Source: Winogradskyella immobilis (GTDB lineage: Bacteria > Bacteroidota > Bacteroidia > Flavobacteriales > Flavobacteriaceae). From it: 64,000 nucleotides of DNA. The stretch is taken from positions 1 to 64,000 of the forward strand of contig NZ_JAIQXX010000002.1 of NCBI RefSeq assembly GCF_021887715.1, given 5' to 3'. The position numbers and the translations under genes were made by a program. The notes under the pieces are model-generated. The model did not search any database, was not told the origin of the DNA, and was given only the letters and a program-made list of their open reading frames with translations. Positions 1 to 64,000 of this stretch are shown piece by piece. Positions within the stretch are counted from its first letter, which is position 1, and every line of letters starts with the position of its first letter.

Positions 1-85
1 AGCTTCACCGTGTATACTAACCTTATTTCTCTCTTTTGTTCTTTCTGATTAATATATCTAATGTAATAGATTGTAAACTTAAGAC

Positions 86-209
86 GTGTATAATTAATTG
101 CTATGGCTAGTGCTTCTCACGAAAATTCCTTCGGAATTTCCTCTGGCAAGTATTTGTTTACTAAATTAGTTGCTGAACCACGCAACTAACTATACACCAA
201 ACGTTAGGC
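86..209 (+). repeat. attC-like imperfect palindromic repeat, copy A
   Basis: Outer arms GTGTATA (86-92) and TATACAC (191-197) are complementary. Inside are a hairpin AAATTCC/GGAATTT (123-129/133-139) and a hairpin TTAGTTGC/GCAACTAA (166-173/182-189). The right end reads GTTAGGC (203-209), which fits the GTTRRRY core of integron attC sites. A diverged copy lies at 2915-3046 and shares the inner block TTTGTTTACTAAATTAGTT. That it is a recombination site is inference; no integrase is in the window. The 85 bases before it hold nothing I can identify. Confidence 0.5.
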
Positions 210-247
210 ATAATTTACGCGATTCGCCTTGAAACAGAATTTAAAAT

Positions 248-647
248 ATGATTGAAAAAGAAAAAATAAAATCTTTTTATAATAAATATTTTGAAATCCT
301 AAAATTGGAAATCAAAGAATTAGGATGTAAACCGACTGAATTAAGGCATTTAATTTGGTAGGCTTGGAGAATTTTATTGTGTTATTAAAACAAACGGAAA
401 AAAAATTAGCGTGAAAACTACTGCTCAAAAATCTGGATTTGTTTCTATTAACAAGAAAACAATGGAATTATTTGACGAATTAATGGTTTTACAACTTATT
501 GATTTGGAATTTCACCAACTTTATTACAGAACTATGAAAGAAATAGAACCTTTGTGTAGAGTTTGGAAAGGAAACCTTAACAAATATGAATTAGATTTAT
601 CGAAATTAAAAACTATGCCTAACAATCTTAGAAATGAAAAACATTAG
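248..647 (+). pseudogene. frameshifted remnant of a small DUF6998-like protein gene
   Basis: An ATG at 248 opens a 37-codon reading frame ending ...TELRHLIW at a TAG (359-361). One base too many in the T run at 354-356 explains the stop. Reading from 357 in the next frame gives GRLGEFYCVIKTNGKKISVKTTAQKSG and runs without a stop to 647, so both halves look like one protein. From memory this resembles a small protein family common in Flavobacteria (DUF6998-like), whose members are longer between the CVIKTN and GKKISV segments, so an internal deletion is also likely. The GTG at 411 is therefore probably not a real start. The 3' end overlaps the next gene by 14 bases and contains ATGCCTAAC (614-622), the complement of the GTTAGGCAT at 203-211. 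Function unknown. Confidence 0.6.
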
Positions 648-1086
648 AATTATCATCACCTCATTTAGCTTTATTCTGCTTACTTCTTGTGCATTAAAAC
701 CAATTACTTCAGAATATACATTCATAAAAACTAACATAGAAAATGTTGAACTGAATGACCTAGGCAATGGAAATGTTCTGATTTATAACGGAGCAAATAT
801 TTTACACAAAATGGACAATACAGCTCGACTGAATATTTGGCTTGACCAAAAACCTCTTGGACAAATTAGACCAAGCGAATATGTAATTATAAACCTCAAA
901 AAAGGGAAACACCATTTTAAAGTATTACATATTGATGTTGTGAATATGAGAAGTGAACACGAAATTGAAATAGATAACAAAACCAAAATCATAAAAATAA
1001 AACCAACTATAACATCGAATAAATTAGAAATGACAAATGAGTTGCCTAAAAATTTCGATAAGTTTAAATATGCAGAGAAAAGATAA
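634..1086 (+). CDS. small lipoprotein, DUF2846-like
   Basis: 150 residues. The N-terminus is a lipoprotein signal (IIITSFSFILLTSC, Cys at 19), so the product is probably anchored to a membrane from the periplasmic side. The middle part (about 65-125) reads LNIWLDQKPLGQIRPSEYV, then a Gly-Lys-His turn and a beta-rich stretch. This matches the pattern of DUF2846-like proteins, in which a short surface-display beta domain carries a ligand-poor core. The protein encoded at 48952-49500 shows the same pattern. Function is unknown. It overlaps the remnant upstream and is followed by a short attC-like repeat, so it looks like cargo of a gene-cassette region. Confidence 0.65.
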   Translation: MKNIRIIITSFSFILLTSCALKPITSEYTFIKTNIENVELNDLGNGNVLIYNGANILHKMDNTARLNIWLDQKPLGQIRPSEYVIINLKKGKHHFKVLHIDVVNMRSEHEIEIDNKTKIIKIKPTITSNKLEMTNELPKNFDKFKYAEKR

Positions 1087-1090
1087 AAAA

Positions 1091-1122
1091 CGCAACTACT
1101 CATAGCCGAGACCGTTATGTGC
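1091..1122 (+). repeat. short attC-like site
   Basis: CGCAACTA, then CATAGCCGAGACC, then GTTATGTGC (1114-1122). It resembles the right part of copy A (CGCAACTAACTATACACCAAAC-GTTAGGC). Its last nine bases are the exact complement of GCACATAAC at 2915-2923, so the serine hydrolase gene lies between complementary ends. A related short copy lies at 3345-3372. Confidence 0.45.
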
Positions 1123-1203
1123 AATTTATGCATACAAAATGTAACATATTGTTATATACATATACTAATTACAACAAAATCAATCAATCAATCAATAACC
1201 TGA

Positions 1204-2910
1204 ATGAATTACTTTAATCAAGCTGTGATAATATGCATTTGCATATTTTTTTTAATACCAAAAATCGAAGCACAAAATATTGTAGAAAAAAAACCTTTTG
1301 AAATTAACCAAATAGAGCAAAAGATTGATCGTCTTTTAAAAAATTACAATTTTAAAAAGCCCGGTTTAGCAATAGGAGTTGTCTATAAGGATAACTTAGT
1401 AATTCAAAAGCAATATGGGCTTGCAAATGTGGAACATCAGATTCCTATAACTAAAAAAACGTCTTTTCACGTCGCTTCAGTTTCTAAACAATTTACCGCA
1501 TTTGCTCTTTTTCAGCTAGAAGATGAAGGAAAACTTTCATTGGAGGATGATATTAGAAAATACTTACCTGAGATGAATGAGTTTGATTTTAAAATAACGA
1601 TCAAACACCTTCTTAATCATACAAGTGGAATAAAAGATCAATGGAATTTATTGAGACTTGGAGGATGGCGTTTAAATGATTTTATTACTAATAGTCAAGT
1701 ACTTGAAATTCTTTTTAATCAAAAGTCATTGAATTTCAAACCGAATGAAGATTTTATGTATAGCAACTCGGGCTACACACTTTTAGCTGAAATTGTTTCA
1801 AGAGTGTCTGGAAAATCTTTTTCAGACTATACAAAGAAGCATATTTTTAATCCTTTGAAAATGTACAACACTCAATTTATAGATACGGAAGGTCAAATAA
1901 TAAAAAATAAAAGTTATTCATATTATAAAGAAGGTTCTTATTTTATTGAAGATGTGTTTAACAATATAAGTATAGGTGCTACAAACTTATCTACAACCAT
2001 TGAAGATTTAAGTAAATGGGCAATTAACTTTAATGAGAAAAATATTGGGAACGGTGAGGTTTTTCAAAAAATGAATAGATTAGAAAAACTTAATAACGGG
2101 AGTTTTTATGGCTATGCTAATGGGCAATTTATAAACGAATATAGAGGTTTAAAAAGAATAGAACATAGTGGTCAAGATGCAAGTTATATAGCATATTTAG
2201 GAAGATTTCCTAATCAAGGTATTAGTATTATATTCACAAGTAATAGTTCGGAGATTAATGGAAGTCAACTTGTAAGACAAATAACAGACATCTGTTTAAA
2301 TGAATATTTTCCCAAAAAACAGGCTAACAATAATATATCCAATAAATCATTAATAAGTAAAAAACCAATTAAAAAAAGCTTAGAAGAATTAAAATCTTTT
2401 GAGGGGTATTATTGGAATGAAAAAGACGATTATTCAAGGCAAATCAAACTTCAAAATAATACATTGCAATATATAAGAAATAAGACAGATAAGACTGCAT
2501 TAATTCCTGTCGACGATAATGAATTTGAGATGAAAATCGATGAATATGTTTCAGTACTTTTTAACCCTGAACAAGTAATCGTTACATTAGATGATGGAGA
2601 GAAGATTTTCTTGGATAAATATATTCCCGCAAATTATAGCTCGAATTCTTTAAAAGAGTTTGAAGGGAATTATTATAGTACTGAATTAAATTCTTATTAT
2701 ACTTTTTTTATTCAAAACGATACTCTTATAGCTAATCACCAAAGACTAGGAGATTTCAAAATGAAAGCAATCAAGAATGATTATTTTATTGGCAATAAAG
2801 GTTCCTTTCAAAAAGTAAAGTTTGTGAGAAATGATTTAGATGAGATATTAGGTTTTAAAGTATCTAGTAGTCGGGCAAAAAACGTTTCATTTAATAAAAT
2901 TATAGAATAA
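1204..2910 (+). CDS. secreted serine hydrolase, class C beta-lactamase / penicillin-binding protein-like
   Basis: 568 residues with a signal peptide (MNYFNQAVIICICIFFLIPKIEAQ). The catalytic motifs of the beta-lactamase class C / DD-peptidase fold are intact: SVSK (Ser92, Lys95), YSN (186-188) and HSG (321-323, in place of KTG). The catalytic domain spans about 35-365. A C-terminal beta-rich region of about 190 residues (380-568) resembles the lipocalin-like extensions common in Bacteroidetes members of this family. Likely an exported peptidase or esterase; the substrate cannot be told, and antibiotic hydrolysis is not implied. The gene stands alone between attC-like sites with complementary ends (1114-1122 and 2915-2923), which suggests arrival as a cassette. 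No clear promoter was found in the 80 bases upstream. Confidence 0.88.
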   Translation: MNYFNQAVIICICIFFLIPKIEAQNIVEKKPFEINQIEQKIDRLLKNYNFKKPGLAIGVVYKDNLVIQKQYGLANVEHQIPITKKTSFHVASVSKQFTAFALFQLEDEGKLSLEDDIRKYLPEMNEFDFKITIKHLLNHTSGIKDQWNLLRLGGWRLNDFITNSQVLEILFNQKSLNFKPNEDFMYSNSGYTLLAEIVSRVSGKSFSDYTKKHIFNPLKMYNTQFIDTEGQIIKNKSYSYYKEGSYFIEDVFNNISIGATNLSTTIEDLSKWAINFNEKNIGNGEVFQKMNRLEKLNNGSFYGYANGQFINEYRGLKRIEHSGQDASYIAYLGRFPNQGISIIFTSNSSEINGSQLVRQITDICLNEYFPKKQANNNISNKSLISKKPIKKSLEELKSFEGYYWNEKDDYSRQIKLQNNTLQYIRNKTDKTALIPVDDNEFEMKIDEYVSVLFNPEQVIVTLDDGEKIFLDKYIPANYSSNSLKEFEGNYYSTELNSYYTFFIQNDTLIANHQRLGDFKMKAIKNDYFIGNKGSFQKVKFVRNDLDEILGFKVSSSRAKNVSFNKIIE

Positions 2911-2914
2911 AACA

Positions 2915-3046
2915 GCACATAACACCATATATAATTTATTGCTAGTTTTAGATTGATTACGAAAATTCCGCTAGAATTTCCTATCTATGATTTGTTTACT
3001 AAATTAGTTTCTTAAACATGTAACAAACCATATACCAAACGATGAT
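2915..3046 (+). repeat. attC-like imperfect palindromic repeat, copy B
   Basis: Starts GCACATAAC, has the hairpin AAATTC/GAATTT, shares the block TTTGTTTACTAAATTAGTT with copy A and ends ACCATATACCAAACG before GATGATG. Outer arms (ATATA.../...ATATAC) correspond to those of copy A, but the right core is degenerate. It directly follows the serine hydrolase stop codon. Confidence 0.5.
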
Positions 3047-3122
3047 GTAGAATACGCCTGCGGTGTACTTTTGTCTATGCTGCTTCGCAGACAATACATC
3101 CAAAAGCAATTCTACATCATCG
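3040..3122 (+). repeat. long non-coding palindrome
   Basis: The 14-base arms CGATGATGTAGAAT (3040-3053) and ATTCTACATCATCG (3109-3122) are perfect complements. Further pairing occurs inside: CTTTTG/CAAAAG (3068-3073/3101-3106) and CTGC-TTC-GCAG at the centre. No reading frame is present. It could be a very small cassette with complementary ends, a mobile palindrome, or a structured RNA. Confidence 0.55.
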
Positions 3123-3396
3123 CTACGCTATGCCAATTGCTACAACACATTTAATCAGTTATTATTTACTAGTTTCGCCGCTAAGGCTAATTAACTCTAC
3201 ATATCAATCCCTATATGCAATTGGTTGCTCTTTTTTTGTTCCCAATAAAAGAAAAATCCAAGTTAAAGCTCGCCTTGCGAGCTAACTAAAGTCGATAATT
3301 GGCAATCATCAACACGATTTTTCATTATCTTCACAAAAAAACAGACAACTGCACATAGCGCAGCGTTGTCACAGGCTTGAGACACTCTGAATAAAA
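3123..3396. other. non-coding stretch with hairpin and short attC-like copy
   Basis: No gene seen. It contains a hairpin AGCTCGC-CTT-GCGAGCT (3267-3283) and, at 3345-3372, a sequence (ACAACTGCACATAGCGCAGC, then GTTGTCAC) like the short site at 1091-1122. This second site marks the edge of the accessory patch against pheS. Confidence 0.4.
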
Positions 3397-4416
3397 CTAA
3401 AACGCGCTCTTAAACTGTTCTAAAAAGCGCACGTCGTTTTCACTTAACAAACGGATATCACTAATTTGATGAAGTAACAATGCTATACGGTCTATTCCCA
3501 TACCAAACGCAAAACCAGAATATTCTTTAGAGTCAATACCACAATTATCCAATACGTTAGGATCTACCATACCACAGCCCATAATCTCTAACCAACCTGT
3601 ACCTTTGGTCATTTTGTAATCGGTTTCGGTTTCTAAACCCCAATACACATCGACTTCAGCACTTGGTTCTGTAAACGGAAAATACGATGGACGCAAACGT
3701 ATTTTAGACTTACCAAACATCTCGGTTGTAAAATACTGCAAGGTTTGTTTTAAATCTGCAAAACTCACATCCTTATCGATATACAATCCTTCTACCTGAT
3801 GAAAAAAGCAGTGTGAGCGTGCTGATATAGCTTCGTTTCTGTAAACACGACCTGGTGAAATGGTACGAATCGGTGGTTTGTTATTTTCCATATAACGTAC
3901 TTGTACCGAACTGGTGTGTGTACGTAATAAAATATCAGGATTGGTTTGCACAAAAAATGTGTCTTGCATATCTCTAGCTGGATGATATTCAGGTAAATTT
4001 AATGCTGTAAAATTATGCCAATCGTCTTCAATCTCTGGACCTTCGCTAACATTAAATCCAATACTAGAAAAAATATCTATAATACGATTTTTAACTATAG
4101 AAATTGGATGACGTGCTCCAATAGAAATGGGTTCTCCTGGGCGCGACAAATCTCCATAAACTCCTTGATCGTCTTCTTTGTTTTCTATAGCTTCTTTTAA
4201 ACTATTTACTTTATTCTGCGCTGTATTCTTTAGCTCATTAATAATCTGTCCAAACTCTTTCTTCTGGTCATTAGCCACATGCTTAAGCTCTGCATAAAAC
4301 TCAGTAAGTAATCCTTTTTTACCTAAATATTTTATACGAAACGCTTCAATCTCTTCTTTAGATTGTGCTTTAAACGCTTCTGCTTCTACGATGAGTTCTC
4401 TTATCTTATCTATCAT
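3397..4416 (-). CDS. pheS: phenylalanine--tRNA ligase alpha subunit
   Basis: 339 residues, the normal length of bacterial PheS. It is the catalytic subunit of the alpha2-beta2 enzyme that charges tRNA-Phe in the cytoplasm. The N-terminal 90 residues form the helical tRNA-binding arm (EIEAFRIKYLGKKGLLTEF). Class II synthetase motifs follow: motif 2 around YRNEAISARSHCFFHQVEGL and motif 3 at GFAFGMGIDRIALLL near the end. The initiator ATG at 4416 starts MIDKIRELI. pheT is not adjacent, as is usual in Bacteroidetes. A TAAATTTG -10 element lies about 55 bases upstream. Identification is secure. Confidence 0.97.
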   Translation of the reverse strand: MIDKIRELIVEAEAFKAQSKEEIEAFRIKYLGKKGLLTEFYAELKHVANDQKKEFGQIINELKNTAQNKVNSLKEAIENKEDDQGVYGDLSRPGEPISIGARHPISIVKNRIIDIFSSIGFNVSEGPEIEDDWHNFTALNLPEYHPARDMQDTFFVQTNPDILLRTHTSSVQVRYMENNKPPIRTISPGRVYRNEAISARSHCFFHQVEGLYIDKDVSFADLKQTLQYFTTEMFGKSKIRLRPSYFPFTEPSAEVDVYWGLETETDYKMTKGTGWLEIMGCGMVDPNVLDNCGIDSKEYSGFAFGMGIDRIALLLHQISDIRLLSENDVRFLEQFKSAF

Positions 4417-4470
4417 AATAATGCTGTTCCGATAGTTATCAGAATTAATTCAGTATCGCCATTGAATCGG

Positions 4471-4478
4471 CAAATTTA
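4471..4478 (-). promoter_or_regulatory. -10 element for pheS
   Basis: Minus-strand TAAATTTG fits the Bacteroidetes consensus TAnnTTTG. No clear TTG -35 at 17-20 bases. Confidence 0.45.
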
Positions 4479-4536
4479 ATCTTTTTTTCTGAGTTGAGTT
4501 GGCTATTTTTAGCTTTGATTATTTTCAAATTAACTG

Positions 4537-4893
4537 TTAGTCAATATATTCAGTTTCTAGAAAATAGTTGACTATAGCTTCTTTCATAAGCACACTTTGC
4601 TCACCTGCTTTTAAATGTGGTAATTGTGCTTTTACCTTATAATGCGGCCAACCTTCATCATCTACATAATCAAATTCATAAAACCCATATGGCTCTAGTA
4701 ATTTACAAATAGCGATATGCATTAAATCGAGTTTATGGTCTTTTTTATAATCGCGATGCAACTGTCCAAGTTCTTGTAAACCGATTAAATATATAATAGA
4801 ATCTAAGTCTAAAGGATCACCATCTGCAAACTGTTGCGATAATTTATCGACAACATTTTTCCAACGTTCTTTTAATTGTTCGTCTCTAGACAT
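4537..4893 (-). CDS. conserved hypothetical protein
   Basis: 118 residues, acidic, no signal peptide or membrane segment. Predicted helical at the N-terminus (MSRDEQLKERWKNVVDKL), with the motifs DLDSIIYLIGLQELG and LMHIAICKLLEPYGFYEFD. The spacing of hydrophobics suggests a small soluble, mostly helical protein. I recognise it only as a protein of unknown function conserved in Flavobacteria next to housekeeping genes. It has its own -10 element (TAACTTTG) and lies 120 bases upstream of pheS on the same strand. Confidence 0.75.
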   Translation of the reverse strand: MSRDEQLKERWKNVVDKLSQQFADGDPLDLDSIIYLIGLQELGQLHRDYKKDHKLDLMHIAICKLLEPYGFYEFDYVDDEGWPHYKVKAQLPHLKAGEQSVLMKEAIVNYFLETEYID

Positions 4894-4927
4894 AATTTAA
4901 GTCTACATTTTGGCGTTATACAAGAGG

Positions 4928-4935
4928 CAAAGTTA
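4928..4935 (-). promoter_or_regulatory. -10 element for the 118-residue protein gene
   Basis: Minus-strand TAACTTTG, 35 bases before the ATG at 4893; fits TAnnTTTG. Confidence 0.45.
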
Positions 4936-5049
4936 CTTTATATTTTGTCTATGAATCAACAAAAAACAAATTTTATAGAACAATTTCTACCTTAACACAC
5001 GTCTGTTTTCTATATCGTTAGATAAATGATAGAACTTAAAAAAATCGTG

Positions 5050-5057
5050 TACTTTTG
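5050..5057 (+). promoter_or_regulatory. -10 element for the CvpA-like gene
   Basis: TACTTTTG, 17 bases before the ATG at 5075; fits TAnnTTTG. A good -35 is not evident. Confidence 0.5.
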
Positions 5058-5074
5058 TTTAAACTACCAATCTT

Positions 5075-5584
5075 ATGAACATCATTGATATTGTTTTAGG
5101 CGCGCTATTGCTATTTGGGTTATTGCGTGGATTATTTAAAGGGCTTTTTGTAGAAGTCGCTTCACTTTTAGCTTTAATACTTGGGCTTTATGGCGCGATT
5201 CATTTTAGTAATTTCGCAGCCGATTTTTTACAAATTAGAACCGAATGGGAAGAAAAAACCATTAATATCACGGCTTTTGCTATCACTTTTGTTATTATTG
5301 TTTTAGCCATTAGTTTAGCAGGAAAAGCATTAACTAAACTCGCTGATTTTGCAGCTTTAGGTATGCTTAATAAACTATTAGGAGGTGTTTTTGGTGTTTT
5401 AAAAATAGGGCTTATTCTCAGTGTTTTATTAATTGTTTTAGATAAAATGAATAATACATTGACCTTTATAGAAGAAGATAATATTAATGAAAGTGTACTC
5501 TACAAACCTGTAAAATCTATGGCGCCTACTATTTTTCCAAGTATTATTGCTAATGAAACTTCTGAAGATAAAAATCAAGCTTAA
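5075..5584 (+). CDS. CvpA family inner-membrane protein
   Basis: 169 residues with four hydrophobic segments (about 2-20, 25-45, 65-85, 100-122). The N-terminal pattern MNIIDIVLGALLLFGLLRGLFKG, with the LRGxxKG turn, is typical of the CvpA / colicin V production family. These proteins sit in the inner membrane; their molecular role is poorly defined and has been linked to envelope stress and secretion. A hydrophilic tail follows residue 130. The stop codon overlaps that of the convergent SulP gene by four bases, leaving no room for a terminator. Preceded by a TACTTTTG -10 element. Confidence 0.85.
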   Translation: MNIIDIVLGALLLFGLLRGLFKGLFVEVASLLALILGLYGAIHFSNFAADFLQIRTEWEEKTINITAFAITFVIIVLAISLAGKALTKLADFAALGMLNKLLGGVFGVLKIGLILSVLLIVLDKMNNTLTFIEEDNINESVLYKPVKSMAPTIFPSIIANETSEDKNQA

Positions 5585-7455
5585 ACCACGTCTTCAACAT
5601 TTTCTTTTAGCCAAATAACACACTCATTAAACGTAGTAAAAACATGCTCTTCTGAGATTAATTGTGGTATAAGGCCTATTCGCTCAAACATATAACGCGG
5701 TTGTCTTTGAATATCAACAAGCAAAACAGGTTTACTTGCTTTTTCTAAATCAATTAATATATCCTCAAGGGCATAAAGTCCGGATTGATCTATGTATTGC
5801 ATACGATCCATACGTATAATTACATGTGTGGCGATTTCGGGTATTTGGCTTGCTAATTGCTGAAAATCACTTTTTGATCCAAAAAATAATGGGCCTTTAA
5901 TATGTTTAATGAATACTTCTCCTTTAAGGTTTTTGGGGAAATTACCTTCGTCATCCCAAGCTTTTTCTTCTAATAATGGTTTTACATCAGAATTCTCGGC
6001 TGTTAGTTCACCTATCTTTTTCATAAACATTAATGATGATAGAACTAAGCCAATACCAACTGCGTAAACTAAATTCCAGAACGTAGATAATATTAACACT
6101 ACGATCATTACAATAACTTCAGAACTTAATTTTAAAGGTCCTATTTTAATGTCTTTTGGTAAACTAGGAATGGCTTTTAAACCTTTATAATCCATAACTC
6201 CGATACCTACCGTGATTAATATCCCTGCTAAAACTGCTGCAGGAATCTGAGATGCAATCGGCCCTAAACCAAGAAGAATAACAAAAAGCATTAGTCCTGC
6301 TATCATTCCTGAAAGTCGTGTTTTTCCACCAGAATTGATATTCACAACGGTTCTAATTGTTGCTCCTGCACCAGGAATTCCACCAAAAATAGCAGCTATA
6401 CTATTACCAATGCCTTGCCCAACTAATTCTTTATTAGGTTTATGCTTAGTTTTAGTCATATTATCTGCCACAACACTAGTTAATAATGAATCTATAGCAC
6501 CTAACAATGCCAGAGTTAAAGCTGTAAAGAAATATGGTGTTATACTAGCTAAGTTAAATTTTGTGAAAATATCTAGGTTGGGTATTGGCAATCCTCCTGG
6601 TATTTCTTCTATAGGCCTATAATCTAATCCAAATCCATACGCAATCCCAGACATTACTACAAGTGCTACTAGAGTGCTAGGTATGGCCTTTGTAATGCGC
6701 TTAAACCCATAAATAATTAAGATTGTTCCAAGTACCAAAATTAATTCTAGCCAATTGATATGCTTAATTGCTCTTGGCAATATTTTAATTGCACCTAAAA
6801 CACCTGAAGCTTCTTTCCCTGCTAAGGTTTGAGCTTCTTTAAGTCGATCTTCTTGAGTCAAAGCCTTACCAAAGTCAACATTATTTTTATAATCTGTTAA
6901 ATTTAATGTGCCATCTTCTTTCTTATCTTTAATATCATTTAAATGACGATCTAAAATAGATTGCTCAACTTTAGTATCAAATTTATCTACATAGTCATTA
7001 TCTTCTTTAGGGTAATACCCAATTGCTGGTAAGATTTGTGTGATTAAGATAATAACCCCAATAGCCGTCATAAAACCAGATACTACTGGATAAGGAATGT
7101 ATCTAATATACCTGCCTAAACCAATAACTCCTAACCCAACTTGCATTAAGCCTGCTAGAAGAAAAACAGTTAAAATTGCTGGTAATGCACTACTAACGTC
7201 TCCATTATTTGCGGCAATAATTCCTGCAATTACTATAGTACTCACAGCTGTCATGGGTGCCGTTGGACCAGATATTTGCGTATTTGTGCCTCCAAAAAGC
7301 GCAGCGAAAAAACTAATAAATATAGCTCCGTATAATCCTGCTGTAGGACCTAAGCCCGAAGCAACACCAAAAGCCAATGCCAATGGTAATGCTATAATAC
7401 CTGAGGTAATACCTCCAAAAGCATCACCCCGTAAATTGGAAAAGAAGTTTTTCAT
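5581..7455 (-). CDS. SulP family anion (probable bicarbonate) transporter with STAS domain
   Basis: 624 residues. The N-terminus DAFGGITSGIIALPLALAFGVASGLGP is the first SulP helix; 10-14 membrane segments run to about 475, and a C-terminal STAS domain (about 515-610, HVIIRMDRMQYIDQSGLYAL) follows. Residues about 149-215 form a charged, Lys/Asp/Glu-rich loop between helices that is longer than the equivalent loop of the second SulP protein here. SulP proteins carry sulfate, bicarbonate or other anions, often with sodium. The adjacent carbonic anhydrase favours bicarbonate, but this is inference. It is separated from the downstream DUF2490 gene by 53 bases and probably belongs to the same minus-strand unit. 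Confidence 0.92.
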   Translation of the reverse strand: MKNFFSNLRGDAFGGITSGIIALPLALAFGVASGLGPTAGLYGAIFISFFAALFGGTNTQISGPTAPMTAVSTIVIAGIIAANNGDVSSALPAILTVFLLAGLMQVGLGVIGLGRYIRYIPYPVVSGFMTAIGVIILITQILPAIGYYPKEDNDYVDKFDTKVEQSILDRHLNDIKDKKEDGTLNLTDYKNNVDFGKALTQEDRLKEAQTLAGKEASGVLGAIKILPRAIKHINWLELILVLGTILIIYGFKRITKAIPSTLVALVVMSGIAYGFGLDYRPIEEIPGGLPIPNLDIFTKFNLASITPYFFTALTLALLGAIDSLLTSVVADNMTKTKHKPNKELVGQGIGNSIAAIFGGIPGAGATIRTVVNINSGGKTRLSGMIAGLMLFVILLGLGPIASQIPAAVLAGILITVGIGVMDYKGLKAIPSLPKDIKIGPLKLSSEVIVMIVVLILSTFWNLVYAVGIGLVLSSLMFMKKIGELTAENSDVKPLLEEKAWDDEGNFPKNLKGEVFIKHIKGPLFFGSKSDFQQLASQIPEIATHVIIRMDRMQYIDQSGLYALEDILIDLEKASKPVLLVDIQRQPRYMFERIGLIPQLISEEHVFTTFNECVIWLKENVEDVV

Positions 7456-7508
7456 GATTTGCTGGTTTTATGAAGTAAAAATAAGTTTAAAATTAAACTA
7501 ATTTTAAT

Positions 7509-8195
7509 TTAAAAATTGACAAAGGTTATAATATTCAATTGATCTCGTCCTGAGCGTTCAAAAAATTGATTTAAATATCCTAATTCTACTCTTACATTTT
7601 TGCTGAATTTATAGCCTAAACCACCATAAACACGATTTCTATCAAAAATTGATGAATCCCCATTTAAAAAGATTTCATTGTAAGCAGAAAGGTATAATTT
7701 TCGTTTATCGATATCATTCTCATCAAGAACTTTTCTTCCTAAAGGAATATTAAGATTTAAAAAATACCTGAAACGCACCCTAAAATCGTCTTCTATAAAA
7801 CGTTGTTCAAAACGGTAACGATGGCTTAATGCGATACCCAAAAACTTTTGCTTAGTCGTAAATTGCTGAAAAATACGATGTTCATTTACATCAAAAGTTT
7901 CATCGGTATTTCCTATAAAATTACGCGATAGAATATATCCATAACCTAAAAGTATATTGTTATTGTTTTCGGTTAAGTTGTACCCTAAACCTGTTCTTAA
8001 TAACAACTGCTCTAGGTCACCAATGGTATTGTAATTACGATATTGAACTTCGTTATGAATATTCCAACCTTTATCTAATTTTTTACTGCCAATGTAAATA
8101 AGCCAATTTCCAAAATTACTCTCTTGCGCAGAAGAAAAAATTGGCAGCATTAGCGCAAATGCCAATACTGCCAATTTTAATTGTTTTGTTTTCAA
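7509..8195 (-). CDS. DUF2490 family outer-membrane beta-barrel protein
   Basis: 228 residues with a signal peptide (MKTKQLKLAVLAFALMLPIFSSAQ). The mature part begins NFGNWLIYIGSKKLDKGW and alternates aromatic and polar residues through to the C-terminal Phe of NIITFVNF, as in outer-membrane barrels. The pattern matches DUF2490. Lies 12 bases after the carbonic anhydrase and before the SulP gene on the same strand, so it may be a pore supplying anions to the inner-membrane carriers; that role is inferred from position only. Confidence 0.8.
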   Translation of the reverse strand: MKTKQLKLAVLAFALMLPIFSSAQESNFGNWLIYIGSKKLDKGWNIHNEVQYRNYNTIGDLEQLLLRTGLGYNLTENNNNILLGYGYILSRNFIGNTDETFDVNEHRIFQQFTTKQKFLGIALSHRYRFEQRFIEDDFRVRFRYFLNLNIPLGRKVLDENDIDKRKLYLSAYNEIFLNGDSSIFDRNRVYGGLGYKFSKNVRVELGYLNQFFERSGRDQLNIITFVNF

Positions 8196-8207
8196 ACTAG
8201 TTCGTTT

Positions 8208-8834
8208 TTAATAAAAATTTACTACACCAGTTTTAATATCATACATCGCTCCAACTATAGCGATTTCTCCATTATCTTCCATCTCTTTAAGTACTTGACT
8301 TCGAGAGCGAATATTATCAATGGTCATATGAACATTCTTTTCAGCTACCGTATTTACAAAATCAATATTCTTTGATGTACGTTCACTTTCATCTGCTGGT
8401 TCTGCAACAGCTGCTACTGCAGGCTCTAATTTATTAATTAAAGCTGTTAAATTTCCCATACGTGCATGGTCACATGCTCCTTTAACAGCTCCACAAGCTG
8501 TATGTCCCATAACAACTAGAACCTTAGTACCTGCTAACTTACAAGCAAATTCCATACTCCCTAAAATATCTTCGTTAACAAAGTTTCCTGCTATACGGAT
8601 ACTAAAAAGATCCCCGATACCCTGGTCAAAAATTAACTCTGCTGATACACGCGAGTCTATACAATGCAAAACTGTTGCAAATGGATATTGTCCTGTACTT
8701 GTATCTTCTATTTGTTCTAATAAGTTTCTATTAATTGGGTTACTGTTTACAAATCTGTTATTCCCATCTTTAAGAGCTTGCAATGATGATGTTGGAGTCA
8801 TTGCTGCTTGTGTTTCTTGTGTATGTGCTTTCAT
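8208..8834 (-). CDS. beta-class carbonic anhydrase
   Basis: 208 residues. Catalyses reversible hydration of CO2 to bicarbonate. The zinc ligands are visible: Cys58 in CIDSR (with the Asp60-Arg62 dyad), then His111 and Cys114 in HTACGAVKG. No signal peptide, so cytoplasmic. Length and motifs fit the prokaryotic beta family. Sits between two SulP transporters and a beta-barrel gene in one orientation, 31 bases after the second SulP gene, so a joint role in bicarbonate supply (for carboxylases or pH balance) is likely. Confidence 0.95.
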   Translation of the reverse strand: MKAHTQETQAAMTPTSSLQALKDGNNRFVNSNPINRNLLEQIEDTSTGQYPFATVLHCIDSRVSAELIFDQGIGDLFSIRIAGNFVNEDILGSMEFACKLAGTKVLVVMGHTACGAVKGACDHARMGNLTALINKLEPAVAAVAEPADESERTSKNIDFVNTVAEKNVHMTIDNIRSRSQVLKEMEDNGEIAIVGAMYDIKTGVVNFY

Positions 8835-8865
8835 TATATACTGTAATTTTTTTATTTAATAATTT

Positions 8866-10455
8866 TTAAGATGTTTTAGGTCTCAGTTTAAAGAACTCTA
8901 TAAAACTCTCAGGGTTTTCGACTGTTCCACGCTCTGAAACCAGTTTAATATCAATACTTCGTTCTTTAGCTTTAAATGCAAAATCTTCTAAGATTTCAAT
9001 AATATCATTATCTAAGTATCGTGTTTTTCTAACATCTAATTCTAAATAGCTGTTTTCAGGCAAACTATCTAACTCTTTTAAGATTGCCGCTTTATTAAAG
9101 AATGTTACTTCTTCTGCTAGTGTCATTTTAACTTTACCGTCATCAACATCTTCACCTTCAATATGTAAAAAGTGTGAATTTTGATAACTCTTTATTAAGA
9201 TGACAACAACTCCTACAGCAAGGCCAAGGCCAATTCCCCATAATAAGTCTATAAATACGATCCCTAAAACAGTTATAATAAACGGTAAAAATTGTTTAAA
9301 CCCTGAGTTATACATTTGCATAAATAACTTAGGCTTAGCTAGCTTGTATCCTACTATAAATAAAATTGCTGCAAGTACAGAAAGCGGTATTAGATTCAAT
9401 ACATTTGGTATTGTTATAATAGAAATTAATAACAAAAATCCGTGAATTACAGCTGATGCTTTACTTTTTCCTCCAGATTGAATATTAGCAGAACTTCTAA
9501 CAATAACTTGAGTTACTGGCAAACCACCAATTAAACCAGATACAATATTCCCTGTACCTTGAGCAAAAAGTTCTCTATTGGTTGGTGTAACATTTTTATC
9601 TGGATCTAATTTATCCGTTGCTTCAACGCATAACAAGGTTTCTAAAGATGCTACCAAACCAATTGTAAATGCTGTTATTAATATTTTTGGGTTAGTAATT
9701 GCTGAAAAATCTGGAAATGTAAGTAAGTCTTTTAATCCGGATAAACTTTCTGCCACAGGAACAGAAACTAAATGTTCTGAACTAAGTGCTAAATTAGAAT
9801 CCTTAGTTACAAAGTAATAAATTATACCAACTAAAACTGCTACTAAAGGGCCTTGTACGAGCTTAAATATTTTACCTTTTTTACTTAATACATTACCCCA
9901 TAATAAAAGTATTGCCATTGAAATAATAGCAATGACCGTTGCTCCATAATCAAAATTGCCACTTATTAATGCATTTATAGCCTTCAACAATTCGGTAAGC
10001 GTATTCTCTCCATCAACTTGTAAGAATGCAAAATCTCCTTCAGGGTTTTTATCAAGCCCAAAGAAGTATGGAATTTCTTTAAGGATAATAACAATACCGA
10101 TACCTGTGAGCATTCCTTTAATAACTGATGAAGGAAAATAATAGCCAATGATTCCGGCTTTAAATACACCAAGAATTATTTGAAATACACCCGCAAGAAC
10201 TACTGCTACAAGAAAATTCTCATAGCCAAGGTTACCAATTGCTGTAGCTACAATTACTGCTAATCCGGCAGCAGGTCCACTAACTCCAATTTTAGAGCCA
10301 GATGCACCACCTACTATAATACCACCAACAATCCCAGCAATTAAGCCAGTTATTGGTTCTGCACCAGAGGCTACAGAAATTCCTAAACATAATGGTAGTG
10401 CTACAAAGAATACGACAATACTAGCAGGTAAGTCGTTTTTTAAAGTTTTAAACAT
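8866..10455 (-). CDS. SulP family anion (probable bicarbonate) transporter
   Basis: About 529 residues from the start MFKTLKNDLPASIVVFFVALPL at 10455. An ATG four codons earlier (MYYI) is less likely because family members begin at MFKxLKxD. Multiple membrane helices span 10-425. The C-terminal 100 residues form a short STAS-like domain (SYLELDVRKTRYLDNDIIEIL). It shares the SulP signatures GLVASLETLL and GGLPVTQVIVRSSANIQSG. It differs from the other SulP protein in its shorter periplasmic loop and STAS part, so the two are not recent duplicates. Probably the first gene of the carbonic anhydrase unit. Confidence 0.92.
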   Translation of the reverse strand: MFKTLKNDLPASIVVFFVALPLCLGISVASGAEPITGLIAGIVGGIIVGGASGSKIGVSGPAAGLAVIVATAIGNLGYENFLVAVVLAGVFQIILGVFKAGIIGYYFPSSVIKGMLTGIGIVIILKEIPYFFGLDKNPEGDFAFLQVDGENTLTELLKAINALISGNFDYGATVIAIISMAILLLWGNVLSKKGKIFKLVQGPLVAVLVGIIYYFVTKDSNLALSSEHLVSVPVAESLSGLKDLLTFPDFSAITNPKILITAFTIGLVASLETLLCVEATDKLDPDKNVTPTNRELFAQGTGNIVSGLIGGLPVTQVIVRSSANIQSGGKSKASAVIHGFLLLISIITIPNVLNLIPLSVLAAILFIVGYKLAKPKLFMQMYNSGFKQFLPFIITVLGIVFIDLLWGIGLGLAVGVVVILIKSYQNSHFLHIEGEDVDDGKVKMTLAEEVTFFNKAAILKELDSLPENSYLELDVRKTRYLDNDIIEILEDFAFKAKERSIDIKLVSERGTVENPESFIEFFKLRPKTS

Positions 10456-10538
10456 GATATAATACATTATATTTTAGCTTATTATGCTAAAACAGTTTTA
10501 ATAATTAAATTTTTAAAAGTCTCAACTAAGAATGTCAA

Positions 10539-10838
10539 CTAGACATTGATGTTTTCGGGAGGTGGAGATATTAAGTTAAGATGTGGTTTTGGATACGTTT
10601 TATACGTATACACTATTTGATTCTCCTTGGTTTGAACGACTAAGCAATTTTCAATGTCTTCAGATAAGTTTTCAAAAACAAGTTTAAAACTTTCACTTTC
10701 CTCTTCTTCAGTAAGGCCATAAAACCCCGAAATATCTACAGAATCATCAATTGATGAAATAATTGTTGGAGCTGCAATAATTGCCATAAAAAATATGGTA
10801 AAAAAAACAGCAATTTTATGTTTGTAGATTTTTTGCAT
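10539..10838 (-). CDS. small membrane-anchored protein of unknown function
   Basis: About 99 residues from MQKIYKHK at 10838. One N-terminal membrane segment (IAVFFTIFFMAIIAAPTIISSI) is followed by an acidic region (LTEEEESESFKLVFENLSEDIE) and a proline-rich tail. The upstream ATG at 10856 lies within the -10 element, so the start at 10838 is preferred. Lies just downstream of batE with a promoter of its own. Small proteins of this type are common in Flavobacteria, but I know no function. Confidence 0.7.
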   Translation of the reverse strand: MQKIYKHKIAVFFTIFFMAIIAAPTIISSIDDSVDISGFYGLTEEEESESFKLVFENLSEDIENCLVVQTKENQIVYTYKTYPKPHLNLISPPPENINV

Positions 10839-10844
10839 AAACAG

Positions 10845-10852
10845 CAAATATA
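10845..10852 (-). promoter_or_regulatory. -10 element for the 99-residue protein gene
   Basis: Minus-strand TATATTTG, seven bases before the ATG at 10838; exact TAnnTTTG match and the reason for choosing that start. Leader would be very short. Confidence 0.5.
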
Positions 10853-10885
10853 GCATTAAGAGAATGTATAAATGTTAAATAACTT

Positions 10886-11647
10886 TTAAAAATCGTTAAA
10901 CAGCTTTATCTCTTCGGAGGAAATCCATCCTGTTGTTCCGTCTGCAATTTTAATTTTACTCCATAATTTTACTTGTTCTAAAACCTGAACTTTTGTGCCT
11001 TCATGTAATCTAAACGCTTCTTCACTTCTTAGATTTGGTTCGGTTTTAACAATACTTTCTTGAGAAAAAACGATAGCAGGATTATCTGAAGCTTCTAAAT
11101 TATATTTCTGAAAAGCCATAGTAACAGATAGAATCGCTATAATAAGTGAAAGTATGCTGACTATAAAAGCTAAACGTTTTCTATTAGATGTATAAGAAAA
11201 ATAATAGCTAAGAAATACAATAACAAAAATGAAAATACAGACTACTGCAAGTTTTGACCAATTATCAAAACTCATCCAATTAATTGCATTTTTTATAAAA
11301 CGTGAAAAACCAACTTCTGGGATTGTATCTATAGCATCAACCGTCATATTCCTTGCAAATGCTATATTATTCTTTATTTCTTCATCTTCGGGATTTAAAT
11401 GTAAAGCTTTCTCAAAATAAAAAATACTTGGCGCTACATTGTTGAGTTTGTAATGTGCATTTGCCAAATTATAATAAAGTTCAGCAGAATGATTTTTAGT
11501 GTTTAAAATGGCTTCGTATTTTTCTATGGCCTCAGCATATTTACCATCATTATACAATGTATTGCCTTGCTCAAACAAAGTGTTATTTTGTGCAAATACG
11601 CTTAGCCCAAAACCAATTACAAATATGTAAACTACAAATGCTTTCAT
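10886..11647 (-). CDS. batE: BatE: tetratricopeptide repeat protein with SH3 domain
   Basis: 253 residues. Signal peptide to about 20, TPR units over 25-95 (ALYYNLANAHYKLNNVAPSIFYFEKAL pattern), two membrane segments (about 130-150 and 158-178) and a C-terminal SH3b-type domain (about 200-250, ending GTTGWISSEEIKLF). This order is that of BatE from the Bacteroides aerotolerance operon. It starts one base after the batD stop, the last gene of the operon. Likely a periplasmic scaffold for the VWA proteins; the exact role is not established. Confidence 0.87.
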   Translation of the reverse strand: MKAFVVYIFVIGFGLSVFAQNNTLFEQGNTLYNDGKYAEAIEKYEAILNTKNHSAELYYNLANAHYKLNNVAPSIFYFEKALHLNPEDEEIKNNIAFARNMTVDAIDTIPEVGFSRFIKNAINWMSFDNWSKLAVVCIFIFVIVFLSYYFSYTSNRKRLAFIVSILSLIIAILSVTMAFQKYNLEASDNPAIVFSQESIVKTEPNLRSEEAFRLHEGTKVQVLEQVKLWSKIKIADGTTGWISSEEIKLFNDF

Positions 11648-11648
11648 A

Positions 11649-13451
11649 TTAACGTATCTGTTTATCTATTAACGAAATGGTTTCAGCAGATTTGTCATAA
11701 TCGCGCTGCATTTCTACTTGGGTATATGGCGAATATCGTGCTAATTCGCAACTTTCTAAAAGGTTTAAAAAGTGTGAGGTCGTTTCTTCATTAACCTTTC
11801 TATTTGTAAGCAATTCATTAATTCTATCTTTACTCAATTCGTTGGTTTCTATATTTAATTTTGCTTTCAAATAATTATGTAAAGCTTTCTCTAAAGCCAC
11901 ATAAAACTCCTCTTTTTGCCCTAATGCTTTCTTTGCTTTACCTAAGAATTTTTTAGCTAAGCGATTTGCTTTTCTAATTCTATTGCCTTGAACATCTGCA
12001 TCTATTTCCTCTTTTTTACGACGTACTAAAATAGCTATTGGTATTGCTAAAAATGGCGCCAAAAGCAGTGACCAAAATGGTGTTGACTTAAAGAAATTAT
12101 TTGAAGTCATCGGTTGCAAATTTGCGTTTGTTTTAATAAATGCAAATGTGTTATTGTTGATATTTAATGCTTGCTTATTTGCAGCGTTAACTGTAGTGTT
12201 TTCATTATTATTAGACGCTACTGCTGTTGAAGGTCCATTTACAACATCTATAACTATTTCATTTGAGTTATTCCGTTTATATGTTTCTGTTTTTAAATCA
12301 AAATACGAAAATGATAAGCTTGGCAAAGGATATTTACCTTTATACTGTGGAACTAATGTATAAGTGTCTGATATACTACCTTGCATTCCTGAAAGATTTG
12401 TACGAACTTTTTCGCTATGTTCTGGTTCATAAACTTCTAGTGAACTTGGCACTGATAATTCTGGAAGTTCAAACAATTTTAAATTTCCTTTACCTGAAAC
12501 TTCTATTTTAGCTTGCAATGATTCTCCTGCATCTAATTGACTTTTAGATGTCGTTACTTTAAAACTAAAATCGCCTACTGCTCCATTAAAATCTGCTGGT
12601 TTTCCTTGTTCTGGCAAAGGTTTTACGCGTATAGTTCTATTACCTGCTGTAATCGTTTGAGGCACTTCTTTTACAATACGGTTTCCAAAAATATCTGACC
12701 GACTTGTTGGTACTTCTACTGTTAAATCTAATACAAAAGGTTCTATCTTTAATTCTCCTGTTTTTTGAGGATACAAAACAGATTTCTTTAAAATAACATA
12801 ACGATAATCTTCTCCTTTATATTGAGCATTTACAGGAGTAAAGCCTTTTACCTCTATATTTTGGTTCCAAAAATCGTTAAACACAGGAACTTCCTTATTT
12901 CTCCAACCACTTACACCTGTGTCTAAAGCTACATATAATTTATAGACTATTGTTATTGGCTCATTTAAATAAGGGTTAGAATTTGAAACCTCAGCGACAA
13001 AATGAATATTCTCAGAAGCAACGTACTCAGCATCATTACCATTTTTTGGTTTTTGAACCGCTTTAGTTACCTCTACAGTAACCGGAAAGGTTTTATACGT
13101 CTCCCCATCAATTTCAATAACCGCTTGCTTTATTGTAAACTTCCCTTGTCGTTTAGGAGCTAAAAAATAGCTGTATGTTTTAGAAAATGAGCGCTTACCA
13201 TTTGCCCAATAATTACTTACAGAAGTATTAGGTCCCATAACAATTGTAAAGTCTTTAAAATCTGGCGGCACAAAATTATCGCCATCTTTATTCATTTCAA
13301 AGTCTATACGAAGACGCTCATTAGACCCTAATTTCTTTTTACTCACTTTAGCTTCAAACTTAACTTGAGCATTTAACAAACATGTGGTAAAAAGCAATGA
13401 AACTAAAGCTATTACTATTTTAAAATTAATATGTGTTTTTGGGGTTTGCAT
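11649..13451 (-). CDS. batD: BatD: oxygen tolerance protein
   Basis: 600 residues. Signal peptide (ends LLNAQ), a long beta-sandwich ectodomain of the BatD family (about 27-440, with GESLQAKIEVSGKGNL), one membrane segment near 460-475 (FWSLLLAPFLAIPIAILV) and a cytosolic helical tail of 120 residues. Family role: part of the membrane Bat complex with MoxR and VWA proteins; often linked to oxidative stress tolerance, mechanism open. Lies 25 bases after batC and directly before batE. Confidence 0.9.
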   Translation of the reverse strand: MQTPKTHINFKIVIALVSLLFTTCLLNAQVKFEAKVSKKKLGSNERLRIDFEMNKDGDNFVPPDFKDFTIVMGPNTSVSNYWANGKRSFSKTYSYFLAPKRQGKFTIKQAVIEIDGETYKTFPVTVEVTKAVQKPKNGNDAEYVASENIHFVAEVSNSNPYLNEPITIVYKLYVALDTGVSGWRNKEVPVFNDFWNQNIEVKGFTPVNAQYKGEDYRYVILKKSVLYPQKTGELKIEPFVLDLTVEVPTSRSDIFGNRIVKEVPQTITAGNRTIRVKPLPEQGKPADFNGAVGDFSFKVTTSKSQLDAGESLQAKIEVSGKGNLKLFELPELSVPSSLEVYEPEHSEKVRTNLSGMQGSISDTYTLVPQYKGKYPLPSLSFSYFDLKTETYKRNNSNEIVIDVVNGPSTAVASNNNENTTVNAANKQALNINNNTFAFIKTNANLQPMTSNNFFKSTPFWSLLLAPFLAIPIAILVRRKKEEIDADVQGNRIRKANRLAKKFLGKAKKALGQKEEFYVALEKALHNYLKAKLNIETNELSKDRINELLTNRKVNEETTSHFLNLLESCELARYSPYTQVEMQRDYDKSAETISLIDKQIR

Positions 13452-13476
13452 ATATAAGTGTTAACTACTAATGTAA

Positions 13477-14301
13477 TTACCAATCTTTTTCTGTTTTTAC
13501 TTTTGCTCCTTTTTGTTTTTTAGCATTAATCTTTTTCTGCACTTTCTGCTCTTGATTATTCATTGCCTCAAGGATGTTTTTTATTTGTTGAGGAGACATT
13601 TTTCCAGGTTGTGGCTTAGGCTTTTCTTGCTTGTTTTCTTTATCGCCTTTTCCTTGATCTTTTTGCTCATCTTTAGGCTTCCCATTTTCATCTTCCTTAT
13701 CCTCACCTTTCTTTTTATCTTCGTCTCCTTCTTCTTCTTTTTTATCTTTTTCTTTTTGCTCGTCGTCTTTCTTTTTCTCTTTATCTTTTTCCTTGTCTTT
13801 ATCTTTATTTTCGTCTTCTTTATTGTCTTCGCCGCCGCCGTCTTCTTGCTTAGCACATTCTTTAGCAAGTGCTAAATTATAACGTGTTTCTTCATCCGTT
13901 GGCATACTTCTTAACGCTTGCTTAAAAGCCTCTACAGCTTCTTTACATTTTTCGTTTTTCATTAAGATGTTACCAATTCCATGATATGCTTTATGTTTCT
14001 CTTCTTTAGTTTTAGCATTCTTGGCCGCTTCCTGACTTCTAAAAAGTGCTTCATCGAAACTTCCTTTTTTATAATACGAATGTGCCAAATTATATGCGCC
14101 AGCGACATTATTAGATTGCTCTGAAATGGCTTTTCTATACTCCATTTCAGCAGTAATGTAATCTTCATTCTCTAGTAACTCGTTAGCTTCATACACCAAG
14201 TTGACGGCTTTTTTCTCAGCTTTTTTCTTTGCCTTATCTGTGTTTTGAGCAAAACTAAAACTAGAAATTAATAGCAATACGATTAATACATGATACTTCA
14301 T
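13477..14301 (-). CDS. batC: BatC: TPR protein with long charged region
   Basis: 274 residues. Signal peptide (MKYHVLIVLLLISSFSFAQ), then three TPR units (about 30-150, GAYNLAHSYYKKGSFDEAL and ETRYNLALAKECAK). Residues about 150-230 are almost entirely Lys, Glu and Asp with some Gly and Gln, a low-complexity charged stretch. The tail MSPQQIKNILEAMNNQEQKVQ is typical of BatC. In the periplasm the TPR part presumably holds BatA/BatB. The charged stretch is commonly variable in length between species. Confidence 0.87.
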   Translation of the reverse strand: MKYHVLIVLLLISSFSFAQNTDKAKKKAEKKAVNLVYEANELLENEDYITAEMEYRKAISEQSNNVAGAYNLAHSYYKKGSFDEALFRSQEAAKNAKTKEEKHKAYHGIGNILMKNEKCKEAVEAFKQALRSMPTDEETRYNLALAKECAKQEDGGGEDNKEDENKDKDKEKDKEKKKDDEQKEKDKKEEEGDEDKKKGEDKEDENGKPKDEQKDQGKGDKENKQEKPKPQPGKMSPQQIKNILEAMNNQEQKVQKKINAKKQKGAKVKTEKDW

Positions 14302-14304
14302 TTC

Positions 14305-14802
14305 TTATTTCTTTAATCTAAAAACAGTATCTAAATAGATCTGTTCCCATTTATTATTTTTATAACTCCCAACAACAAAACGATAGGTTTCGTTGTCAAT
14401 ATACTCCCATAAATCAGTAACTACACTATCTCCATAGTTATAGGTGTACATTATATTTTTACCACCTGCAGTAACCGTGCCTTTTGTTACTCCTCCAAAA
14501 ACATCAAATTCCCAGAATACAATTTCTTTATTGACACTATTATATTGCCTAATACCGTGATTTCTATTGCCAAATTTGGTTTGTTCTTTATTAATAAACC
14601 CTTTTGCTTCTGTTACAACAAGTGTTTTCTCTAAATCGTAACTGTAACTTACTTCTTGCTTAAATAAACTTCCATCTCCCCATTTGCCTTCTGCAAACCA
14701 CGTTTTACCGATTAGATCATCAAATATTGAAAGCTCCCTTGTTTGTGAAAAACATACAATTGGAAACATTATCAATAGTATTACTAATCGTTTTAAATTC
14801 AT
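14305..14802 (-). CDS. secreted protein of unknown function within the Bat operon
   Basis: 165 residues with a signal peptide (MNLKRLVILLIMFPIVCFSQ). The mature part is beta-rich and carries LIGKTWFAEGKWGDGSLFKQ and VFWEFDVFGGVTKGTV, suggesting a small lipocalin-like or DUF1579-like barrel, but no family can be named with certainty. It lies between batB (59 bases upstream) and batC (three bases downstream), where Bat operons usually have nothing, and on the same strand. It may be an accessory or an insertion that shares the transcript. Confidence 0.72.
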   Translation of the reverse strand: MNLKRLVILLIMFPIVCFSQTRELSIFDDLIGKTWFAEGKWGDGSLFKQEVSYSYDLEKTLVVTEAKGFINKEQTKFGNRNHGIRQYNSVNKEIVFWEFDVFGGVTKGTVTAGGKNIMYTYNYGDSVVTDLWEYIDNETYRFVVGSYKNNKWEQIYLDTVFRLKK

Positions 14803-14861
14803 TTTTTGATTTTAAAAATACTAAAGCGCTTTGTTTTAATACGTTAAAATAATTTTAAAAA

Positions 14862-15902
14862 TTAAATTCCTGATTCGTTAAATAAATTTAATTTTTTAAG
14901 CCATCCTGTTTTTCGTTCTAAGAAAAAGATGTCTATAAAAAACAGAAAAATCCCTAAGCCTAAAAACCATTGAAATTGATCTTTAAAATCGGCAATTTGC
15001 TTAGACTCAAATTCTTTCTTATCCATTTTATCGATAAGATCTTTAATTGTGTCTACAACTTCACTTGTATTTGAACCATTGATATAAACTCCATTGGCTT
15101 CGTTAGCAATGTCTTTAAGTGTTTGCTCATTGAGCTTAGTTATAACTGTTTCTCCTTTTTGATCTTTTTTATAGTTAAGAACAATGCCATTTCTTTTAAT
15201 AGGAATTGGACCACCTTTAGTATCACCAACACCTATTGTAAAAATACGTATGCCTTCTTCACTAGCTTCTTCAGCTAAATCTTGTGCATCACCTTCGTGA
15301 TCTTCACCGTCTGAGATAATAATTAAAATACGATTGGTTTGCTCATCATCATCATAATACGTTTTAGCCAATTTAATTGCTTCATTTATAGCTGTTCCTT
15401 GCGAAGACAACATATCGGTATTCATGTTTTGTAAAAACATTTTAGACGCTGCATAATCTGTTGTTATTGGCAACTGCGGAAATGCTTTACCTGCATACGC
15501 AATAATACCAATACGATCACTAGCTAAACTATTAATAATCTGAGTCACTAACTGTTTAGATTTCTCCATTCGGTTTGGTGCAATATCTTCTGCTAGCATA
15601 CTTTTAGAAACATCTACTGCAAAAACAATATCTACTCCTTGACTACGTACTGTTTCTAATTTTGTTCCAATTTTTGGGTTTACCAATGCCAATGACAAAC
15701 TTGCAAAAGCTCCACATAAAACTAAAAGTTTAAGAATCCCTTTTAGTAGCGATTGATTTGGACTTAAGCGTTTTAAAAGTGTTGCATTAGCAAATTTACG
15801 TTGTGCAGATTTTTTCCAAATCTGTACTATGATAAATAGCACAATTATTGCTGGGATTACCAACAATGTCCAAAACCATATTTTCTCATCTATTCTAAAC
15901 AA
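14862..15902 (-). CDS. batB: BatB: VWA domain membrane protein
   Basis: 346 residues. Two N-terminal membrane segments (about 7-27, 53-73), a von Willebrand A domain (about 85-300) with the metal-ion site DVSKSM (DxSxS) and DGEDHEG, and a C-terminal membrane segment (FQWFLGLGIFLFFIDIFF, 310-327). Its start overlaps the end of batA by eight bases. The VWA domain binds partner proteins through a divalent cation, probably on the periplasmic face. Confidence 0.92.
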   Translation of the reverse strand: MFRIDEKIWFWTLLVIPAIIVLFIIVQIWKKSAQRKFANATLLKRLSPNQSLLKGILKLLVLCGAFASLSLALVNPKIGTKLETVRSQGVDIVFAVDVSKSMLAEDIAPNRMEKSKQLVTQIINSLASDRIGIIAYAGKAFPQLPITTDYAASKMFLQNMNTDMLSSQGTAINEAIKLAKTYYDDDEQTNRILIIISDGEDHEGDAQDLAEEASEEGIRIFTIGVGDTKGGPIPIKRNGIVLNYKKDQKGETVITKLNEQTLKDIANEANGVYINGSNTSEVVDTIKDLIDKMDKKEFESKQIADFKDQFQWFLGLGIFLFFIDIFFLERKTGWLKKLNLFNESGI

Positions 15903-16899
15903 AGCTTCTAAATATTGTATGCCTTAATAGTAATTCTAATAATAATAATAACCCAGCAATAAGCACTAAAGGTCTATATTTTTCTTCGTAATTATAATAT
16001 TTACGTTCTTCTACTTCAGTAGTTTCGAGCTTATTGATTTCATCATAAATCTCTGCCAACTTTTTATTATTTGTAGCTCTAAAATATTTACCACCAGTAA
16101 CATCTGCAATTTCTTTAAGTAAGTCTTCATCGATCTCTACTTGAACACGTCCATATTGAAATCCGCCATTTGACAATGCTCTTACCGGAGATAATGCTGT
16201 TCCATTTGTCCCTAAACCAATGGCATAAACTTTTATTCCATATTCAACAGCTAAATTACTTGCCGTTTTAGGATCTATAAATCCCGAATTATTAACTCCA
16301 TCCGTCAATAATATAATGACTTTACTTTTAGCTTTACTATCTTTTAATCGGTTAACAGATGTTGCTAGTCCCATACCAATTGCCGTTCCTTGATCAATAA
16401 TAGTATTGTATTTAATATCCCTTAACGAACGTTGTACAATATTTTTATCACTCGTAATTGGAGTTTTAGTAAAAGCTTCGCCTGCATATTCTACTAAACC
16501 AATTCTATCATTAGGGCGACCATCTATAAAACTAGAAGCTACTTTTTTTAAGGCTTCTAATCGGTCTGGTAATAAATCTTTAGCCAACATACTTGCCGAC
16601 ACATCAATAGCCATAACAATATCTATACCTCGAGTGGTTTTTGTTTTTGTAGATACATCAACCGTTCTAGGTCTCGCCAATGCCGTAATTAAAAACGCTA
16701 GTGCAATAAGTCTGAAAGCAAATAATACATGTTTAAATTTAGGTAGTAGTGATCCTTTTACTTTAAATCCTTTAATACTAGATATTTTAAGTTCTGCTGT
16801 TTGCTTGTTATGCTTAAAGACATACCATATAATAGCTAATGGTAGTGCTAACAGCAACCAAAACAATTCTTTATTTAAAAACTCTATATTATCAAACAT
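15895..16899 (-). CDS. batA: BatA: VWA domain membrane protein
   Basis: 334 residues, same layout as BatB: N-terminal membrane segments, VWA domain with DVSASM (DxSxS), and a C-terminal membrane segment (PLVLIAGLLLLLELLL). It lacks the DGEDHEG variant of BatB and has DGVNNSG. Its first base is the last base of the preceding stop (TAATG-type), and its end overlaps batB, so the genes are translationally coupled. Confidence 0.92.
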   Translation of the reverse strand: MFDNIEFLNKELFWLLLALPLAIIWYVFKHNKQTAELKISSIKGFKVKGSLLPKFKHVLFAFRLIALAFLITALARPRTVDVSTKTKTTRGIDIVMAIDVSASMLAKDLLPDRLEALKKVASSFIDGRPNDRIGLVEYAGEAFTKTPITSDKNIVQRSLRDIKYNTIIDQGTAIGMGLATSVNRLKDSKAKSKVIILLTDGVNNSGFIDPKTASNLAVEYGIKVYAIGLGTNGTALSPVRALSNGGFQYGRVQVEIDEDLLKEIADVTGGKYFRATNNKKLAEIYDEINKLETTEVEERKYYNYEEKYRPLVLIAGLLLLLELLLRHTIFRSFV

Positions 16900-18644
16900 T
16901 ATTTTTCTGTTTCTCCTTCCTTATCTTCTCGCTGAACTTCTTCTTCATCAGGTTTTAGCTCTATGGAATCTATAATACGCTGAACCATTTCATCTGCGTA
17001 TTTATCATCTCGTCCCCACGTTATTATAATTTCTTGAACTATGCTGCCTACCGTAAATTGAAACATTGCATATTCTGCTGTTATCTTTTTATCGCTCTCA
17101 GGGATATTAACATTAAATGAGCCACTAGTCTTTAAACCTTCAGCAGCATTTGGTGTAATAAACTGTTCTCTGTTTACTAAAATATCACTAAAACCAGCTT
17201 GTTCTAAAAGACCTATGCTAGATTCTGAATACTTTATTAAATCTATTCTGTTAGCATCCTTATTGTCTTCTGAAGTTGCAATACTTGGTGGTATAGCCTT
17301 AAAGTTTAGTGAGTTTATAGAAATACTAAATAGGTCTAATAACGTACCATACTTAAACTCTGTTTTAGACAATTGTTTCTTAACCTCTTCTGGCAATTCA
17401 GTTTCTTGGCGTTTAAGTACTTTTGGTGTAGAAATATAAACTGGTGGAAAGCCATAAGCACTATTTACCCAATCTCCTTCTAAAAGTGTTTTACTCTCAT
17501 GACCAATAATGGTATCTTTAACATATCCAAAACCGTATTTAATTCCAAAACCAACAAAAGTGGCTATAAGTAAGAAGACTGAAATAGCAGCTGTAAGTAT
17601 TATTTTTCTAGTTTTCTTTTTGCGTTCTTGTTCCTCTTTATATTGAGCGTCTAACAATTTCTCTTCTTCAGATGGTTCTGGCAAAACAACTTTTACAGCA
17701 TCAATTTCTTTATCTACTGTAGCCTTATCCATTTCTGCTAAAACAGTATCTGGTGCAGATTTTGCAAATTTCACTAAATCGGCACGTTTAAGAATACTTT
17801 CAATATTTTTAATAGTATCACTTTCTATGGCCAATTGATTTCCTGCTCTAATTAAATTTAGGCGTTCTATTAACTCATCTGTTGTGCTCTCCATTGCACG
17901 ATCATAAACTTTTTCATCGAGGTACTTACGGATAATAAACGTTAACTCTGAGTAGTATTCTTTTAATTCTGATCGGATAAGATATTGACTTTCATCTAAT
18001 TTTTTCAATGCTAATTTTGCGCGATCATAAGGTGGTAGTAATGCTATTTCTTCTTCTTCGGTTAATGGTTTTTTACGCCAAATAAACCAATACAATAAAA
18101 ATGCAATTGCAGCTACAATAGCTAATATTAATAGAAAATACAACCACCATTTACTACTGCTTTTTTCAACTTGTATAATGGGCTTTATATCGTATAATTT
18201 CTGTTTAGTGGTGTCAATCTCAACAGTATTAACATCTATACGTAAAGAGTCAGTAAAAAAAGATTTTTCTCCAATTACAACTTTCTGTTTTGGGATATAA
18301 TATGAGCCAGAATCGAATTGGGTGAGTTTATATTCTCTAAGCAAATGAAAACGTGATTCTTTTTTAGTAGTATCTGTTTCAAAAGCTTCTACAACTTCTA
18401 ACGGAGAAAAGGTTTGTCCTTCTGGAAATACAACTAATGCTGTTGAATCCGTATCTACTTTTATTTTATAAGAAATCTGCTCTCCAATTCTGATTTTTGT
18501 AGTATCAACTTCTGTAGTGACTTGACTGAAAGAAAACAAAGAAAAGAGAAGAAAGAAACAAGAAAAAACGACGAAAGGCCTTTGATGAAAAGTCAAGGTT
18601 TTTACCGATTTAATATTTAATATTCGTGATTTGTAATTCATCAT
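16899..18644 (-). CDS. BatD-like membrane protein of the MoxR/Bat operon
   Basis: 581 residues. N-terminal signal (FVVFSCFFLLFSLFSFSQ), a beta domain to about 160, a membrane segment (WWLYFLLILAIVAAIAFLLYWF, about 165-186), a helical cytosolic region with DUF4381-like features (RSELKEYYSELTFIIRKYLDE) to about 345, a second membrane segment (IILTAAISVFLLIATFVGFG) and a C-terminal domain of about 200 residues. Standing between DUF58 and batA it occupies the place of the BatD-like protein in related operons. It may link the MoxR/DUF58 pair with BatA. Confidence 0.8.
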   Translation of the reverse strand: MMNYKSRILNIKSVKTLTFHQRPFVVFSCFFLLFSLFSFSQVTTEVDTTKIRIGEQISYKIKVDTDSTALVVFPEGQTFSPLEVVEAFETDTTKKESRFHLLREYKLTQFDSGSYYIPKQKVVIGEKSFFTDSLRIDVNTVEIDTTKQKLYDIKPIIQVEKSSSKWWLYFLLILAIVAAIAFLLYWFIWRKKPLTEEEEIALLPPYDRAKLALKKLDESQYLIRSELKEYYSELTFIIRKYLDEKVYDRAMESTTDELIERLNLIRAGNQLAIESDTIKNIESILKRADLVKFAKSAPDTVLAEMDKATVDKEIDAVKVVLPEPSEEEKLLDAQYKEEQERKKKTRKIILTAAISVFLLIATFVGFGIKYGFGYVKDTIIGHESKTLLEGDWVNSAYGFPPVYISTPKVLKRQETELPEEVKKQLSKTEFKYGTLLDLFSISINSLNFKAIPPSIATSEDNKDANRIDLIKYSESSIGLLEQAGFSDILVNREQFITPNAAEGLKTSGSFNVNIPESDKKITAEYAMFQFTVGSIVQEIIITWGRDDKYADEMVQRIIDSIELKPDEEEVQREDKEGETEK

Positions 18645-18649
18645 TCGTT

Positions 18650-19516
18650 TTATCCTCTCCGTTTAAAATAACCCAACAACTTTTTTACATAGCTTTCATC
18701 TACTCGACAATCTATAGTGCCCGAACCCGATTTAGTAAATGTATCTTTAAAATAATCTACTTTTTCATGGTAAAATCTACTGTAGTTTTGTCGCACTTTT
18801 TTTGAGGCCGTATTAACCATTAATAGTTCCCCAGATTCTTCATCTTGCATTTGCACCATTCCTAAATTAGGAATAGCTTCTTCATGTTTATCATAAATTC
18901 TAATCCCCGTAATATCGTGTCTTCCTGCAGCTATTTTTAAAGTTTGCTTATAATCGTCAGCAATAAAATCTGAAAGCACAAAAACAATGGCTTTCTTTTT
19001 CATTACATTAGATAAAAATTTAAATGCTTCAGAAATATTAGTGTTTTTACTTTTAGGTTTAAACTCTAGTAATTCGCGGATAATACGTAATACATGTGAG
19101 CGGCCTTTCTTTGGTGGAATATAAAGTTCTACTTCTTCAGAAAATAAAATCAATCCTATTTTATCATTATTTTGAGTCGCTGAAAATGCTAATGTTGCTG
19201 CAATTTCAGTTACAATTTCGTCTTTAAATTGATTTTGCGTACCAAATAGTTTACTCCCTGAAACATCTGCCATTAACATCATGGTAAGCTCACGCTCTTC
19301 TTCAAATACTTTTACAAAAGGCTCGTTATAACGTGCCGTTACATTCCAATCGATATTTCTAACATCATCTCCAAATTGGTATTGACGCACTTCAGAAAAA
19401 GTCATACCACGACCTTTAAAGGTTGAATGGTATTCACCTCCAAATATATGATCAGACAAACGACGTGTCTTAATCTCTATTTTTCGTACTTTTTTAAGAA
19501 GTTCTTTGGTATCCAT
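18650..19516 (-). CDS. DUF58 domain protein
   Basis: 288 residues. The N-terminus has the DUF58 signature GEYHSTFKGRGMTFSEVRQYQFGDDVRNIDWNVTAR, here spread over residues 27-63. The rest resembles a VWA fold without a full metal site (MLMADVSGS). It is the usual partner of MoxR AAA proteins and lies 96 bases after moxR. No membrane segment. Likely a cytosolic factor of the Bat complex. Confidence 0.92.
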   Translation of the reverse strand: MDTKELLKKVRKIEIKTRRLSDHIFGGEYHSTFKGRGMTFSEVRQYQFGDDVRNIDWNVTARYNEPFVKVFEEERELTMMLMADVSGSKLFGTQNQFKDEIVTEIAATLAFSATQNNDKIGLILFSEEVELYIPPKKGRSHVLRIIRELLEFKPKSKNTNISEAFKFLSNVMKKKAIVFVLSDFIADDYKQTLKIAAGRHDITGIRIYDKHEEAIPNLGMVQMQDEESGELLMVNTASKKVRQNYSRFYHEKVDYFKDTFTKSGSGTIDCRVDESYVKKLLGYFKRRG

Positions 19517-19612
19517 TGTTTTAGTAAACAGTTTACAGTCTCAGTTTTCGGTAACTAAATATTCATCGTAGTATGGCAATCTGCATACTGCGACTGAATA
19601 CTGCTAACTAGT

Positions 19613-20614
19613 TTATGGTACTTCGATTTGATTTACAATTTTATTGATAATGTCTTCTGAAGTCACATTCTCAGCTTCGGCTTCATAAGTAATGCCTATT
19701 CTGTGGCGTAAAACATCATAAACTACTGCTCTAACATCTTCAGGAATGACATAACCTCTGCGTTTTATAAATGCATAACATTTTGCTGCTGTGGCTAAAT
19801 TAATACTACCACGTGGTGATGCACCAAAAGAAATTAAAGGTTTTAAATCCCCTAGTCCATATTTTTCAGGATAACGAGTAGCAAAAATGATATCTAAAAT
19901 ATATTTCTCAATTTTTTCATCCATATAAACCTCACGAACAACTTTCTGAGCAGATAAAATTTGATCTACTGAAACTACTGGGTTTACTTTATCGAAAGCC
20001 CCTTTAAGATTTGCTCTTACAATTTGCTGTTCATCATTAATATTTGGATAATCTATAACCGTTTTTAACATAAATCGATCCACTTGCGCTTCAGGCAACG
20101 GATAAGTTCCTTCTTGTTCTACAGGATTTTGAGTTGCCATTACTAAAAATGGCTTATCTAACACAAAGGTTTCATCACCAATAGTAACTTGTTTCTCTTG
20201 CATGGCTTCTAACAAAGCTGACTGCACTTTTGCTGGTGCTCTATTGATCTCATCTGCTAATACAAAATTGGCAAAGATTGGTCCTTTTTTTATGGTGAAA
20301 TCATTCTCTTTAATATTGTAAATCATTGTACCTACAACATCCGCTGGTAGTAAATCTGGTGTAAACTGAATTCTACTAAAACTGCCTGATACTGCCTGAG
20401 ACAGTGTGTTAATCGCTAAAGTTTTTGCTAAACCTGGCACACCTTCTAATAAAATATGACCTTGTCCTAAGAGCCCTATAAGCAAACGTTCTACCATATG
20501 TTTTTGGCCGACGATTACTTTGTTCATTTCAAAGGTTAATAAATCGATAAATGCACTTTCTTTTTCTATCTTTTCGTTAATTGATTTAATATCAATTGTA
20601 CTCGTTTCTTCCAT
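19613..20614 (-). CDS. moxR: MoxR family AAA+ ATPase
   Basis: 333 residues. Walker A GVPGLAKT (about 60-67), Walker B VLADEIN followed by RAPAKVQSALLEAMQE, and an arginine-rich sensor region. The fold is that of MoxR chaperone-type AAA+ ATPases that act on VWA domain partners. First gene of the Bat operon with a -10 element 55 bases upstream. The 96 bases between it and DUF58 hold short imperfect direct and inverted repeats but no gene. Confidence 0.95.
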   Translation of the reverse strand: MEETSTIDIKSINEKIEKESAFIDLLTFEMNKVIVGQKHMVERLLIGLLGQGHILLEGVPGLAKTLAINTLSQAVSGSFSRIQFTPDLLPADVVGTMIYNIKENDFTIKKGPIFANFVLADEINRAPAKVQSALLEAMQEKQVTIGDETFVLDKPFLVMATQNPVEQEGTYPLPEAQVDRFMLKTVIDYPNINDEQQIVRANLKGAFDKVNPVVSVDQILSAQKVVREVYMDEKIEKYILDIIFATRYPEKYGLGDLKPLISFGASPRGSINLATAAKCYAFIKRRGYVIPEDVRAVVYDVLRHRIGITYEAEAENVTSEDIINKIVNQIEVP

Positions 20615-20669
20615 TTAATTCAGTATTTATAGCGAATATTTTTTAAATAATTTCAGTTTTGCAAATTCT

Positions 20670-20677
20670 CAAAATTA
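20670..20677 (-). promoter_or_regulatory. possible -10 element for the moxR/Bat operon
   Basis: Minus-strand TAATTTTG fits TAnnTTTG; no TTG -35 at the right distance, so weak support. Confidence 0.35.
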
Positions 20678-20817
20678 TTCTGTTTTTGCTGTTAATAATT
20701 GGTTAAAAAATAAAGGACTGTTTTCTAAAATTTAAGAACTTAAAATTAAGTGATAATCTTAAATTAATTCGTCTTATTTAAATATTTTTACATACCAAAC
20801 ATAAAAATCAATTTCGC

Positions 20818-21684
20818 ATGTCAAAATATTCAAAAATCATTAGTGGAACAATGGCATGGGGACAATGGGGAAAACAACTTTCTAATAGTGAAATGGTTGA
20901 CTTAATGAATCATTGTTTGTCTACTGGGATTACAACATTTGACCATGCAGATATCTATGGAGCTTACACCACAGAGGCAGAGTTTGGTAATGCTTTTAAA
21001 ACTTCTGGAATTAAGCGCGATTCGGTACAATTCATTTCTAAGTGCGGCATTCAACACCTAGCCGATAACAGAAATAATAAAGTAAAACATTACAATTATA
21101 GTAAAGATTATATTATTTGGTCGGTTGAAACTTCGCTTAAAAATTTACAAACGGAATATTTAGATTTACTTTTATTGCACAGACCAAGTCCATTAATGCA
21201 TCCTGGCGAAATTGCCGAAGCTATTACTCTTCTAAAAAAAGACGGAAAGATTAAAGATTTTGGTGTCTCAAATTTTACATCTTCGCAAATGGATATGATT
21301 GGTTTGAGAATAGACATTGATGTTAACCAAATAGAATTTTCTTTAACGCAACACCAAGCTATGCATGATGGTACTTTAGATTATATGGTAACTAACGGCA
21401 TTCAATCTATGGCTTGGTCTCCTTTGGGTTCTGTTTTTAAAGTTGACAATGAACAAACACGACGTATACACAAACAACTTGGGCAATTGGCTAAAAAATA
21501 TAATGCTACAGAAGATCAATTATTATTAGCCTGGTTATTAAAACATCCTTCTGGTATTACTCCTGTTGTTGGCACAACAAATAAAGCACGTTTAACTCAA
21601 GCTATAAATGCTACAGTAATAGATTTAGATCTTGAAGATTGGTTTTTAATATTAGTAGCTGCTCAAGGCCATAAAGTGCCTTAG
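20818..21684 (+). CDS. aldo/keto reductase
   Basis: 288 residues, NAD(P)H-dependent carbonyl reductase fold, cytosolic. The catalytic tetrad is visible: Asp42 and Tyr47 in FDHADIYG, Lys75 in ISKCG and His121 in LLLHRPSP. The signature KDGKIKDFGVSNF follows. Closest in memory to the YdhF group of oxidoreductases. Physiological substrate unknown. Alone in its transcript; a REP-like element follows the stop. Confidence 0.92.
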   Translation: MSKYSKIISGTMAWGQWGKQLSNSEMVDLMNHCLSTGITTFDHADIYGAYTTEAEFGNAFKTSGIKRDSVQFISKCGIQHLADNRNNKVKHYNYSKDYIIWSVETSLKNLQTEYLDLLLLHRPSPLMHPGEIAEAITLLKKDGKIKDFGVSNFTSSQMDMIGLRIDIDVNQIEFSLTQHQAMHDGTLDYMVTNGIQSMAWSPLGSVFKVDNEQTRRIHKQLGQLAKKYNATEDQLLLAWLLKHPSGITPVVGTTNKARLTQAINATVIDLDLEDWFLILVAAQGHKVP

Positions 21685-21691
21685 TGTTAGG

Positions 21692-21715
21692 CACTTCGAC
21701 AAGCTCAGTGTGACA
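21692..21715 (+). repeat. REP-like element
   Basis: CACTTCGACAAGCTCAGTGTGACA type, an imperfect palindrome (CACT/AGTG arms) of a kind dispersed in flavobacterial intergenic regions. Directly downstream of the aldo/keto reductase. Confidence 0.5.
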
Positions 21716-21812
21716 TGTTAGGTGTTAGGGAAATTACAAATTCGAAACAAATTGAACTAAAAATTAAATCATAAATATTAATTCAAAAACCTTGTATAAA
21801 TAGGAAATATAT

Positions 21813-22565
21813 ATGAAAAGAACAGCATTAATTACAGGAGCAACAAGTGGTATTGGACGTGCTACAGCACATCAATTTGCTAAACATGGTATTAACCTTA
21901 TTCTATGTGGTAGACGACAACAACGTTTAGACAGTATACAAAATGCGCTTTCTAGAGAAACCGATATCCACACTCTTAATTTTGATGTTAGAGATAGAGA
22001 AGCCACTTTAAAAGCGATTGCTTCTATTCCTTCAGAATTTAAAAATATTGATATTCTTATTAATAATGCTGGCAATGCTCATGGTTTGGATCCGATAGAA
22101 ACTGGTAATTTAGATGATTGGGATGCCATGATAGACATTAATGTTAAAGGATTACTCTATGTGAGTAAAGCTATAATTCCCGGAATGACTAAGCGTAAAT
22201 CTGGCCATATTATTAATATTGGTTCATCCGCCGGCAAAGAAGTATATCCAAAAGGGAATGTATATTGCGGAAGCAAGCATGCGGTTTTAGCAATTACTGA
22301 AGGTATGCGAGTAGATTTAAATCCTTACGGTATTAAAGTGAGTGCTATAAATCCTGGTTTGGTAGAAACAGAATTTTCTGAAGTGCGTTTTAAAGGAGAT
22401 CCTATCGCGGATAATGTATACAAAGGCTACAAAGCATTACAAGCCGAAGATGTTGCTGAAGTTATTCATTTTGCAGTAACACGACCAGCACATGTAAATA
22501 TTGCTGATGTTTTAATGTTTTGTACCGCTCAAGCGAGTTCAACTATAGTTAAGAAAGAATTATAA
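21813..22565 (+). CDS. short-chain dehydrogenase/reductase
   Basis: 250 residues. Rossmann motif TGATSGIG (8-15), NNAG (84-87), catalytic Ser138/139 and YxxxK (Tyr151, Lys155). Classical SDR, NADP-preferring by the basic GRRQQR loop (33-38). Resembles the YdfG/serine 3-dehydrogenase group acting on 3-hydroxy acids, but the substrate cannot be set from sequence. Cytosolic. A REP-like hairpin lies between it and the next gene. Confidence 0.92.
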   Translation: MKRTALITGATSGIGRATAHQFAKHGINLILCGRRQQRLDSIQNALSRETDIHTLNFDVRDREATLKAIASIPSEFKNIDILINNAGNAHGLDPIETGNLDDWDAMIDINVKGLLYVSKAIIPGMTKRKSGHIINIGSSAGKEVYPKGNVYCGSKHAVLAITEGMRVDLNPYGIKVSAINPGLVETEFSEVRFKGDPIADNVYKGYKALQAEDVAEVIHFAVTRPAHVNIADVLMFCTAQASSTIVKKEL

Positions 22566-22572
22566 ACGTGAG

Positions 22573-22592
22573 ATTCCTGCCAAGGCAGGAAT
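22573..22592 (+). repeat. REP-like hairpin
   Basis: ATTCCTGCC-AA-GGCAGGAAT, a perfect inverted repeat, seven bases before the ATG of the next gene. A type seen dispersed in flavobacterial genomes. Its position could affect translation of the downstream gene. Confidence 0.6.
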
Positions 22593-22598
22593 GACAAT

Positions 22599-23732
22599 AT
22601 GATTAACAAGCGTCTTCTTATTAAAAATTTACTCGCTCATAATGACGAGAACAGCTTTTATGATAAAAAAAGAAAGATAGATATTAGTCATAAAGAAGGT
22701 AAGGCCAAATTTTTAAAACATATTTGTGCACTTTCTAATAGCAATCCTAAAAATAATTCTTATATCGTTATTGGTGTTGAAGATGCAGATAACAATATTA
22801 TAGGAGTCGATTTCTTTGACGATAGTAAAATCCAAAATCTCATTAATGCATATCTAGTAAACCCACCTATAGTTCAGTACGAGAATATCCCTTTTTCACA
22901 TTTACCTGATGATAAAGTAGTTGGTTTGGTGACTATAAGGGCGATAGACGACATCACATCTTTAAGAAAAAACATTTGGAAATATTACGGAGGCTCTGTC
23001 TTTTTTAGAGATGGTAGCATGAGTATGCCTAAAGTGTTTGATATTGAAATTAAAGATGTTAATTCTAAAATTGTATCTGCTATTGAAAACCATGCTAAAA
23101 ACAACATTGAATTAACACTTGATGCTGTTTTTAACTTTATGAAAAAGCGTAAAGATTACGATCCTAAATACGAAGTTTTCAACGAATACTTTGTGCTCTG
23201 TTGGGCAGGTCTTAAAAAAGAAGTTAAAGATGAAATTTTTTATTCTAGGGTTGATATAGAAATGATTAATGAACAAAAACGATTATTCTATTCCGCGCTA
23301 GACGAAGTTTCAATTTCTTATACCAACAATGCCTTTAAAATTATTGAATACGTTAGACTTGGTTTTCATAATACATTTAAATATTACCCATTAGAAGAAA
23401 CTGTAATTAAATTCGACACAAATGTCAATTATACTATTGATACCAACCTTATTTTTAAACCGCCTCAGTTTGATAAAAAAATATTACATCATATCTACAA
23501 TGCTAATAATGCCATTTTAGAAAAATTAGAAAAAGGATTGACATTAACATTAAATGAAACTGCTGATCTTAAAGATTTACCTGCAACATACCTTATTTGT
23601 TATCTTAATGAATTTGAAGAAGCATTAACAAAACTTAAAACTTCTAAACCGTTATTAAAAGCTTTTAATAATGAGCTTTACACAACCTATAAAGAAACCA
23701 TGCGTATTCTCAGAAAAGTGAAATACAGCTAA
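22599..23732 (+). CDS. AlbA_2 / Schlafen-like protein
   Basis: 377 residues. The N-terminal 150 residues match the AlbA_2 (divergent AAA, Schlafen-like) fold: DISHKEGKAKFLKHICALSNS, SYIVIGVEDADNNIIGVD, and LRKNIWKYYGGSVFFRDGS. The remaining 225 residues are helical and unlike the winged-helix tail of regulators, so the molecular task is unclear. No signal peptide or membrane segment. Family members include RNA- or DNA-binding proteins. Start ATG at 22599 directly after a hairpin. Its own terminator lies at 23862-23883. Confidence 0.7.
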   Translation: MINKRLLIKNLLAHNDENSFYDKKRKIDISHKEGKAKFLKHICALSNSNPKNNSYIVIGVEDADNNIIGVDFFDDSKIQNLINAYLVNPPIVQYENIPFSHLPDDKVVGLVTIRAIDDITSLRKNIWKYYGGSVFFRDGSMSMPKVFDIEIKDVNSKIVSAIENHAKNNIELTLDAVFNFMKKRKDYDPKYEVFNEYFVLCWAGLKKEVKDEIFYSRVDIEMINEQKRLFYSALDEVSISYTNNAFKIIEYVRLGFHNTFKYYPLEETVIKFDTNVNYTIDTNLIFKPPQFDKKILHHIYNANNAILEKLEKGLTLTLNETADLKDLPATYLICYLNEFEEALTKLKTSKPLLKAFNNELYTTYKETMRILRKVKYS

Positions 23733-23861
23733 ATAATAATTTGCTGTTTTATATCCCTAAATACATTTAAAAGGTATTTTATACTTTTTATCTATTTAAG
23801 CTGATTATTAAAATCTTATGTTGTAAATTCGCAATGCTATTAATCATATTTATATATAAAC

Positions 23862-23883
23862 CTCGTTTCAATAATAAAACGAG
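23862..23883 (+). terminator. rho-independent terminator hairpin
   Basis: CTCGTTT / AAACGAG with an eight-base loop followed by TTTT. Lies between two converging genes (23732 end, 23911 end) and may serve both. Confidence 0.6.
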
Positions 23884-23910
23884 TTTTAAATCTCTTTATC
23901 TTATCTAAGT

Positions 23911-25479
23911 TTACAAATCAAACTTTATCCCTTGTGCTAAAGGTAATTGATCAGAATAGTTTATGGTATTTGTTTGTCTACGCATATACACTTTCCAAGC
24001 ATCAGATCCAGACTCACGACCACCACCTGTTTCTTTCTCACCTCCAAAAGCTCCACCAATTTCTGCTCCAGAAGTTCCAATATTAACGTTAGCAATTCCA
24101 CAATCAGAACCAGCGTATGATAAGAATTTTTCTGCTTCTTTCATTTCATTAGTCATAATTGCTGATGATAAGCCTTGAGCTACACCATTTTGTTTAGCAA
24201 TGGCATTTTCAACTTCACCAGAATATTTCATTAAGTATAGAATAGGCGCAAATGTTTCATGCTGTACAATTTCAAAATTATTTTCAGCTTCAATAATTGC
24301 TGGTTTAACGTAGCATCCGGACTCATAACCTTCACCTTCAAGAACTCCGCCTTCAACTAATACATTTCCACCTTCAGCTTTTGCTTTTTCTATAGCAGCT
24401 AAATAAGTATTCACAGCATCATGATCGATTAATGGACCTATATGATTTTTTTCATCTAAAGGATTACCAATCGTTAATTGCCCATAAGCACCAACAATAG
24501 CATCACGTACTTTATCGTAAACCGATTCGTGAATTATCAGTCTTCTTGTAGATGTACAACGTTGTCCACAAGTACCAACAGCACCAAATACAGCACCAGG
24601 AACCACCACTTTTAAATCTGCAGAAGGAGTAATAATAATGGCATTATTGCCTCCTAGCTCTAATAGCGATTTTCCAAAACGTTTAGCAACCGTTGCGCCA
24701 ACAATTCGGCCCATTCTAGTAGAACCTGTAGCCGAAACTAAAGGTATACGAGAATCAGTCGTGATCATTTCACCTACTTTATAATCACCATTGACGATAC
24801 AAGAAATACCTTCTGGACAGTTGTTTTCTTTTAAGATAGCAGCAATAATATTTTGACAAGCTACAGAACATAAAGGAGCTTTTTCAGAAGCTTTCCAAAC
24901 ACATACATCACCACAAATCCAAGCTAAAGCCGTATTCCAAGCCCAAACAGCTACTGGAAAGTTAAAAGCCGAAATAATGCCGACCACACCAATTGGATGC
25001 CATTGCTCTCTCATCACGTGACCAGGACGTTCAGAAGGAATTGTTTGACCGTTTAATTGTCTAGATAATCCAACCGCAAAATCACAGATGTCAATCATTT
25101 CCTGAACCTCACCATAACCTTCTTGCAAAGATTTACCCATTTCGTAAGACACTAATTTACCAAGTGGTCTTTTTAAGTCTCTTAATTTGTTACCAAACTG
25201 ACGCACTATTTCTCCACGTTGTGGTGCTGGCACATCTCTCCAAGATAAAAATGCCTTTGTAGCAGCATCCATTACCTTTTCGTAATCTTCTCTAGTAGTC
25301 GATTTTACTTTACCTATTAGTTGGCCATCTACTGGTGAGTAGCTTTCAATAAGCTCACCATCCCGATAGCTATCGGGAGAAAAATTATTGGATCCCGTTG
25401 AAGTTCCATCATTAATAGCTTTAAGACCTAATTGTTGTAAAACATCTTGTATTCCGAAATCAGCAGCTACTGCTTCCAT
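23911..25479 (-). CDS. aldehyde dehydrogenase, ALDH7 (alpha-aminoadipic semialdehyde dehydrogenase)-like
   Basis: 522 residues. NAD-dependent aldehyde oxidation. Visible: catalytic Cys308 in GQRCTS, Glu275 in LELGGNN, and the Rossmann stretch ATGSTRMGRIV (250-260). The C-terminal EIGGAFGGEKETGGGRESGSD pattern is characteristic of the ALDH7 group that works in lysine and related aldehyde catabolism. Residues 34-40 (SPDSYRD) are encoded by an 18-base palindrome that looks like an inserted repeat; the surrounding sequence GSNNF...GELIESYSPVDG reads as a normal family N-terminus with this segment extra. Transcribed alone. Confidence 0.93.
   Translation of the reverse strand: MEAVAADFGIQDVLQQLGLKAINDGTSTGSNNFSPDSYRDGELIESYSPVDGQLIGKVKSTTREDYEKVMDAATKAFLSWRDVPAPQRGEIVRQFGNKLRDLKRPLGKLVSYEMGKSLQEGYGEVQEMIDICDFAVGLSRQLNGQTIPSERPGHVMREQWHPIGVVGIISAFNFPVAVWAWNTALAWICGDVCVWKASEKAPLCSVACQNIIAAILKENNCPEGISCIVNGDYKVGEMITTDSRIPLVSATGSTRMGRIVGATVAKRFGKSLLELGGNNAIIITPSADLKVVVPGAVFGAVGTCGQRCTSTRRLIIHESVYDKVRDAIVGAYGQLTIGNPLDEKNHIGPLIDHDAVNTYLAAIEKAKAEGGNVLVEGGVLEGEGYESGCYVKPAIIEAENNFEIVQHETFAPILYLMKYSGEVENAIAKQNGVAQGLSSAIMTNEMKEAEKFLSYAGSDCGIANVNIGTSGAEIGGAFGGEKETGGGRESGSDAWKVYMRRQTNTINYSDQLPLAQGIKFDL
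25361..25378 (-). repeat. 18-base perfect palindrome inside the ALDH coding sequence
   Basis: TCCCGATAGCTATCGGGA reads the same on both strands. It is a dispersed repeat type in flavobacteria, normally intergenic; here it encodes part of residues 34-40 in frame, so the gene stays open. Confidence 0.7.
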
Positions 25480-25554
25480 AATATTATAATTTTAGTATCA
25501 TTTAATCTTGCAAAGATACTAATAAATAAAGGTTGTTTAGTTAGAGGTAATGCA

Positions 25555-25839
25555 CTAAGCGACACTTACAATTCTTCCTAGCGGAATTAATGTAGATTCC
25601 TTGAGTATAACATTTTTATCAGTAACTCCCCAGATGGTAGTTTCAACACGTTTAAACCCTTCATTATCTATAAATATAATCTTTACTTTTTCTTGCTCTA
25701 AGTTTCCTAAAGCCATTGCACGTTTAAGTTTATTACAACGCTCTTTGCGTTTAGCTATAGAACTTAATAATTCTTCTTTTGGGAATTGTAACGATTTTAT
25801 ACTCTCCTTATTTACGGTTTCTATTCTTACACATTTCAT
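25555..25839 (-). CDS. small conserved protein of unknown function
   Basis: 94 residues, basic N-terminal half (SIAKRKERCNKLKRAMALGN) and a C-terminal beta segment (KVKIIFIDNEGFKRVETTIWGVTDKNVILKESTLIPLGRIVSV) typical of a small beta-barrel that may bind nucleic acid or protein. No signal peptide, no membrane segment. Known to me only as a conserved Flavobacteria protein. Ends 75 bases upstream of the ALDH start, same strand. Confidence 0.7.
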   Translation of the reverse strand: MKCVRIETVNKESIKSLQFPKEELLSSIAKRKERCNKLKRAMALGNLEQEKVKIIFIDNEGFKRVETTIWGVTDKNVILKESTLIPLGRIVSVA

Positions 25840-26095
25840 AATCTTTCTCTTTTAATTAATATATTAATTCAGTAGAATTTTACTTTAGAAAATTACACGT
25901 CAAACCTCATTTTAACTAAATTTAATACATCTTTTAACAATTAATCATTAAATTATTCTCAGAGATTATAGCTTTTATCAAGAAATTATGAGATTAGTAA
26001 TACGATTATCAATTAACGCAATATTATAATTATCAAGCTATTGCAATATTCAGTTTTTATCATGATCTTTAAACCTAACTAATCAAGCTCACTTT

Positions 26096-27751
26096 ATGAA
26101 AGTTATTACACGTTGCATACTTGTATTGGCATGTATTGTATTGAGTTGCAAACAAAATGTTGATGAATCTGATACTACTCTGGTTACTAAAGCGCATTCC
26201 GATTTAGAATCCTTTTTTAAGACGTGGCGCACTTTTGAAAATCCACCATTAATTGATGGAGTACCAGATTACACCGAAGCTACGTTTAATAATCGTCTTC
26301 CTAAATTTAAAACTTTGCAATCGCAACTTATGGCTATGGATACCACAGGTTGGTCTATTCCAGAACGTGTAGATTGGCATATCGTCTGGGCAGAGATGAA
26401 TGGTTATGATTTTAACCATCGAATACTAAAACCTTGGCAACGGGATCCTGCGTATTATAAAGTGCTGTGGATGGATCGTAGCGATGTGCCTGCGCACGAA
26501 GGGCCAACTAATCATGCTATTATTGAACTTTGGCAATACAAGTTTCCGTTAGACCAACCCTCTAAAGAAAAATTGTTAAAAGCTTTACATGCCATACCTA
26601 ATTTTTATAAACAAGCACAACAAAATCTTACTGGCAATGCTAGAGAGCTATGGATCGCTGGGATTAGAGATATCCGCAATCAAACTAATAATTTAAAAAC
26701 TATTCGCAATTGGGAAAGCTTTACTGAACATGCCGATTTGGTTACTGCTATTGATGCTGCCATTGCAGCTACAAATACATTTGTACAATGGTTACAAACA
26801 CAAAGTGACAGCAAAACTGGCCCGTCAGGCATTGGAAAAGACAACTACACCTGGTATTTGCAAAATGTACATTTAGTACCATTAACTTGGGAAGATGAAG
26901 TATTGCTGTTAAAACGTGAGTTGGCACGTGCATGGTCATCTTTAAAACTAGAAGAGCATCGCAACCGGCATTTACCAGAGTTGCCAGAAGCTAATACTGT
27001 AGCAGATCATGACGCTATGGTGGAACGTTCCGTAAAAAGTTTGATGCATTTTTTAGAAAACGACAGTATAGTTAGTGTTAAAGATTATTTTGAGCCTGCT
27101 TTGCGAGAGCATTTAGGTGGATTTGTACCTAAAGAAAATCGTAACTTTTTTCTAATCGGAAAACACATTGATGCTCGTCCGTTATATTCTCATTTTTACC
27201 ATTGGTTTGAATTGGCGCGTATGGATTTAGAACCGCACCAAAGCGAAATAAGAAAAGGCCCGTTGCTCTATAATATTTTCGATTCACGAAATGAAGGCAC
27301 AGCAACAGCAGTTGAAGAATTGGTTATGAATGCTGGATTGTATGACGACGATCCTCGTGTACGAGAGATTGTCTATATTATGATTGCCCAACGTGCCGCT
27401 CGTGGTTTAGGTTCACTTTATGCGCACGCTAATGAAATGACTATGGAAGAAGCCGGTAGTATCCACTCAGAATATACACCGCGTGGTTGGATGAAGACCG
27501 AAAAGGAACTATTGATTTTTGAGCAGCACCTCTATTTAAGACAGCCTGGTTATGGCACCAGCTATATTACGGGTAAATATTTATTAGAAGCTGCTATGAT
27601 GGATTATGGTTGGCTTAAAGAAAAAAATGGAGAAACATTTAAGCCTATGGACTTTTTTGACAAACTGAATGCTATAGGCAATATTCCTATAAGTTTAGGA
27701 CATTGGGAACTAACAGGGATTGATGCACAGGTAAAACAGATTAAGCAGTAA
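26096..27751 (+). CDS. DUF885 family lipoprotein
   Basis: 551 residues. Lipoprotein signal ([18 protein letters not shown], Cys at 18). The body is helical as in DUF885, which resembles a zinc-peptidase fold; the region [16 protein letters not shown] is the counterpart of its EGWA-type signature. A full HExxH was not found, so catalysis is uncertain. Exported and membrane-attached. Followed by a REP-like element and a small monooxygenase-like gene. Confidence 0.85.
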
Positions 27752-27775
27752 ATTAAGACAATGCTTGGTCGAGCA

Positions 27776-27826
27776 CGTCATATCGAGCCTGCCTTGTCTG
27801 CAGACAGGCGCAGTCGAGAGGTCTCA
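27776..27826 (+). repeat. REP-like element
   Basis: Contains GTCTGCAGAC at its centre with GCCTG.../...CAGGC arms, then GCAGTCGAGAGGTCTC. A dispersed flavobacterial type, intergenic. Confidence 0.5.
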
Positions 27827-27929
27827 ATTATTGAATTAGCATGATTAAACTCTTCCGTCGAATACGTAAAACCAAAACGTAATGTCATCCTATGTTTACA
27901 GAAGATAAGATGACAAAAAACAACTAATT

Positions 27930-28241
27930 ATGAAAAAATTAAAACCCTATTACGCTGTTATTTTTACATCCACACATACTGAAAATACCAAAGGTTATTC
28001 AGAAATGGCTTCTCAAATGGAAGGTTTAGCCAAACAACAACAAGGTTTTTTAGGTATAGAAAGTGCTCGAGAAACTGTTGGGATTACTGTAAGTTATTGG
28101 GAAAACTTAGATGCAATAAAAACATGGAAAGCCAATACAGAGCATCTACTTGCACAACAAAAAGGGCGCGAACAATGGTATAATTGGTATAAGGTTAAAA
28201 TTTGCAAGGTAGAACGCGAATACGAGTTTAAACATGATTAA
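27930..28241 (+). CDS. antibiotic biosynthesis monooxygenase (ABM)-type protein
   Basis: 103 residues, ferredoxin-like alpha/beta fold of the ABM family: YYAVIFTSTHTENTKGYSEM, then QQGFLGIESARETVGITVSYWENLDAIKTW. These small proteins often act as dimers in quinone or haem chemistry, or as stress proteins of unknown substrate; no antibiotic role is implied. The stop is one base from the stop of the convergent gene. Confidence 0.85.
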   Translation: MKKLKPYYAVIFTSTHTENTKGYSEMASQMEGLAKQQQGFLGIESARETVGITVSYWENLDAIKTWKANTEHLLAQQKGREQWYNWYKVKICKVEREYEFKHD

Positions 28242-28242
28242 A

Positions 28243-30474
28243 TCACCGTTTCAATGTAAAATGCCCATTAAACTCTTGGCCTTCGACAATTATTCTATAC
28301 CAATAATCTGAGGTTGGTAAACGTTGATTTCTATAGGTGCCATCCCAATTGACATTTCTATTAATAGCAGAAAACAACAACTTTCCATAGCGATCAAAGA
28401 TATAAACTTCACTAGATCCTAATAGTTGTAATACATTCAACGAAAATGTATCATTAACTCCATCTCCATTTGGGGTTATAAATTTTTGAATAAAGAAATG
28501 AATATGCTGTTGAGTGACTACTATATCACACTCCTCAGACCTTACATAAATGGTATATAGTCCACTAGGTATGTTGCTAAAGATATTGCTCGTCTGAAAG
28601 TTCTCATTATCTAAAGAGTACAAAAAGTTACCATCGGTTTCGTTTACTAGATTAACAATTATTGAACTTCCATCAGATACTACACTCTCAATAACTGGCA
28701 GTTGAAATGCTTCTACGGTAAAGGTTATGATTTCAGTAAAACAACCATCGGTAACTTCAACTTCAAATATTCCGGGTTGATCAATTGTAATTGCTGGAGT
28801 AATTGCTCCTGTGCTCCAATTATAGATTGGGTTTTCTATATTAGATATTGCTTCTAGAATTACCTCATCATTATCATCACAAATACTAATAAATTCATCT
28901 CTAAATTCTAAAGGTTGTTCTCCAACAATATCCCATATGCAAGTGTCAAAATTAAATACAGCCATCTGCCAACACAATAAATCTATAGGCTCTTCGGGTT
29001 GCTCTCCTAAAACCTCCCATAAACAAGTATTATTATTAAACATAATAGTTTCCCAACATTCTAAATCTGTGGGAGCTTCTGGTTGGGTTCCACTAACTAC
29101 CCAATCACAAATCGTGTTATCAAACGTAGCAACTTCCCAACACTCTATATCTGTTGGCGCTTCAGGTTGAGTTCCAGTTACAATCCAAGCACATATCGTT
29201 TCATCAAATGTTGTAGTTTCCCAACATTCTAAATCTGTGGGAGCTTCTGGTTGGGTTCCACTAACTACCCAATCACAAATCATGTTATCAAACGCAGCAA
29301 CTTCCCAACACTCTATATCTGTTGGAGCTTCTGGTTGAGTGCCACTTACAATCCAAGCACATATGGTATTGTCAAAGGTTGTTTCTTCCCAACATTCTAT
29401 ATCTGTTGGTGCTTCAGGTTGAGTTCCACTTACTACCCAATCACAAATCGTTTCATCAAATGTCGCAGTTTCCCAACATTCTAGATCAGGCATCGGAGGA
29501 GCTGGATTTACCGTAATTTGAAACACATCTGAAAAGGTAATACAATCTGAATCGTTTAAATTTGCTTCAAATTCAGCAATTCTAGCTCTGTAAAGTGTGC
29601 TCACCGTAACATCTGTAATGTTTAACATTGCATTTGTTTCTCCTGCAATATCTTGCCATGTTACTCCATTGGTGCTTGATTCCCACTGATAAAAATGAGA
29701 GCTAAATACTGCATTATCTGGAATTGCTGTAATTGTAGCAGAAAATGGTGTTTGCGAACTACAAATTGATATTGTGTTTTCAGCATTAGCATCTTCAACA
29801 GTTATAGCATCGCCACAGCTTTTAAACACAATATCATCAATAGCTAAATCATTACCACAACCACCAGCTCCGTTATTAATCATTTTAAGAATTATTGCAG
29901 TTTGGTTAGTTTGCGTTTGAAAAACTAAACCAAATTGATTCCAATCTGGTGTAGATGTACTACCAATAGAGCCTGTAGAACCTGAGGCTAAAAGATTAGT
30001 ATCTGTACTATCCCAAATTTCAAAATTAACATTAATCGGTATCACACCTGACCCACAAAACCCACCAGCAGGAGATAAATTTATTAACCATGACGAAAAT
30101 TCGTAAGTGGTGTTGCCACACAAACCGTTGATATTAGTCCTATAAAATTCGCCTGCATCAAAATCTGAATTAACTACTAACATTCTCCCATTAGTATCGT
30201 TGGGAGTGATATCTGTAATATCAAACCAATCGAAATAATCGGTATTACTAGACACGGTATACAACCCATCATCTGGTGGCGCTCCATTAGCATAAACATA
30301 TGTTGTAGCTCCTGCAGGAAGTGGAGAATCTTGTAAACCTGTTCCGAAAGTTTCTGTGAAAATTGGATCGCCAGAGTTCCCTTGGCAAAATCCTAATTGC
30401 GCATGTAGATCTTTTGAAAAAAAAGAAATACAAAAAATGATGAGTATTTTGAGACCTGTGAAACGATTTTGCAC
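28243..30474 (-). CDS. type IX-secreted protein with 28-residue repeats and type B sorting domain
   Basis: 743 residues from a GTG at 30474, chosen because MQNRFTGLKILIIFCISFFSKDLHAQ forms a clean signal peptide; an ATG at 30567 would add 31 residues that do not fit. The mature N-terminal half has two beta domains (extracellular, jelly-roll like, one ending CGDAITVED; one PKD/Ig-like, QWESSTNGVTWQDIAGETN). Then come seven repeats of 28 residues, an aromatic/Cys domain and a C-terminal type B sorting domain (ITPNGDGVNDTF, IFDRYGKLLF, NWDGTYRNQRLPTSDYWY). It is exported and fixed to the surface; probably adhesin or gliding-related. Confidence 0.85.
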   Translation of the reverse strand: MQNRFTGLKILIIFCISFFSKDLHAQLGFCQGNSGDPIFTETFGTGLQDSPLPAGATTYVYANGAPPDDGLYTVSSNTDYFDWFDITDITPNDTNGRMLVVNSDFDAGEFYRTNINGLCGNTTYEFSSWLINLSPAGGFCGSGVIPINVNFEIWDSTDTNLLASGSTGSIGSTSTPDWNQFGLVFQTQTNQTAIILKMINNGAGGCGNDLAIDDIVFKSCGDAITVEDANAENTISICSSQTPFSATITAIPDNAVFSSHFYQWESSTNGVTWQDIAGETNAMLNITDVTVSTLYRARIAEFEANLNDSDCITFSDVFQITVNPAPPMPDLECWETATFDETICDWVVSGTQPEAPTDIECWEETTFDNTICAWIVSGTQPEAPTDIECWEVAAFDNMICDWVVSGTQPEAPTDLECWETTTFDETICAWIVTGTQPEAPTDIECWEVATFDNTICDWVVSGTQPEAPTDLECWETIMFNNNTCLWEVLGEQPEEPIDLLCWQMAVFNFDTCIWDIVGEQPLEFRDEFISICDDNDEVILEAISNIENPIYNWSTGAITPAITIDQPGIFEVEVTDGCFTEIITFTVEAFQLPVIESVVSDGSSIIVNLVNETDGNFLYSLDNENFQTSNIFSNIPSGLYTIYVRSEECDIVVTQQHIHFFIQKFITPNGDGVNDTFSLNVLQLLGSSEVYIFDRYGKLLFSAINRNVNWDGTYRNQRLPTSDYWYRIIVEGQEFNGHFTLKR
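28912..29487 (-). repeat. seven tandem 84-base coding repeats
   Basis: Each 28-residue unit has the pattern ECWE(x)xxFD(x)xxICxWxVxGTQPEAPTD, with the first Cys of each unit 28 residues apart and a second Cys 11 residues later, so 14 Cys are regularly spaced. Copies one to five are nearly identical at the nucleotide level; the last two have diverged. Two alternating types (...CDWVVSG and ...CAWIVSG) hint at duplication of a pair. Confidence 0.85.
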
Positions 30475-30730
30475 GTTTAAATATATAGATAAATATAAGT
30501 GTGAGTCGTAGTTTTTTACAGATACCTGCTTTAAAATCGCCTTTGTATGGTACATGTATAGGTTCATTACATGTTTTAAGCATCAAAAGATGAAATCAAT
30601 ACTGATTTTAGGATTCATTATTGCTTATTATTTTTGCCTGTCTAAACAATTATTAAACGACGAATTATAAGGATAGATTAATTTTATGCCATCAAAATCA
30701 CTATTTTTGTTTTTCTTAACTCATTAACCT

Positions 30731-31168
30731 ATGAACACTATTCAATTTATCCATTCTGGTTGGGCATATTTAGTTTTAATCATTTTAGTCTTAGCTACAT
30801 TCAATGCAATTATCAAATTCTTTGGAGATAAAGAGTTTGATGCTAAAGATTTCAGAATATCATTATTTGCGTTAATTACTATGCACATTCAACTCTTATT
30901 AGGCATTGTTTTATTTTTTACTAAAGATTATTTTGGTACTATTAGCGAAGTTGGTGGCATGGGAGAAGTTATGAAAAACGCAGCATTACGTTCTAATATT
31001 ATAGAGCATCCGTTAACTATGATTATTGCCGTTGTTCTAATAACCATGGGATATTCAAAACACAAAAAGAAGTTAGTATCTAAACCAAAGTTTAAAGTCC
31101 TTGCTATATTTTACACTTTAGCTTTAATATTGGTTTTAGCTAAAATTCCTTGGAATCAGTGGTTTTAA
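30731..31168 (+). CDS. integral membrane protein of unknown function
   Basis: 145 residues with four hydrophobic helices (about 10-28, 48-65, 90-105, 122-140). It begins NTIQFIHSGWAYLVLIILVLA and has two His residues (in QFIHSGW and TMHIQ) on consecutive helices. Such proteins are sometimes annotated as cytochrome b-like in Flavobacteria; haem binding is possible but not shown. Single gene ending in a strong terminator. Confidence 0.75.
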   Translation: MNTIQFIHSGWAYLVLIILVLATFNAIIKFFGDKEFDAKDFRISLFALITMHIQLLLGIVLFFTKDYFGTISEVGGMGEVMKNAALRSNIIEHPLTMIIAVVLITMGYSKHKKKLVSKPKFKVLAIFYTLALILVLAKIPWNQWF

Positions 31169-31176
31169 AACATTAT

Positions 31177-31208
31177 AAAAGGCTTCAAATTTAAATTTGA
31201 AGCCTTTT
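31177..31208 (+). terminator. bidirectional terminator, perfect 32-base palindrome
   Basis: Arms AAAAGGCTTCAAATTT / AAATTTGAAGCCTTTT without mismatch, rich in T on both outer sides. It lies between converging genes and can serve both. Confidence 0.85.
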
Positions 31209-31229
31209 ATTTTATAGTAATATTTTAAT

Positions 31230-32291
31230 CTACTCGTCTTTAACCTCTCTAATAACATAAACATATACAGGAAAGTGGTCACTAAATCCACCTGTATATC
31301 CGCCATCAGCAAAACTTCTAAATGGATACCCTACATAACGTCCACGTCTATTAACCAAATAAGGTTTGTTATGAATACCTGCTTTGTAATATTTAAAAGA
31401 CGAAAAATCTTTATCTAATAATGGTTTTGTAACCATAATTTGGTCAAATAAACTCCAACTATCTCTATAACCAGTAGTGCCAAGACCTTCTTTTTTAAAT
31501 TGATTTTCAAAAGGGTTATATATCCCTTTAAGCGGCACTTTTTTTCTGTTAGAATGTGCCTTTAAAACATCTTTGACACTAGCATTAGTAGGATTGTCAT
31601 TTAAATCACCCATCACAAATACTTTAGCATAAGGATCTATAGATTGCAGAGAGTCTATAATACGCTTGTTTAGTTTTGCTGCGCCTACTCGTTTAGATCG
31701 GCTTCGCGCTTCACCACCACTACGAGACGGCCAATGGTTAACAATAACGTGTATTAAATCTCCTTCAAGCTTACCACTTACTAAAAGTTGGTTTCTAGTA
31801 AATACACGCTTTCTAGAAAGATCATCATAAATAAATAATTCGTGCGATTTAGAATTTATCGGTTGAAATAATGCTTTTTGATATAACAAAGCCACATCAA
31901 TGCCTCTAGCGTCAGGAGATTCAAAATGTACAATACCATAATCTTTTCCTAATAATAAAGGGTCATTAACTAAATCTTCTAATACTTTTCTGTTTTCAAT
32001 TTCACAAACTCCAATTATTGCAGGAGAATTATTGGTTTGGTCACTCCCTATATCAGCAACAGCACGAGCCATGTTTTTTAATTTCCTTTCATAGATTTTA
32101 GCTCTATCCGAATTCAATTCCATAATAGGACTCCTTTCGTCAAATTTATTAGGGTCATTAATAGTATCAAATAAATTTTCTAGATTATAAAACGCTACAG
32201 TATGTATTTTGTACCGTTTTTCATTTTGTGTATATGCATTAAATGCTATAAAAAAAAGTAGTGAAAACAGTAGTATTCTATTCATTTTCAT
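31230..32291 (-). CDS. exported endonuclease/exonuclease/phosphatase family protein
   Basis: 353 residues with a signal peptide (ends NAYTQ). The EEP fold motifs are present in order: AFYNLENLFDT, CEIENRKVL (metal-binding Glu), ARGIDVALLY, VNHWPSRSGG, VMGDLNDNP and SDHFPVYVY (Asp-His). Likely hydrolyses phosphodiester or phosphomonoester bonds outside the cytoplasm, for example extracellular DNA. Lies divergently next to a TonB receptor and a DUF5689 protein. Confidence 0.9.
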   Translation of the reverse strand: MKMNRILLFSLLFFIAFNAYTQNEKRYKIHTVAFYNLENLFDTINDPNKFDERSPIMELNSDRAKIYERKLKNMARAVADIGSDQTNNSPAIIGVCEIENRKVLEDLVNDPLLLGKDYGIVHFESPDARGIDVALLYQKALFQPINSKSHELFIYDDLSRKRVFTRNQLLVSGKLEGDLIHVIVNHWPSRSGGEARSRSKRVGAAKLNKRIIDSLQSIDPYAKVFVMGDLNDNPTNASVKDVLKAHSNRKKVPLKGIYNPFENQFKKEGLGTTGYRDSWSLFDQIMVTKPLLDKDFSSFKYYKAGIHNKPYLVNRRGRYVGYPFRSFADGGYTGGFSDHFPVYVYVIREVKDE

Positions 32292-32425
32292 GGTTGTATA
32301 TTATATAATTGTAAAACTACATTCAATTTCCTTACCAAAAGTATGTAATTCTAATAAATAATGTAAATTAGTGTGTTCTTTCTTCAAAAAAAGAATAACC
32401 AATAAATCAATTTTTAAAATTAAGT

Positions 32426-35287
32426 ATGAAAAAAAGTTTTTTACTCTTTCTATTTGGAGTAGCTTTTTCTCTAACAAGTTTTGCACAGCAAACCATTATT
32501 AGAGGAAGCGTTCTGGATGGAACCACAGGAGAACCTATTCCTGATGTAACAATTACCATTGAAGAAACTAATCAGACTACGACTACAGATGCTAAAGGAG
32601 AATTTTCTTTTATTAGTAATGTCCCGTTAGGCGAACAAGTGCTCAAGGTTGAAAAAATAGGTTATGTTACTAAACGTTATCCGATTGTTGTAAATGAAGG
32701 AAGTACTGTTGACATTAGTGGTATGACCTTAGATTATGATCCTGGAGACAAAAAAGATTTATTTACTATTTCTATTTCAGATGATAATTTAAATAGTGAA
32801 GATGATGGTTTAACAGATAATGTTTCTGGTTTATTACAGGCATCGAGAGATATCTTTCTCAGCGCAGCTGCTTTTGACTTTTCGTCCACATTTTTTAGAC
32901 CAAGAGGTTTGGATAATGCTAACGGTAAAGTGCTTATCAATGGAATTGAAATGAACAAACAGTTTAATGGAAGACCACAGTGGGCAAATTGGGGAGGTTT
33001 AAATGATGTACAACGTAACCAGGAGTTTACAATGGGTATATCTGCTAATGATTATAATTTTGGCGATCTCGCAGGAACAAATAATATTGTAATGCGTGCT
33101 TCAAAATACAGAAAAGGAGGTCGTATTTCTTATGCTTCAGCTAATAGAAGTTATCAAGGTAGAGTTATGGCTAGTTATAATTCTGGTTTATTAAAAGGAG
33201 GTTGGTCCTATTCGTTTTTAGGGTCTAGACGTTTTGGCGCAGAAGGTTTTATCGATGGAACACTTTACGATTCTAATTCATTTTTTGCTGCTGTAGAAAA
33301 ACAAATCAACGATAAACATAACCTTAATTTTACAGGAATATATGCACAAAACAGACGTGGACGTTCTACTGCAATTACTAATGAAGTTTTTGAGCTTAAA
33401 GGGCGAGAATACAATCCTTTTTGGGGCTTACAAAATGGAGATATACGGAATTCGCGAGTTAGAGAAATTGAAGAGCCTATATTAATGCTTAACCATTATT
33501 GGGACATTTCACCTAAAGTAAGATTAAATAGTAATGTAGCCTATCAGTTTGGTGAGATTTCTAATACTAGAATTGATAACGGAGGTACACGTTTAGTGAC
33601 TTTTAATGGAGAAAGTAGTTTTTTAGGAGGCGCGCGTAATACAAATGCTGATTACTATCAAGATTTGCCAAGTTTCTTTTTACAAGATCCTAATCCATCG
33701 GCCCTAGATTTTCAACAAGCATTTGCTGCACAACAAGAATTTATTAACGACGGTCAATTTGATTGGAATCTTTTATACGAAGGTAATGCAACTGTAGCCG
33801 CTCAAGGAGGAAATTCTATCTATGCACTACAAGCAGATGTTATTGATGATTCTCAAATAAGTTTCAACACTATATTAGATGCTGATTTAGCAGATAATAT
33901 TCGTTTAAATGCCTCTTTAAACTATAGAAATCTAAATAGCCAAAACTATGCTAGAATAGAAGACTTATTAGGAGGAACAGGCTATTTAGATGTAGACTTC
34001 TTTGCCGAAGAAATTGGACAAGATGTTACCGATTTATTAGAAACTGTAGCACAGAGTGATATTAGAAACCCTAATAGAATTGCTAGAGAAGGTGATCGTT
34101 ACAAATACAATTATGAAATCGATGCTGAAGTTGTTAGTGGATTTGCGCAAGCACAATTTAAATATAACAAAGTAGACTTCTTTGTCGGTGCTAATGTATC
34201 TCAAACCAATTATCAAAGAACTGGATTATTTGAAAACGGTAATTTTACAGGTACTGGTCCGCAAGGTTCTTTTGGGGAAAGCGAAAAGTTAGATTTTACA
34301 AATTATGGCATAAAAGGAGGTTTAACCTATAAAATATCTGGTCGTCACTTAATCAATGCTAATGGTAGTTACTTTACAAAAGCACCAACTATTAGAAATT
34401 CGTTTAGTAATGCCCGGCAAAATAATTTTACCGTTACCGGTTTAGAAAGTGAAAAAGTACAATCTGCGGATGTTAGCTATATATTTAGGTCTCCAATAAT
34501 TAAAGCACGTTTAACTGGGTTTTATACAGGTTTTGAAGATGGTACAGATATTGGGTTCTATTTTACCGAAGATTTAGCTGGTTTGGGTATTGATAATGGA
34601 GATGCTTTTGTACAAGAAATTTTAACCAATATAGAACGAAGAAATATTGGTATAGAATTAGGCTTTGAAGCTCAAGTAACACCAACCATTAAATTAAAAG
34701 CCGCAGCATCATTTGGCCAATACACCTTTACTAATAATCCAAACCTTTATCTAACAAGTGATGATTTTGAAGGAGAATTAAGATTTGGAGATGGTACTAC
34801 TAATATAAAAGATCTTCATGTTGCTGGTGGACCAGAACGTGCTTACCAGGTAGGTTTTGAGTATAGAGATCCAGATTTTTGGAATGTTGGTGTTACCAGC
34901 AATTTTTTCTCTAACGCTTATATAGATGCTAGTAACTTATCAAGGTCTGCCAACTTTACTTCAGATTTTGACGGTAATACTTTTAATGATTTCGATCCTG
35001 CTACTGCAAGAGAGCTATTACAACAAGAACAGTTTGATGATTATTTACTTGTTAATGTCGTTGGCGGAAAATCGTGGAAAGTTGATGATTATTTCATTGG
35101 GTTCTTTGCTACAATTAATAATGTTTTTGATCAACAATACACAACTGGTGGTTTTGAACAATCGCGTTTAGGAAATTTTAGACGAATTAGAGAAGATCAA
35201 TCTAGAGATAATGGCCCTTTATTTGGATCACGTTATTTCTTTGGAAATGGTACCACGTATTACCTAAATGTTTACGTAAGATTTTAA
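32426..35287 (+). CDS. TonB-dependent outer-membrane receptor
   Basis: 953 residues. Signal peptide (ends TSFAQ), a carboxypeptidase-like regulatory domain (about 24-108, GSVLDGTTGEPIPDVTI), a plug domain (about 125-230, RGLDNANGKVLINGIEM) and a 22-strand beta-barrel ending YYLNVYVRF with a terminal Phe. Imports substrates too large for porins with energy from TonB-ExbBD. The next gene, a DUF5689 lipoprotein, is 32 bases downstream, as with SusC/SusD-like pairs. Ligand unknown. Confidence 0.9.
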   Translation: MKKSFLLFLFGVAFSLTSFAQQTIIRGSVLDGTTGEPIPDVTITIEETNQTTTTDAKGEFSFISNVPLGEQVLKVEKIGYVTKRYPIVVNEGSTVDISGMTLDYDPGDKKDLFTISISDDNLNSEDDGLTDNVSGLLQASRDIFLSAAAFDFSSTFFRPRGLDNANGKVLINGIEMNKQFNGRPQWANWGGLNDVQRNQEFTMGISANDYNFGDLAGTNNIVMRASKYRKGGRISYASANRSYQGRVMASYNSGLLKGGWSYSFLGSRRFGAEGFIDGTLYDSNSFFAAVEKQINDKHNLNFTGIYAQNRRGRSTAITNEVFELKGREYNPFWGLQNGDIRNSRVREIEEPILMLNHYWDISPKVRLNSNVAYQFGEISNTRIDNGGTRLVTFNGESSFLGGARNTNADYYQDLPSFFLQDPNPSALDFQQAFAAQQEFINDGQFDWNLLYEGNATVAAQGGNSIYALQADVIDDSQISFNTILDADLADNIRLNASLNYRNLNSQNYARIEDLLGGTGYLDVDFFAEEIGQDVTDLLETVAQSDIRNPNRIAREGDRYKYNYEIDAEVVSGFAQAQFKYNKVDFFVGANVSQTNYQRTGLFENGNFTGTGPQGSFGESEKLDFTNYGIKGGLTYKISGRHLINANGSYFTKAPTIRNSFSNARQNNFTVTGLESEKVQSADVSYIFRSPIIKARLTGFYTGFEDGTDIGFYFTEDLAGLGIDNGDAFVQEILTNIERRNIGIELGFEAQVTPTIKLKAAASFGQYTFTNNPNLYLTSDDFEGELRFGDGTTNIKDLHVAGGPERAYQVGFEYRDPDFWNVGVTSNFFSNAYIDASNLSRSANFTSDFDGNTFNDFDPATARELLQQEQFDDYLLVNVVGGKSWKVDDYFIGFFATINNVFDQQYTTGGFEQSRLGNFRRIREDQSRDNGPLFGSRYFFGNGTTYYLNVYVRF

Positions 35288-35319
35288 GAATATAGATACA
35301 ACAATATAAATTTCAAAAA

Positions 35320-36738
35320 ATGAAAAATTTAAAATTTAATAAAATAATACTTCTACTAATTGGACTAGTAGTATTTAATAGCTGTGTTGAAGATGATGAT
35401 TTTGCAATACCAGACACTTCTATTATTGAACCCGTTTTAGATGGTCAACAAGTTAGTATAGCCTCTATTGCTGGTGCATTAGCACAAGAACAAGGTAATA
35501 ACAGTGTAGATTACTCTAATGATGACGACCTAGTATCTTTTGATTTTGGTGGACCAAATCAATATTTAACTGGATACGTGGTATCTTCTGATGAAGGAGG
35601 TAACTTCTTTGAAGAATTAATTATACAAGATGCGCCAGAAAACCCAACTACTGGTATAAAGGTTTTAGTAGATGTAAATCCATTATTTACACGTTACGAA
35701 GTAGGACGTAAAGTCTTTGTTAAACTTAATGGTTTAGTTGTGGGGATTTCTAACGGGGTACTTGCCATCGGACCTCAAGATGGAGATCGTGTTGGTCAAA
35801 TTCCTGGTGCTTCTGAAGAAGATTTTATATTACGCTCTGCCGAAGTAGCTACAATTGTTCCGCTTCCTTTATCTATTGCAGATTTTACTGAAGATAGAAC
35901 CAACTTAATGATTGAATTACAAGATGTACAATTTAACAGAGGACAAGTTCTTGGAGATAATCCTTTGAGTTTTGCTTCTGAAGGTTCAGATCAATTTGAT
36001 GGAGAACGTCTTTTAGAGAGTTGTTCTTCTGCTACCACTGCTATATTTAGTACAAGTACATTTTCAGATTTTAAAGCATTAACGTTACCTAGTGGTCGCG
36101 GAAATATGACTGCTATATTAACTCGTAATTTCTTTGGTGACACTTTTAATATTGCTATAAATTCTCCAGAAGATATCAATTTTAGTAGTTCTGATCGTTG
36201 TGATCCAGATTTCTTAGAGTGTAGTGGTACTTCTGGCGGAGGTTCTGCAATCTTCTTTGAAGATTTTGAAACGTTTTCTAGTTTTACTGCTGAAGGATGG
36301 ACTAATGTTAACATCAATGGTGGTGGTACAGAATGGACAGAAGGTGGTTTTGGTGGTAATGATTATGCCCAAATTACAGGCTTTAATTCTGATGAAGACC
36401 CTATAGAAGTGTTTTTAGTAACTCCACCTATAGATTTAGATACTACTACTGGTGAAGAATTGTCTTTTGATGTTCAAACCAACTTTGATAATGGTACTAT
36501 TTTATCTGTTTTAGTATCAACTGACTTTACAGGAGATCCAACAACTGCAACTTGGCAACCTTTAGATGCTGTTATTCCATCAGGACCAGCAAATGGTTTC
36601 GGTACATTCCAATCTGTTGGTCCGATTAATGTTTCTTGTCTAGATGGCACTGTACATTTTGCCTTCTTCTATGAAGGAGCAGATCCAGGAGCAACTACGC
36701 GTTATCATGTAGATAATGTTGAAGTTACAGGAAATTAG
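35320..36738 (+). CDS. DUF5689 surface lipoprotein with choice-of-anchor J domain
   Basis: 472 residues. Lipoprotein signal (LIGLVVFNSC, Cys at 22). Residues about 40-300 form the DUF5689 region, which includes an OB-like fold (LTGYVVSSDEGGNFFEELIIQD, RYEVGRKVFVKLNGLVVG). The C-terminal 170 residues match choice-of-anchor J (FFEDFETFSSF..., WTNVNINGGGTEW, YHVDNVEV). In the operon with the TonB receptor it probably presents a ligand to it. OB folds of this family occur with nucleases, so nucleic acid fragments are one candidate ligand. Confidence 0.85.
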   Translation: MKNLKFNKIILLLIGLVVFNSCVEDDDFAIPDTSIIEPVLDGQQVSIASIAGALAQEQGNNSVDYSNDDDLVSFDFGGPNQYLTGYVVSSDEGGNFFEELIIQDAPENPTTGIKVLVDVNPLFTRYEVGRKVFVKLNGLVVGISNGVLAIGPQDGDRVGQIPGASEEDFILRSAEVATIVPLPLSIADFTEDRTNLMIELQDVQFNRGQVLGDNPLSFASEGSDQFDGERLLESCSSATTAIFSTSTFSDFKALTLPSGRGNMTAILTRNFFGDTFNIAINSPEDINFSSSDRCDPDFLECSGTSGGGSAIFFEDFETFSSFTAEGWTNVNINGGGTEWTEGGFGGNDYAQITGFNSDEDPIEVFLVTPPIDLDTTTGEELSFDVQTNFDNGTILSVLVSTDFTGDPTTATWQPLDAVIPSGPANGFGTFQSVGPINVSCLDGTVHFAFFYEGADPGATTRYHVDNVEVTGN

Positions 36739-36756
36739 TAACTCTCTTAAAACAAT

Positions 36757-36799
36757 AAAACCACGTCTCTATACTTTTAGCTAAAGATGACGTGGTTTT
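36757..36799 (+). terminator. terminator of the TonB/DUF5689 operon
   Basis: AAAACCACGTC / GACGTGGTTTT arms around a loop that has its own short pairing, followed by TTTTT. An ATG at 36787 lies inside this hairpin and is unlikely to be a start. Confidence 0.75.
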
Positions 36800-36816
36800 T
36801 TGGTTTTATTCTCATT

Positions 36817-37182
36817 ATGTTTGATCGTTATTACATATCCGCCTTTAATACTTTAAAGTCGTCCTTTGGTAAACATGCTATTCGATATGCGTTGTATTAT
36901 GTTAATCTTCTCGAGTTTTTAGTTTACGCTTTAATTGCTTCATTTTTTATGGCTTTTGCTAATCAAATGGGTATTATTACAATGCATATAACGAAAGTGA
37001 TAACACTTTCAGTAATAATTTTTCTGTTTGTATGTTTTAAAAATTGGATACGTTATAACGGAAAACGAAGGCATGTTTTAAATGCAAAATCTAAACACAG
37101 AACATCATTGCAATTATGGAAACTTGTTATGCTTCCTGTAGTTTGTATACTACTAATTGTTGTCTTTTCTAAAGCTATCTAA
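36817..37182 (+). CDS. small membrane protein of unknown function
   Basis: 121 residues from MFDRYYISAFNTLK. Three hydrophobic helices (about 25-50, 58-75, 98-118), with basic segments RYNGKRRHVLNAKSKHR between the second and third. Cytoplasmic N-terminus by charge. Nothing in it points to a function. Ends directly before a terminator and shares no operon. Confidence 0.6.
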   Translation: MFDRYYISAFNTLKSSFGKHAIRYALYYVNLLEFLVYALIASFFMAFANQMGIITMHITKVITLSVIIFLFVCFKNWIRYNGKRRHVLNAKSKHRTSLQLWKLVMLPVVCILLIVVFSKAI

Positions 37183-37184
37183 AT

Positions 37185-37217
37185 AAAAAACGCTATCCTA
37201 ATCGGATAGCGTTTTTT
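37185..37217 (+). terminator. bidirectional terminator
   Basis: AAAAAACGCTATCC / GGATAGCGTTTTTT with a five-base loop, A/T rich on both sides, between converging genes. Confidence 0.85.
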
Positions 37218-37238
37218 AATATGTTTGACTTTTCTTGT

Positions 37239-37706
37239 TTATTTTTTGTCCTTCATAATGCAATTTTCATCCTTACAATCAGCTTTACAATCTTTATGCA
37301 AACCTGTCGAAGTTTTTGTAGAAAACTTATCTACAGTTTTTATTTCTTGCACTTTATACATCTCACTTACATTAACAACTGCCTCTTTTAAGGAACCCGG
37401 AGTTACTTTAGCTTCATCAAATTCTACCATTGCTAATTGTCGGTCAAAATCAACTTTTGCAGACTTTACTCCTTCCATTTTAGCCATTTTCTTTTCAATA
37501 GTCTTTGCACAACCAACAGCACAAGTCATGCCTTTAATATTAAACTCTACTTTAGCATAGCTTGCATTAGGATCTAATGTTTGAGTTATGTTTGGTTTAG
37601 AACTTTCAATCGCTATTGTTTTTACTTCAGGTTTTGCACTAGTGTTGCAAGCAACAACGGTAACAATTAATAAAGCAATAGTTAAAATAGGTTTTAAGGT
37701 CTTCAT
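37239..37706 (-). CDS. heavy-metal-associated (HMA) domain lipoprotein
   Basis: 155 residues. Lipoprotein signal (LLIVTVVAC, Cys at 20). HMA fold about 50-120 with the loop GMTCAVGCAKTIEKKM. The usual HMA metal site is CxxC; here Cys62 and Cys66 are three residues apart (CxxxC). A C-terminal Cys-rich tail (KDCKADCKDENC) follows. It is exported, so it could bind copper, mercury or zinc in the periplasm or outer membrane. Lone gene. Confidence 0.85.
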   Translation of the reverse strand: MKTLKPILTIALLIVTVVACNTSAKPEVKTIAIESSKPNITQTLDPNASYAKVEFNIKGMTCAVGCAKTIEKKMAKMEGVKSAKVDFDRQLAMVEFDEAKVTPGSLKEAVVNVSEMYKVQEIKTVDKFSTKTSTGLHKDCKADCKDENCIMKDKK

Positions 37707-37800
37707 ATAATTTTTACTTGAATTATGAACAAATCTAACAATTACTATGAATCTTGAAAAATAATTAACGAATTTTGTGAACCTCGATTAACAACACATT

Positions 37801-38679
37801 ATGAAAAGCCCTAATTCTAAGTGGATTTACTTGTTTTTATTAGCCCTAATCTGGGGAAGCTCATTCATTCTTATTAAAAAATCATTATTAGGTTTAACTG
37901 CTTTTCAGTTAGGATCACTTAGGAATATTATCACTGGTATTGTTCTTTTGATTGTTGGCTATAAAGGGTTAAAACAAATTGATAGATCTAAGTGGAAATG
38001 GATTGCTTTATCTGGGTTTTTAGGCTCTTTTTTTCCTGCGTTCTTATTTGCTATTGCCGAGACTGAAATAGACAGTGCCATAACTTCTATTTTAAACTCA
38101 TTAACTCCATTAAACACTGTTTTAATGGGCATAGCCATTTTTAAAATAGCAACGACTAGACGTCAAATTACAGGAGTTATTATAGGGTTTATAGGTACAA
38201 CACTTCTAATATTAGAAGGTGCAGAACTAAATCCTAATCAAAACTACTTATATGCAGGTTTTATAATTACATCAACATTAATGTATGCTGCTAACGTAAA
38301 CATTATAAAACGTCATTTACAAGATGTAAAACCATTGAGTATTGCTGCTGGGAATTATGTGTTTATTCTTATCCCAGCTATAGTTGTATTGTATTTTTCG
38401 GGATTCTTTAAAGCGAGTACATTTGAAAACCCCGAACTTGGTAATGCACTAATATATGTGTCTATACTCTCTATTTTTGGCACTGCATTAGCTAAATTTT
38501 TATTTAATACATTAATACAGCTCTCTACTCCTGCTTTTGCATCTTCTGTTGCCTATCTAATGCCTATTATAGCTTTAATGTGGGGAGTTATTGACGGGGA
38601 AGATTTTAGTTGGTTACAGGGTTTAGCTTCTTTCATTATTTTATTTGGTGTCTATTTGGCTAATAAAAAGAATGCATAA
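37801..38679 (+). CDS. EamA/DMT superfamily transporter
   Basis: 292 residues, ten membrane helices in two five-helix halves (first helix LFLLALIWGSSFILIKK; signature PLNTVLMGIAIFK; second half AGFIITSTLMYAANVNII). RhaT/EamA-type inner-membrane exporter of small metabolites, substrate unknown. Single gene ending in a hairpin terminator. Confidence 0.92.
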   Translation: MKSPNSKWIYLFLLALIWGSSFILIKKSLLGLTAFQLGSLRNIITGIVLLIVGYKGLKQIDRSKWKWIALSGFLGSFFPAFLFAIAETEIDSAITSILNSLTPLNTVLMGIAIFKIATTRRQITGVIIGFIGTTLLILEGAELNPNQNYLYAGFIITSTLMYAANVNIIKRHLQDVKPLSIAAGNYVFILIPAIVVLYFSGFFKASTFENPELGNALIYVSILSIFGTALAKFLFNTLIQLSTPAFASSVAYLMPIIALMWGVIDGEDFSWLQGLASFIILFGVYLANKKNA

Positions 38680-38680
38680 A

Positions 38681-38706
38681 AAAACCGAAGCCTAAGCTCC
38701 GGTTTT
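38681..38706 (+). terminator. terminator after the EamA gene
   Basis: AAAACCG / CGGTTTT outer arms and AGC/GCT inner arms, followed by T-rich sequence; may also end the convergent M16 operon. Confidence 0.7.
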
Positions 38707-38728
38707 CTTTCATTATGTATTTTTAATC

Positions 38729-40822
38729 TTAATTAAAATCTTCAGCTGTTACTCCTTCGTTAATTTTAACTTCAGTAGTATCTAAAGTAAATACTTGTGG
38801 TCCTGTAGTAATCTTCATTGTATGAGGAATCATAATACCACCAACTTCTTTATAATTAGAAAAATCTGTAATTGTAGTTATAGATTGTCCTTGTGCTTCA
38901 TTAGTTACTTCAGTTCTTACTAAAAACCCTGTTTTAGCATCATAGTAACTAAAAGAATCTTTATCTCCTTTAGTCACTTTAATCTTATACACATCTGTTC
39001 CATCTATAGCTGTTAAACTTTCTAAAGCAATATTAGATGCTTCCATATAGAGTTCTGGGTATAGTCCTTTTTCTGCTTTTCTAGAAGATACATCAGAATC
39101 TGTCATTGGTATTTTTTGACCTTGTGCTTCTTGGTAACCCGAAGATCCATCAAATTTCTGTTTCATTATTGTACCAAAACCGTCTGCTACCATTTCCATA
39201 GAGAACTTATTTGGAGCCATTTGCTTAATTATTGCTTTTGGTTTGAATGGAGCTCCTTGTATAGTAACTTCTGCATTGGTTAATGTAGAGTTTACAGCTC
39301 TTAATGCTGTTTCTCCACCAATAGCCTTTACATAATTTTTAACCACATCTGATGCTGTTAAACCTTCTGGCAATGGTTTTGAAAATTTAGGTTTCTCTGT
39401 AGCATTTGCGTATTTATCGTAATACTTAATTGGTAAGCCTACTTTTTCAAGGTTTTCTAAGACATCGCTCCCCTTACCAACAACAATAACACGTGCGTTA
39501 TCTAATTTAAAATATTTATTAGCAACACGTTTTATATCTTCTTCAGATACTTCATTGACGCTATTTAAATAGTTGGTGTAAAAGTCTTCTGGCAAATTAT
39601 TTCGCTTAATATTTAACGCATAGTTAGCTATAGTTTGTGGACGTTCTAAACGGAGTACAAAATTACCAACATATTGCGCTTTGGCATTTTCTAATGTTTC
39701 AGGTTGAACTAATTCTGTACGTATGCGTTTAATTTCTTTTAAAAATTCAACAACAGCACTATCTGTAACCATGTTACGTACTTTTGCGCTTGCTGTAAAA
39801 CGTGAAACCCCATAACGATTTGAGCCCAAGCTAGAGCCAGCTCCGTAAGTATAACCTTTATCTTCTCTAATGTTCTTGAACAAATAACTGTCTGTACCAC
39901 CACCTAAAATAGAATTAGCTATTATAGCTGCAAAATAATCATCATCATTTTGTTTAAGATCAACATTATTAGTTACAGAAATACTAGATTGTGTAGCATT
40001 TGGCATGTCAACGAAATCAATCTGAGTTGAAGTAACATTAGCAGTCAATTCTGGTGAAGGCACTTCTGGTAAATCCACTTTTTCCCAATCTCCAAAATGT
40101 TTATTAATCTGTTTTTTTACTGCCTTAACATCAATATCACCTACAACAACGATATATGCGTTATTAGGGCTAAAACGTTTGTTATAAAAATCTTTTACAT
40201 CTTGAAACGTAACGTTATTAATTGTTTCTGCAGTTAAAAACTCACCATAAACGTGATCTTTACCATAAGATAATGCAGAACTTACTCTACCTGCCGCAGC
40301 ATCAACGCTTTTTTCATTTTGTTTTAAATTCTCAATAAGCTTGTCTTTCTCTTTTTGAAACTCTTCTTCTGTTAATAATGGGTTTTTAGTAGCATCTGCC
40401 ATTAATTCAATAATTCTATCCGAATATTTTGATAATGAACTTGCAAAACCTCCACTAGATCCGAAGTTAATGTTCGCTCCTAAAAAATCAACTTCCTCAT
40501 TAAACTTATCTTTTGAAATCGTTGTAGTTCCGTTACCCAACATTGAAGATAACAAACTTAATACTCCTGCTTTGTCTCCTTCAATAGCTGGTTTATTATC
40601 TATACTTAATTGGTAAGATACTCTTGGTAATTTATTATTCTCTACAACCAAGACCGTAATTCCATTTTTTAATTTGAATTCTTCTGGTTTTTCTAGAGAA
40701 ATTTTTGGTTCTGGGCCTGGCTTAGGCATTTTAGATCTATCTATCTGAGCACTAACTCCAAAAGTCATTAATGCTACAAGAATAAAAGCCCATAGTTTAT
40801 TTTGAATATATGTCGTTTTCAT
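38729..40822 (-). CDS. M16 family protein without metal site, fused to a LolA-like domain
   Basis: 697 residues from MKTTYIQNKLWAFILVAL at 40822; an earlier ATG (40855) overlaps the upstream gene and does not fit a signal. Signal peptide ends GVSAQ. Two M16 halves (about 40-440) are present, but at the place of HxxEH it has SLLSSMLGNG, so it cannot bind zinc. Residues about 490-697 form a beta domain resembling LolA/outer-membrane lipoprotein-sorting (VNSTLTNAEVTIQG, KQMAPNKFSMEM). Probably the non-catalytic partner of the next gene, as in the two-subunit M16 enzymes. Confidence 0.87.
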   Translation of the reverse strand: MKTTYIQNKLWAFILVALMTFGVSAQIDRSKMPKPGPEPKISLEKPEEFKLKNGITVLVVENNKLPRVSYQLSIDNKPAIEGDKAGVLSLLSSMLGNGTTTISKDKFNEEVDFLGANINFGSSGGFASSLSKYSDRIIELMADATKNPLLTEEEFQKEKDKLIENLKQNEKSVDAAAGRVSSALSYGKDHVYGEFLTAETINNVTFQDVKDFYNKRFSPNNAYIVVVGDIDVKAVKKQINKHFGDWEKVDLPEVPSPELTANVTSTQIDFVDMPNATQSSISVTNNVDLKQNDDDYFAAIIANSILGGGTDSYLFKNIREDKGYTYGAGSSLGSNRYGVSRFTASAKVRNMVTDSAVVEFLKEIKRIRTELVQPETLENAKAQYVGNFVLRLERPQTIANYALNIKRNNLPEDFYTNYLNSVNEVSEEDIKRVANKYFKLDNARVIVVGKGSDVLENLEKVGLPIKYYDKYANATEKPKFSKPLPEGLTASDVVKNYVKAIGGETALRAVNSTLTNAEVTIQGAPFKPKAIIKQMAPNKFSMEMVADGFGTIMKQKFDGSSGYQEAQGQKIPMTDSDVSSRKAEKGLYPELYMEASNIALESLTAIDGTDVYKIKVTKGDKDSFSYYDAKTGFLVRTEVTNEAQGQSITTITDFSNYKEVGGIMIPHTMKITTGPQVFTLDTTEVKINEGVTAEDFN

Positions 40823-40823
40823 A

Positions 40824-42140
40824 TTATTTATCGTCTTTTTTAGGTAAATATTCAATTTCTACACGTTGATTAGGGCTTAAATATTTTGCAGCCACATCTC
40901 TAATTTCTTCTCTGGTTATAGAACGGTATAAATCTAATTGCGTATTGATTAGATTTACATCTTCATATAGCAAATAATACGTTGCTAATGTGCTTGCAAT
41001 GCCAGCTACACTAGAATTAGAACTTACAAATTGATTTTCAAATTGATTTTGAAGTTTTTGATAATCGCGTTCAGAAATTAATTCGGTTTGCATTTTTGCT
41101 ATCTCTTCATCCATTTCTTGTAAAAGTGTAGCTAAACTAGTACCTCCTTGTGGTAATGCAAATAAGGCAAATATATTATAGTCTACTTGTGGAAGATTAA
41201 AAGCTGCTAGTTGTAGTGCTTGTTTTTGTTCATCAACTATTTTCTTCGTTAATACCGAACTTTTTCCACCACTTAAATATGAAGAAATCATATTTAAAAC
41301 ATAGGCATCTCTACTAGCCTGACCTGGCAAACGATATGCTGCAATAATTGCAGGTATTTGAATATTGGCATCGTATGCTTTTACTTTTTTTGTTTGTGTG
41401 ATAGGTGTTTCTTTAGGGAAATTTCTAATGACTTCTGGTCTCGATTTTACAGCTCCGAAATAATCTTTAACCATAGCTTTAGTTTTTTCTAAGTCAAGAT
41501 CTCCAGCAACAACTAATACCGCATTATTAGGGCCATAATATTTTTTAAAATACGCATTAAATTGATCTAAAGTAGCTGCATCAAGGTCTTCTGCATAACC
41601 AATATTAGGATCTTTGTAGGGATGTACTTCAAATAAATTACTCCCTATAGTTTCTAATAGTTTCCCATAAGGCGAATCGTAACGCAAGCGTTTTTCTTCT
41701 TTTACAACTTCGTTTTGTGTATCCACACCAACCTGATCTATCACAGGATGCAACATACGCTCAGATTCTAACCATAATGATAATTCTAACTTGTTAGATG
41801 GAAATACCTCATAATAATCTGTACGATCTTGAGATGTAGAGGCATTAAATGTTCCTCCATTTGCAGGTATAATTTTCATAAATTCACCACGCTCAATGTT
41901 CTCTGAGCCTTCAAATAAAAGGTGCTCAAAAAAGTGAGCAAAACCAGTACGATTCTTTTCACGATCTTTACCTCCTACATTATACATTACTGTCGTTGCA
42001 ACAACTGGTGCTGTATTATCTTGATGAAGGATTACATGTAATCCGTTATCTAAATCAAATTCTTCAAATTCTACCTTCTGTGCTGTAGCTGTATATCCCA
42101 CAAATAACAGAAGCGCTAAACTTAATAAGTTTCTTTTCAT
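40824..42140 (-). CDS. M16 family zinc metallopeptidase
   Basis: 438 residues. Signal peptide (ends ATAQ) and the inverted zinc motif HFFEH (69-73) with the acidic partner region NEVVKEEKR about 75 residues later. It is the active half of a pair with the protein encoded downstream, whose first codon lies one base after this stop. Such pairs cleave peptides in a closed chamber in the periplasm. First gene of the two-gene unit. Confidence 0.93.
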   Translation of the reverse strand: MKRNLLSLALLLFVGYTATAQKVEFEEFDLDNGLHVILHQDNTAPVVATTVMYNVGGKDREKNRTGFAHFFEHLLFEGSENIERGEFMKIIPANGGTFNASTSQDRTDYYEVFPSNKLELSLWLESERMLHPVIDQVGVDTQNEVVKEEKRLRYDSPYGKLLETIGSNLFEVHPYKDPNIGYAEDLDAATLDQFNAYFKKYYGPNNAVLVVAGDLDLEKTKAMVKDYFGAVKSRPEVIRNFPKETPITQTKKVKAYDANIQIPAIIAAYRLPGQASRDAYVLNMISSYLSGGKSSVLTKKIVDEQKQALQLAAFNLPQVDYNIFALFALPQGGTSLATLLQEMDEEIAKMQTELISERDYQKLQNQFENQFVSSNSSVAGIASTLATYYLLYEDVNLINTQLDLYRSITREEIRDVAAKYLSPNQRVEIEYLPKKDDK

Positions 42141-42340
42141 GTGCTAATTTTTAATTGTTCTCTTAATACTAAATAGTTTTTATGTATGTCTTACTATAAT
42201 ACTGTTTGTTACAATATAAGGAAACAAAAATACGGAATGATTTTTCTTCTATACATCTATTATGTGCTAAAAAGCTAAATAGTGTATGCCTTTAAATTAA
42301 AAATAACTTATTTATATCATTGTTATACTTTTCAAAACGT

Positions 42341-42370
42341 TTGTAGATTAAGAATTTAGGAGTATATTTG
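42341..42370 (+). promoter_or_regulatory. promoter of rplU-rpmA
   Basis: TTG (42341-42343), 19-base spacer, TATATTTG (42363-42370). Exact fit to the Bacteroidetes consensus TTG-N19-TAnnTTTG. Leader of about 55 bases before rplU. The rest of the 291-base gap holds no gene. Confidence 0.8.
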
Positions 42371-42431
42371 CATCCGCTTTCTGAGAAGAAAGTATTTATT
42401 TAAACAAACAAATTAATAAAAACGTTACGCT

Positions 42432-43112
42432 ATGTACGCAATTGTAGAGATAGCAGGGCATCAATTTAAAGTTGAAAAAGACCAAAAAGTTTTTGTTAAC
42501 CGTTTAGCTACAGAAGAAGGTAAGAAAGTAGATTTCGATAACGTTCTTTTAATTGGTGACGGTAGCAATGTTACTTTAGGCGCCCCAGCTATAGACGGAG
42601 CACAAGTAAGTGCTAAAGTCTTAAAACACCTTAAAGGTGATAAAGTTATTGTTTTCAAAAAGAAAAGACGTAAAGGTTACCGTGTTAAAAATGGTCACAG
42701 ACAAGCCTTAACTGAAATCGTTATTGAAAGTATTACTGCTTCTGGAGCTAAAAAAGCTGCACCGAAGAAAGAAACTAAAAAAGCTGAACCTAAAGCTACT
42801 GCTCCAAAAACAGAAGCTAAAAAGGCAGCACCAAAAGCTAAGCCAGCCGCTAAAAAGGCAACAGATAAGGCAGATGACTTAAAGAAAATTGAAGGTATTG
42901 GACCAAAAATTGCATCTACTTTAGTAGAAGCTGGTATAGCTACCTTTGCTGATTTAGCTAAAGCTAAACCGGAAGCAATTTCTGAAATCATTGCAGGCGT
43001 TCGTGGTAACCATGTTACTGATACTTGGCCAGCACAAGCTAAATTAGCTGCTGATGGCAAATGGGACGAGCTTAAAAAATGGCAAGACGAATTAGATGGT
43101 GGTAAAGCTTAA
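42432..43112 (+). CDS. rplU: ribosomal protein bL21 with C-terminal helix-hairpin-helix extension
   Basis: 226 residues; bL21 is normally about 103. Residues 1-103 are a normal bL21 (YAIVEIAGHQFKVEKDQKV; FKKKRRKGYRVKNGHRQ binding 23S rRNA). Residues 104-147 are an Ala/Lys/Pro-rich linker. Residues 148-226 form a helix-hairpin-helix domain (LKKIEGIGPKIASTLVEAGI) like those of DNA/RNA-binding proteins, ending with a charged helix. This extended form is typical of Flavobacteriia in my recollection; its function on the ribosome is not established to my knowledge. Followed by rpmA. Confidence 0.96.
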   Translation: MYAIVEIAGHQFKVEKDQKVFVNRLATEEGKKVDFDNVLLIGDGSNVTLGAPAIDGAQVSAKVLKHLKGDKVIVFKKKRRKGYRVKNGHRQALTEIVIESITASGAKKAAPKKETKKAEPKATAPKTEAKKAAPKAKPAAKKATDKADDLKKIEGIGPKIASTLVEAGIATFADLAKAKPEAISEIIAGVRGNHVTDTWPAQAKLAADGKWDELKKWQDELDGGKA

Positions 43113-43154
43113 TTGCTTAACTACTTAAGTATAACAATATAAAACCTTAAGATC

Positions 43155-43415
43155 ATGGCTCATAAAAAAGGAGTTGGTAGTTCGAAGAATGGTAGAGAAT
43201 CAGAATCGAAACGTCTAGGCGTTAAGATTTTTGGTGGACAAGCTGCTATTGCTGGAAACATTATCATAAGACAACGTGGTAACACACATCACCCAGGTGA
43301 AAATGTATACCAAGGAAAAGATCATACTTTACATGCCAAAGTTGATGGTATTGTAAAATTTACTAAGAAAAAAGATAATAGATCTTATGTATCTATTGAG
43401 CCATTTGAGGCTTAA
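43155..43415 (+). CDS. rpmA: ribosomal protein bL27
   Basis: 86 residues, usual length. Begins [20 protein letters not shown], the N-terminal arm that reaches the peptidyl transferase centre; then GNIIIRQRG and [10 protein letters not shown]. Forms an operon with rplU, 42 bases apart, and ends in a strong terminator. Confidence 0.98.
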
Positions 43416-43440
43416 GATATCTTTTCTTATTAAAAAATTT

Positions 43441-43469
43441 AAACCTCTTTCTGAAACAGAAAGAGGTTT
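43441..43469 (+). terminator. terminator of rplU-rpmA
   Basis: AAACCTCTTTCTG / CAGAAAGAGGTTT with a three-base loop and a following T run. Confidence 0.88.
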
Positions 43470-43538
43470 TTTTGGTTTATTAAAATATTATAAAGAAAGA
43501 TTCTTCACTGTGCTTTGAATGGCATTATTTTATTTTTT

Positions 43539-45311
43539 TTAAACAATCTCCATTTTCTTTAATAAAAAACTAGCATTCATATTCTGGCAGACTCCAAGTT
43601 TTAACTTATAATCAAAATAAAGTTCATCATTTATAATCTCTGCATCAAAATAATAGTTCTTTACTGCTTTTAATTCGGTTTCTATTTCGGTAAGACTTAA
43701 ATCGTGTGTAGCTATAATTCCTGTTGCATTTAACTTTACAAGCTTTTCAACAAACTTTCGGGAACCAATGGCTTTATCTGTACTATTAGTGCCTTTTAAA
43801 ATTTCATCTAAAATCACAAAATAATTAGACCTTTCTTCAATAGTATCTACTACAAATTTAAGGCGCGTTAATTCTGAAAAGAAATATGAACTATCATCAG
43901 TTAACGAATCTGTAGTTCGCATACTTGTGATGAGTTTAATAGGCCTGTATTTACTCTCTAAAGCGCAGATAGGCAAACCAATATTCGCCATTACAATATG
44001 AAGCGCAACAGTTCTTAAAAATGTACTTTTTCCTGCCATATTTGCTCCAGTAACAATAAAAAATTGTTCTTTATCTAATTGCAAGTCGCTATTTATTCGT
44101 TTCTCAGCATTTAATAACGGATGGCCTAGATCTTTTGCAAGAATTGTTGATCCTTTATCTGTAATTTCTGGATACGAAAATGATTGGTGATTAAAGGCAT
44201 AATTTCCCAAACTGTTATAAGCATCAAAAAACGTCACTACTTCAAACCAATCTTCTACAGTATTTGTATATGTCTTAATCCATTGCTCTATATAATAGGT
44301 TTGACGTATGTCCCAAAGCAAATAACCATTGCCAAAGATTGCAGAAATTAAATTGTTACGGTTATCTAAAGCATCTAACGCCTTAGAAAATTTTGAAAAT
44401 ATCTGTGAAGCTTTTAATCCTTTAGATTGAATCTGTTGTTGTTGAGCAATTAGTAAATCTGAAGTAAATTCTTCATTCTCAATCTCTGCTAATAACAAAG
44501 CATATTGCCGGAATGTGTCTTTTGCTTTAGATGTATTTGAAGCTAGATAATTAATTTGTTTTAAAAATCGTGCTGTAATAAATAATCCTAATAATAACCA
44601 ATAACCTGCATATGCAATCGATAGAACTTCCATAGCACCTAAAACAATTAGAGCTAAAGATGCTATAGTAAAAACTACAGTAAACCCTAACAATTGTTTA
44701 TTTAGAAACGGCTTATAGTTTTTAAGCCAATCTATAATATGCTTAGCTGAATGTTCTACATCTACTCCTTTGGCGACAGCAGAATAATGTTGCGCCCATT
44801 TAGGTTTTGTTGCCAATTCTTTAATTGCAGCTTGTCGTTCTTCGATATCTGTAGTATTGTTAGCTAAAAGACATTCAACCAGTTTTTGAGTACCTTCTGT
44901 AATAGTTGTTCTGTTTATAAATTGATAAAAAGAACCTTTTCCAAACAAATCGATATCTAAACTGTAAAAATGTTTTGGGTCTTCAAATTCTGAACCTGTA
45001 GCTCTATCGTAAAAGTTACCAGAAGCAATTTTAAGTTCTTCTTCATTAATTAATACTAAGCGTTTATGAAGCGCACGTTGCGTTTTAATATCGGTATACT
45101 TTGATAATAAAAATAAGAATATAGAAATGCCTACAATTACAATAATTGCAACTGTTTTCCATTGTCCAAAAGTAAAGTAAACACCAAAACCAGAACCTGT
45201 AAATACTGCTAATCTGAGCAGACTTAACAAGCTCATTCTTTTAAATAGCGTTTTTGATTTATCTTGATTATCCTTTAACTGTTCTTTAAAAAAAGATTCT
45301 GGATTTTGCAT
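43539..45311 (-). CDS. membrane-associated MutS-like ATPase
   Basis: 590 residues. Four hydrophobic segments in pairs (about 29-49, 52-70, 206-226, 232-250) flank an N-terminal domain of MutS-core type. The C-terminal ATPase has Walker A GANMAGKSTF (about residue 425), Walker B YFVILDEIL and the MutS-like ending TGIIATHDLSLTEIE. The mismatch-binding domain I of MutS is absent, so it is not the mismatch repair protein. Similar proteins are widespread in Bacteroidetes, role unknown. Confidence 0.9.
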   Translation of the reverse strand: MQNPESFFKEQLKDNQDKSKTLFKRMSLLSLLRLAVFTGSGFGVYFTFGQWKTVAIIVIVGISIFLFLLSKYTDIKTQRALHKRLVLINEEELKIASGNFYDRATGSEFEDPKHFYSLDIDLFGKGSFYQFINRTTITEGTQKLVECLLANNTTDIEERQAAIKELATKPKWAQHYSAVAKGVDVEHSAKHIIDWLKNYKPFLNKQLLGFTVVFTIASLALIVLGAMEVLSIAYAGYWLLLGLFITARFLKQINYLASNTSKAKDTFRQYALLLAEIENEEFTSDLLIAQQQQIQSKGLKASQIFSKFSKALDALDNRNNLISAIFGNGYLLWDIRQTYYIEQWIKTYTNTVEDWFEVVTFFDAYNSLGNYAFNHQSFSYPEITDKGSTILAKDLGHPLLNAEKRINSDLQLDKEQFFIVTGANMAGKSTFLRTVALHIVMANIGLPICALESKYRPIKLITSMRTTDSLTDDSSYFFSELTRLKFVVDTIEERSNYFVILDEILKGTNSTDKAIGSRKFVEKLVKLNATGIIATHDLSLTEIETELKAVKNYYFDAEIINDELYFDYKLKLGVCQNMNASFLLKKMEIV

Positions 45312-45395
45312 TGATTTTTATTAGACTCGAAATATAAGAAAACTATAAATCCTATACTCATTGCATTACCTTTTTAATAAAATAATAAGATGCAT

Positions 45396-47090
45396 TTAAA
45401 AGTCTAAAAGTGCTTTATTGTAAACATTATCTTTCAATTGAGGAATATGAGCTTCTCGAACCGGAAGGTAAGATATGTCTACTTCTTTACCATTTCTTAT
45501 TATAGTAAACTCGGCTTTATTTGTAATAGAGCCACTAAAAACACTAATTCTTTTAAACTGATCACCAACTCTAAGTCCTGCCTTATAAGCTTCTAAAGTT
45601 TCATTAATTGTCGCTACAGATTTATTTCCTTCTGAAAAAGTAAACCCTAAGTCAAATACTGTTGATGTTGGGCTATATTCAAATTCAAAATCTTTAAAAA
45701 TATTTTCTAAATTGTAAAGTCTTCCTTCTTCAATATGCTGATCAAAAAAAGGTTTAAAATCCTCTTTTAAATATTTATTTACGGTTTCTATAAAATATGG
45801 ATGTGTAATTTTTTGCTCGCTTTTAAGTGCATCTTCTTTAAATTCTAATAATACATCATCTAAACTTTTTTCTCCCTTCGTGTCTTGTTTTATCTTATTA
45901 TCGGTGTAGAATGCCAATAAAGCACCTCTTCTATACGGTAATTTTTGCATGCCTTCTTTACCACTCCAAAAGTTATCGTAATTCATCTCACTGTTAGGTA
46001 ATTCTCTAATTGGGTTTGTATATAATTCTTTTACAAAACCATTAAATTCTTTTATAAAATAACTTTCATCTAAATTATATACATTGGCTTTTGCTATGTT
46101 TTTAATGGTATAATATTCGGTAAATCCTTCACTAAACCAATATTGTTTTTCTTCATCATCATTTTTAATTAGTGATCCTGTCCAATTATGCTGTAACTCA
46201 TGGTTGAATAAATACACCAATTGTTCAACATCTAAATATTTATTATTAGATGCATTTGTTGCAAAGGAATTGGTTAGTCCAGAACCTTGAAAACTACTTC
46301 CACGCTCAAGTACGGTTGGCATCATTGTTACTGCAAAATAATCTTGAGTATGATCTTTCCAAAAATTGTGTTGTGCATTAACCGTTTTATTTAAAACCTT
46401 TAGCATGGTTGAATCTTTGAAAGCTTCCCATTCTCCTCTAATAATAAAAGCAACTTTATTTCCCTTTATATCCATTTCATGTATTCTGAAATCTCCTCCT
46501 ACAAATACAGCTGTATGAAACTTTTCTTCTGATGTATTCTCTATATTTTGAATACGTTCATTACTACCAAAACTATTTGCTATTTTATAATCTTCCTCAA
46601 ATCCTTCCCAGTTAATAGAAACATTAAAATTATCTTCTGAATCATCGATAATATGTTTTGGAAGCATAAAAAAGTTATGTGAAAACACATGAAAATATTT
46701 GGGTTGTATTACTGGTCTATATGTATCCCAAGTTGTTAGATCTCCTTCAGAATCTTGTTTAACTATATATTCAACTTCTAGGCGTTTTATGTGTTTTGGA
46801 TGTTGAATATAAAACCATCCACTATCTTTATTAGACGTTATTTCGCCTTCTTCTGAAAGGAGCTTAATCTCTTTAATTACATTATGTAAACTGTCTTGTC
46901 CCCATGCTTTATCTTGAAAAAGCAAAGTCGTTTTCCCGATAGAATTAACATTAAAACTCGTTTTTACTTTTAAAAATGATTCTCCATTTTCTTTAACTGG
47001 AGATACAGTATAATTAATTGTATTTTTAGATGTCTTAGAACATGAAAAACATAATAATAAAAGAGAAGTGACGATGATTAGCCGTTTCAT
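45396..47090 (-). CDS. lipoprotein metallopeptidase, M61/M1-like with PDZ domain
   Basis: 564 residues. Lipoprotein-like signal (SLLLLCFSC, Cys17). Zinc site HELQH (297-301) followed by NWTG and Glu321 in WFSEGFTEYY, in the gluzincin pattern of families M1 and M61; the HxxxHNW spacing and C-terminal PDZ-like domain (about 480-555, GLRVGDQFKRISVFSG) favour M61 (glycyl aminopeptidase type). Exported, cleaving peptides outside the cytoplasm. A TATATTTG -10 element lies 40 bases upstream. Confidence 0.88.
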   Translation of the reverse strand: MKRLIIVTSLLLLCFSCSKTSKNTINYTVSPVKENGESFLKVKTSFNVNSIGKTTLLFQDKAWGQDSLHNVIKEIKLLSEEGEITSNKDSGWFYIQHPKHIKRLEVEYIVKQDSEGDLTTWDTYRPVIQPKYFHVFSHNFFMLPKHIIDDSEDNFNVSINWEGFEEDYKIANSFGSNERIQNIENTSEEKFHTAVFVGGDFRIHEMDIKGNKVAFIIRGEWEAFKDSTMLKVLNKTVNAQHNFWKDHTQDYFAVTMMPTVLERGSSFQGSGLTNSFATNASNNKYLDVEQLVYLFNHELQHNWTGSLIKNDDEEKQYWFSEGFTEYYTIKNIAKANVYNLDESYFIKEFNGFVKELYTNPIRELPNSEMNYDNFWSGKEGMQKLPYRRGALLAFYTDNKIKQDTKGEKSLDDVLLEFKEDALKSEQKITHPYFIETVNKYLKEDFKPFFDQHIEEGRLYNLENIFKDFEFEYSPTSTVFDLGFTFSEGNKSVATINETLEAYKAGLRVGDQFKRISVFSGSITNKAEFTIIRNGKEVDISYLPVREAHIPQLKDNVYNKALLDF

Positions 47091-47129
47091 TTTTTTGATT
47101 GGTTTTTAGTTTACAACTAAAAGACGAAT

Positions 47130-47137
47130 CAAATATA
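47130..47137 (-). promoter_or_regulatory. -10 element for the M61-like gene
   Basis: Minus-strand TATATTTG, exact fit to TAnnTTTG, 40 bases before the ATG at 47090. Confidence 0.5.
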
Positions 47138-47157
47138 TAAATGTTACAAAACGTTAT

Positions 47158-48057
47158 TTACAGACCCGAAGCATCTAAATCTTTAAAAACAGAAAGAATA
47201 ATTGCTACTGTATTTCTATAAAACTGAGGAGTAATATTTTTAAACTCATCTGAAGGATTATGATAACCTGGATGATCCTCATCACCAAAATACAAAAATG
47301 GAATTTTTGCTCTATGGAAAGAACCGTGATCTGAAGCAGATGTCCAATTTTGCTTTCCATCTGTGCCGTCATGACCTTGTAACAATTTAGTATTCGTTGG
47401 GTTTTTTAAATTATCAATTATATTTTTAAGTTTTTCATTGTATTTACCACCAACAACATAGATTTCATTTTTTTTACTTCGGCTAATCATATCCATGTTT
47501 ATGTTAGCAACTATTTTGCTGTTTTTCATTTTATCCACAAAATATTTAGAGCCTTGCAAACCCAACTCTTCAGCATCAAAAGCTGCTAGTATTACTGAAT
47601 GCTTTGGCGGATTTTTCATTAAATACTCAGCAAAACTAAATAGGGCAGATACACCAGAAGCATCATCATCAGCCCCATTATAAATCTCATCTCCTTTTAC
47701 TCCTAAATGATCATGATGCGCACTAATAACAATATATGACTTAGGATGTTCTGTGCCTTCAATCTTTGCTAAAACATTAACAGCATTATATGATTTTCCT
47801 CTTGCTTCAAATGTAAATTTATGCTCGTATTTACCTCCAAATGATGGAGCATTTAAAGCTTTAAATTGTTCTACAATATATGCTCTTGCTTTTTCATTTC
47901 CTTTTTCTCCTGTTTGTCGTCCTTTAAACTCATCAGAACTTAAACGTTCTAAACGTTCTAGCAATTTATCAGAATTAAAATCTGTGTTCTTCGTTTGTGC
48001 ACAACTAAAGTTAAAAAAAACGAATAGTGCTATTGCTTTAAAAAGGATATTCTTCAT
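47158..48057 (-). CDS. M28 family zinc aminopeptidase
   Basis: 299 residues. Signal with lipobox-like FFNFSCAQ. The two-zinc site of M28 is complete: His in SAHHDHLG, bridging Asp in GADDDASG, Glu pair in DAEELGLQG, Asp in NINMDMISR and His in HPGYHNPSDEF. Exported aminopeptidase. Follows the sdh operon on the same strand after a terminator, so it is transcribed separately. Confidence 0.93.
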   Translation of the reverse strand: MKNILFKAIALFVFFNFSCAQTKNTDFNSDKLLERLERLSSDEFKGRQTGEKGNEKARAYIVEQFKALNAPSFGGKYEHKFTFEARGKSYNAVNVLAKIEGTEHPKSYIVISAHHDHLGVKGDEIYNGADDDASGVSALFSFAEYLMKNPPKHSVILAAFDAEELGLQGSKYFVDKMKNSKIVANINMDMISRSKKNEIYVVGGKYNEKLKNIIDNLKNPTNTKLLQGHDGTDGKQNWTSASDHGSFHRAKIPFLYFGDEDHPGYHNPSDEFKNITPQFYRNTVAIILSVFKDLDASGL

Positions 48058-48107
48058 TATTTAGGGTTATAAAGTTATAGGGTTTAATGTCGTAAATAAA
48101 CAAAAAA

Positions 48108-48134
48108 ATCCTAAGATAAAATTTATCTTAGGAT
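48108..48134 (-). terminator. terminator of the sdh operon
   Basis: ATCCTAAGAT / ATCTTAGGAT arms, followed on the minus strand by a T run. Confidence 0.75.
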
Positions 48135-48186
48135 AATAAAATTATAACATTTTAAGCCGCGTCCTTTATAGGAATAACGACTTATT

Positions 48187-48948
48187 TTAACCTTTTAAAC
48201 TAGCTGCTAAGTACTCACGATTCATACGTGCAATATTCTCTAAAGAAATGCCTTTAGGACATTCTACTTCGCAAGCTCCTGTATTGGTACAGTTACCAAA
48301 TCCTTCTTCATCCATCTGGCTTACCATGTTTAACACACGGTCTGTAGCCTCAACTTGTCCTTGCGGTAATAATGCAAATTGCGATACTTTAGCACCAACA
48401 AATAACATAGCACTTGAATTTTTACAGGTAGCTACGCAAGCTCCACAACCAATACACGTCGCAGCCTCAAAAGCTTTATCTGCATCATGCTTTTCTACAG
48501 GAATCGCATTTGCATCAATGGTGTTACCAGAAGTGTTTACAGAAATAAATCCTCCTGCATGTTGTATGCGATCAAAAGCGCTTCTATCAACTATTAAATC
48601 TTTAACTACAGGAAATGCAGTAGCTCTAAATGGTTCAATTGTAATTGTATCACCATCTTTAAACATACGCATATGTAATTGGCATGTTGTTACTCCTCGA
48701 TCTGGCCCATGTGCTTCTCCATTAATATAAAGAGAGCACATTCCACATATACCTTCTCGACAATCGTGATCGAAAGCTACAGGTTCATCACCTGAATTAA
48801 TAAGTTGTTCATTTAAAACATCAAGCATTTCAAGGAAAGACATATCTGGCGATACGTCAGCAATTTGATAATCTACCATTTTTCCTTTATCGTTAGCGCC
48901 TTTTTGACGCCATATTTTTAACGTTAAATTCATGTTTTCTGATGCCAT
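48187..48948 (-). CDS. sdhB: succinate dehydrogenase iron-sulfur subunit
   Basis: 253 residues. [2Fe-2S] ligands in [19 protein letters not shown], [4Fe-4S] in [13 protein letters not shown] and [3Fe-4S] in [15 protein letters not shown]. Carries electrons from FAD to quinone in the inner membrane complex (citric acid cycle, respiratory chain). The neighbouring sdhA and sdhC are of the B-type with a single cytochrome subunit. Separated from sdhA by the inserted DUF2846-like gene. Confidence 0.96.
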
Positions 48949-48951
48949 TCT

Positions 48952-49500
48952 CTAATTATTTTCAAAATTCATATTAGTGGTAAGCTTTTTTATTTTAGAA
49001 TTTTTATTATTCTTAATCCTATTATAAGCTTCCATAGCTTTCTCTATATTCTCCTTTTTTTCTTCAGTTCTACTAGACTTTGCGATTTTAGCATTAATAT
49101 GTTTCTTCAAAACTCTATTTATCCGCTTTACATGCTTTTTATTACTTGGAGAATAAGGTTCTATTCCTACCGCTGCAATAAACACGCCTATCTTAGCTTT
49201 TAAATCAATTACATAAGTTTTGTTAGCCTCTAATGTTGCTTCTACAAAATCTCTATTTTCTGAAGCTGCCCAAAATAAATGCTCACCTGGATCACATTCA
49301 TACGTGAAATATGCTCTAGACGGAAGTGCTCCTAAAAATATATCTTTATCATAAACTCTAAAGTTAAGTCCACCTCCTGCTAAATCTACACTTCTCATTA
49401 TATAAACTAATGCTTTTCCTTCTGATGGTTTTTCAAGATTCTGTGCAAAAGTGCAGTTCAATGAAACTAATAGCAAAAAAGCTATTGTAAAAAACTTCAT
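48952..49500 (-). CDS. DUF2846-like exported protein inserted in the sdh operon
   Basis: 182 residues. Signal peptide (MKFFTIAFLLLVSLNCTFAQ). The central domain (GKALVYIMRSVDLAGGGLNF, DKDIFLGALPSRAYFTYECDPGEHLFW) matches DUF2846 and has the same turn-and-strand pattern as the lipoprotein encoded at 634-1086. The C-terminal 60 residues are basic and helical. Stop of sdhA is four bases upstream and start of sdhB three bases downstream, so it must ride on the sdh transcript. Role unknown; it may act on the envelope. Confidence 0.8.
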   Translation of the reverse strand: MKFFTIAFLLLVSLNCTFAQNLEKPSEGKALVYIMRSVDLAGGGLNFRVYDKDIFLGALPSRAYFTYECDPGEHLFWAASENRDFVEATLEANKTYVIDLKAKIGVFIAAVGIEPYSPSNKKHVKRINRVLKKHINAKIAKSSRTEEKKENIEKAMEAYNRIKNNKNSKIKKLTTNMNFENN

Positions 49501-49504
49501 AGTA

Positions 49505-51517
49505 CTATTTATAACTTCTTTGTTTTAATTCAATATCATGGAACTCTAATTGTTCTTTATGTAAAACCGCATCGCTAGGTTCTCCTTTATATTCCCAAGC
49601 AGATACATAAGCAAAATTTTCATCGTCACGTAATGCTTCTCCTTTTTGAGGACCATCTAATTCTACAGATTCTTCTCTAAAGTGTCCACCACAAGATTCA
49701 GTTCTTTCTAAAGCATCTTTTGCAAATAATTCTCCTAACTCTAAGAAATCTGCTACACGACCAGCTTTTGCCAACTCTTCATTATACTCATTTTGATTAC
49801 CCGGTACTTTGACCTCTTTCCAGAATTGATCGCGTAAAGCTTTGATCTCTGAAATTGCTTCCTTCAACCCTTTTTCATTACGAGACATTCCTACTTTATT
49901 CCACATAATTTTTCCTAAGCGCTTATGGAAATAATCTACAGAATGTTCTCCTTTATTGGTCACAAAGAAATTTAGTTTTTCTTTGACTTCGTTTTCAGCG
50001 TCTTCAAATTCTTTTGTATCTGTAGAAATTGGTCCCGTTCTAATATCATCAGACAAATAATCACCTATTGTGTATGGTAATACAAAATAACCATCAGCTA
50101 AACCTTGCATTAATGCAGAAGCACCAAGTCTGTTTGCGCCATGATCAGAGAAATTGGCTTCACCAACACAGTATAACCCAGGAACCGTTGTCATTAAGTT
50201 GTAATCTACCCAAACGCCACCCATTGTGTAATGCACAGCTGGATAAATCATCATTGGTGTATTGTATGGATCTTGATCTACAATCTTCTCATACATTTGG
50301 AATAAGTTTCCGTATTTATTTCTTATAACTTCTTGACCTAATTCTTTTACTACTGATGCATCATTAACATCTAAATGATGAATAAGCGCTTGTTCTTTTC
50401 CGTATCTTATTATTGCTGAAGCAAAATCTAAAAATACGGCTTCACCAGTTGCGTTAACACCATAACCAGCATCACAACGTTCTTTAGCCGCACGAGATGC
50501 AACATCACGAGGCACTAGGTTTCCGAAAGCTGGATAACGACGTTCTAAATAATAATCGCGATCTTCTTCTTTTAAATCTTTTGGTTTTAATGTTCCTGCT
50601 TTTATAGCTTCGACATCTTTCATATGCTTTGGCACCCAAATACGTCCATCGTTTCTTAAAGACTCAGACATCAATGTTAGCTTAGATTGATGGTCTCCAG
50701 AAACAGGAATACATGTTGGATGAATTTGTGTATAACAAGGATTTGCAAAATAAGCACCACGTTTATGCGCTTTCCAAGCTGCTGTTACATTAGATCCCAT
50801 GGCATTGGTTGATAAAAAGAATACGTTACCATAACCACCAGTACCTAAAACCACAGCATGTGCTGAATGTCTTTCGATTTCTCCTGTAATTAAGTTACGT
50901 GTAATAATACCACGAGCTTTACCATCAACTTTTACAACGTCTAACATTTCGTGACGGTTGTACATTTTAATTTTTCCACGACCAATCTGACGATTCATTG
51001 CAGAATACGCTCCTAGTAATAATTGTTGTCCTGTTTGTCCTGCTGCATAAAATGTTCTTGAAACCAAAACGCCTCCAAATGAACGGTTATCTAACAATCC
51101 ACCATATTCACGAGCAAAAGGAACTCCTTGTGCTACACATTGATCTATAATGTTCACAGATACTTCTGCTAAACGATATACATTTGATTCGCGCGAACGG
51201 TAATCACCTCCTTTTACAGTATCGTAAAATAATCTATAGGTTGAATCACCATCACCTTGGTAATTTTTTGCTGCATTAATTCCTCCTTGAGCTGCAATAG
51301 AATGCGCACGTCTTGGAGAATCTTGAAAACAGAATGCTTTTACGTTATAACCTAATTCTGCTAAAGTTGCAGCAGCAGATCCACCTGCTAAGCCTGTACC
51401 AACCACAATAATGTCGATGTTACGTTTGTTAGCTGGATTAACTAAGTCTATGTGATCTTTATAATTGGTCCATCTGTCTGCAATTGGACCTTTTGGTGTT
51501 TTAGAATCTAAAGCCAT
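49505..51517 (-). CDS. sdhA: succinate dehydrogenase flavoprotein subunit
   Basis: 670 residues. Dinucleotide fold [15 protein letters not shown] (38-52), FAD-linked His in [15 protein letters not shown], substrate-site region HPTCIP and active-site Arg in [12 protein letters not shown]. Oxidises succinate to fumarate on the cytoplasmic face of the inner membrane. Length and sequence fit the B-type (also fumarate reductase-like) enzyme of Bacteroidetes. Starts 11 bases after sdhC. Confidence 0.97.
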
Positions 51518-51528
51518 AAAGCTGTTTT

Positions 51529-52200
51529 TTAGTGATTAAAGTGATGGAATAACGCAATAAAAATGAACCCAAGAGGAATTCCTATTGCATAAATCTTACT
51601 AAACCTTTTTAATCCTTTAGTATATTTATTATTTGCTCCAACGGATTGGAATGCAGAGTTAAAACCGTGTAAAAGGTGTAATGCTAAGAATACAAAAGCA
51701 ATGACATAAGCACCTACACGTAATGGGTCATGAAATTTTTCAACTAATTCATGATAATATCTAAATTCCCCATTATGCATACCTGTCATATCTCCAAGAA
51801 TATATTTTGTGTTAATTTCAGGAATCCAAAAATCAATAAAGTGTAAAACTATAAATGATAAAATCGCTAATCCGCTCCAGATCATATTTCTACTCATCCA
51901 AGCAGAATTGGCGCCACCATTATTTTTAGCGTAACTTACTTGTCTTGCTTTTCTATTTTTAATCTCTAAAGCAAACCCCATGACAAAATGAAAAATAACT
52001 CCAAAAATTAAAACAGGTTGCAGTCCATATTGCACTAACGGGTTTGTTCCCATAAAATGAGAAACCACATTAAATGTGTCTGGAATAAAAACCGAAAGTA
52101 TGTTAATTGAAAAATGTTGTAGTAAAAAAACCATTAGGAAGAATGCTGAAAGTGCCATTGCAAACTTTCTTCCAATCGACGAATTTAGAATTCCGCTCAT
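51529..52200 (-). CDS. sdhC: succinate dehydrogenase cytochrome b subunit
   Basis: 223 residues with five membrane helices and conserved His residues for two haems ([33 protein letters not shown]). B-type single membrane anchor. First gene of the operon with a promoter at 52226-52256. Confidence 0.95.
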
Positions 52201-52225
52201 TGTAAATCTTAATTTGTTAGTCTTA

Positions 52226-52256
52226 CAAAGATAACGTTATCCTTGTTTTAAAACAA
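52226..52256 (-). promoter_or_regulatory. promoter of the sdh operon
   Basis: Minus-strand TTG (52254-52256), 20-base spacer, TATCTTTG (52226-52233). Fits TTG-N19-20-TAnnTTTG; ATG at 52200. Confidence 0.65.
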
Positions 52257-52296
52257 CTTGAGCAATAACAAACCGCTTATTTAGAATGATTTTAAT

Positions 52297-53535
52297 TTAG
52301 AAGCCAAATCTAGGATTTACTATTGTATTATATATTGACCCAAATGAATAATTAAATCCTAAGTTGAGATTAAAGTTAAATCCTGACGGTAATTGTTGAT
52401 TATTTAATAGTAATTCTTCTAGAGTTACTCCGCCTGCAGATAGTTCAACTTGATTACTAGTAATACTATAACGACCACCAATATTAAAATTAAAACCTTT
52501 AAATATTCTAATATTGGCATTGAGTCTAAAACTCAATTGATTTAAGGTTAAGTCTTCTACGAACTGCTCAAAAGAAGCTTCTCCAGAAATATTTCCCCAT
52601 TTTTGATTAATACTACTTCCTAAAGACAATTCGTGTTCCCATAAATATTCTTCTGTTACACCAAAAATCGTCAATTCTATATAATCGTTAAACCGTACAC
52701 CGTTTCTATAAGATAATGTAATTTGTTTCTTAGCAGAGTCTGCATAGTCATAAAAATTATATTCTATGGCTGGTCTAAAGCCCCAAGAAAAATCAAGATT
52801 ACTAAATATTGAAGTTCTTAGATCTGCAAATGCGCCGATTGACCAATGATTATTAATACTAATGGCGTCGTTGATATTTAAGTTTCTTGAATTTCTAATC
52901 GTTACGCTTTCTTCTCCTTCAAAATCAAAAACATTTCTGTTTTCATTATAACTTGCTCTAATAAAGAGTTTATTCTTTTCTGTTACTCTTCTGGCAGATA
53001 TTGATGCATTTACTCTACTATTTCTTCGTGTTTCTTGTCCACTAAAGTTTCCATTAGCTCCTAGTCTAAACACCCAATAATTCCAAGGGTCTTCTACATC
53101 TTCGCTTACAATTTCCTCTTTAGTCTCTTGTTTTATATTAATAGAAATGGCATCTGTTTTCCCTGCTTTTACCCAATACCTAACAAGACCTAGTTTAATG
53201 AATTTTAATGTTAAGTTTCTAACCTCATCATTGGTCATGTTAGTATTTGTATTGAAGGCGAATTTATCTTTAAGCTCAATATAATCGCCTTTCCCAATAA
53301 AATCTACAACAAACTCATTACCGCCACTTCCATTTCTCTGCGTTGTAAAAAACAAATGAACATCTGCAAAATTCTGATCTCTTACAAACTGAACATTTTC
53401 TAGGTTTTGTCTTATATAGGTATTATCGCAAGCATCACAATCTAAGAAGATTTTTAATTGTTGATTATCACTTTCTTGAGCAGACAGGTTGAAAATAAAA
53501 CAAAAAGCTACAAATAGCTTTGTTAGATTGGGCAT
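52297..53535 (-). CDS. outer-membrane beta-barrel protein of unknown function
   Basis: 412 residues. Signal peptide (ends NLSAQ), a periplasmic domain of about 110 residues (KIFLDCDACDNTYIRQNLEN, with CxxC), then many amphipathic strands ending NPRFGF with a terminal Phe. Likely a barrel with a periplasmic sensor- or binding-type domain; the CxxC could form a disulfide. Single gene, next to the sdh operon but without link to it. Confidence 0.75.
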   Translation of the reverse strand: MPNLTKLFVAFCFIFNLSAQESDNQQLKIFLDCDACDNTYIRQNLENVQFVRDQNFADVHLFFTTQRNGSGGNEFVVDFIGKGDYIELKDKFAFNTNTNMTNDEVRNLTLKFIKLGLVRYWVKAGKTDAISINIKQETKEEIVSEDVEDPWNYWVFRLGANGNFSGQETRRNSRVNASISARRVTEKNKLFIRASYNENRNVFDFEGEESVTIRNSRNLNINDAISINNHWSIGAFADLRTSIFSNLDFSWGFRPAIEYNFYDYADSAKKQITLSYRNGVRFNDYIELTIFGVTEEYLWEHELSLGSSINQKWGNISGEASFEQFVEDLTLNQLSFRLNANIRIFKGFNFNIGGRYSITSNQVELSAGGVTLEELLLNNQQLPSGFNFNLNLGFNYSFGSIYNTIVNPRFGF

Positions 53536-53666
53536 GATTAATATCGATGAAATAGTTTAGTTACGAGCAAATGTAATTGCATCTATTTCATTATGCCTTA
53601 TGTTTTAGTTTACTTTAACATCAGAGTTTTCTTATTTAAAGTAATTCTAAAATAAACATTTAGTTT

Positions 53667-56501
53667 CTACTCTACTTTTAAAAATTTTGAAACTCCATCA
53701 ATGTTAACAGTATATTTACCTGATGGCAGATAATAGTTTCCGTTATCCGCTTTATTAATACGCAACTTTGAGTTTTCTTTTAATAATGCTTTTCTTCCTT
53801 TTTCTGTAAGTTGAAGATTATACTCAGCAGTATTAAATCCTTTATCTGCATTAACTGATATTGTATTCAATTCTGCACCTCCTTCAGATAAAATTTTAAT
53901 CTGCATACTGCCAGATGCATTACTATAAAAATTAATAGCTACACTTGGTTCAAAAGCTTGCGAATATTGGTTTCTTATACTTCCCCAAAACGAAGAAGAG
54001 CGTAATGACGATATATCAAAAATACTTACCGAATTAGATTTTACCGTATTAAATTGTTGTAAGCCTGAAATATCAGCTTTGTATATCGATCGCCCATGAG
54101 TACCTACAACTAAATCTTTTGCTTCTTTCTGAATTACCAAATCATGTACTGCTGCATTAGTTAGACCTTTTGAAAACGACTCCCAAGAATTACCCTTATT
54201 AAAAGACACATACACCCCATTATCTGTACCTACATATAAAATGTTTTCATCTGATGGGTCTTCTTTAATTACATTTACTGGTGAATTAGGAATATTGTTA
54301 GTAATAGCTGTCCAAGTACTTCCGTTATTTTCACTCACATATACATAAGCTTTAAAATCATCATTTCGGTAACCATTTAATGTTGCATAAACTCTGTTTT
54401 TATTATGCTCAGATGCTATTACACGAGACACCCAAAGGTTTTGTGGTAATCCATTGGAAATTCTTGTCCAATTAACACCGCCATCATTCGTTAAATTAAT
54501 ATATCCATCGTCACTACCTACAACAATTTTTCCGAATGTAAAAGGACTTTCAGAAATGGTAGTTAATGTTCCATAAGGCACATTCCCTTTTTTTCCTCCG
54601 GTAGTTAAATCCTCCGAAATTACCGTAAACGTTTCTCCTTGATCTAACGAGCGCAACAATTTGTTTGCACCCATATATAAAATGTCTTGATTGTGTGGCG
54701 ATAACAGAATTGGTGTCATCCAATTATAACGGTATGGCGAATCCCCTAATTCGTGACGCGGATTAATAAATAAACGTTCTTGGGTTTCTAAATTTACACG
54801 GTAATAAAATCCAAATTGCGAACCTCCATAAACAATATTATTATCTCTACTGTCAATTTGAACTTGCATACCATCGCCACCTCCAATTCTTTTATATGGA
54901 TATGCTCCAGACCCATTCCAACTCTTAGATGCTCTGTAATTACTTGGTCCGTACCAAACTCCATTATCTTGTAGACCACCATAAACATTATACGGTTTTT
55001 GATTGTCTACATTGATATAATAGAATTGCCCAACAGATGGTTGATTGTTTTTAATCCAATTTTCTCCATCATCATAAGTGATATTAATACCTCCATCATT
55101 TCCATTAATAACATGACCTTCTAATTTTGGGTTTACCCAAATCGATTGATGATCTGAGTGCACATTTTCTTTACTCATTGAGGCAAACGTTGCTCCGCCA
55201 TCATCCGATTTTAACAAAGGAACACCTCCGATATAAATTTTATTTTCGTTAGATGTATTTACTGCAATTATACCAAAGTAATACCCATAAGAACTGTACA
55301 CTCCATCTAAATAGTCTTTATGTGTTTTTTTCCATGTTTTTCCACCATTAGTAGACTTATATACCTCAGCTCCGATAACTGGAGAGTCAAACAATAACGA
55401 ATTGGCATTTTCTAAATAAGTGGCTAAATCTGATGGTTTAACATCTCCTTGTTTTACAGATTTTTTTACACTTTTTGCAGAATACTTTCTAGGAAAACGA
55501 TTGCTTCTTAAATATCTATTTAATGCTCTATTCTCTAGTGCTAAAAAGTCTCCGTTAGACATGCTTTTAAAGTCGTCTTTTTGAAGTCCATCATTTGTTG
55601 AACCTGAAGCAGCTTCAACTGGACGTCTAAATTGGTTATCTAAAAACGCATAAACCACATTATCGTTAAATGTTGCTAAACCTATACGGCCAACACCACT
55701 GCCTGTTGGAAAGCCATTTCCCTTTTCTGTAAGTTTTGTCCAAGTATTTCCTGCATCTGTACTTTTATATATCGCCGAACCATCTCCGTCTCCATTAAAA
55801 TTCCAGGCTTTACGATCACGCTCCCAACTTGCTGCATAAAGAACATTAGCATTATTAACAGAAACGCTGATGTCGATAACTCCTGTGTTTTCATTAATAA
55901 ATAAAGTATTACTCCATGTTTTTCCTCCATCTTTTGTTTTAAAAATACCACGTTCTTTATTTGAAGAATACAAATGACCTATAACACCTACAACAACTTC
56001 GTCAGGGTTGTTTTGGTTAATGATTATTCTACCAATATGATGTGAATCTGTTAGTCCAACATTATCCCATGTTTTTCCTTTATCCGTACTTTTTAAAATT
56101 CCGATTCCTGAATACGAAGAACGCGAAGAGTTGCTTTCTCCTGTACCAATCCAAATCGTGCCATTTTTCCAGTCAACAGCAATATCTCCCATGTTTTGTG
56201 TTGGAGCATTGTCAGTTACTGAAGTAAATGTTGTTCCATTATTATTTGTATACCATAATCCGCCTGAGGCATATGCCACATAAAATTCATTAACATTATT
56301 AGGATTAACATCAACATCTACAACACGACCACTCATTATGGTTGGTCCTATGTTTGTAAATGAAATATTTTTTACTATAGATTTCTGTAATAATGCTTCT
56401 TTTTCTTGTAATGCATTTTGAATGTCTTGCGCAGATGTTTGCGCATTGCTATTTAAACCTATAAAAAAGGTAATTACGAATACTGATAAGATACGGTACA
56501 T
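53667..56501 (-). CDS. exported sortilin/BNR repeat protein
   Basis: 944 residues. Signal peptide ends NSNAQ. At least ten Asp-box (BNR) motifs of the type STDKGKTW, TKDGGKTW, STDAGNTW, STNGGKTW, SDDGGATF, SLDQGETF, TNDGGVNW, SENNGSTW are spread over residues about 70-800, forming two beta-propellers as in VPS10/sortilin-type and glycosidase-like proteins. A small C-terminal beta domain follows. No sorting domain typical of type IX secretion was found at the end. Could be a hydrolase or a scaffold; catalytic residues cannot be assigned. Confidence 0.85.
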   Translation of the reverse strand: MYRILSVFVITFFIGLNSNAQTSAQDIQNALQEKEALLQKSIVKNISFTNIGPTIMSGRVVDVDVNPNNVNEFYVAYASGGLWYTNNNGTTFTSVTDNAPTQNMGDIAVDWKNGTIWIGTGESNSSRSSYSGIGILKSTDKGKTWDNVGLTDSHHIGRIIINQNNPDEVVVGVIGHLYSSNKERGIFKTKDGGKTWSNTLFINENTGVIDISVSVNNANVLYAASWERDRKAWNFNGDGDGSAIYKSTDAGNTWTKLTEKGNGFPTGSGVGRIGLATFNDNVVYAFLDNQFRRPVEAASGSTNDGLQKDDFKSMSNGDFLALENRALNRYLRSNRFPRKYSAKSVKKSVKQGDVKPSDLATYLENANSLLFDSPVIGAEVYKSTNGGKTWKKTHKDYLDGVYSSYGYYFGIIAVNTSNENKIYIGGVPLLKSDDGGATFASMSKENVHSDHQSIWVNPKLEGHVINGNDGGINITYDDGENWIKNNQPSVGQFYYINVDNQKPYNVYGGLQDNGVWYGPSNYRASKSWNGSGAYPYKRIGGGDGMQVQIDSRDNNIVYGGSQFGFYYRVNLETQERLFINPRHELGDSPYRYNWMTPILLSPHNQDILYMGANKLLRSLDQGETFTVISEDLTTGGKKGNVPYGTLTTISESPFTFGKIVVGSDDGYINLTNDGGVNWTRISNGLPQNLWVSRVIASEHNKNRVYATLNGYRNDDFKAYVYVSENNGSTWTAITNNIPNSPVNVIKEDPSDENILYVGTDNGVYVSFNKGNSWESFSKGLTNAAVHDLVIQKEAKDLVVGTHGRSIYKADISGLQQFNTVKSNSVSIFDISSLRSSSFWGSIRNQYSQAFEPSVAINFYSNASGSMQIKILSEGGAELNTISVNADKGFNTAEYNLQLTEKGRKALLKENSKLRINKADNGNYYLPSGKYTVNIDGVSKFLKVE

Positions 56502-56624
56502 GGTATGGTTTTTAAAAGTTTTGAAAATTACTTAAACTTTTAGATAACAATGATGATTTTTAAGATTATTTAAGATTTTATCCTGTTGTTTTCCAAATTT
56601 TATATAAACTCTCTGTAAAAGAAA

Positions 56625-56656
56625 ATATCTCACTAAACTAATGTTTAATGAGATAT
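56625..56656 (-). terminator. terminator of the metzincin-like gene
   Basis: ATATCTCA / TGAGATAT and TAAAC / GTTTA arms with one mismatch and a four-base loop; T-rich sequence follows on the minus strand. Confidence 0.65.
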
Positions 56657-56686
56657 TACTATAATACGTTGTTATAATTCTATGAT

Positions 56687-58474
56687 TTATAACACCACTA
56701 TTTTTTTGGTTACAAAAGCATCTTCAGTATTTATTTTAAAGAAATACATACCTGAGGTTAGTTGACTAATGTTTAATACCATATTAGTATTAACCCCATT
56801 ATTAATTCTATTATTTAGTACTAATCTGCCATTTACGTCATAAACATTTATGGATTGTAAATTTAGATTTAGCGTATTCTTTATATAAATTTCTCCTTTG
56901 CTAGGGTTTGGGTAGACTACTAAATTTTGATCTAAGGTCTCATCATCTACACTAAGTCTTGCACAACTAAATGCAGTAGTTAAAGGTTGACCACAAACAG
57001 GGTTTGTACTACTTCTTGTATCTACTTCTAATCCTCCATCGATATCATTATCACTTAGCGACCTCGATTCTTCACCATTAGATAAAGAGAAGTGCATTAT
57101 GGTATTGGTATTTATAACATGTCCCATTTGACGACCATGTCCAAGCTCATGAAGGGCAACACTTTCAAAATCAAATTGTGATGATAGCGGTGAAGCTGGC
57201 CCATAATTCCAATTTACACCATCGTCAAACACAATATCTAATTCTGCAACGTACCAATTAATTGTAACTCCATCTGGCGCAAAACAACCTGAAAATCTAG
57301 ATGTACACCTTCCTAAAACACCATTAGGTAATTCTGAACCGACATCAAATCTTACAATATTTACACCATCATCAGCTATAGTATTTATAGATGTGTCTGC
57401 ACCTTGTTTCCAATTTATTTTAGTACCACAACCCCAAGTTTCCGCAGCACGGTTAAATGCATCTTCAGCTCCAGCAACATTTTTAAAACCTGTATACATT
57501 TGCCATGTATATCCACCTTCTCCATTAACATCTACATGTTGCGTTGGATACGCTATTTGTCCTGTTCCAATATCAACTGATGCATTAATATGTGCATAAT
57601 CAATAATCAATTCTTCTGAAGACGTTATTACCGTTGTATCGTCTCTTGTTATACGAATATCACCAGTGCCAGCAAAATCAGGTACTTGAACTTGTATCTC
57701 AGTATTTGACCAACTCATAATTTGAGACTCTAAAGCATCACTAAATGCAAATCCTCCAAAATCTGAGTTAGAAAACCCAACAGCACCTATTGCACTGCCA
57801 AATCCGGTTCCTGTTATTGTAATAACATCACCCGTACCAGCTGTAGATACCGATGGAGATATAGATCCTATTGTCATTGCATTTCTGCCTGACACACTTT
57901 TATTAATAGCTTCATTAACATCAAAAGCGGTCATTCTTTGATAAGGATTGCCCGAATTATCTTCAATGATTTTATAGAAGTTGTTAGAAATGCCTTTATA
58001 ACCCGAAAATGGATTTACAGCAATATCACCACTTGCATTATACTTATAAAATCCCTGAATAGCACTGTAGGCTTTAAATGTATTGTTTTGAGGTGTTGCT
58101 TGCCTTTGCAAACCAATCTCATTTTTAGCTAACATAAAAACACCTAAATCTCCAGGTTGTAATCTTAAACTATGCGAAACATGTTGTGCTTGTAAGCCAA
58201 TTGTACCACCTTCAGTAATAAGTTCAATATAATTGCTAGATTCTCCTTTAAATACTTTTGAAACTTCTATTCTATTTAAAGTATAAATATTCTCGCCATT
58301 AGTATCCCAAAAAGTGCTTTTATCAACGACTTTTCCTTCAACAATAACGTCCGAATTACTAATCTGACTCTCTATAGATACCTCTATAAGAGTAGATTGC
58401 GACCAAAGTTTATTTCCGTATAAAAACGTAATAAACACCGCTATTACAGCGGTTTTAAGCGTAAAGTTCTTCAT
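56687..58474 (-). CDS. type IX-secreted metzincin-like metalloprotease
   Basis: 595 residues from MKNFTLKTAVIAVFITFLYGNKLWSQ at 58474; earlier in-frame ATGs would lead into the divergent pepP gene and lack a signal. Domains: an N-terminal region of about 170 residues (SNSDVIVEGKVVDKSTF), an IPT/TIG domain (about 200-292, ITIGSISPSVSTAGTGD), then a protease domain with HELGHGRQMGH (442-452) and a Met-turn IMHFS (Met460), the metzincin HExxHxxxxxH pattern. The C-terminus is a type A sorting domain (VYPNPSKGEIYIKN, MYFFKI, KKIVVL). So it is exported and released or attached by the type IX system, degrading external proteins. Confidence 0.9.
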   Translation of the reverse strand: MKNFTLKTAVIAVFITFLYGNKLWSQSTLIEVSIESQISNSDVIVEGKVVDKSTFWDTNGENIYTLNRIEVSKVFKGESSNYIELITEGGTIGLQAQHVSHSLRLQPGDLGVFMLAKNEIGLQRQATPQNNTFKAYSAIQGFYKYNASGDIAVNPFSGYKGISNNFYKIIEDNSGNPYQRMTAFDVNEAINKSVSGRNAMTIGSISPSVSTAGTGDVITITGTGFGSAIGAVGFSNSDFGGFAFSDALESQIMSWSNTEIQVQVPDFAGTGDIRITRDDTTVITSSEELIIDYAHINASVDIGTGQIAYPTQHVDVNGEGGYTWQMYTGFKNVAGAEDAFNRAAETWGCGTKINWKQGADTSINTIADDGVNIVRFDVGSELPNGVLGRCTSRFSGCFAPDGVTINWYVAELDIVFDDGVNWNYGPASPLSSQFDFESVALHELGHGRQMGHVINTNTIMHFSLSNGEESRSLSDNDIDGGLEVDTRSSTNPVCGQPLTTAFSCARLSVDDETLDQNLVVYPNPSKGEIYIKNTLNLNLQSINVYDVNGRLVLNNRINNGVNTNMVLNISQLTSGMYFFKINTEDAFVTKKIVVL

Positions 58475-58539
58475 TTTAAGTAGATTTGGGAGATGCAATA
58501 TAAGCATTTTATCGTTAAAAAAGTGCATTTCATCGATTT

Positions 58540-58569
58540 TTGTAAAATAATTTAATCTCATTACTTTTA
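58540..58569 (+). promoter_or_regulatory. promoter of pepP
   Basis: TTG (58540-58542), 19-base spacer, TACTTTTA (58562-58569); one mismatch to TAnnTTTG. ATG at 58587. Confidence 0.6.
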
Positions 58570-58586
58570 CAAAAAATACATATACG

Positions 58587-59876
58587 ATGAAATACACCCC
58601 AATAGATTCTGCATTATTCACAAAAAATAGAGCCCAATTTACAGCCCAAATGCAACCCAGCAGTTTAGCTGTTTTTAACTCTAATGACATCTATCCGATA
58701 AGTGCAGATAGCACCATGCCTTTTGAGCAACATCGTGATATTTTTTATTTAAGTGGTGTGGATCAAGAAGAAAGTATTTTGGTTTTGTTTCCGGATTGCC
58801 CAAAAGAAAGGCATCGTGAAATTTTGTTTTTAAAAGAAACTAATGACCTCATTGCTGTTTGGGAAGGAGAAAAGCTAACCAAAGCTAAGGCTTTAGAAAC
58901 TTCTGGTATTAAAACCGTCTATTGGTTACAAGACCTAGAAAAGGTAATGTTTGAACTTATGACGCAATGCGATACCGTTTATATAAATACTAACGAGCAT
59001 TACCGTGCTAATGTAGAAACCGAAACCCGTGAAGACCGTTTTACCAAATGGTTAAAAAATAAGTATCCGGCGCATCGTGTAGCTAAAAGTAACCCTATTT
59101 TGCAACGTTTACGCTCTGTAAAAGACGCTATAGAATTAGACCTTTTACAAAAAGCTTGTGATATTACTGAAAAAGGATTTCGACGTATCCTTAATTTTGT
59201 AAAACCTGACGTTTGGGAATACGAAATTGAAGCCGAGTTTATGCATGAGTTTTTACGCAACCGATCTAAAAAATTCGCGTACACACCTATAATTGCTTCT
59301 GGCAACAATGCCAATGTCTTACATTATATAGAAAACAATCAACAATGTAAAGCTGGTGATTTAATTTTGTTAGATGTTGGTGCTGAGTATGCCAACTACT
59401 CTAGCGATATGTCTCGTACAATCCCCGTTTCTGGCAAATATACCGACCGACAAAAAGCCGTATATAATGCGGTAAACCGTGTAAAAGATGAGGCAACAAA
59501 ATTATTAGTCCCTGGTACTATTTGGGCAGATTACCATGTAGAAGTTGGTAAACTGATGACCTCAGAACTTTTAGGTTTAGGCTTATTAGACAAAGCGGAT
59601 GTACAAAACGAAAACCCAGATTGGCCCGCATATAAAAAATACTTTATGCATGGCACGTCTCACCATATGGGATTAGACACACACGATTATGGTTTGTTGC
59701 ACGAACCTATGCAAGCCAATATGGTCTTTACCGTAGAACCTGGCATTTATATCCCTGACGAAGGTTTTGGTATCCGTTTAGAAGACGATGTGGTGATACA
59801 AGAAAACGGTGAACCATTTAATTTAATGCGAAACATACCTATTGAAGTTGATGAGATTGAGGAGTTAATGAATTAG
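58587..59876 (+). CDS. pepP: Xaa-Pro aminopeptidase (aminopeptidase P)
   Basis: 429 residues. N-terminal creatinase-like domain (about 1-170) and a pita-bread peptidase domain with the five metal ligands: Asp in LLDVGAEY and SSDMSRT, His in HGTSHHMGLD, Glu in TVEPGIY and RLEDDVVI. Removes the N-terminal residue before proline in cytoplasmic peptides. Stands 27 bases before the restriction gene on the same strand, but the link is probably by chance. Confidence 0.95.
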   Translation: MKYTPIDSALFTKNRAQFTAQMQPSSLAVFNSNDIYPISADSTMPFEQHRDIFYLSGVDQEESILVLFPDCPKERHREILFLKETNDLIAVWEGEKLTKAKALETSGIKTVYWLQDLEKVMFELMTQCDTVYINTNEHYRANVETETREDRFTKWLKNKYPAHRVAKSNPILQRLRSVKDAIELDLLQKACDITEKGFRRILNFVKPDVWEYEIEAEFMHEFLRNRSKKFAYTPIIASGNNANVLHYIENNQQCKAGDLILLDVGAEYANYSSDMSRTIPVSGKYTDRQKAVYNAVNRVKDEATKLLVPGTIWADYHVEVGKLMTSELLGLGLLDKADVQNENPDWPAYKKYFMHGTSHHMGLDTHDYGLLHEPMQANMVFTVEPGIYIPDEGFGIRLEDDVVIQENGEPFNLMRNIPIEVDEIEELMN

Positions 59877-59903
59877 TAAGTTGAATTATTTAAAGTACAA
59901 AAA

Positions 59904-60623
59904 ATGAGACAAATGAGTGAAAAAGAATTATTATCTATTATTACTAATTATTTCGAGAAAAAAATCTTTGACAATCATAAAATCAACGCTCTAAAAACTC
60001 ATTCACAACTTAAATCTTATAAGATAAATCCAATTATTGTAAAATACTTATCTAAAATTTTAGAAGATGATTTTACTGCAATTGGTATTGCTAAAGCTTT
60101 ATATTATCCACGAATTTTAGGAACTTCAATTAACACTTCTTTTGGCACTAGAATTCAGAATATGTTTGTTGAACTTGAATTAGCTGAAGGTTCTTTAATC
60201 AAAGGAATGGATATTGAATTTATAGATAAAATTGATAACAGAAAAAAATGGTGTCAATTAAAATCTGGGCCTAATACTATAAATTCAGAAGATGTAAAAC
60301 CTTTGCTTCGAAAATTTTCTACAGTTACTAATTTAGCAAGAACTAATTCAATAAATCTTAATAATTCAGATTTAATTTTAGGTGTGCTATACGGTGAAGA
60401 AGATCAATTAAGTCAGCATTATAAGAAGATTAATGAAGAATTTCCTGTTATAATTGGTAAAGAGTTTTGGCATAGAATAACGGGATTCCAAGATTTTTAT
60501 GAAGCACTTGTTTCTAATCTAGACAAAATGACTTTAAGTCTTGATACTGAAGATTTTTTTAAGAAAGGTTATATGGCATTAGCAAAAGAAATAGAGTCTT
60601 CAGACCTGTTTGATTTAGAATAA
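59904..60623 (+). CDS. putative type II restriction endonuclease, EcoO109I-like
   Basis: 239 residues, no signal peptide. The middle carries a PD-(D/E)xK-type site: Asp103 in GMDIEFID and QLK (118-120) followed by SGPNTINSED, with Gln in the place of the usual acid. KSGPNxIN and neighbouring features recall the EcoO109I family of enzymes, but this is from memory. A cytosine methyltransferase converges with it, overlapping by 55 bases at the 3' ends, as a matched restriction-modification pair would. Recognition sequence cannot be read from the protein. Confidence 0.75.
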   Translation: MRQMSEKELLSIITNYFEKKIFDNHKINALKTHSQLKSYKINPIIVKYLSKILEDDFTAIGIAKALYYPRILGTSINTSFGTRIQNMFVELELAEGSLIKGMDIEFIDKIDNRKKWCQLKSGPNTINSEDVKPLLRKFSTVTNLARTNSINLNNSDLILGVLYGEEDQLSQHYKKINEEFPVIIGKEFWHRITGFQDFYEALVSNLDKMTLSLDTEDFFKKGYMALAKEIESSDLFDLE

Positions 60624-61840
60624 AGTTTATTCAAAAACTTAACAATCGAATAACCAATTTCTAAGCCTAAATTACAAGGAACAGCATTTCCAATCTGTTT
60701 GTACTGTTGAGATACAGAACCCATAAACTTCCATTCATCAGGAAAAGTTTGAATTCTTGCGTATTCACGAACAGTAAAAGGTCGTGTTTCATCTGGGTGA
60801 CAACGTTCTGTTTGTTTTTGAGCAGGACTACAAGTTAATGTTAAACTAGGTTCGTCCCAACCAATTCTTCTAGCCATACCTGTTTTTCCTCCTCCTAAAT
60901 AAAAACTTTTACCCATAAATTCTTTCTGAATATCTAATGGCAAATCTCTCCAATAGCCTTTTGGAGGAACTAAGTCTAAAACTTCTTTTTTATGTTGAGG
61001 ATACTTTGAACCTTCAGACTTCGGAACATCAGAATCATATAAAACACCTTTTTTTAAAGCATCGACAAGGTTATAAATTTTGTTATATGGTTTTGGATAT
61101 TCATAATTGATATCAATATCTTTTCTGGTTCCAACCAAAATTAATCTTTCACGTTTTTGTGGAACATTATAATTAATTGCTTTTAAAACTTTATGTGGAA
61201 CAACATTATATCCAATTTCATCCAGAATAGATATCATTCCTTGAAGTGTTTTGCCTTTTTCATGAGACAATAAGCCTTTTACATTTTCGCCAATACAAAT
61301 AGGTGGTTTAACTTCATTTATTACTCTGGCAAATTCATAAAACAAAGTTCCTCGAGCATCTTCTAAGCCTAATTTTTTTCCTGCATAACTAAATGCTTGA
61401 CAAGGAAATCCTCCAGTAACTACATCAACTTCATTTTCATATTTCTCAAAATTGAAACTCTTTATGTCACCCTCTAAAACATTCCAATTAGGTCTATTTT
61501 CTCTAAGTGTCTGGCAAGCCCATTTATCTATTTCATTTAACGCAACACATTTCATTCCTGCTTTTTCTAAACCAATTGCAAGGCCTCCCGCGCCTGCAAA
61601 TAATTCTAAAACCTTGAATTGCTTCAATGGCTCTTCAAAGTTATTTGTAGTTTCTATAATATCATCATCAAATAAATTGATGAGTGAATCAATTTCTGAC
61701 TTCTTATAAATTCTATAATCACTAATGGGTTCTCTAGCTGCTATTAATTTTTCATCTCTATCCCATCTTCTTAGTGTTTCTTTACTTTTTCCAAGTTTTT
61801 CTGCAGCTTCTGCAAGCGAATAGTAATCTTTTATAACCAT
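60569..61840 (-). CDS. C5-cytosine DNA methyltransferase with N-terminal HTH domain
   Basis: 423 residues from the ATG at 61840; a TTG three codons earlier is weaker. Residues about 1-50 form a MerR/excisionase-type helix-turn-helix (YSLAEAAEKLGKSKETLRRWDRD). Then the C5 methyltransferase motifs: I LFAGAGGLAIGL, IV GGFPCQAFS (catalytic Cys147), VI ENVKG, VIII QKRERL, IX TVREYARIQTFP and X QIGNAVP. Methylates cytosine in DNA and protects against the converging endonuclease. The extra HTH domain may regulate the operon. A -10 element and an imperfect inverted repeat lie at its start. Confidence 0.93.
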   Translation of the reverse strand: MVIKDYYSLAEAAEKLGKSKETLRRWDRDEKLIAAREPISDYRIYKKSEIDSLINLFDDDIIETTNNFEEPLKQFKVLELFAGAGGLAIGLEKAGMKCVALNEIDKWACQTLRENRPNWNVLEGDIKSFNFEKYENEVDVVTGGFPCQAFSYAGKKLGLEDARGTLFYEFARVINEVKPPICIGENVKGLLSHEKGKTLQGMISILDEIGYNVVPHKVLKAINYNVPQKRERLILVGTRKDIDINYEYPKPYNKIYNLVDALKKGVLYDSDVPKSEGSKYPQHKKEVLDLVPPKGYWRDLPLDIQKEFMGKSFYLGGGKTGMARRIGWDEPSLTLTCSPAQKQTERCHPDETRPFTVREYARIQTFPDEWKFMGSVSQQYKQIGNAVPCNLGLEIGYSIVKFLNKLYSKSNRSEDSISFANAI

Positions 61841-61873
61841 ATTGTGCAACCTTATACAATGGTTACAAATTTA
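61835..61873 (-). promoter_or_regulatory. promoter and possible operator of the methyltransferase gene
   Basis: Minus-strand TAAATTTG (61866-61873) is a -10 element. Between it and the ATG lies an imperfect inverted repeat, ACAATGGTT (61856-61864) and AACCATATTGT (61835-61845), where one arm has two extra bases. The arm overlaps the start codon, as expected for an autoregulatory site. Confidence 0.45.
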
Positions 61874-61928
61874 AAAGTATTTTTTGAATAAAAAAGGTAT
61901 GCAAAAATAAATTTAAAAAAAAGAAAAG

Positions 61929-62633
61929 TCATCCTGTATAAACAAACAACCGTTCCACACTTTCTTTAGTCGATAGGTTTTTAGCATGCCATGAAAAGGT
62001 GGTTTTTGCTCCTTTTTCCCAGATGCACTTAAAATCTTCTGGTGCATTGTATTCGCTAATAAACACTTGGTGACCTGCTTTGCTTTGTTCTCGGCACCAA
62101 CTCCAAAATTCATCGTGGTTAAAACCATCTCTGTATTTTGTGGTGGATGCATAAGGTGGATCGCAATAGATAATACTGTTTTTAGGAATTTCTAGATCTG
62201 TGTACGATTGACAAGAGAGTTGCACTCCTTCTAAATTAGGTACTTGTTTGGTAATATTACGGTAATGTTCTCCCCAATAATCGCGTTTGCCTTCTTTATC
62301 GCGTCGGTAACCCGAAAACCATTTGCCACCAAAAGAATTAAAACCTACATAACCTAAAAGATGTTTTGGGTATTCTGTTTGATGGGTTCTTATATGTTTG
62401 TACTCAGCTTCACTAATCGTTTTTGGCGGATCCCAAGCGTCGTAAATTAAAGCTTGCCACATGGCCATGAGTTCTTGGTGTTGGTCATTAGCAATACGGA
62501 TACCATCAACCTTGTCAATCATATTCATTCCACCAGCAAAAGGTTCAATATACGCTTGATTAGGCTTTCTATCTTTTAGAATAATTGATAATAAATCTTT
62601 AGCAAAGCGTGCTTTGCTGCCCATATATTTCAC
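61929..62633 (-). CDS. N6-adenine DNA methyltransferase, D12 (Dam-like) class
   Basis: 234 residues. Motif X/I region MKYMGSKARFA and IEPFAGGMNM, catalytic motif IV DPPY in IYCDPPYAST, and KTTFSWHAKNL near the end. Typical of D12-class adenine methylases such as Dam and those of phages. No restriction partner is adjacent to it, so it is likely an orphan, though the cytosine methylation pair stands next to it on the same strand. Target sequence unknown. Confidence 0.9.
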   Translation of the reverse strand: MKYMGSKARFAKDLLSIILKDRKPNQAYIEPFAGGMNMIDKVDGIRIANDQHQELMAMWQALIYDAWDPPKTISEAEYKHIRTHQTEYPKHLLGYVGFNSFGGKWFSGYRRDKEGKRDYWGEHYRNITKQVPNLEGVQLSCQSYTDLEIPKNSIIYCDPPYASTTKYRDGFNHDEFWSWCREQSKAGHQVFISEYNAPEDFKCIWEKGAKTTFSWHAKNLSTKESVERLFVYTG

Positions 62634-62716
62634 CTGTTTAAATTTTAGTAATTAACGTATTTCTATCTAAGAATTCAATACTTATTGCTTCATCTCAATA
62701 AAAATGAAAAATTCCC

Positions 62717-62777
62717 TTGAGCGCAGTCGAAAGGTTCTTAAAATCTAATGTTTTAAATAGGTTTCGACTGCGCTCAA
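62717..62777 (+). repeat. REP-like inverted repeat, 16-base arms
   Basis: TTGAGCGCAGTCGAAA (62717-62732) and TTTCGACTGCGCTCAA (62762-62777) are exact complements, with 29 bases between. A dispersed flavobacterial repeat type. It lies in the 464-base gap between the adenine methylase and lysC, which has no gene. Confidence 0.65.
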
Positions 62778-62980
62778 CCTGACATTAGCTTTTTAATTAT
62801 TTGATCGTAAATATTAAAATATTTATACCGAAATCATGTTAATTAATTGATTATTTTTTAATTATAAAATTGAGAATCTATGTAACCACTGCGTTCTCTC
62901 ATTAAAAATTTATTGATGTTCGTTTTATGCCATCTTTTTATTGAACATGCACAAGATACATAATGCCTTTATCAAATAAA

Positions 62981-63004
62981 AAAGAGTGTTAAAAAACACT
63001 CTTT
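62981..63004 (-). terminator. terminator downstream of lysC
   Basis: AAAGAGTGTT / AACACTCTTT with a four-base loop, A/T rich on both sides. Confidence 0.7.
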
Positions 63005-63097
63005 CTTATATAAACTACGTTTTAAAATAGGATATTAAAACAACACAGAATACTGCTATTTTTCTATCGTAGTTTAGGTTTTCTTTTTCATTATATG

Positions 63098-64000
63098 TTA
63101 GGCCAATACCGAGTGTGTTTCAAACACATAACGGTGTAGTTTTTGTAAAGTTTCTAGTTTGTCACTGCTATTTACTAAAAGTGAAATGTTATTATTACTA
63201 CCTCCGTAAGCAATCATTCTTACATTAACATCTTGTAGTACTTGAAACAATTCTGGCGTATCTGGATGATAGATAATGTTATTACCAACTAAACATACAA
63301 TACTCATAAAATCATCGATCTCAACGGTTGCAAATTTTTCGAGCTCTCTAACGATAATGTCTAAATGTTTGTCGTTATCTATAGTTAAAGACACTGCAAT
63401 CTCTGATGTGGTTACCATATCTATCGATGTTTCGTAGGTCTCGAAAATCTCGAAGACTTTCTTTAAAAACCCATGTGCTAATAACATTCTGGCCGATTTA
63501 ATTTTTATGGCCGTAATATTATCTTTTGCTGCAATGGCTTTAATACCTTCTCCATGAATTTTATCTGTTATTAAAGTTCCATAAGATTTAGGCGACATGG
63601 TATTTTTTAAACGCACAGGAATATTCAATGCTCTTACGGGCATTACAGTTTGCGGATGCAAAATCTTTGCTCCAAAATACGCCAACTCTGCGGCTTCATC
63701 AAAAGATAAATTAGAAATGGCTTTGGTATTGGTTACAAATCTAGGATCGTTATTATGAAATCCATCAATGTCTGTCCAAATTTGTACTTCTTTAGCATGT
63801 AAAGCTCCTCCAATAATGGTTGCAGTATAGTCACTACCTCCTCGATCTAAATTAGAGAGTTCTCCATCTGCATCTAAACATATAAATCCTTGAGTAATGT
63901 ATATATCTGCTTCTGGCAAAGCATCTATTAATCGGTTAACATTTTGTTTTATATAAAAATTGTCGGGTTCGTTATTTCTATCAATACGCATAAACTCTAA
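63098..64000 (-). CDS. lysC: aspartate kinase, C-terminal part (gene runs past the window)
   Basis: At least 300 residues; the frame remains open to the edge at 64000, so the methionine at 63991 is internal. Visible parts: end of the amino-acid kinase domain (LDRGGSDYTATIIGGAL, WTDIDGFHNNDPR, SFDEAAELAYFGAKILHPQTV) and two ACT domains (about 160-297) for feedback control by lysine or threonine. Makes aspartyl phosphate for lysine, threonine and methionine. Fusion to homoserine dehydrogenase is excluded at the C-terminus: it ends at RYVFETHSVLA. Confidence 0.94.
   Translation of the reverse strand, partial: LEFMRIDRNNEPDNFYIKQNVNRLIDALPEADIYITQGFICLDADGELSNLDRGGSDYTATIIGGALHAKEVQIWTDIDGFHNNDPRFVTNTKAISNLSFDEAAELAYFGAKILHPQTVMPVRALNIPVRLKNTMSPKSYGTLITDKIHGEGIKAIAAKDNITAIKIKSARMLLAHGFLKKVFEIFETYETSIDMVTTSEIAVSLTIDNDKHLDIIVRELEKFATVEIDDFMSIVCLVGNNIIYHPDTPELFQVLQDVNVRMIAYGGSNNNISLLVNSSDKLETLQKLHRYVFETHSVLA

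Follow-up and report, generated by a model that had tools for sequence, protein, structure and literature searches.

A probable integrase-less cassette stretch of an integron-type system at a contig edge in Winogradskyella immobilis

The window analysed here comprises the first 64,000 nt of a Winogradskyella immobilis contig, and its left edge carries imperfect palindromes set between a broken gene, a lipoprotein gene and a serine hydrolase gene. An earlier note, made from the letters alone, compared these palindromes with integron attC sites. The question raised by this locus is whether the repeats delimit mobile cassettes or are scattered repeats whose ends match by chance. We consider it very probable that the left edge is the end of an integrase-less cassette stretch (CALIN) of a sedentary chromosomal integron-type system, with its platform elsewhere in the genome.

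Site copies were identified using a covariance model (R1) built from the W. immobilis genome and its relatives, in which the bottom strand of the site was modelled. Two true copies were found in the 64-kb window, at 81-205 and 2921-3043; the next best of the 17 matches listed had an E value of 0.1. Both are copies of one ~121-nt element. They lie opposite to the cassette-gene strand because the bottom strand was modelled. The features of the left edge and the adjoining gene are as follows.

1-83, plus strand: right end of an IS110/IS1111-family insertion sequence, at the place of the left (R'') box of site 1; the contig starts inside the element
81-205, minus strand: attC-like site 1, with its GTT right box at 203-205 (97.6 bits, E 6e-19 with model R1)
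203-623, plus strand: decayed cassette, start GTTAGGCATA at 203-212, end box TATGCCTAAC at 614-623 (10-nt complementary ends)
634-1086, plus strand: lipoprotein-like ORF, 150 aa, DUF2846 match below the family cut-off, occupying the position of the decayed site body
1091-1116, plus strand: likely relic of an attC-like right arm that ends in GTT (the covariance model matches 1011-1116 weakly, E 1.3)
1114-3041, plus strand: last cassette, start GTTATGTGC at 1114-1122, end box GCACATAAC at 2915-2923, with site 2 (9-nt complementary ends)
1204-2910, plus strand: serine hydrolase ORF of the beta-lactamase fold family, in the last cassette (PF00144, E 2.6e-54)
2921-3043, minus strand: attC-like site 2, terminal, right end CGAT (3040-3043), not CGTT (model R1, 80.3 bits, E 3e-15)
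3041-3121, no strand: complementary pair GATGATGTAGAAT / ATTCTACATCATC directly past the array (from the sequence)
3397-4416, minus strand: pheS, the chromosomal gene adjoining the array

Four palindromic sites had been proposed earlier. The two long ones are real, 1091-1122 is at most a decayed right arm, and 3345-3372 was rejected as a site, gave no match with the covariance model and is an unrelated palindrome. The block said to be common to the two long sites, TTTGTTTACTAAATTAGTT, does occur exactly twice; with up to three mismatches allowed, shuffled sequences gave a mean of 0.24 copies and 3/100 reached two. Folding of single sequences was modest for site 1 (z -2.0 on the top strand, -2.5 on the bottom), unimpressive for site 2 (z -0.8 and -1.0) and gave no signal at 1091-1122 and 3345-3372 (z 0.6 and -0.9). 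No Rfam family matched window positions 1-4000 even at E 1, and the phage records searched gave no match. The site was looked for in the pheS stretches of 8 other genomes and none was found; past pheS the sequence varies too much for an exact empty site to be defined. The PheS protein of the window is 90% identical to that of Winogradskyella ursingii and 88% to those of Seonamhaeicola and Algibacter.

The decayed cassette at 203-623 lacks the site body that should follow 623, and a single broken gene may account for the ORFs at 248-361 and 411-647. Its end pair is real but is 10 nt long and joins 203-212 with 614-623, the earlier 614-622 being off by one base. The pair around the hydrolase (1114-1122 with 2915-2923) was found as claimed, at 9 nt, and both pairs are in the register of the genome-wide rule described below. 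A third claimed pair (3041-3053 with 3109-3121) was tried as a GAT/ATC-type cassette end and rejected. It was left uncounted because GAT/ATC replaces GTT/AAC, no recognizable site follows, and 0/3 other GAT-ended terminal sites have such a partner. The two pairs of the window are unconvincing alone because the rest of the window holds similar unanchored pairs: five 10-kb pieces of it contained 0, 2, 2, 2 and 0 unanchored 10-nt pairs. The case for the end rule therefore rests on anchoring at site ends across 256 pairs.

According to this rule, a cassette opens with 10 nt (GTT+7) whose reverse complement (7+AAC) forms the first 10 nt of its own site. Among 256 neighbouring pairs from 15 genomes, 201 obeyed it over 9-10 nt, 152 of them at exactly 10 and none at more, while 1000 shuffles gave a mean of 4.0 and a maximum of 13. 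Where the spacing was below 700 nt, the rule held in 96/101 pairs. It was broken in 55/256 pairs, mostly at wide spacings. Our guess is that divergent sites were missed there, and one divergent site was seen beside the W. immobilis recombinase. The two ends of one same site are unmatched (2.64 of 7 positions over 276 sites, versus 2.53 in shuffled pairs). Two outcomes named in advance as contrary to the cassette idea, complementary ends at chance frequency and REP elements with no matching ends, were both looked for and neither was seen. GTT and AAC are kept and the ends are complementary within a cassette, as the earlier note had it, but the box spans 10 nt and not the 7 nt of GTTRRRY with its partner RYYYAAC; at the fifth base, only 97/254 right ends carry a purine. 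A 7-nt scan of canonical integron loci, meant as a yardstick for end length, gave counts too noisy for use.

The site is widespread. At least 42 places in the W. immobilis draft genome match the site, and many of them lie in one-strand arrays. Those stretches of the genome that were read contain 41 matches, 36 of them full-length, and BLAST with site 1 as query returned 31 places at E<1e-3. Across the family, the site was present in 242/299 sampled Flavobacteriaceae genomes and 198/236 genera. Sites within each array read stay on one strand. The bottom strand gave the better predicted fold in 264/277 sites, compared with 74/297 in control DNA. Compensatory changes were found at 8/17 stem pairs, and 41/48 aligned sites had no extra base at the two stem columns where such bases occur. 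The stem is predicted to be mostly bulge-free, with G.T pairs favouring the bottom strand. Right ends with GAT were seen in 3/11 terminal and 2/261 internal sites by a script that sought only GTT or GAT; the window's own terminal site is omitted from this count because too little sequence follows it. These small numbers are suggestive of GAT marking chromosomal insertion points.

The window was said to lack an integrase, and a search of the genome was proposed. The recombinase was indeed found elsewhere, heading an array (G000:C13:1998-3179, minus strand). It is a tyrosine recombinase of 393 aa whose gene is directly followed by an attI-like sequence, ATATAACGAG|TTG, and then by cassettes in the same direction. 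For comparison, 17 array-type recombinases of types A, B and C were chosen, one per genome; the open copies G001:C2, G002:C16, G026:C48 and G016:C8 and interrupted copies were left out. A same-strand site lay within 3.8 kb downstream in 14/17, and upstream in 0/17 in the stretch read. Contig ends lie 107 and 497 nt away from two of the other three, and the third had no match in 3.6 kb. In type A, ATATAACNAGTT follows the stop codon in 8/10 and close variants of it in the other 2. In type B, TATATCCARTTGTT follows it in 5/5. The post-stop sequences of the two type C recombinases are unlike each other. The complement of the first detected site's box was exactly at the attI-like point in 5/14 (G019, G003, G013, G031, G008), further downstream in 5 and not found in 4. 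The two close relatives G013 and G031 share 96% identity across the 1,045 nt that end at G|TT and 33% across the following 200. By sequence, then, a putative attI adjoins the recombinase gene where the first cassette begins. Related-type recombinases in G027 and G029 had no site downstream; G029 and the named locus L189 have opposite-strand sites upstream.

Chains of 10-nt pairs were also sought de novo at 54 of 80 named recombinase loci, those with at least 1500 nt downstream. At least one downstream chain was found at L157, L161, L162, L169, L175, L178 and L186, of which the L186 chain looks like chance, and upstream chains were absent from ten of the scanned named loci. In G055, which belongs to another family, the chain gaps were 119, 119, 119, 119 and 118, with one of 79. 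G049, G029 and G027 each gave a single gap (112, 85 and 187, respectively), and these single chains may be chance; G042 and G052 gave no chain. Since the rule is symmetric, the opposite-strand scan of these genomes does not serve as a control.

The cassettes were examined for content and movement. Of 246 cassettes, 149 combined an exact rule with a site body of 95-140 nt. Their longest ORF (at least 50 aa) was on the same strand in 139, on the opposite strand in 6 and absent in 4. The arrays are built of cassettes with one gene each, in a common orientation. In ten pairs of homologous cassettes, both members begin exactly at GTT and have the 10-nt box in common, and 9 of these pairs align to within 6 nt of the end. 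Three homologous pairs are 100% identical within one genome while their neighbours are non-homologous. The same cassettes in two places with exact starts bear out, as far as sequence can, the proposal of site-specific cassette shuffling in Bacteroidetes. Among 137 cassette proteins, the phage-defence models matched included GajA, AriA, PD-T4-6 and type IIG restriction enzymes; each of the 25 models shown had one protein, and the same protein may match several models.

An IS110-family element recurs at the sites. The same 83 nt (76 in one case) are present at five contig ends of the W. immobilis genome. The end of the element abuts (A/C)CGTRTATAAT at 5/5 of these, and a full site follows in 4. 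In the relative G033, the element has a homologue with a Transposase_20/DEDD_Tnp_IS110 protein. IS110-family elements occupy one fixed point in several sites. This is like the IS1111-attC group, insertion sequences that target attC, in that an IS110/IS1111-family element is repeatedly found at one fixed site point; the site sequence and the host differ.

Sedentary chromosomal integrons, such as those of Vibrio and Xanthomonas, share with this system a recombinase gene, an adjacent attI-like sequence and a long one-strand array of genes plus sites. They also share AAC/GTT site ends, complementary ends within one cassette, a predicted bottom-strand bias and integrase-less clusters elsewhere in the genome. 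There are differences. The ends of attC have the 7-nt consensus RYYYAAC / GTTRRRY, whereas the box here spans 10 nt and has free positions. The attC stem has extrahelical bases, whereas most stems here lack the extra base. The integrase gene of known integrons usually points the opposite way, whereas the recombinase gene here points towards the array. Finally, the recombinase, with ~97 residues ahead of the SAM-like domain, lacks the IntI-specific insertion and is not a canonical IntI. Its alignment to the Vibrio integrase 2a3v breaks at query 280-294 versus chain 183-240, and its motif spacing is 58 residues versus 99-101 in nine named IntI rows. The structure model, which is of moderate quality (pLDDT 79, pTM 0.48), has no helix between H268-281 and H298-311.

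The system could nonetheless be a canonical integron of common origin with a diverged integrase, if the Bacteroidota line lost the IntI-specific domain or IntI acquired it once the two had separated. The integron integrase profile TIGR02249 finds the W. immobilis recombinase best in its genome (121 and 87 bits), the enzyme aligns with the Vibrio integrase at the C-terminus, and the tree test does not reject a shared clade with IntI (p-AU 0.33). However, the TIGR02249 family cut-off was reached in 0/60 genomes. XerA ranks above IntI in the PDB, where it is the best match (9e-43), and Foldseek likewise gave XerA, then IntI. In a tree of 69 rows (91 minus 22 dropped as long or of other kinds), one branch (100) sets apart the 11 IntI rows and another (95) sets apart 45 Bacteroidota rows; in the 91-row tree the branch with types A, B and C reached only 83. 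We regard a diverged integrase as quite possible, though short of probable.

It is improbable that host XerC/XerD move the cassettes, in the way that some phages use Xer on folded DNA, with the array-linked recombinase a passenger. In favour of this reading, genome G034 has arrays (22 sites in the stretches read), yet the recombinase search gave only Xer-length matches there, and 57/60 genomes yielded one or more recombinase matches at E<=1e-20. Like XerA/XerH-type simple tyrosine recombinases, the enzyme has a catalytic domain without an extra domain, and the mostly bulge-free stem resembles the site of the Xer-using phage CTX phi, which a passage of PMC4792948 describes as free of extrahelical bases. 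In contrast to both, the enzyme gene here heads a multi-gene array with its own target sequence. A passenger gene is a poor account because types A and B each carry their own sequence right after the stop codon, where the first cassette starts.

The sites are imperfect palindromes, multicopy and intergenic, and an IS110-family element abuts some, but it is highly improbable that they are ordinary REP/MITE-like or IS-derived scattered intergenic repeats with chance end matches: matching joins the two ends of one cassette and not of one repeat, one strand is kept within the arrays read, a recombinase and an attI-like sequence head arrays, and whole gene-plus-site units lie in two places with exact starts, so that neither complementarity confined to the repeat nor a lack of moving gene-plus-repeat units was found.

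The integron-type cassette system is the reading we prefer. The sites, end rule, array order, attI-like position, predicted folding strand bias and exact-start cassettes in different places can be read from the DNA. The end rule, the recombinase and attI-like sequence heading arrays, the divergence at G|TT and the identical cassettes in different neighbourhoods therefore point to integron-like working. A typical cassette consists of one gene plus a ~121-nt site, with ends carrying the 10-nt complementary box (GTT+7 / 7+AAC). In an excised circle, both boxes of a cassette would meet. Folding of the bottom strand at the site would give a 17-bp stem that contains conserved G.T pairs and is closed by the matched 10-nt box, and such folded single-stranded DNA is the likely substrate. 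The array-linked recombinase, which presumably acts on the sites, would swap strands at attI between G and TT, the probable cut position, adding a cassette beside the enzyme gene. Recombination between two sites would excise a cassette.

No description of this system was found in the open-access literature searched. The additional domain of IntI is called necessary for integron-mediated recombination in a passage of PMC9668308, an integrase survey kept only matches with the additional domain or patch according to part of PMC2426708, and a passage of PMC7784347 recommends the domain as a filter. Eleven taxon models of chromosomal attC are named in a section of PMC9176274, none of them Bacteroidota. 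We also regard as quite possible, though short of probable, a second origin of the integron lifestyle, in which a Xer-like Bacteroidota lineage, independent of IntI, would have gained the handling of folded cassette ends through a bulge-free, G.T-marked hairpin and a cassette-specific 10-nt box; the domain held necessary would then not be so. If the system is as described, a large marine family would have integron-type gene reservoirs that additional-domain filters probably passed over. Comparison of two such systems would also make it possible to test what the IntI-specific domain does, how the strand is chosen and where integrons came from.

The window (G000:C22:1-64000) comes from a 3.0-Mb draft genome of 82 contigs. 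The earlier note had proposed four attC-like sites here; the site model finds only two of them, at 81-205 and 2921-3043, and the other two were dropped. When the sequence 84-212 was used as a blast query against the same genome, 42 places were returned at E<=10, 31 of these at E<1e-3. A site profile of 121 columns (threshold E<=1e-3), searched only in fetched stretches, gave 315 matches over all genomes. The own genome contributed 41, of which 36 were full-length and the remaining ones cut, some of them by contig ends, and a site broken by the assembly may be counted twice in the 41. One additional site lies on contig C18. The small contigs C19, C21, C23 and C28 carry one-strand site arrays, and several contigs start or stop within a site. 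Right behind the last site of the window, positions 3041-3121 hold two complementary 13-nt stretches, ended by GAT and ATC, with no gene and no recognisable site. In another genome (G005), the opening 40 kb of contig C2 (242 kb long; positions 1-39999, L135-L136) hold 40 site matches, and two cassettes there are duplicated at 100% identity.

Complementary cassette ends, also claimed in the earlier note, were counted in 256 neighbouring site pairs less than 6 kb apart with both ends readable; sites at ends or without a readable AAC or GTT were left out. In 201/256 pairs the GTT plus seven nucleotides that start a cassette are the reverse complement, over 9 or 10 nt, of the seven nucleotides plus AAC of the next site. 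The claim holds well beyond chance, as 1000 partner shuffles with equal freedom to shift the AAC averaged 4.0 and reached 13 at most. In a stricter count with no AAC shift, all 7 variable positions matched in 135/254 (shuffled mean 2.0, maximum 9). Complementarity was exact over 10 nt in 152 of the 256 pairs and longer in none, and in the examples inspected the base beyond the 10-nt box is fixed and unpaired on both sides. The boxes differ from cassette to cassette like a bar code. The rule held in 96/101 pairs less than 700 nt apart and in 5/16 pairs more than 2500 nt apart, which suggests undetected sites between the widely spaced ones. Beside the own recombinase, GTTGGCAAC (C13:1961-1953) pairs with GTTGCCAAC (1008-1000) at a divergent site missed by the site model. 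Within a single site, the left and right ends do not match each other; once in a free circle, a site's two ends would stem from one cassette and match. At four loci (L078 on C33, L079 on C55, L075 on C24 and L080 on C44) the terminal sites end in GAT (three) or ATT (one), not GTT, and perhaps mark insertion at chromosomal places other than attI.

Cassette movement was traced by comparing homologous stretches. In genomes G013 and G031, the 1,045 nt that end at the G|TT behind the attI-like sequence share 96% identity; past that point the two are unrelated (33% over 200 nt). Among 246 cassettes, ten homologous pairs start exactly at GTT and have a common 10-nt box, and in nine of the ten the alignment reaches to within 6 nt of the cassette end. 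Five pairs are between species (91–98% identity). Four are within one genome (99.6–100%), and the three at 100% have non-homologous neighbours on both sides.

A bottom-strand alignment of 48 diverse sites predicted a stem of 17 bp, with pair-preserving changes on both sides at 8/17 pairs. Four stem pairs are wobbles, G.T or T.G, in 48, 47, 42 and 24 of the 48 sites, and these read as A.C mismatches on the top strand. For this reason the bottom strand is predicted to fold better, as it did in 264/277 sites with 3 ties; nearby cassette DNA showed the opposite trend (74/297). An extra base in the stem was present in 7/48 sites at the two columns where extra bases occur. Single-sequence folding z-scores for the window's own sites were modest or nil.

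The top own-genome match to the integron integrase profile is a 393-aa tyrosine recombinase (PF00589, PF13495; C13:1998-3179, minus strand), whose 121 and 87 bits are well under the cut-off of 265 bits. No protein in 60 genomes exceeded this cut-off. Alignment with the Vibrio integron integrase 2a3v gave two blocks separated by 13 residues, versus 56 in 2a3v, and this gap is the position of the IntI-specific domain. The spacing of two motifs is 99–101 residues in nine named canonical IntI rows, 58 in the own recombinase, and 58 or 59 in five named recombinases with downstream sites. In the structure model, residues 1 to about 97 form strands and two helices; our guess is that this part might bind DNA.

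Recombinases of the genus were typed by sequence and by what comes after the stop codon, using 17 sequences, one per genome; open copies at G001:C2, G002:C16, G026:C48 and G016:C8 and copies with internal stops were set aside. After the stop codon, 8 of the 10 type A genomes carry ATATAACNAGTT and the other 2 close variants of it, and the 5 type B genomes have an inverted repeat that ends in TATATCCARTTGTT. In type C, with two sequences, this region differs between the two. A same-strand site lies within 3.8 kb downstream of 14/17, and none lies upstream of any of the 17 in the stretch read. A related recombinase type (G027, G029 and the named locus L189) has no site downstream; G029 and L189 have sites upstream on the opposite strand. 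Another genome, G034, has 22 sites in arrays on C3 (L137, L138), and its only recombinase matches are Xer-length; an array may persist after its enzyme is lost, or be without one.

By blast, the site was found in the own genome and 34/36 further genomes of the genus, and in 0/23 genomes from other families of the order. A covariance model identified it in 242/299 genomes and 198/236 genera of the family, which is assigned to Flavobacteriaceae from named relatives of two proteins, PheS and the recombinase. In a phylum-wide draw 43/395 genomes were positive, 19 from the own family and 24 from others; of the first 20 negatives listed, 19 are one genus of the own family, with 332 more beyond those. 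Named genomes were positive in 6/10 Bacteroidota and 0/10 outside, including Vibrio atypicus and Nitrosomonas, whose loci carry canonical IntI. Six of 80 named recombinase loci have sites.

Named recombinase loci with sites
Downstream, same strand: Winogradskyella ursingii, Seonamhaeicola aphaedonensis, Flavobacteriaceae S0862, Algibacter onchidii, one Sphingobacteriales MAG
Upstream, other strand: L189

Two large Tenacibaculum finnmarkense plasmids, CP116296.1 and CP116298.1, carry one site each, about 75% identical; such plasmids could be a way for the site to spread. G055, a genome from another family, has an array (L128, C1:910000-929999) that obeys the end rule at near-constant 119-nt spacing and to which the site model gave no match. 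Additional site types probably exist.

Window positions 1-83 are the end of an IS110-family element, and the same end occurs at five own-genome contig ends, those of the window contig, C28, C24, C9 and C18, each starting or stopping in the element. A site follows at the identical point in 4/5; at the fifth the element is followed by ACGTGTATAAT, then other DNA. Three copies read in genome G033 likewise abut sites, one with a weaker match. The positions, with those in L264-L266, look as if this IS110/IS1111-family element targeted a fixed point of several sites.

The cargo is varied. Among 139 same-strand cassette ORFs (137 distinct proteins), 69 diverse Pfam families were found, four with two members and the others with one. 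Several matches were to phage-defence models, among them GajA, AriA, PD-T4-6, a type IIG restriction enzyme and PDC-S73. The window's last cassette encodes a PF00144-family serine hydrolase (E 2.6e-54); this family includes esterases and peptidases too, and there is no pointer to drug resistance.

PMC8618304 and PMC9668308 name Bacteroidota among integron-bearing phyla. No description of arrays of this kind in Flavobacteriaceae was found in the open-access literature searched (without preprints, long listings in part). We do not place the system in the IntI family, because it differs in the enzyme's defining domain, the GTTRRRY box and the bulged bases. PMC4792948 describes XerCD without such a domain and a CTX phi site stem without extrahelical bases. 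Keeping all rows lowered the tree support for a separate Bacteroidota group from 95 to 83, making a common origin with IntI more likely than first rated, and a common clade gave a p-AU of 0.33. Such an origin is quite plausible, though we lean slightly against it. From these sequence comparisons we are highly confident that the cassette system would function like an integron, if slightly less so given that a shared sequence behind the stop codon was seen only within types A and B. We regard the system as a variant of the integron kind hitherto undescribed in the literature searched, possibly with an origin separate from IntI.
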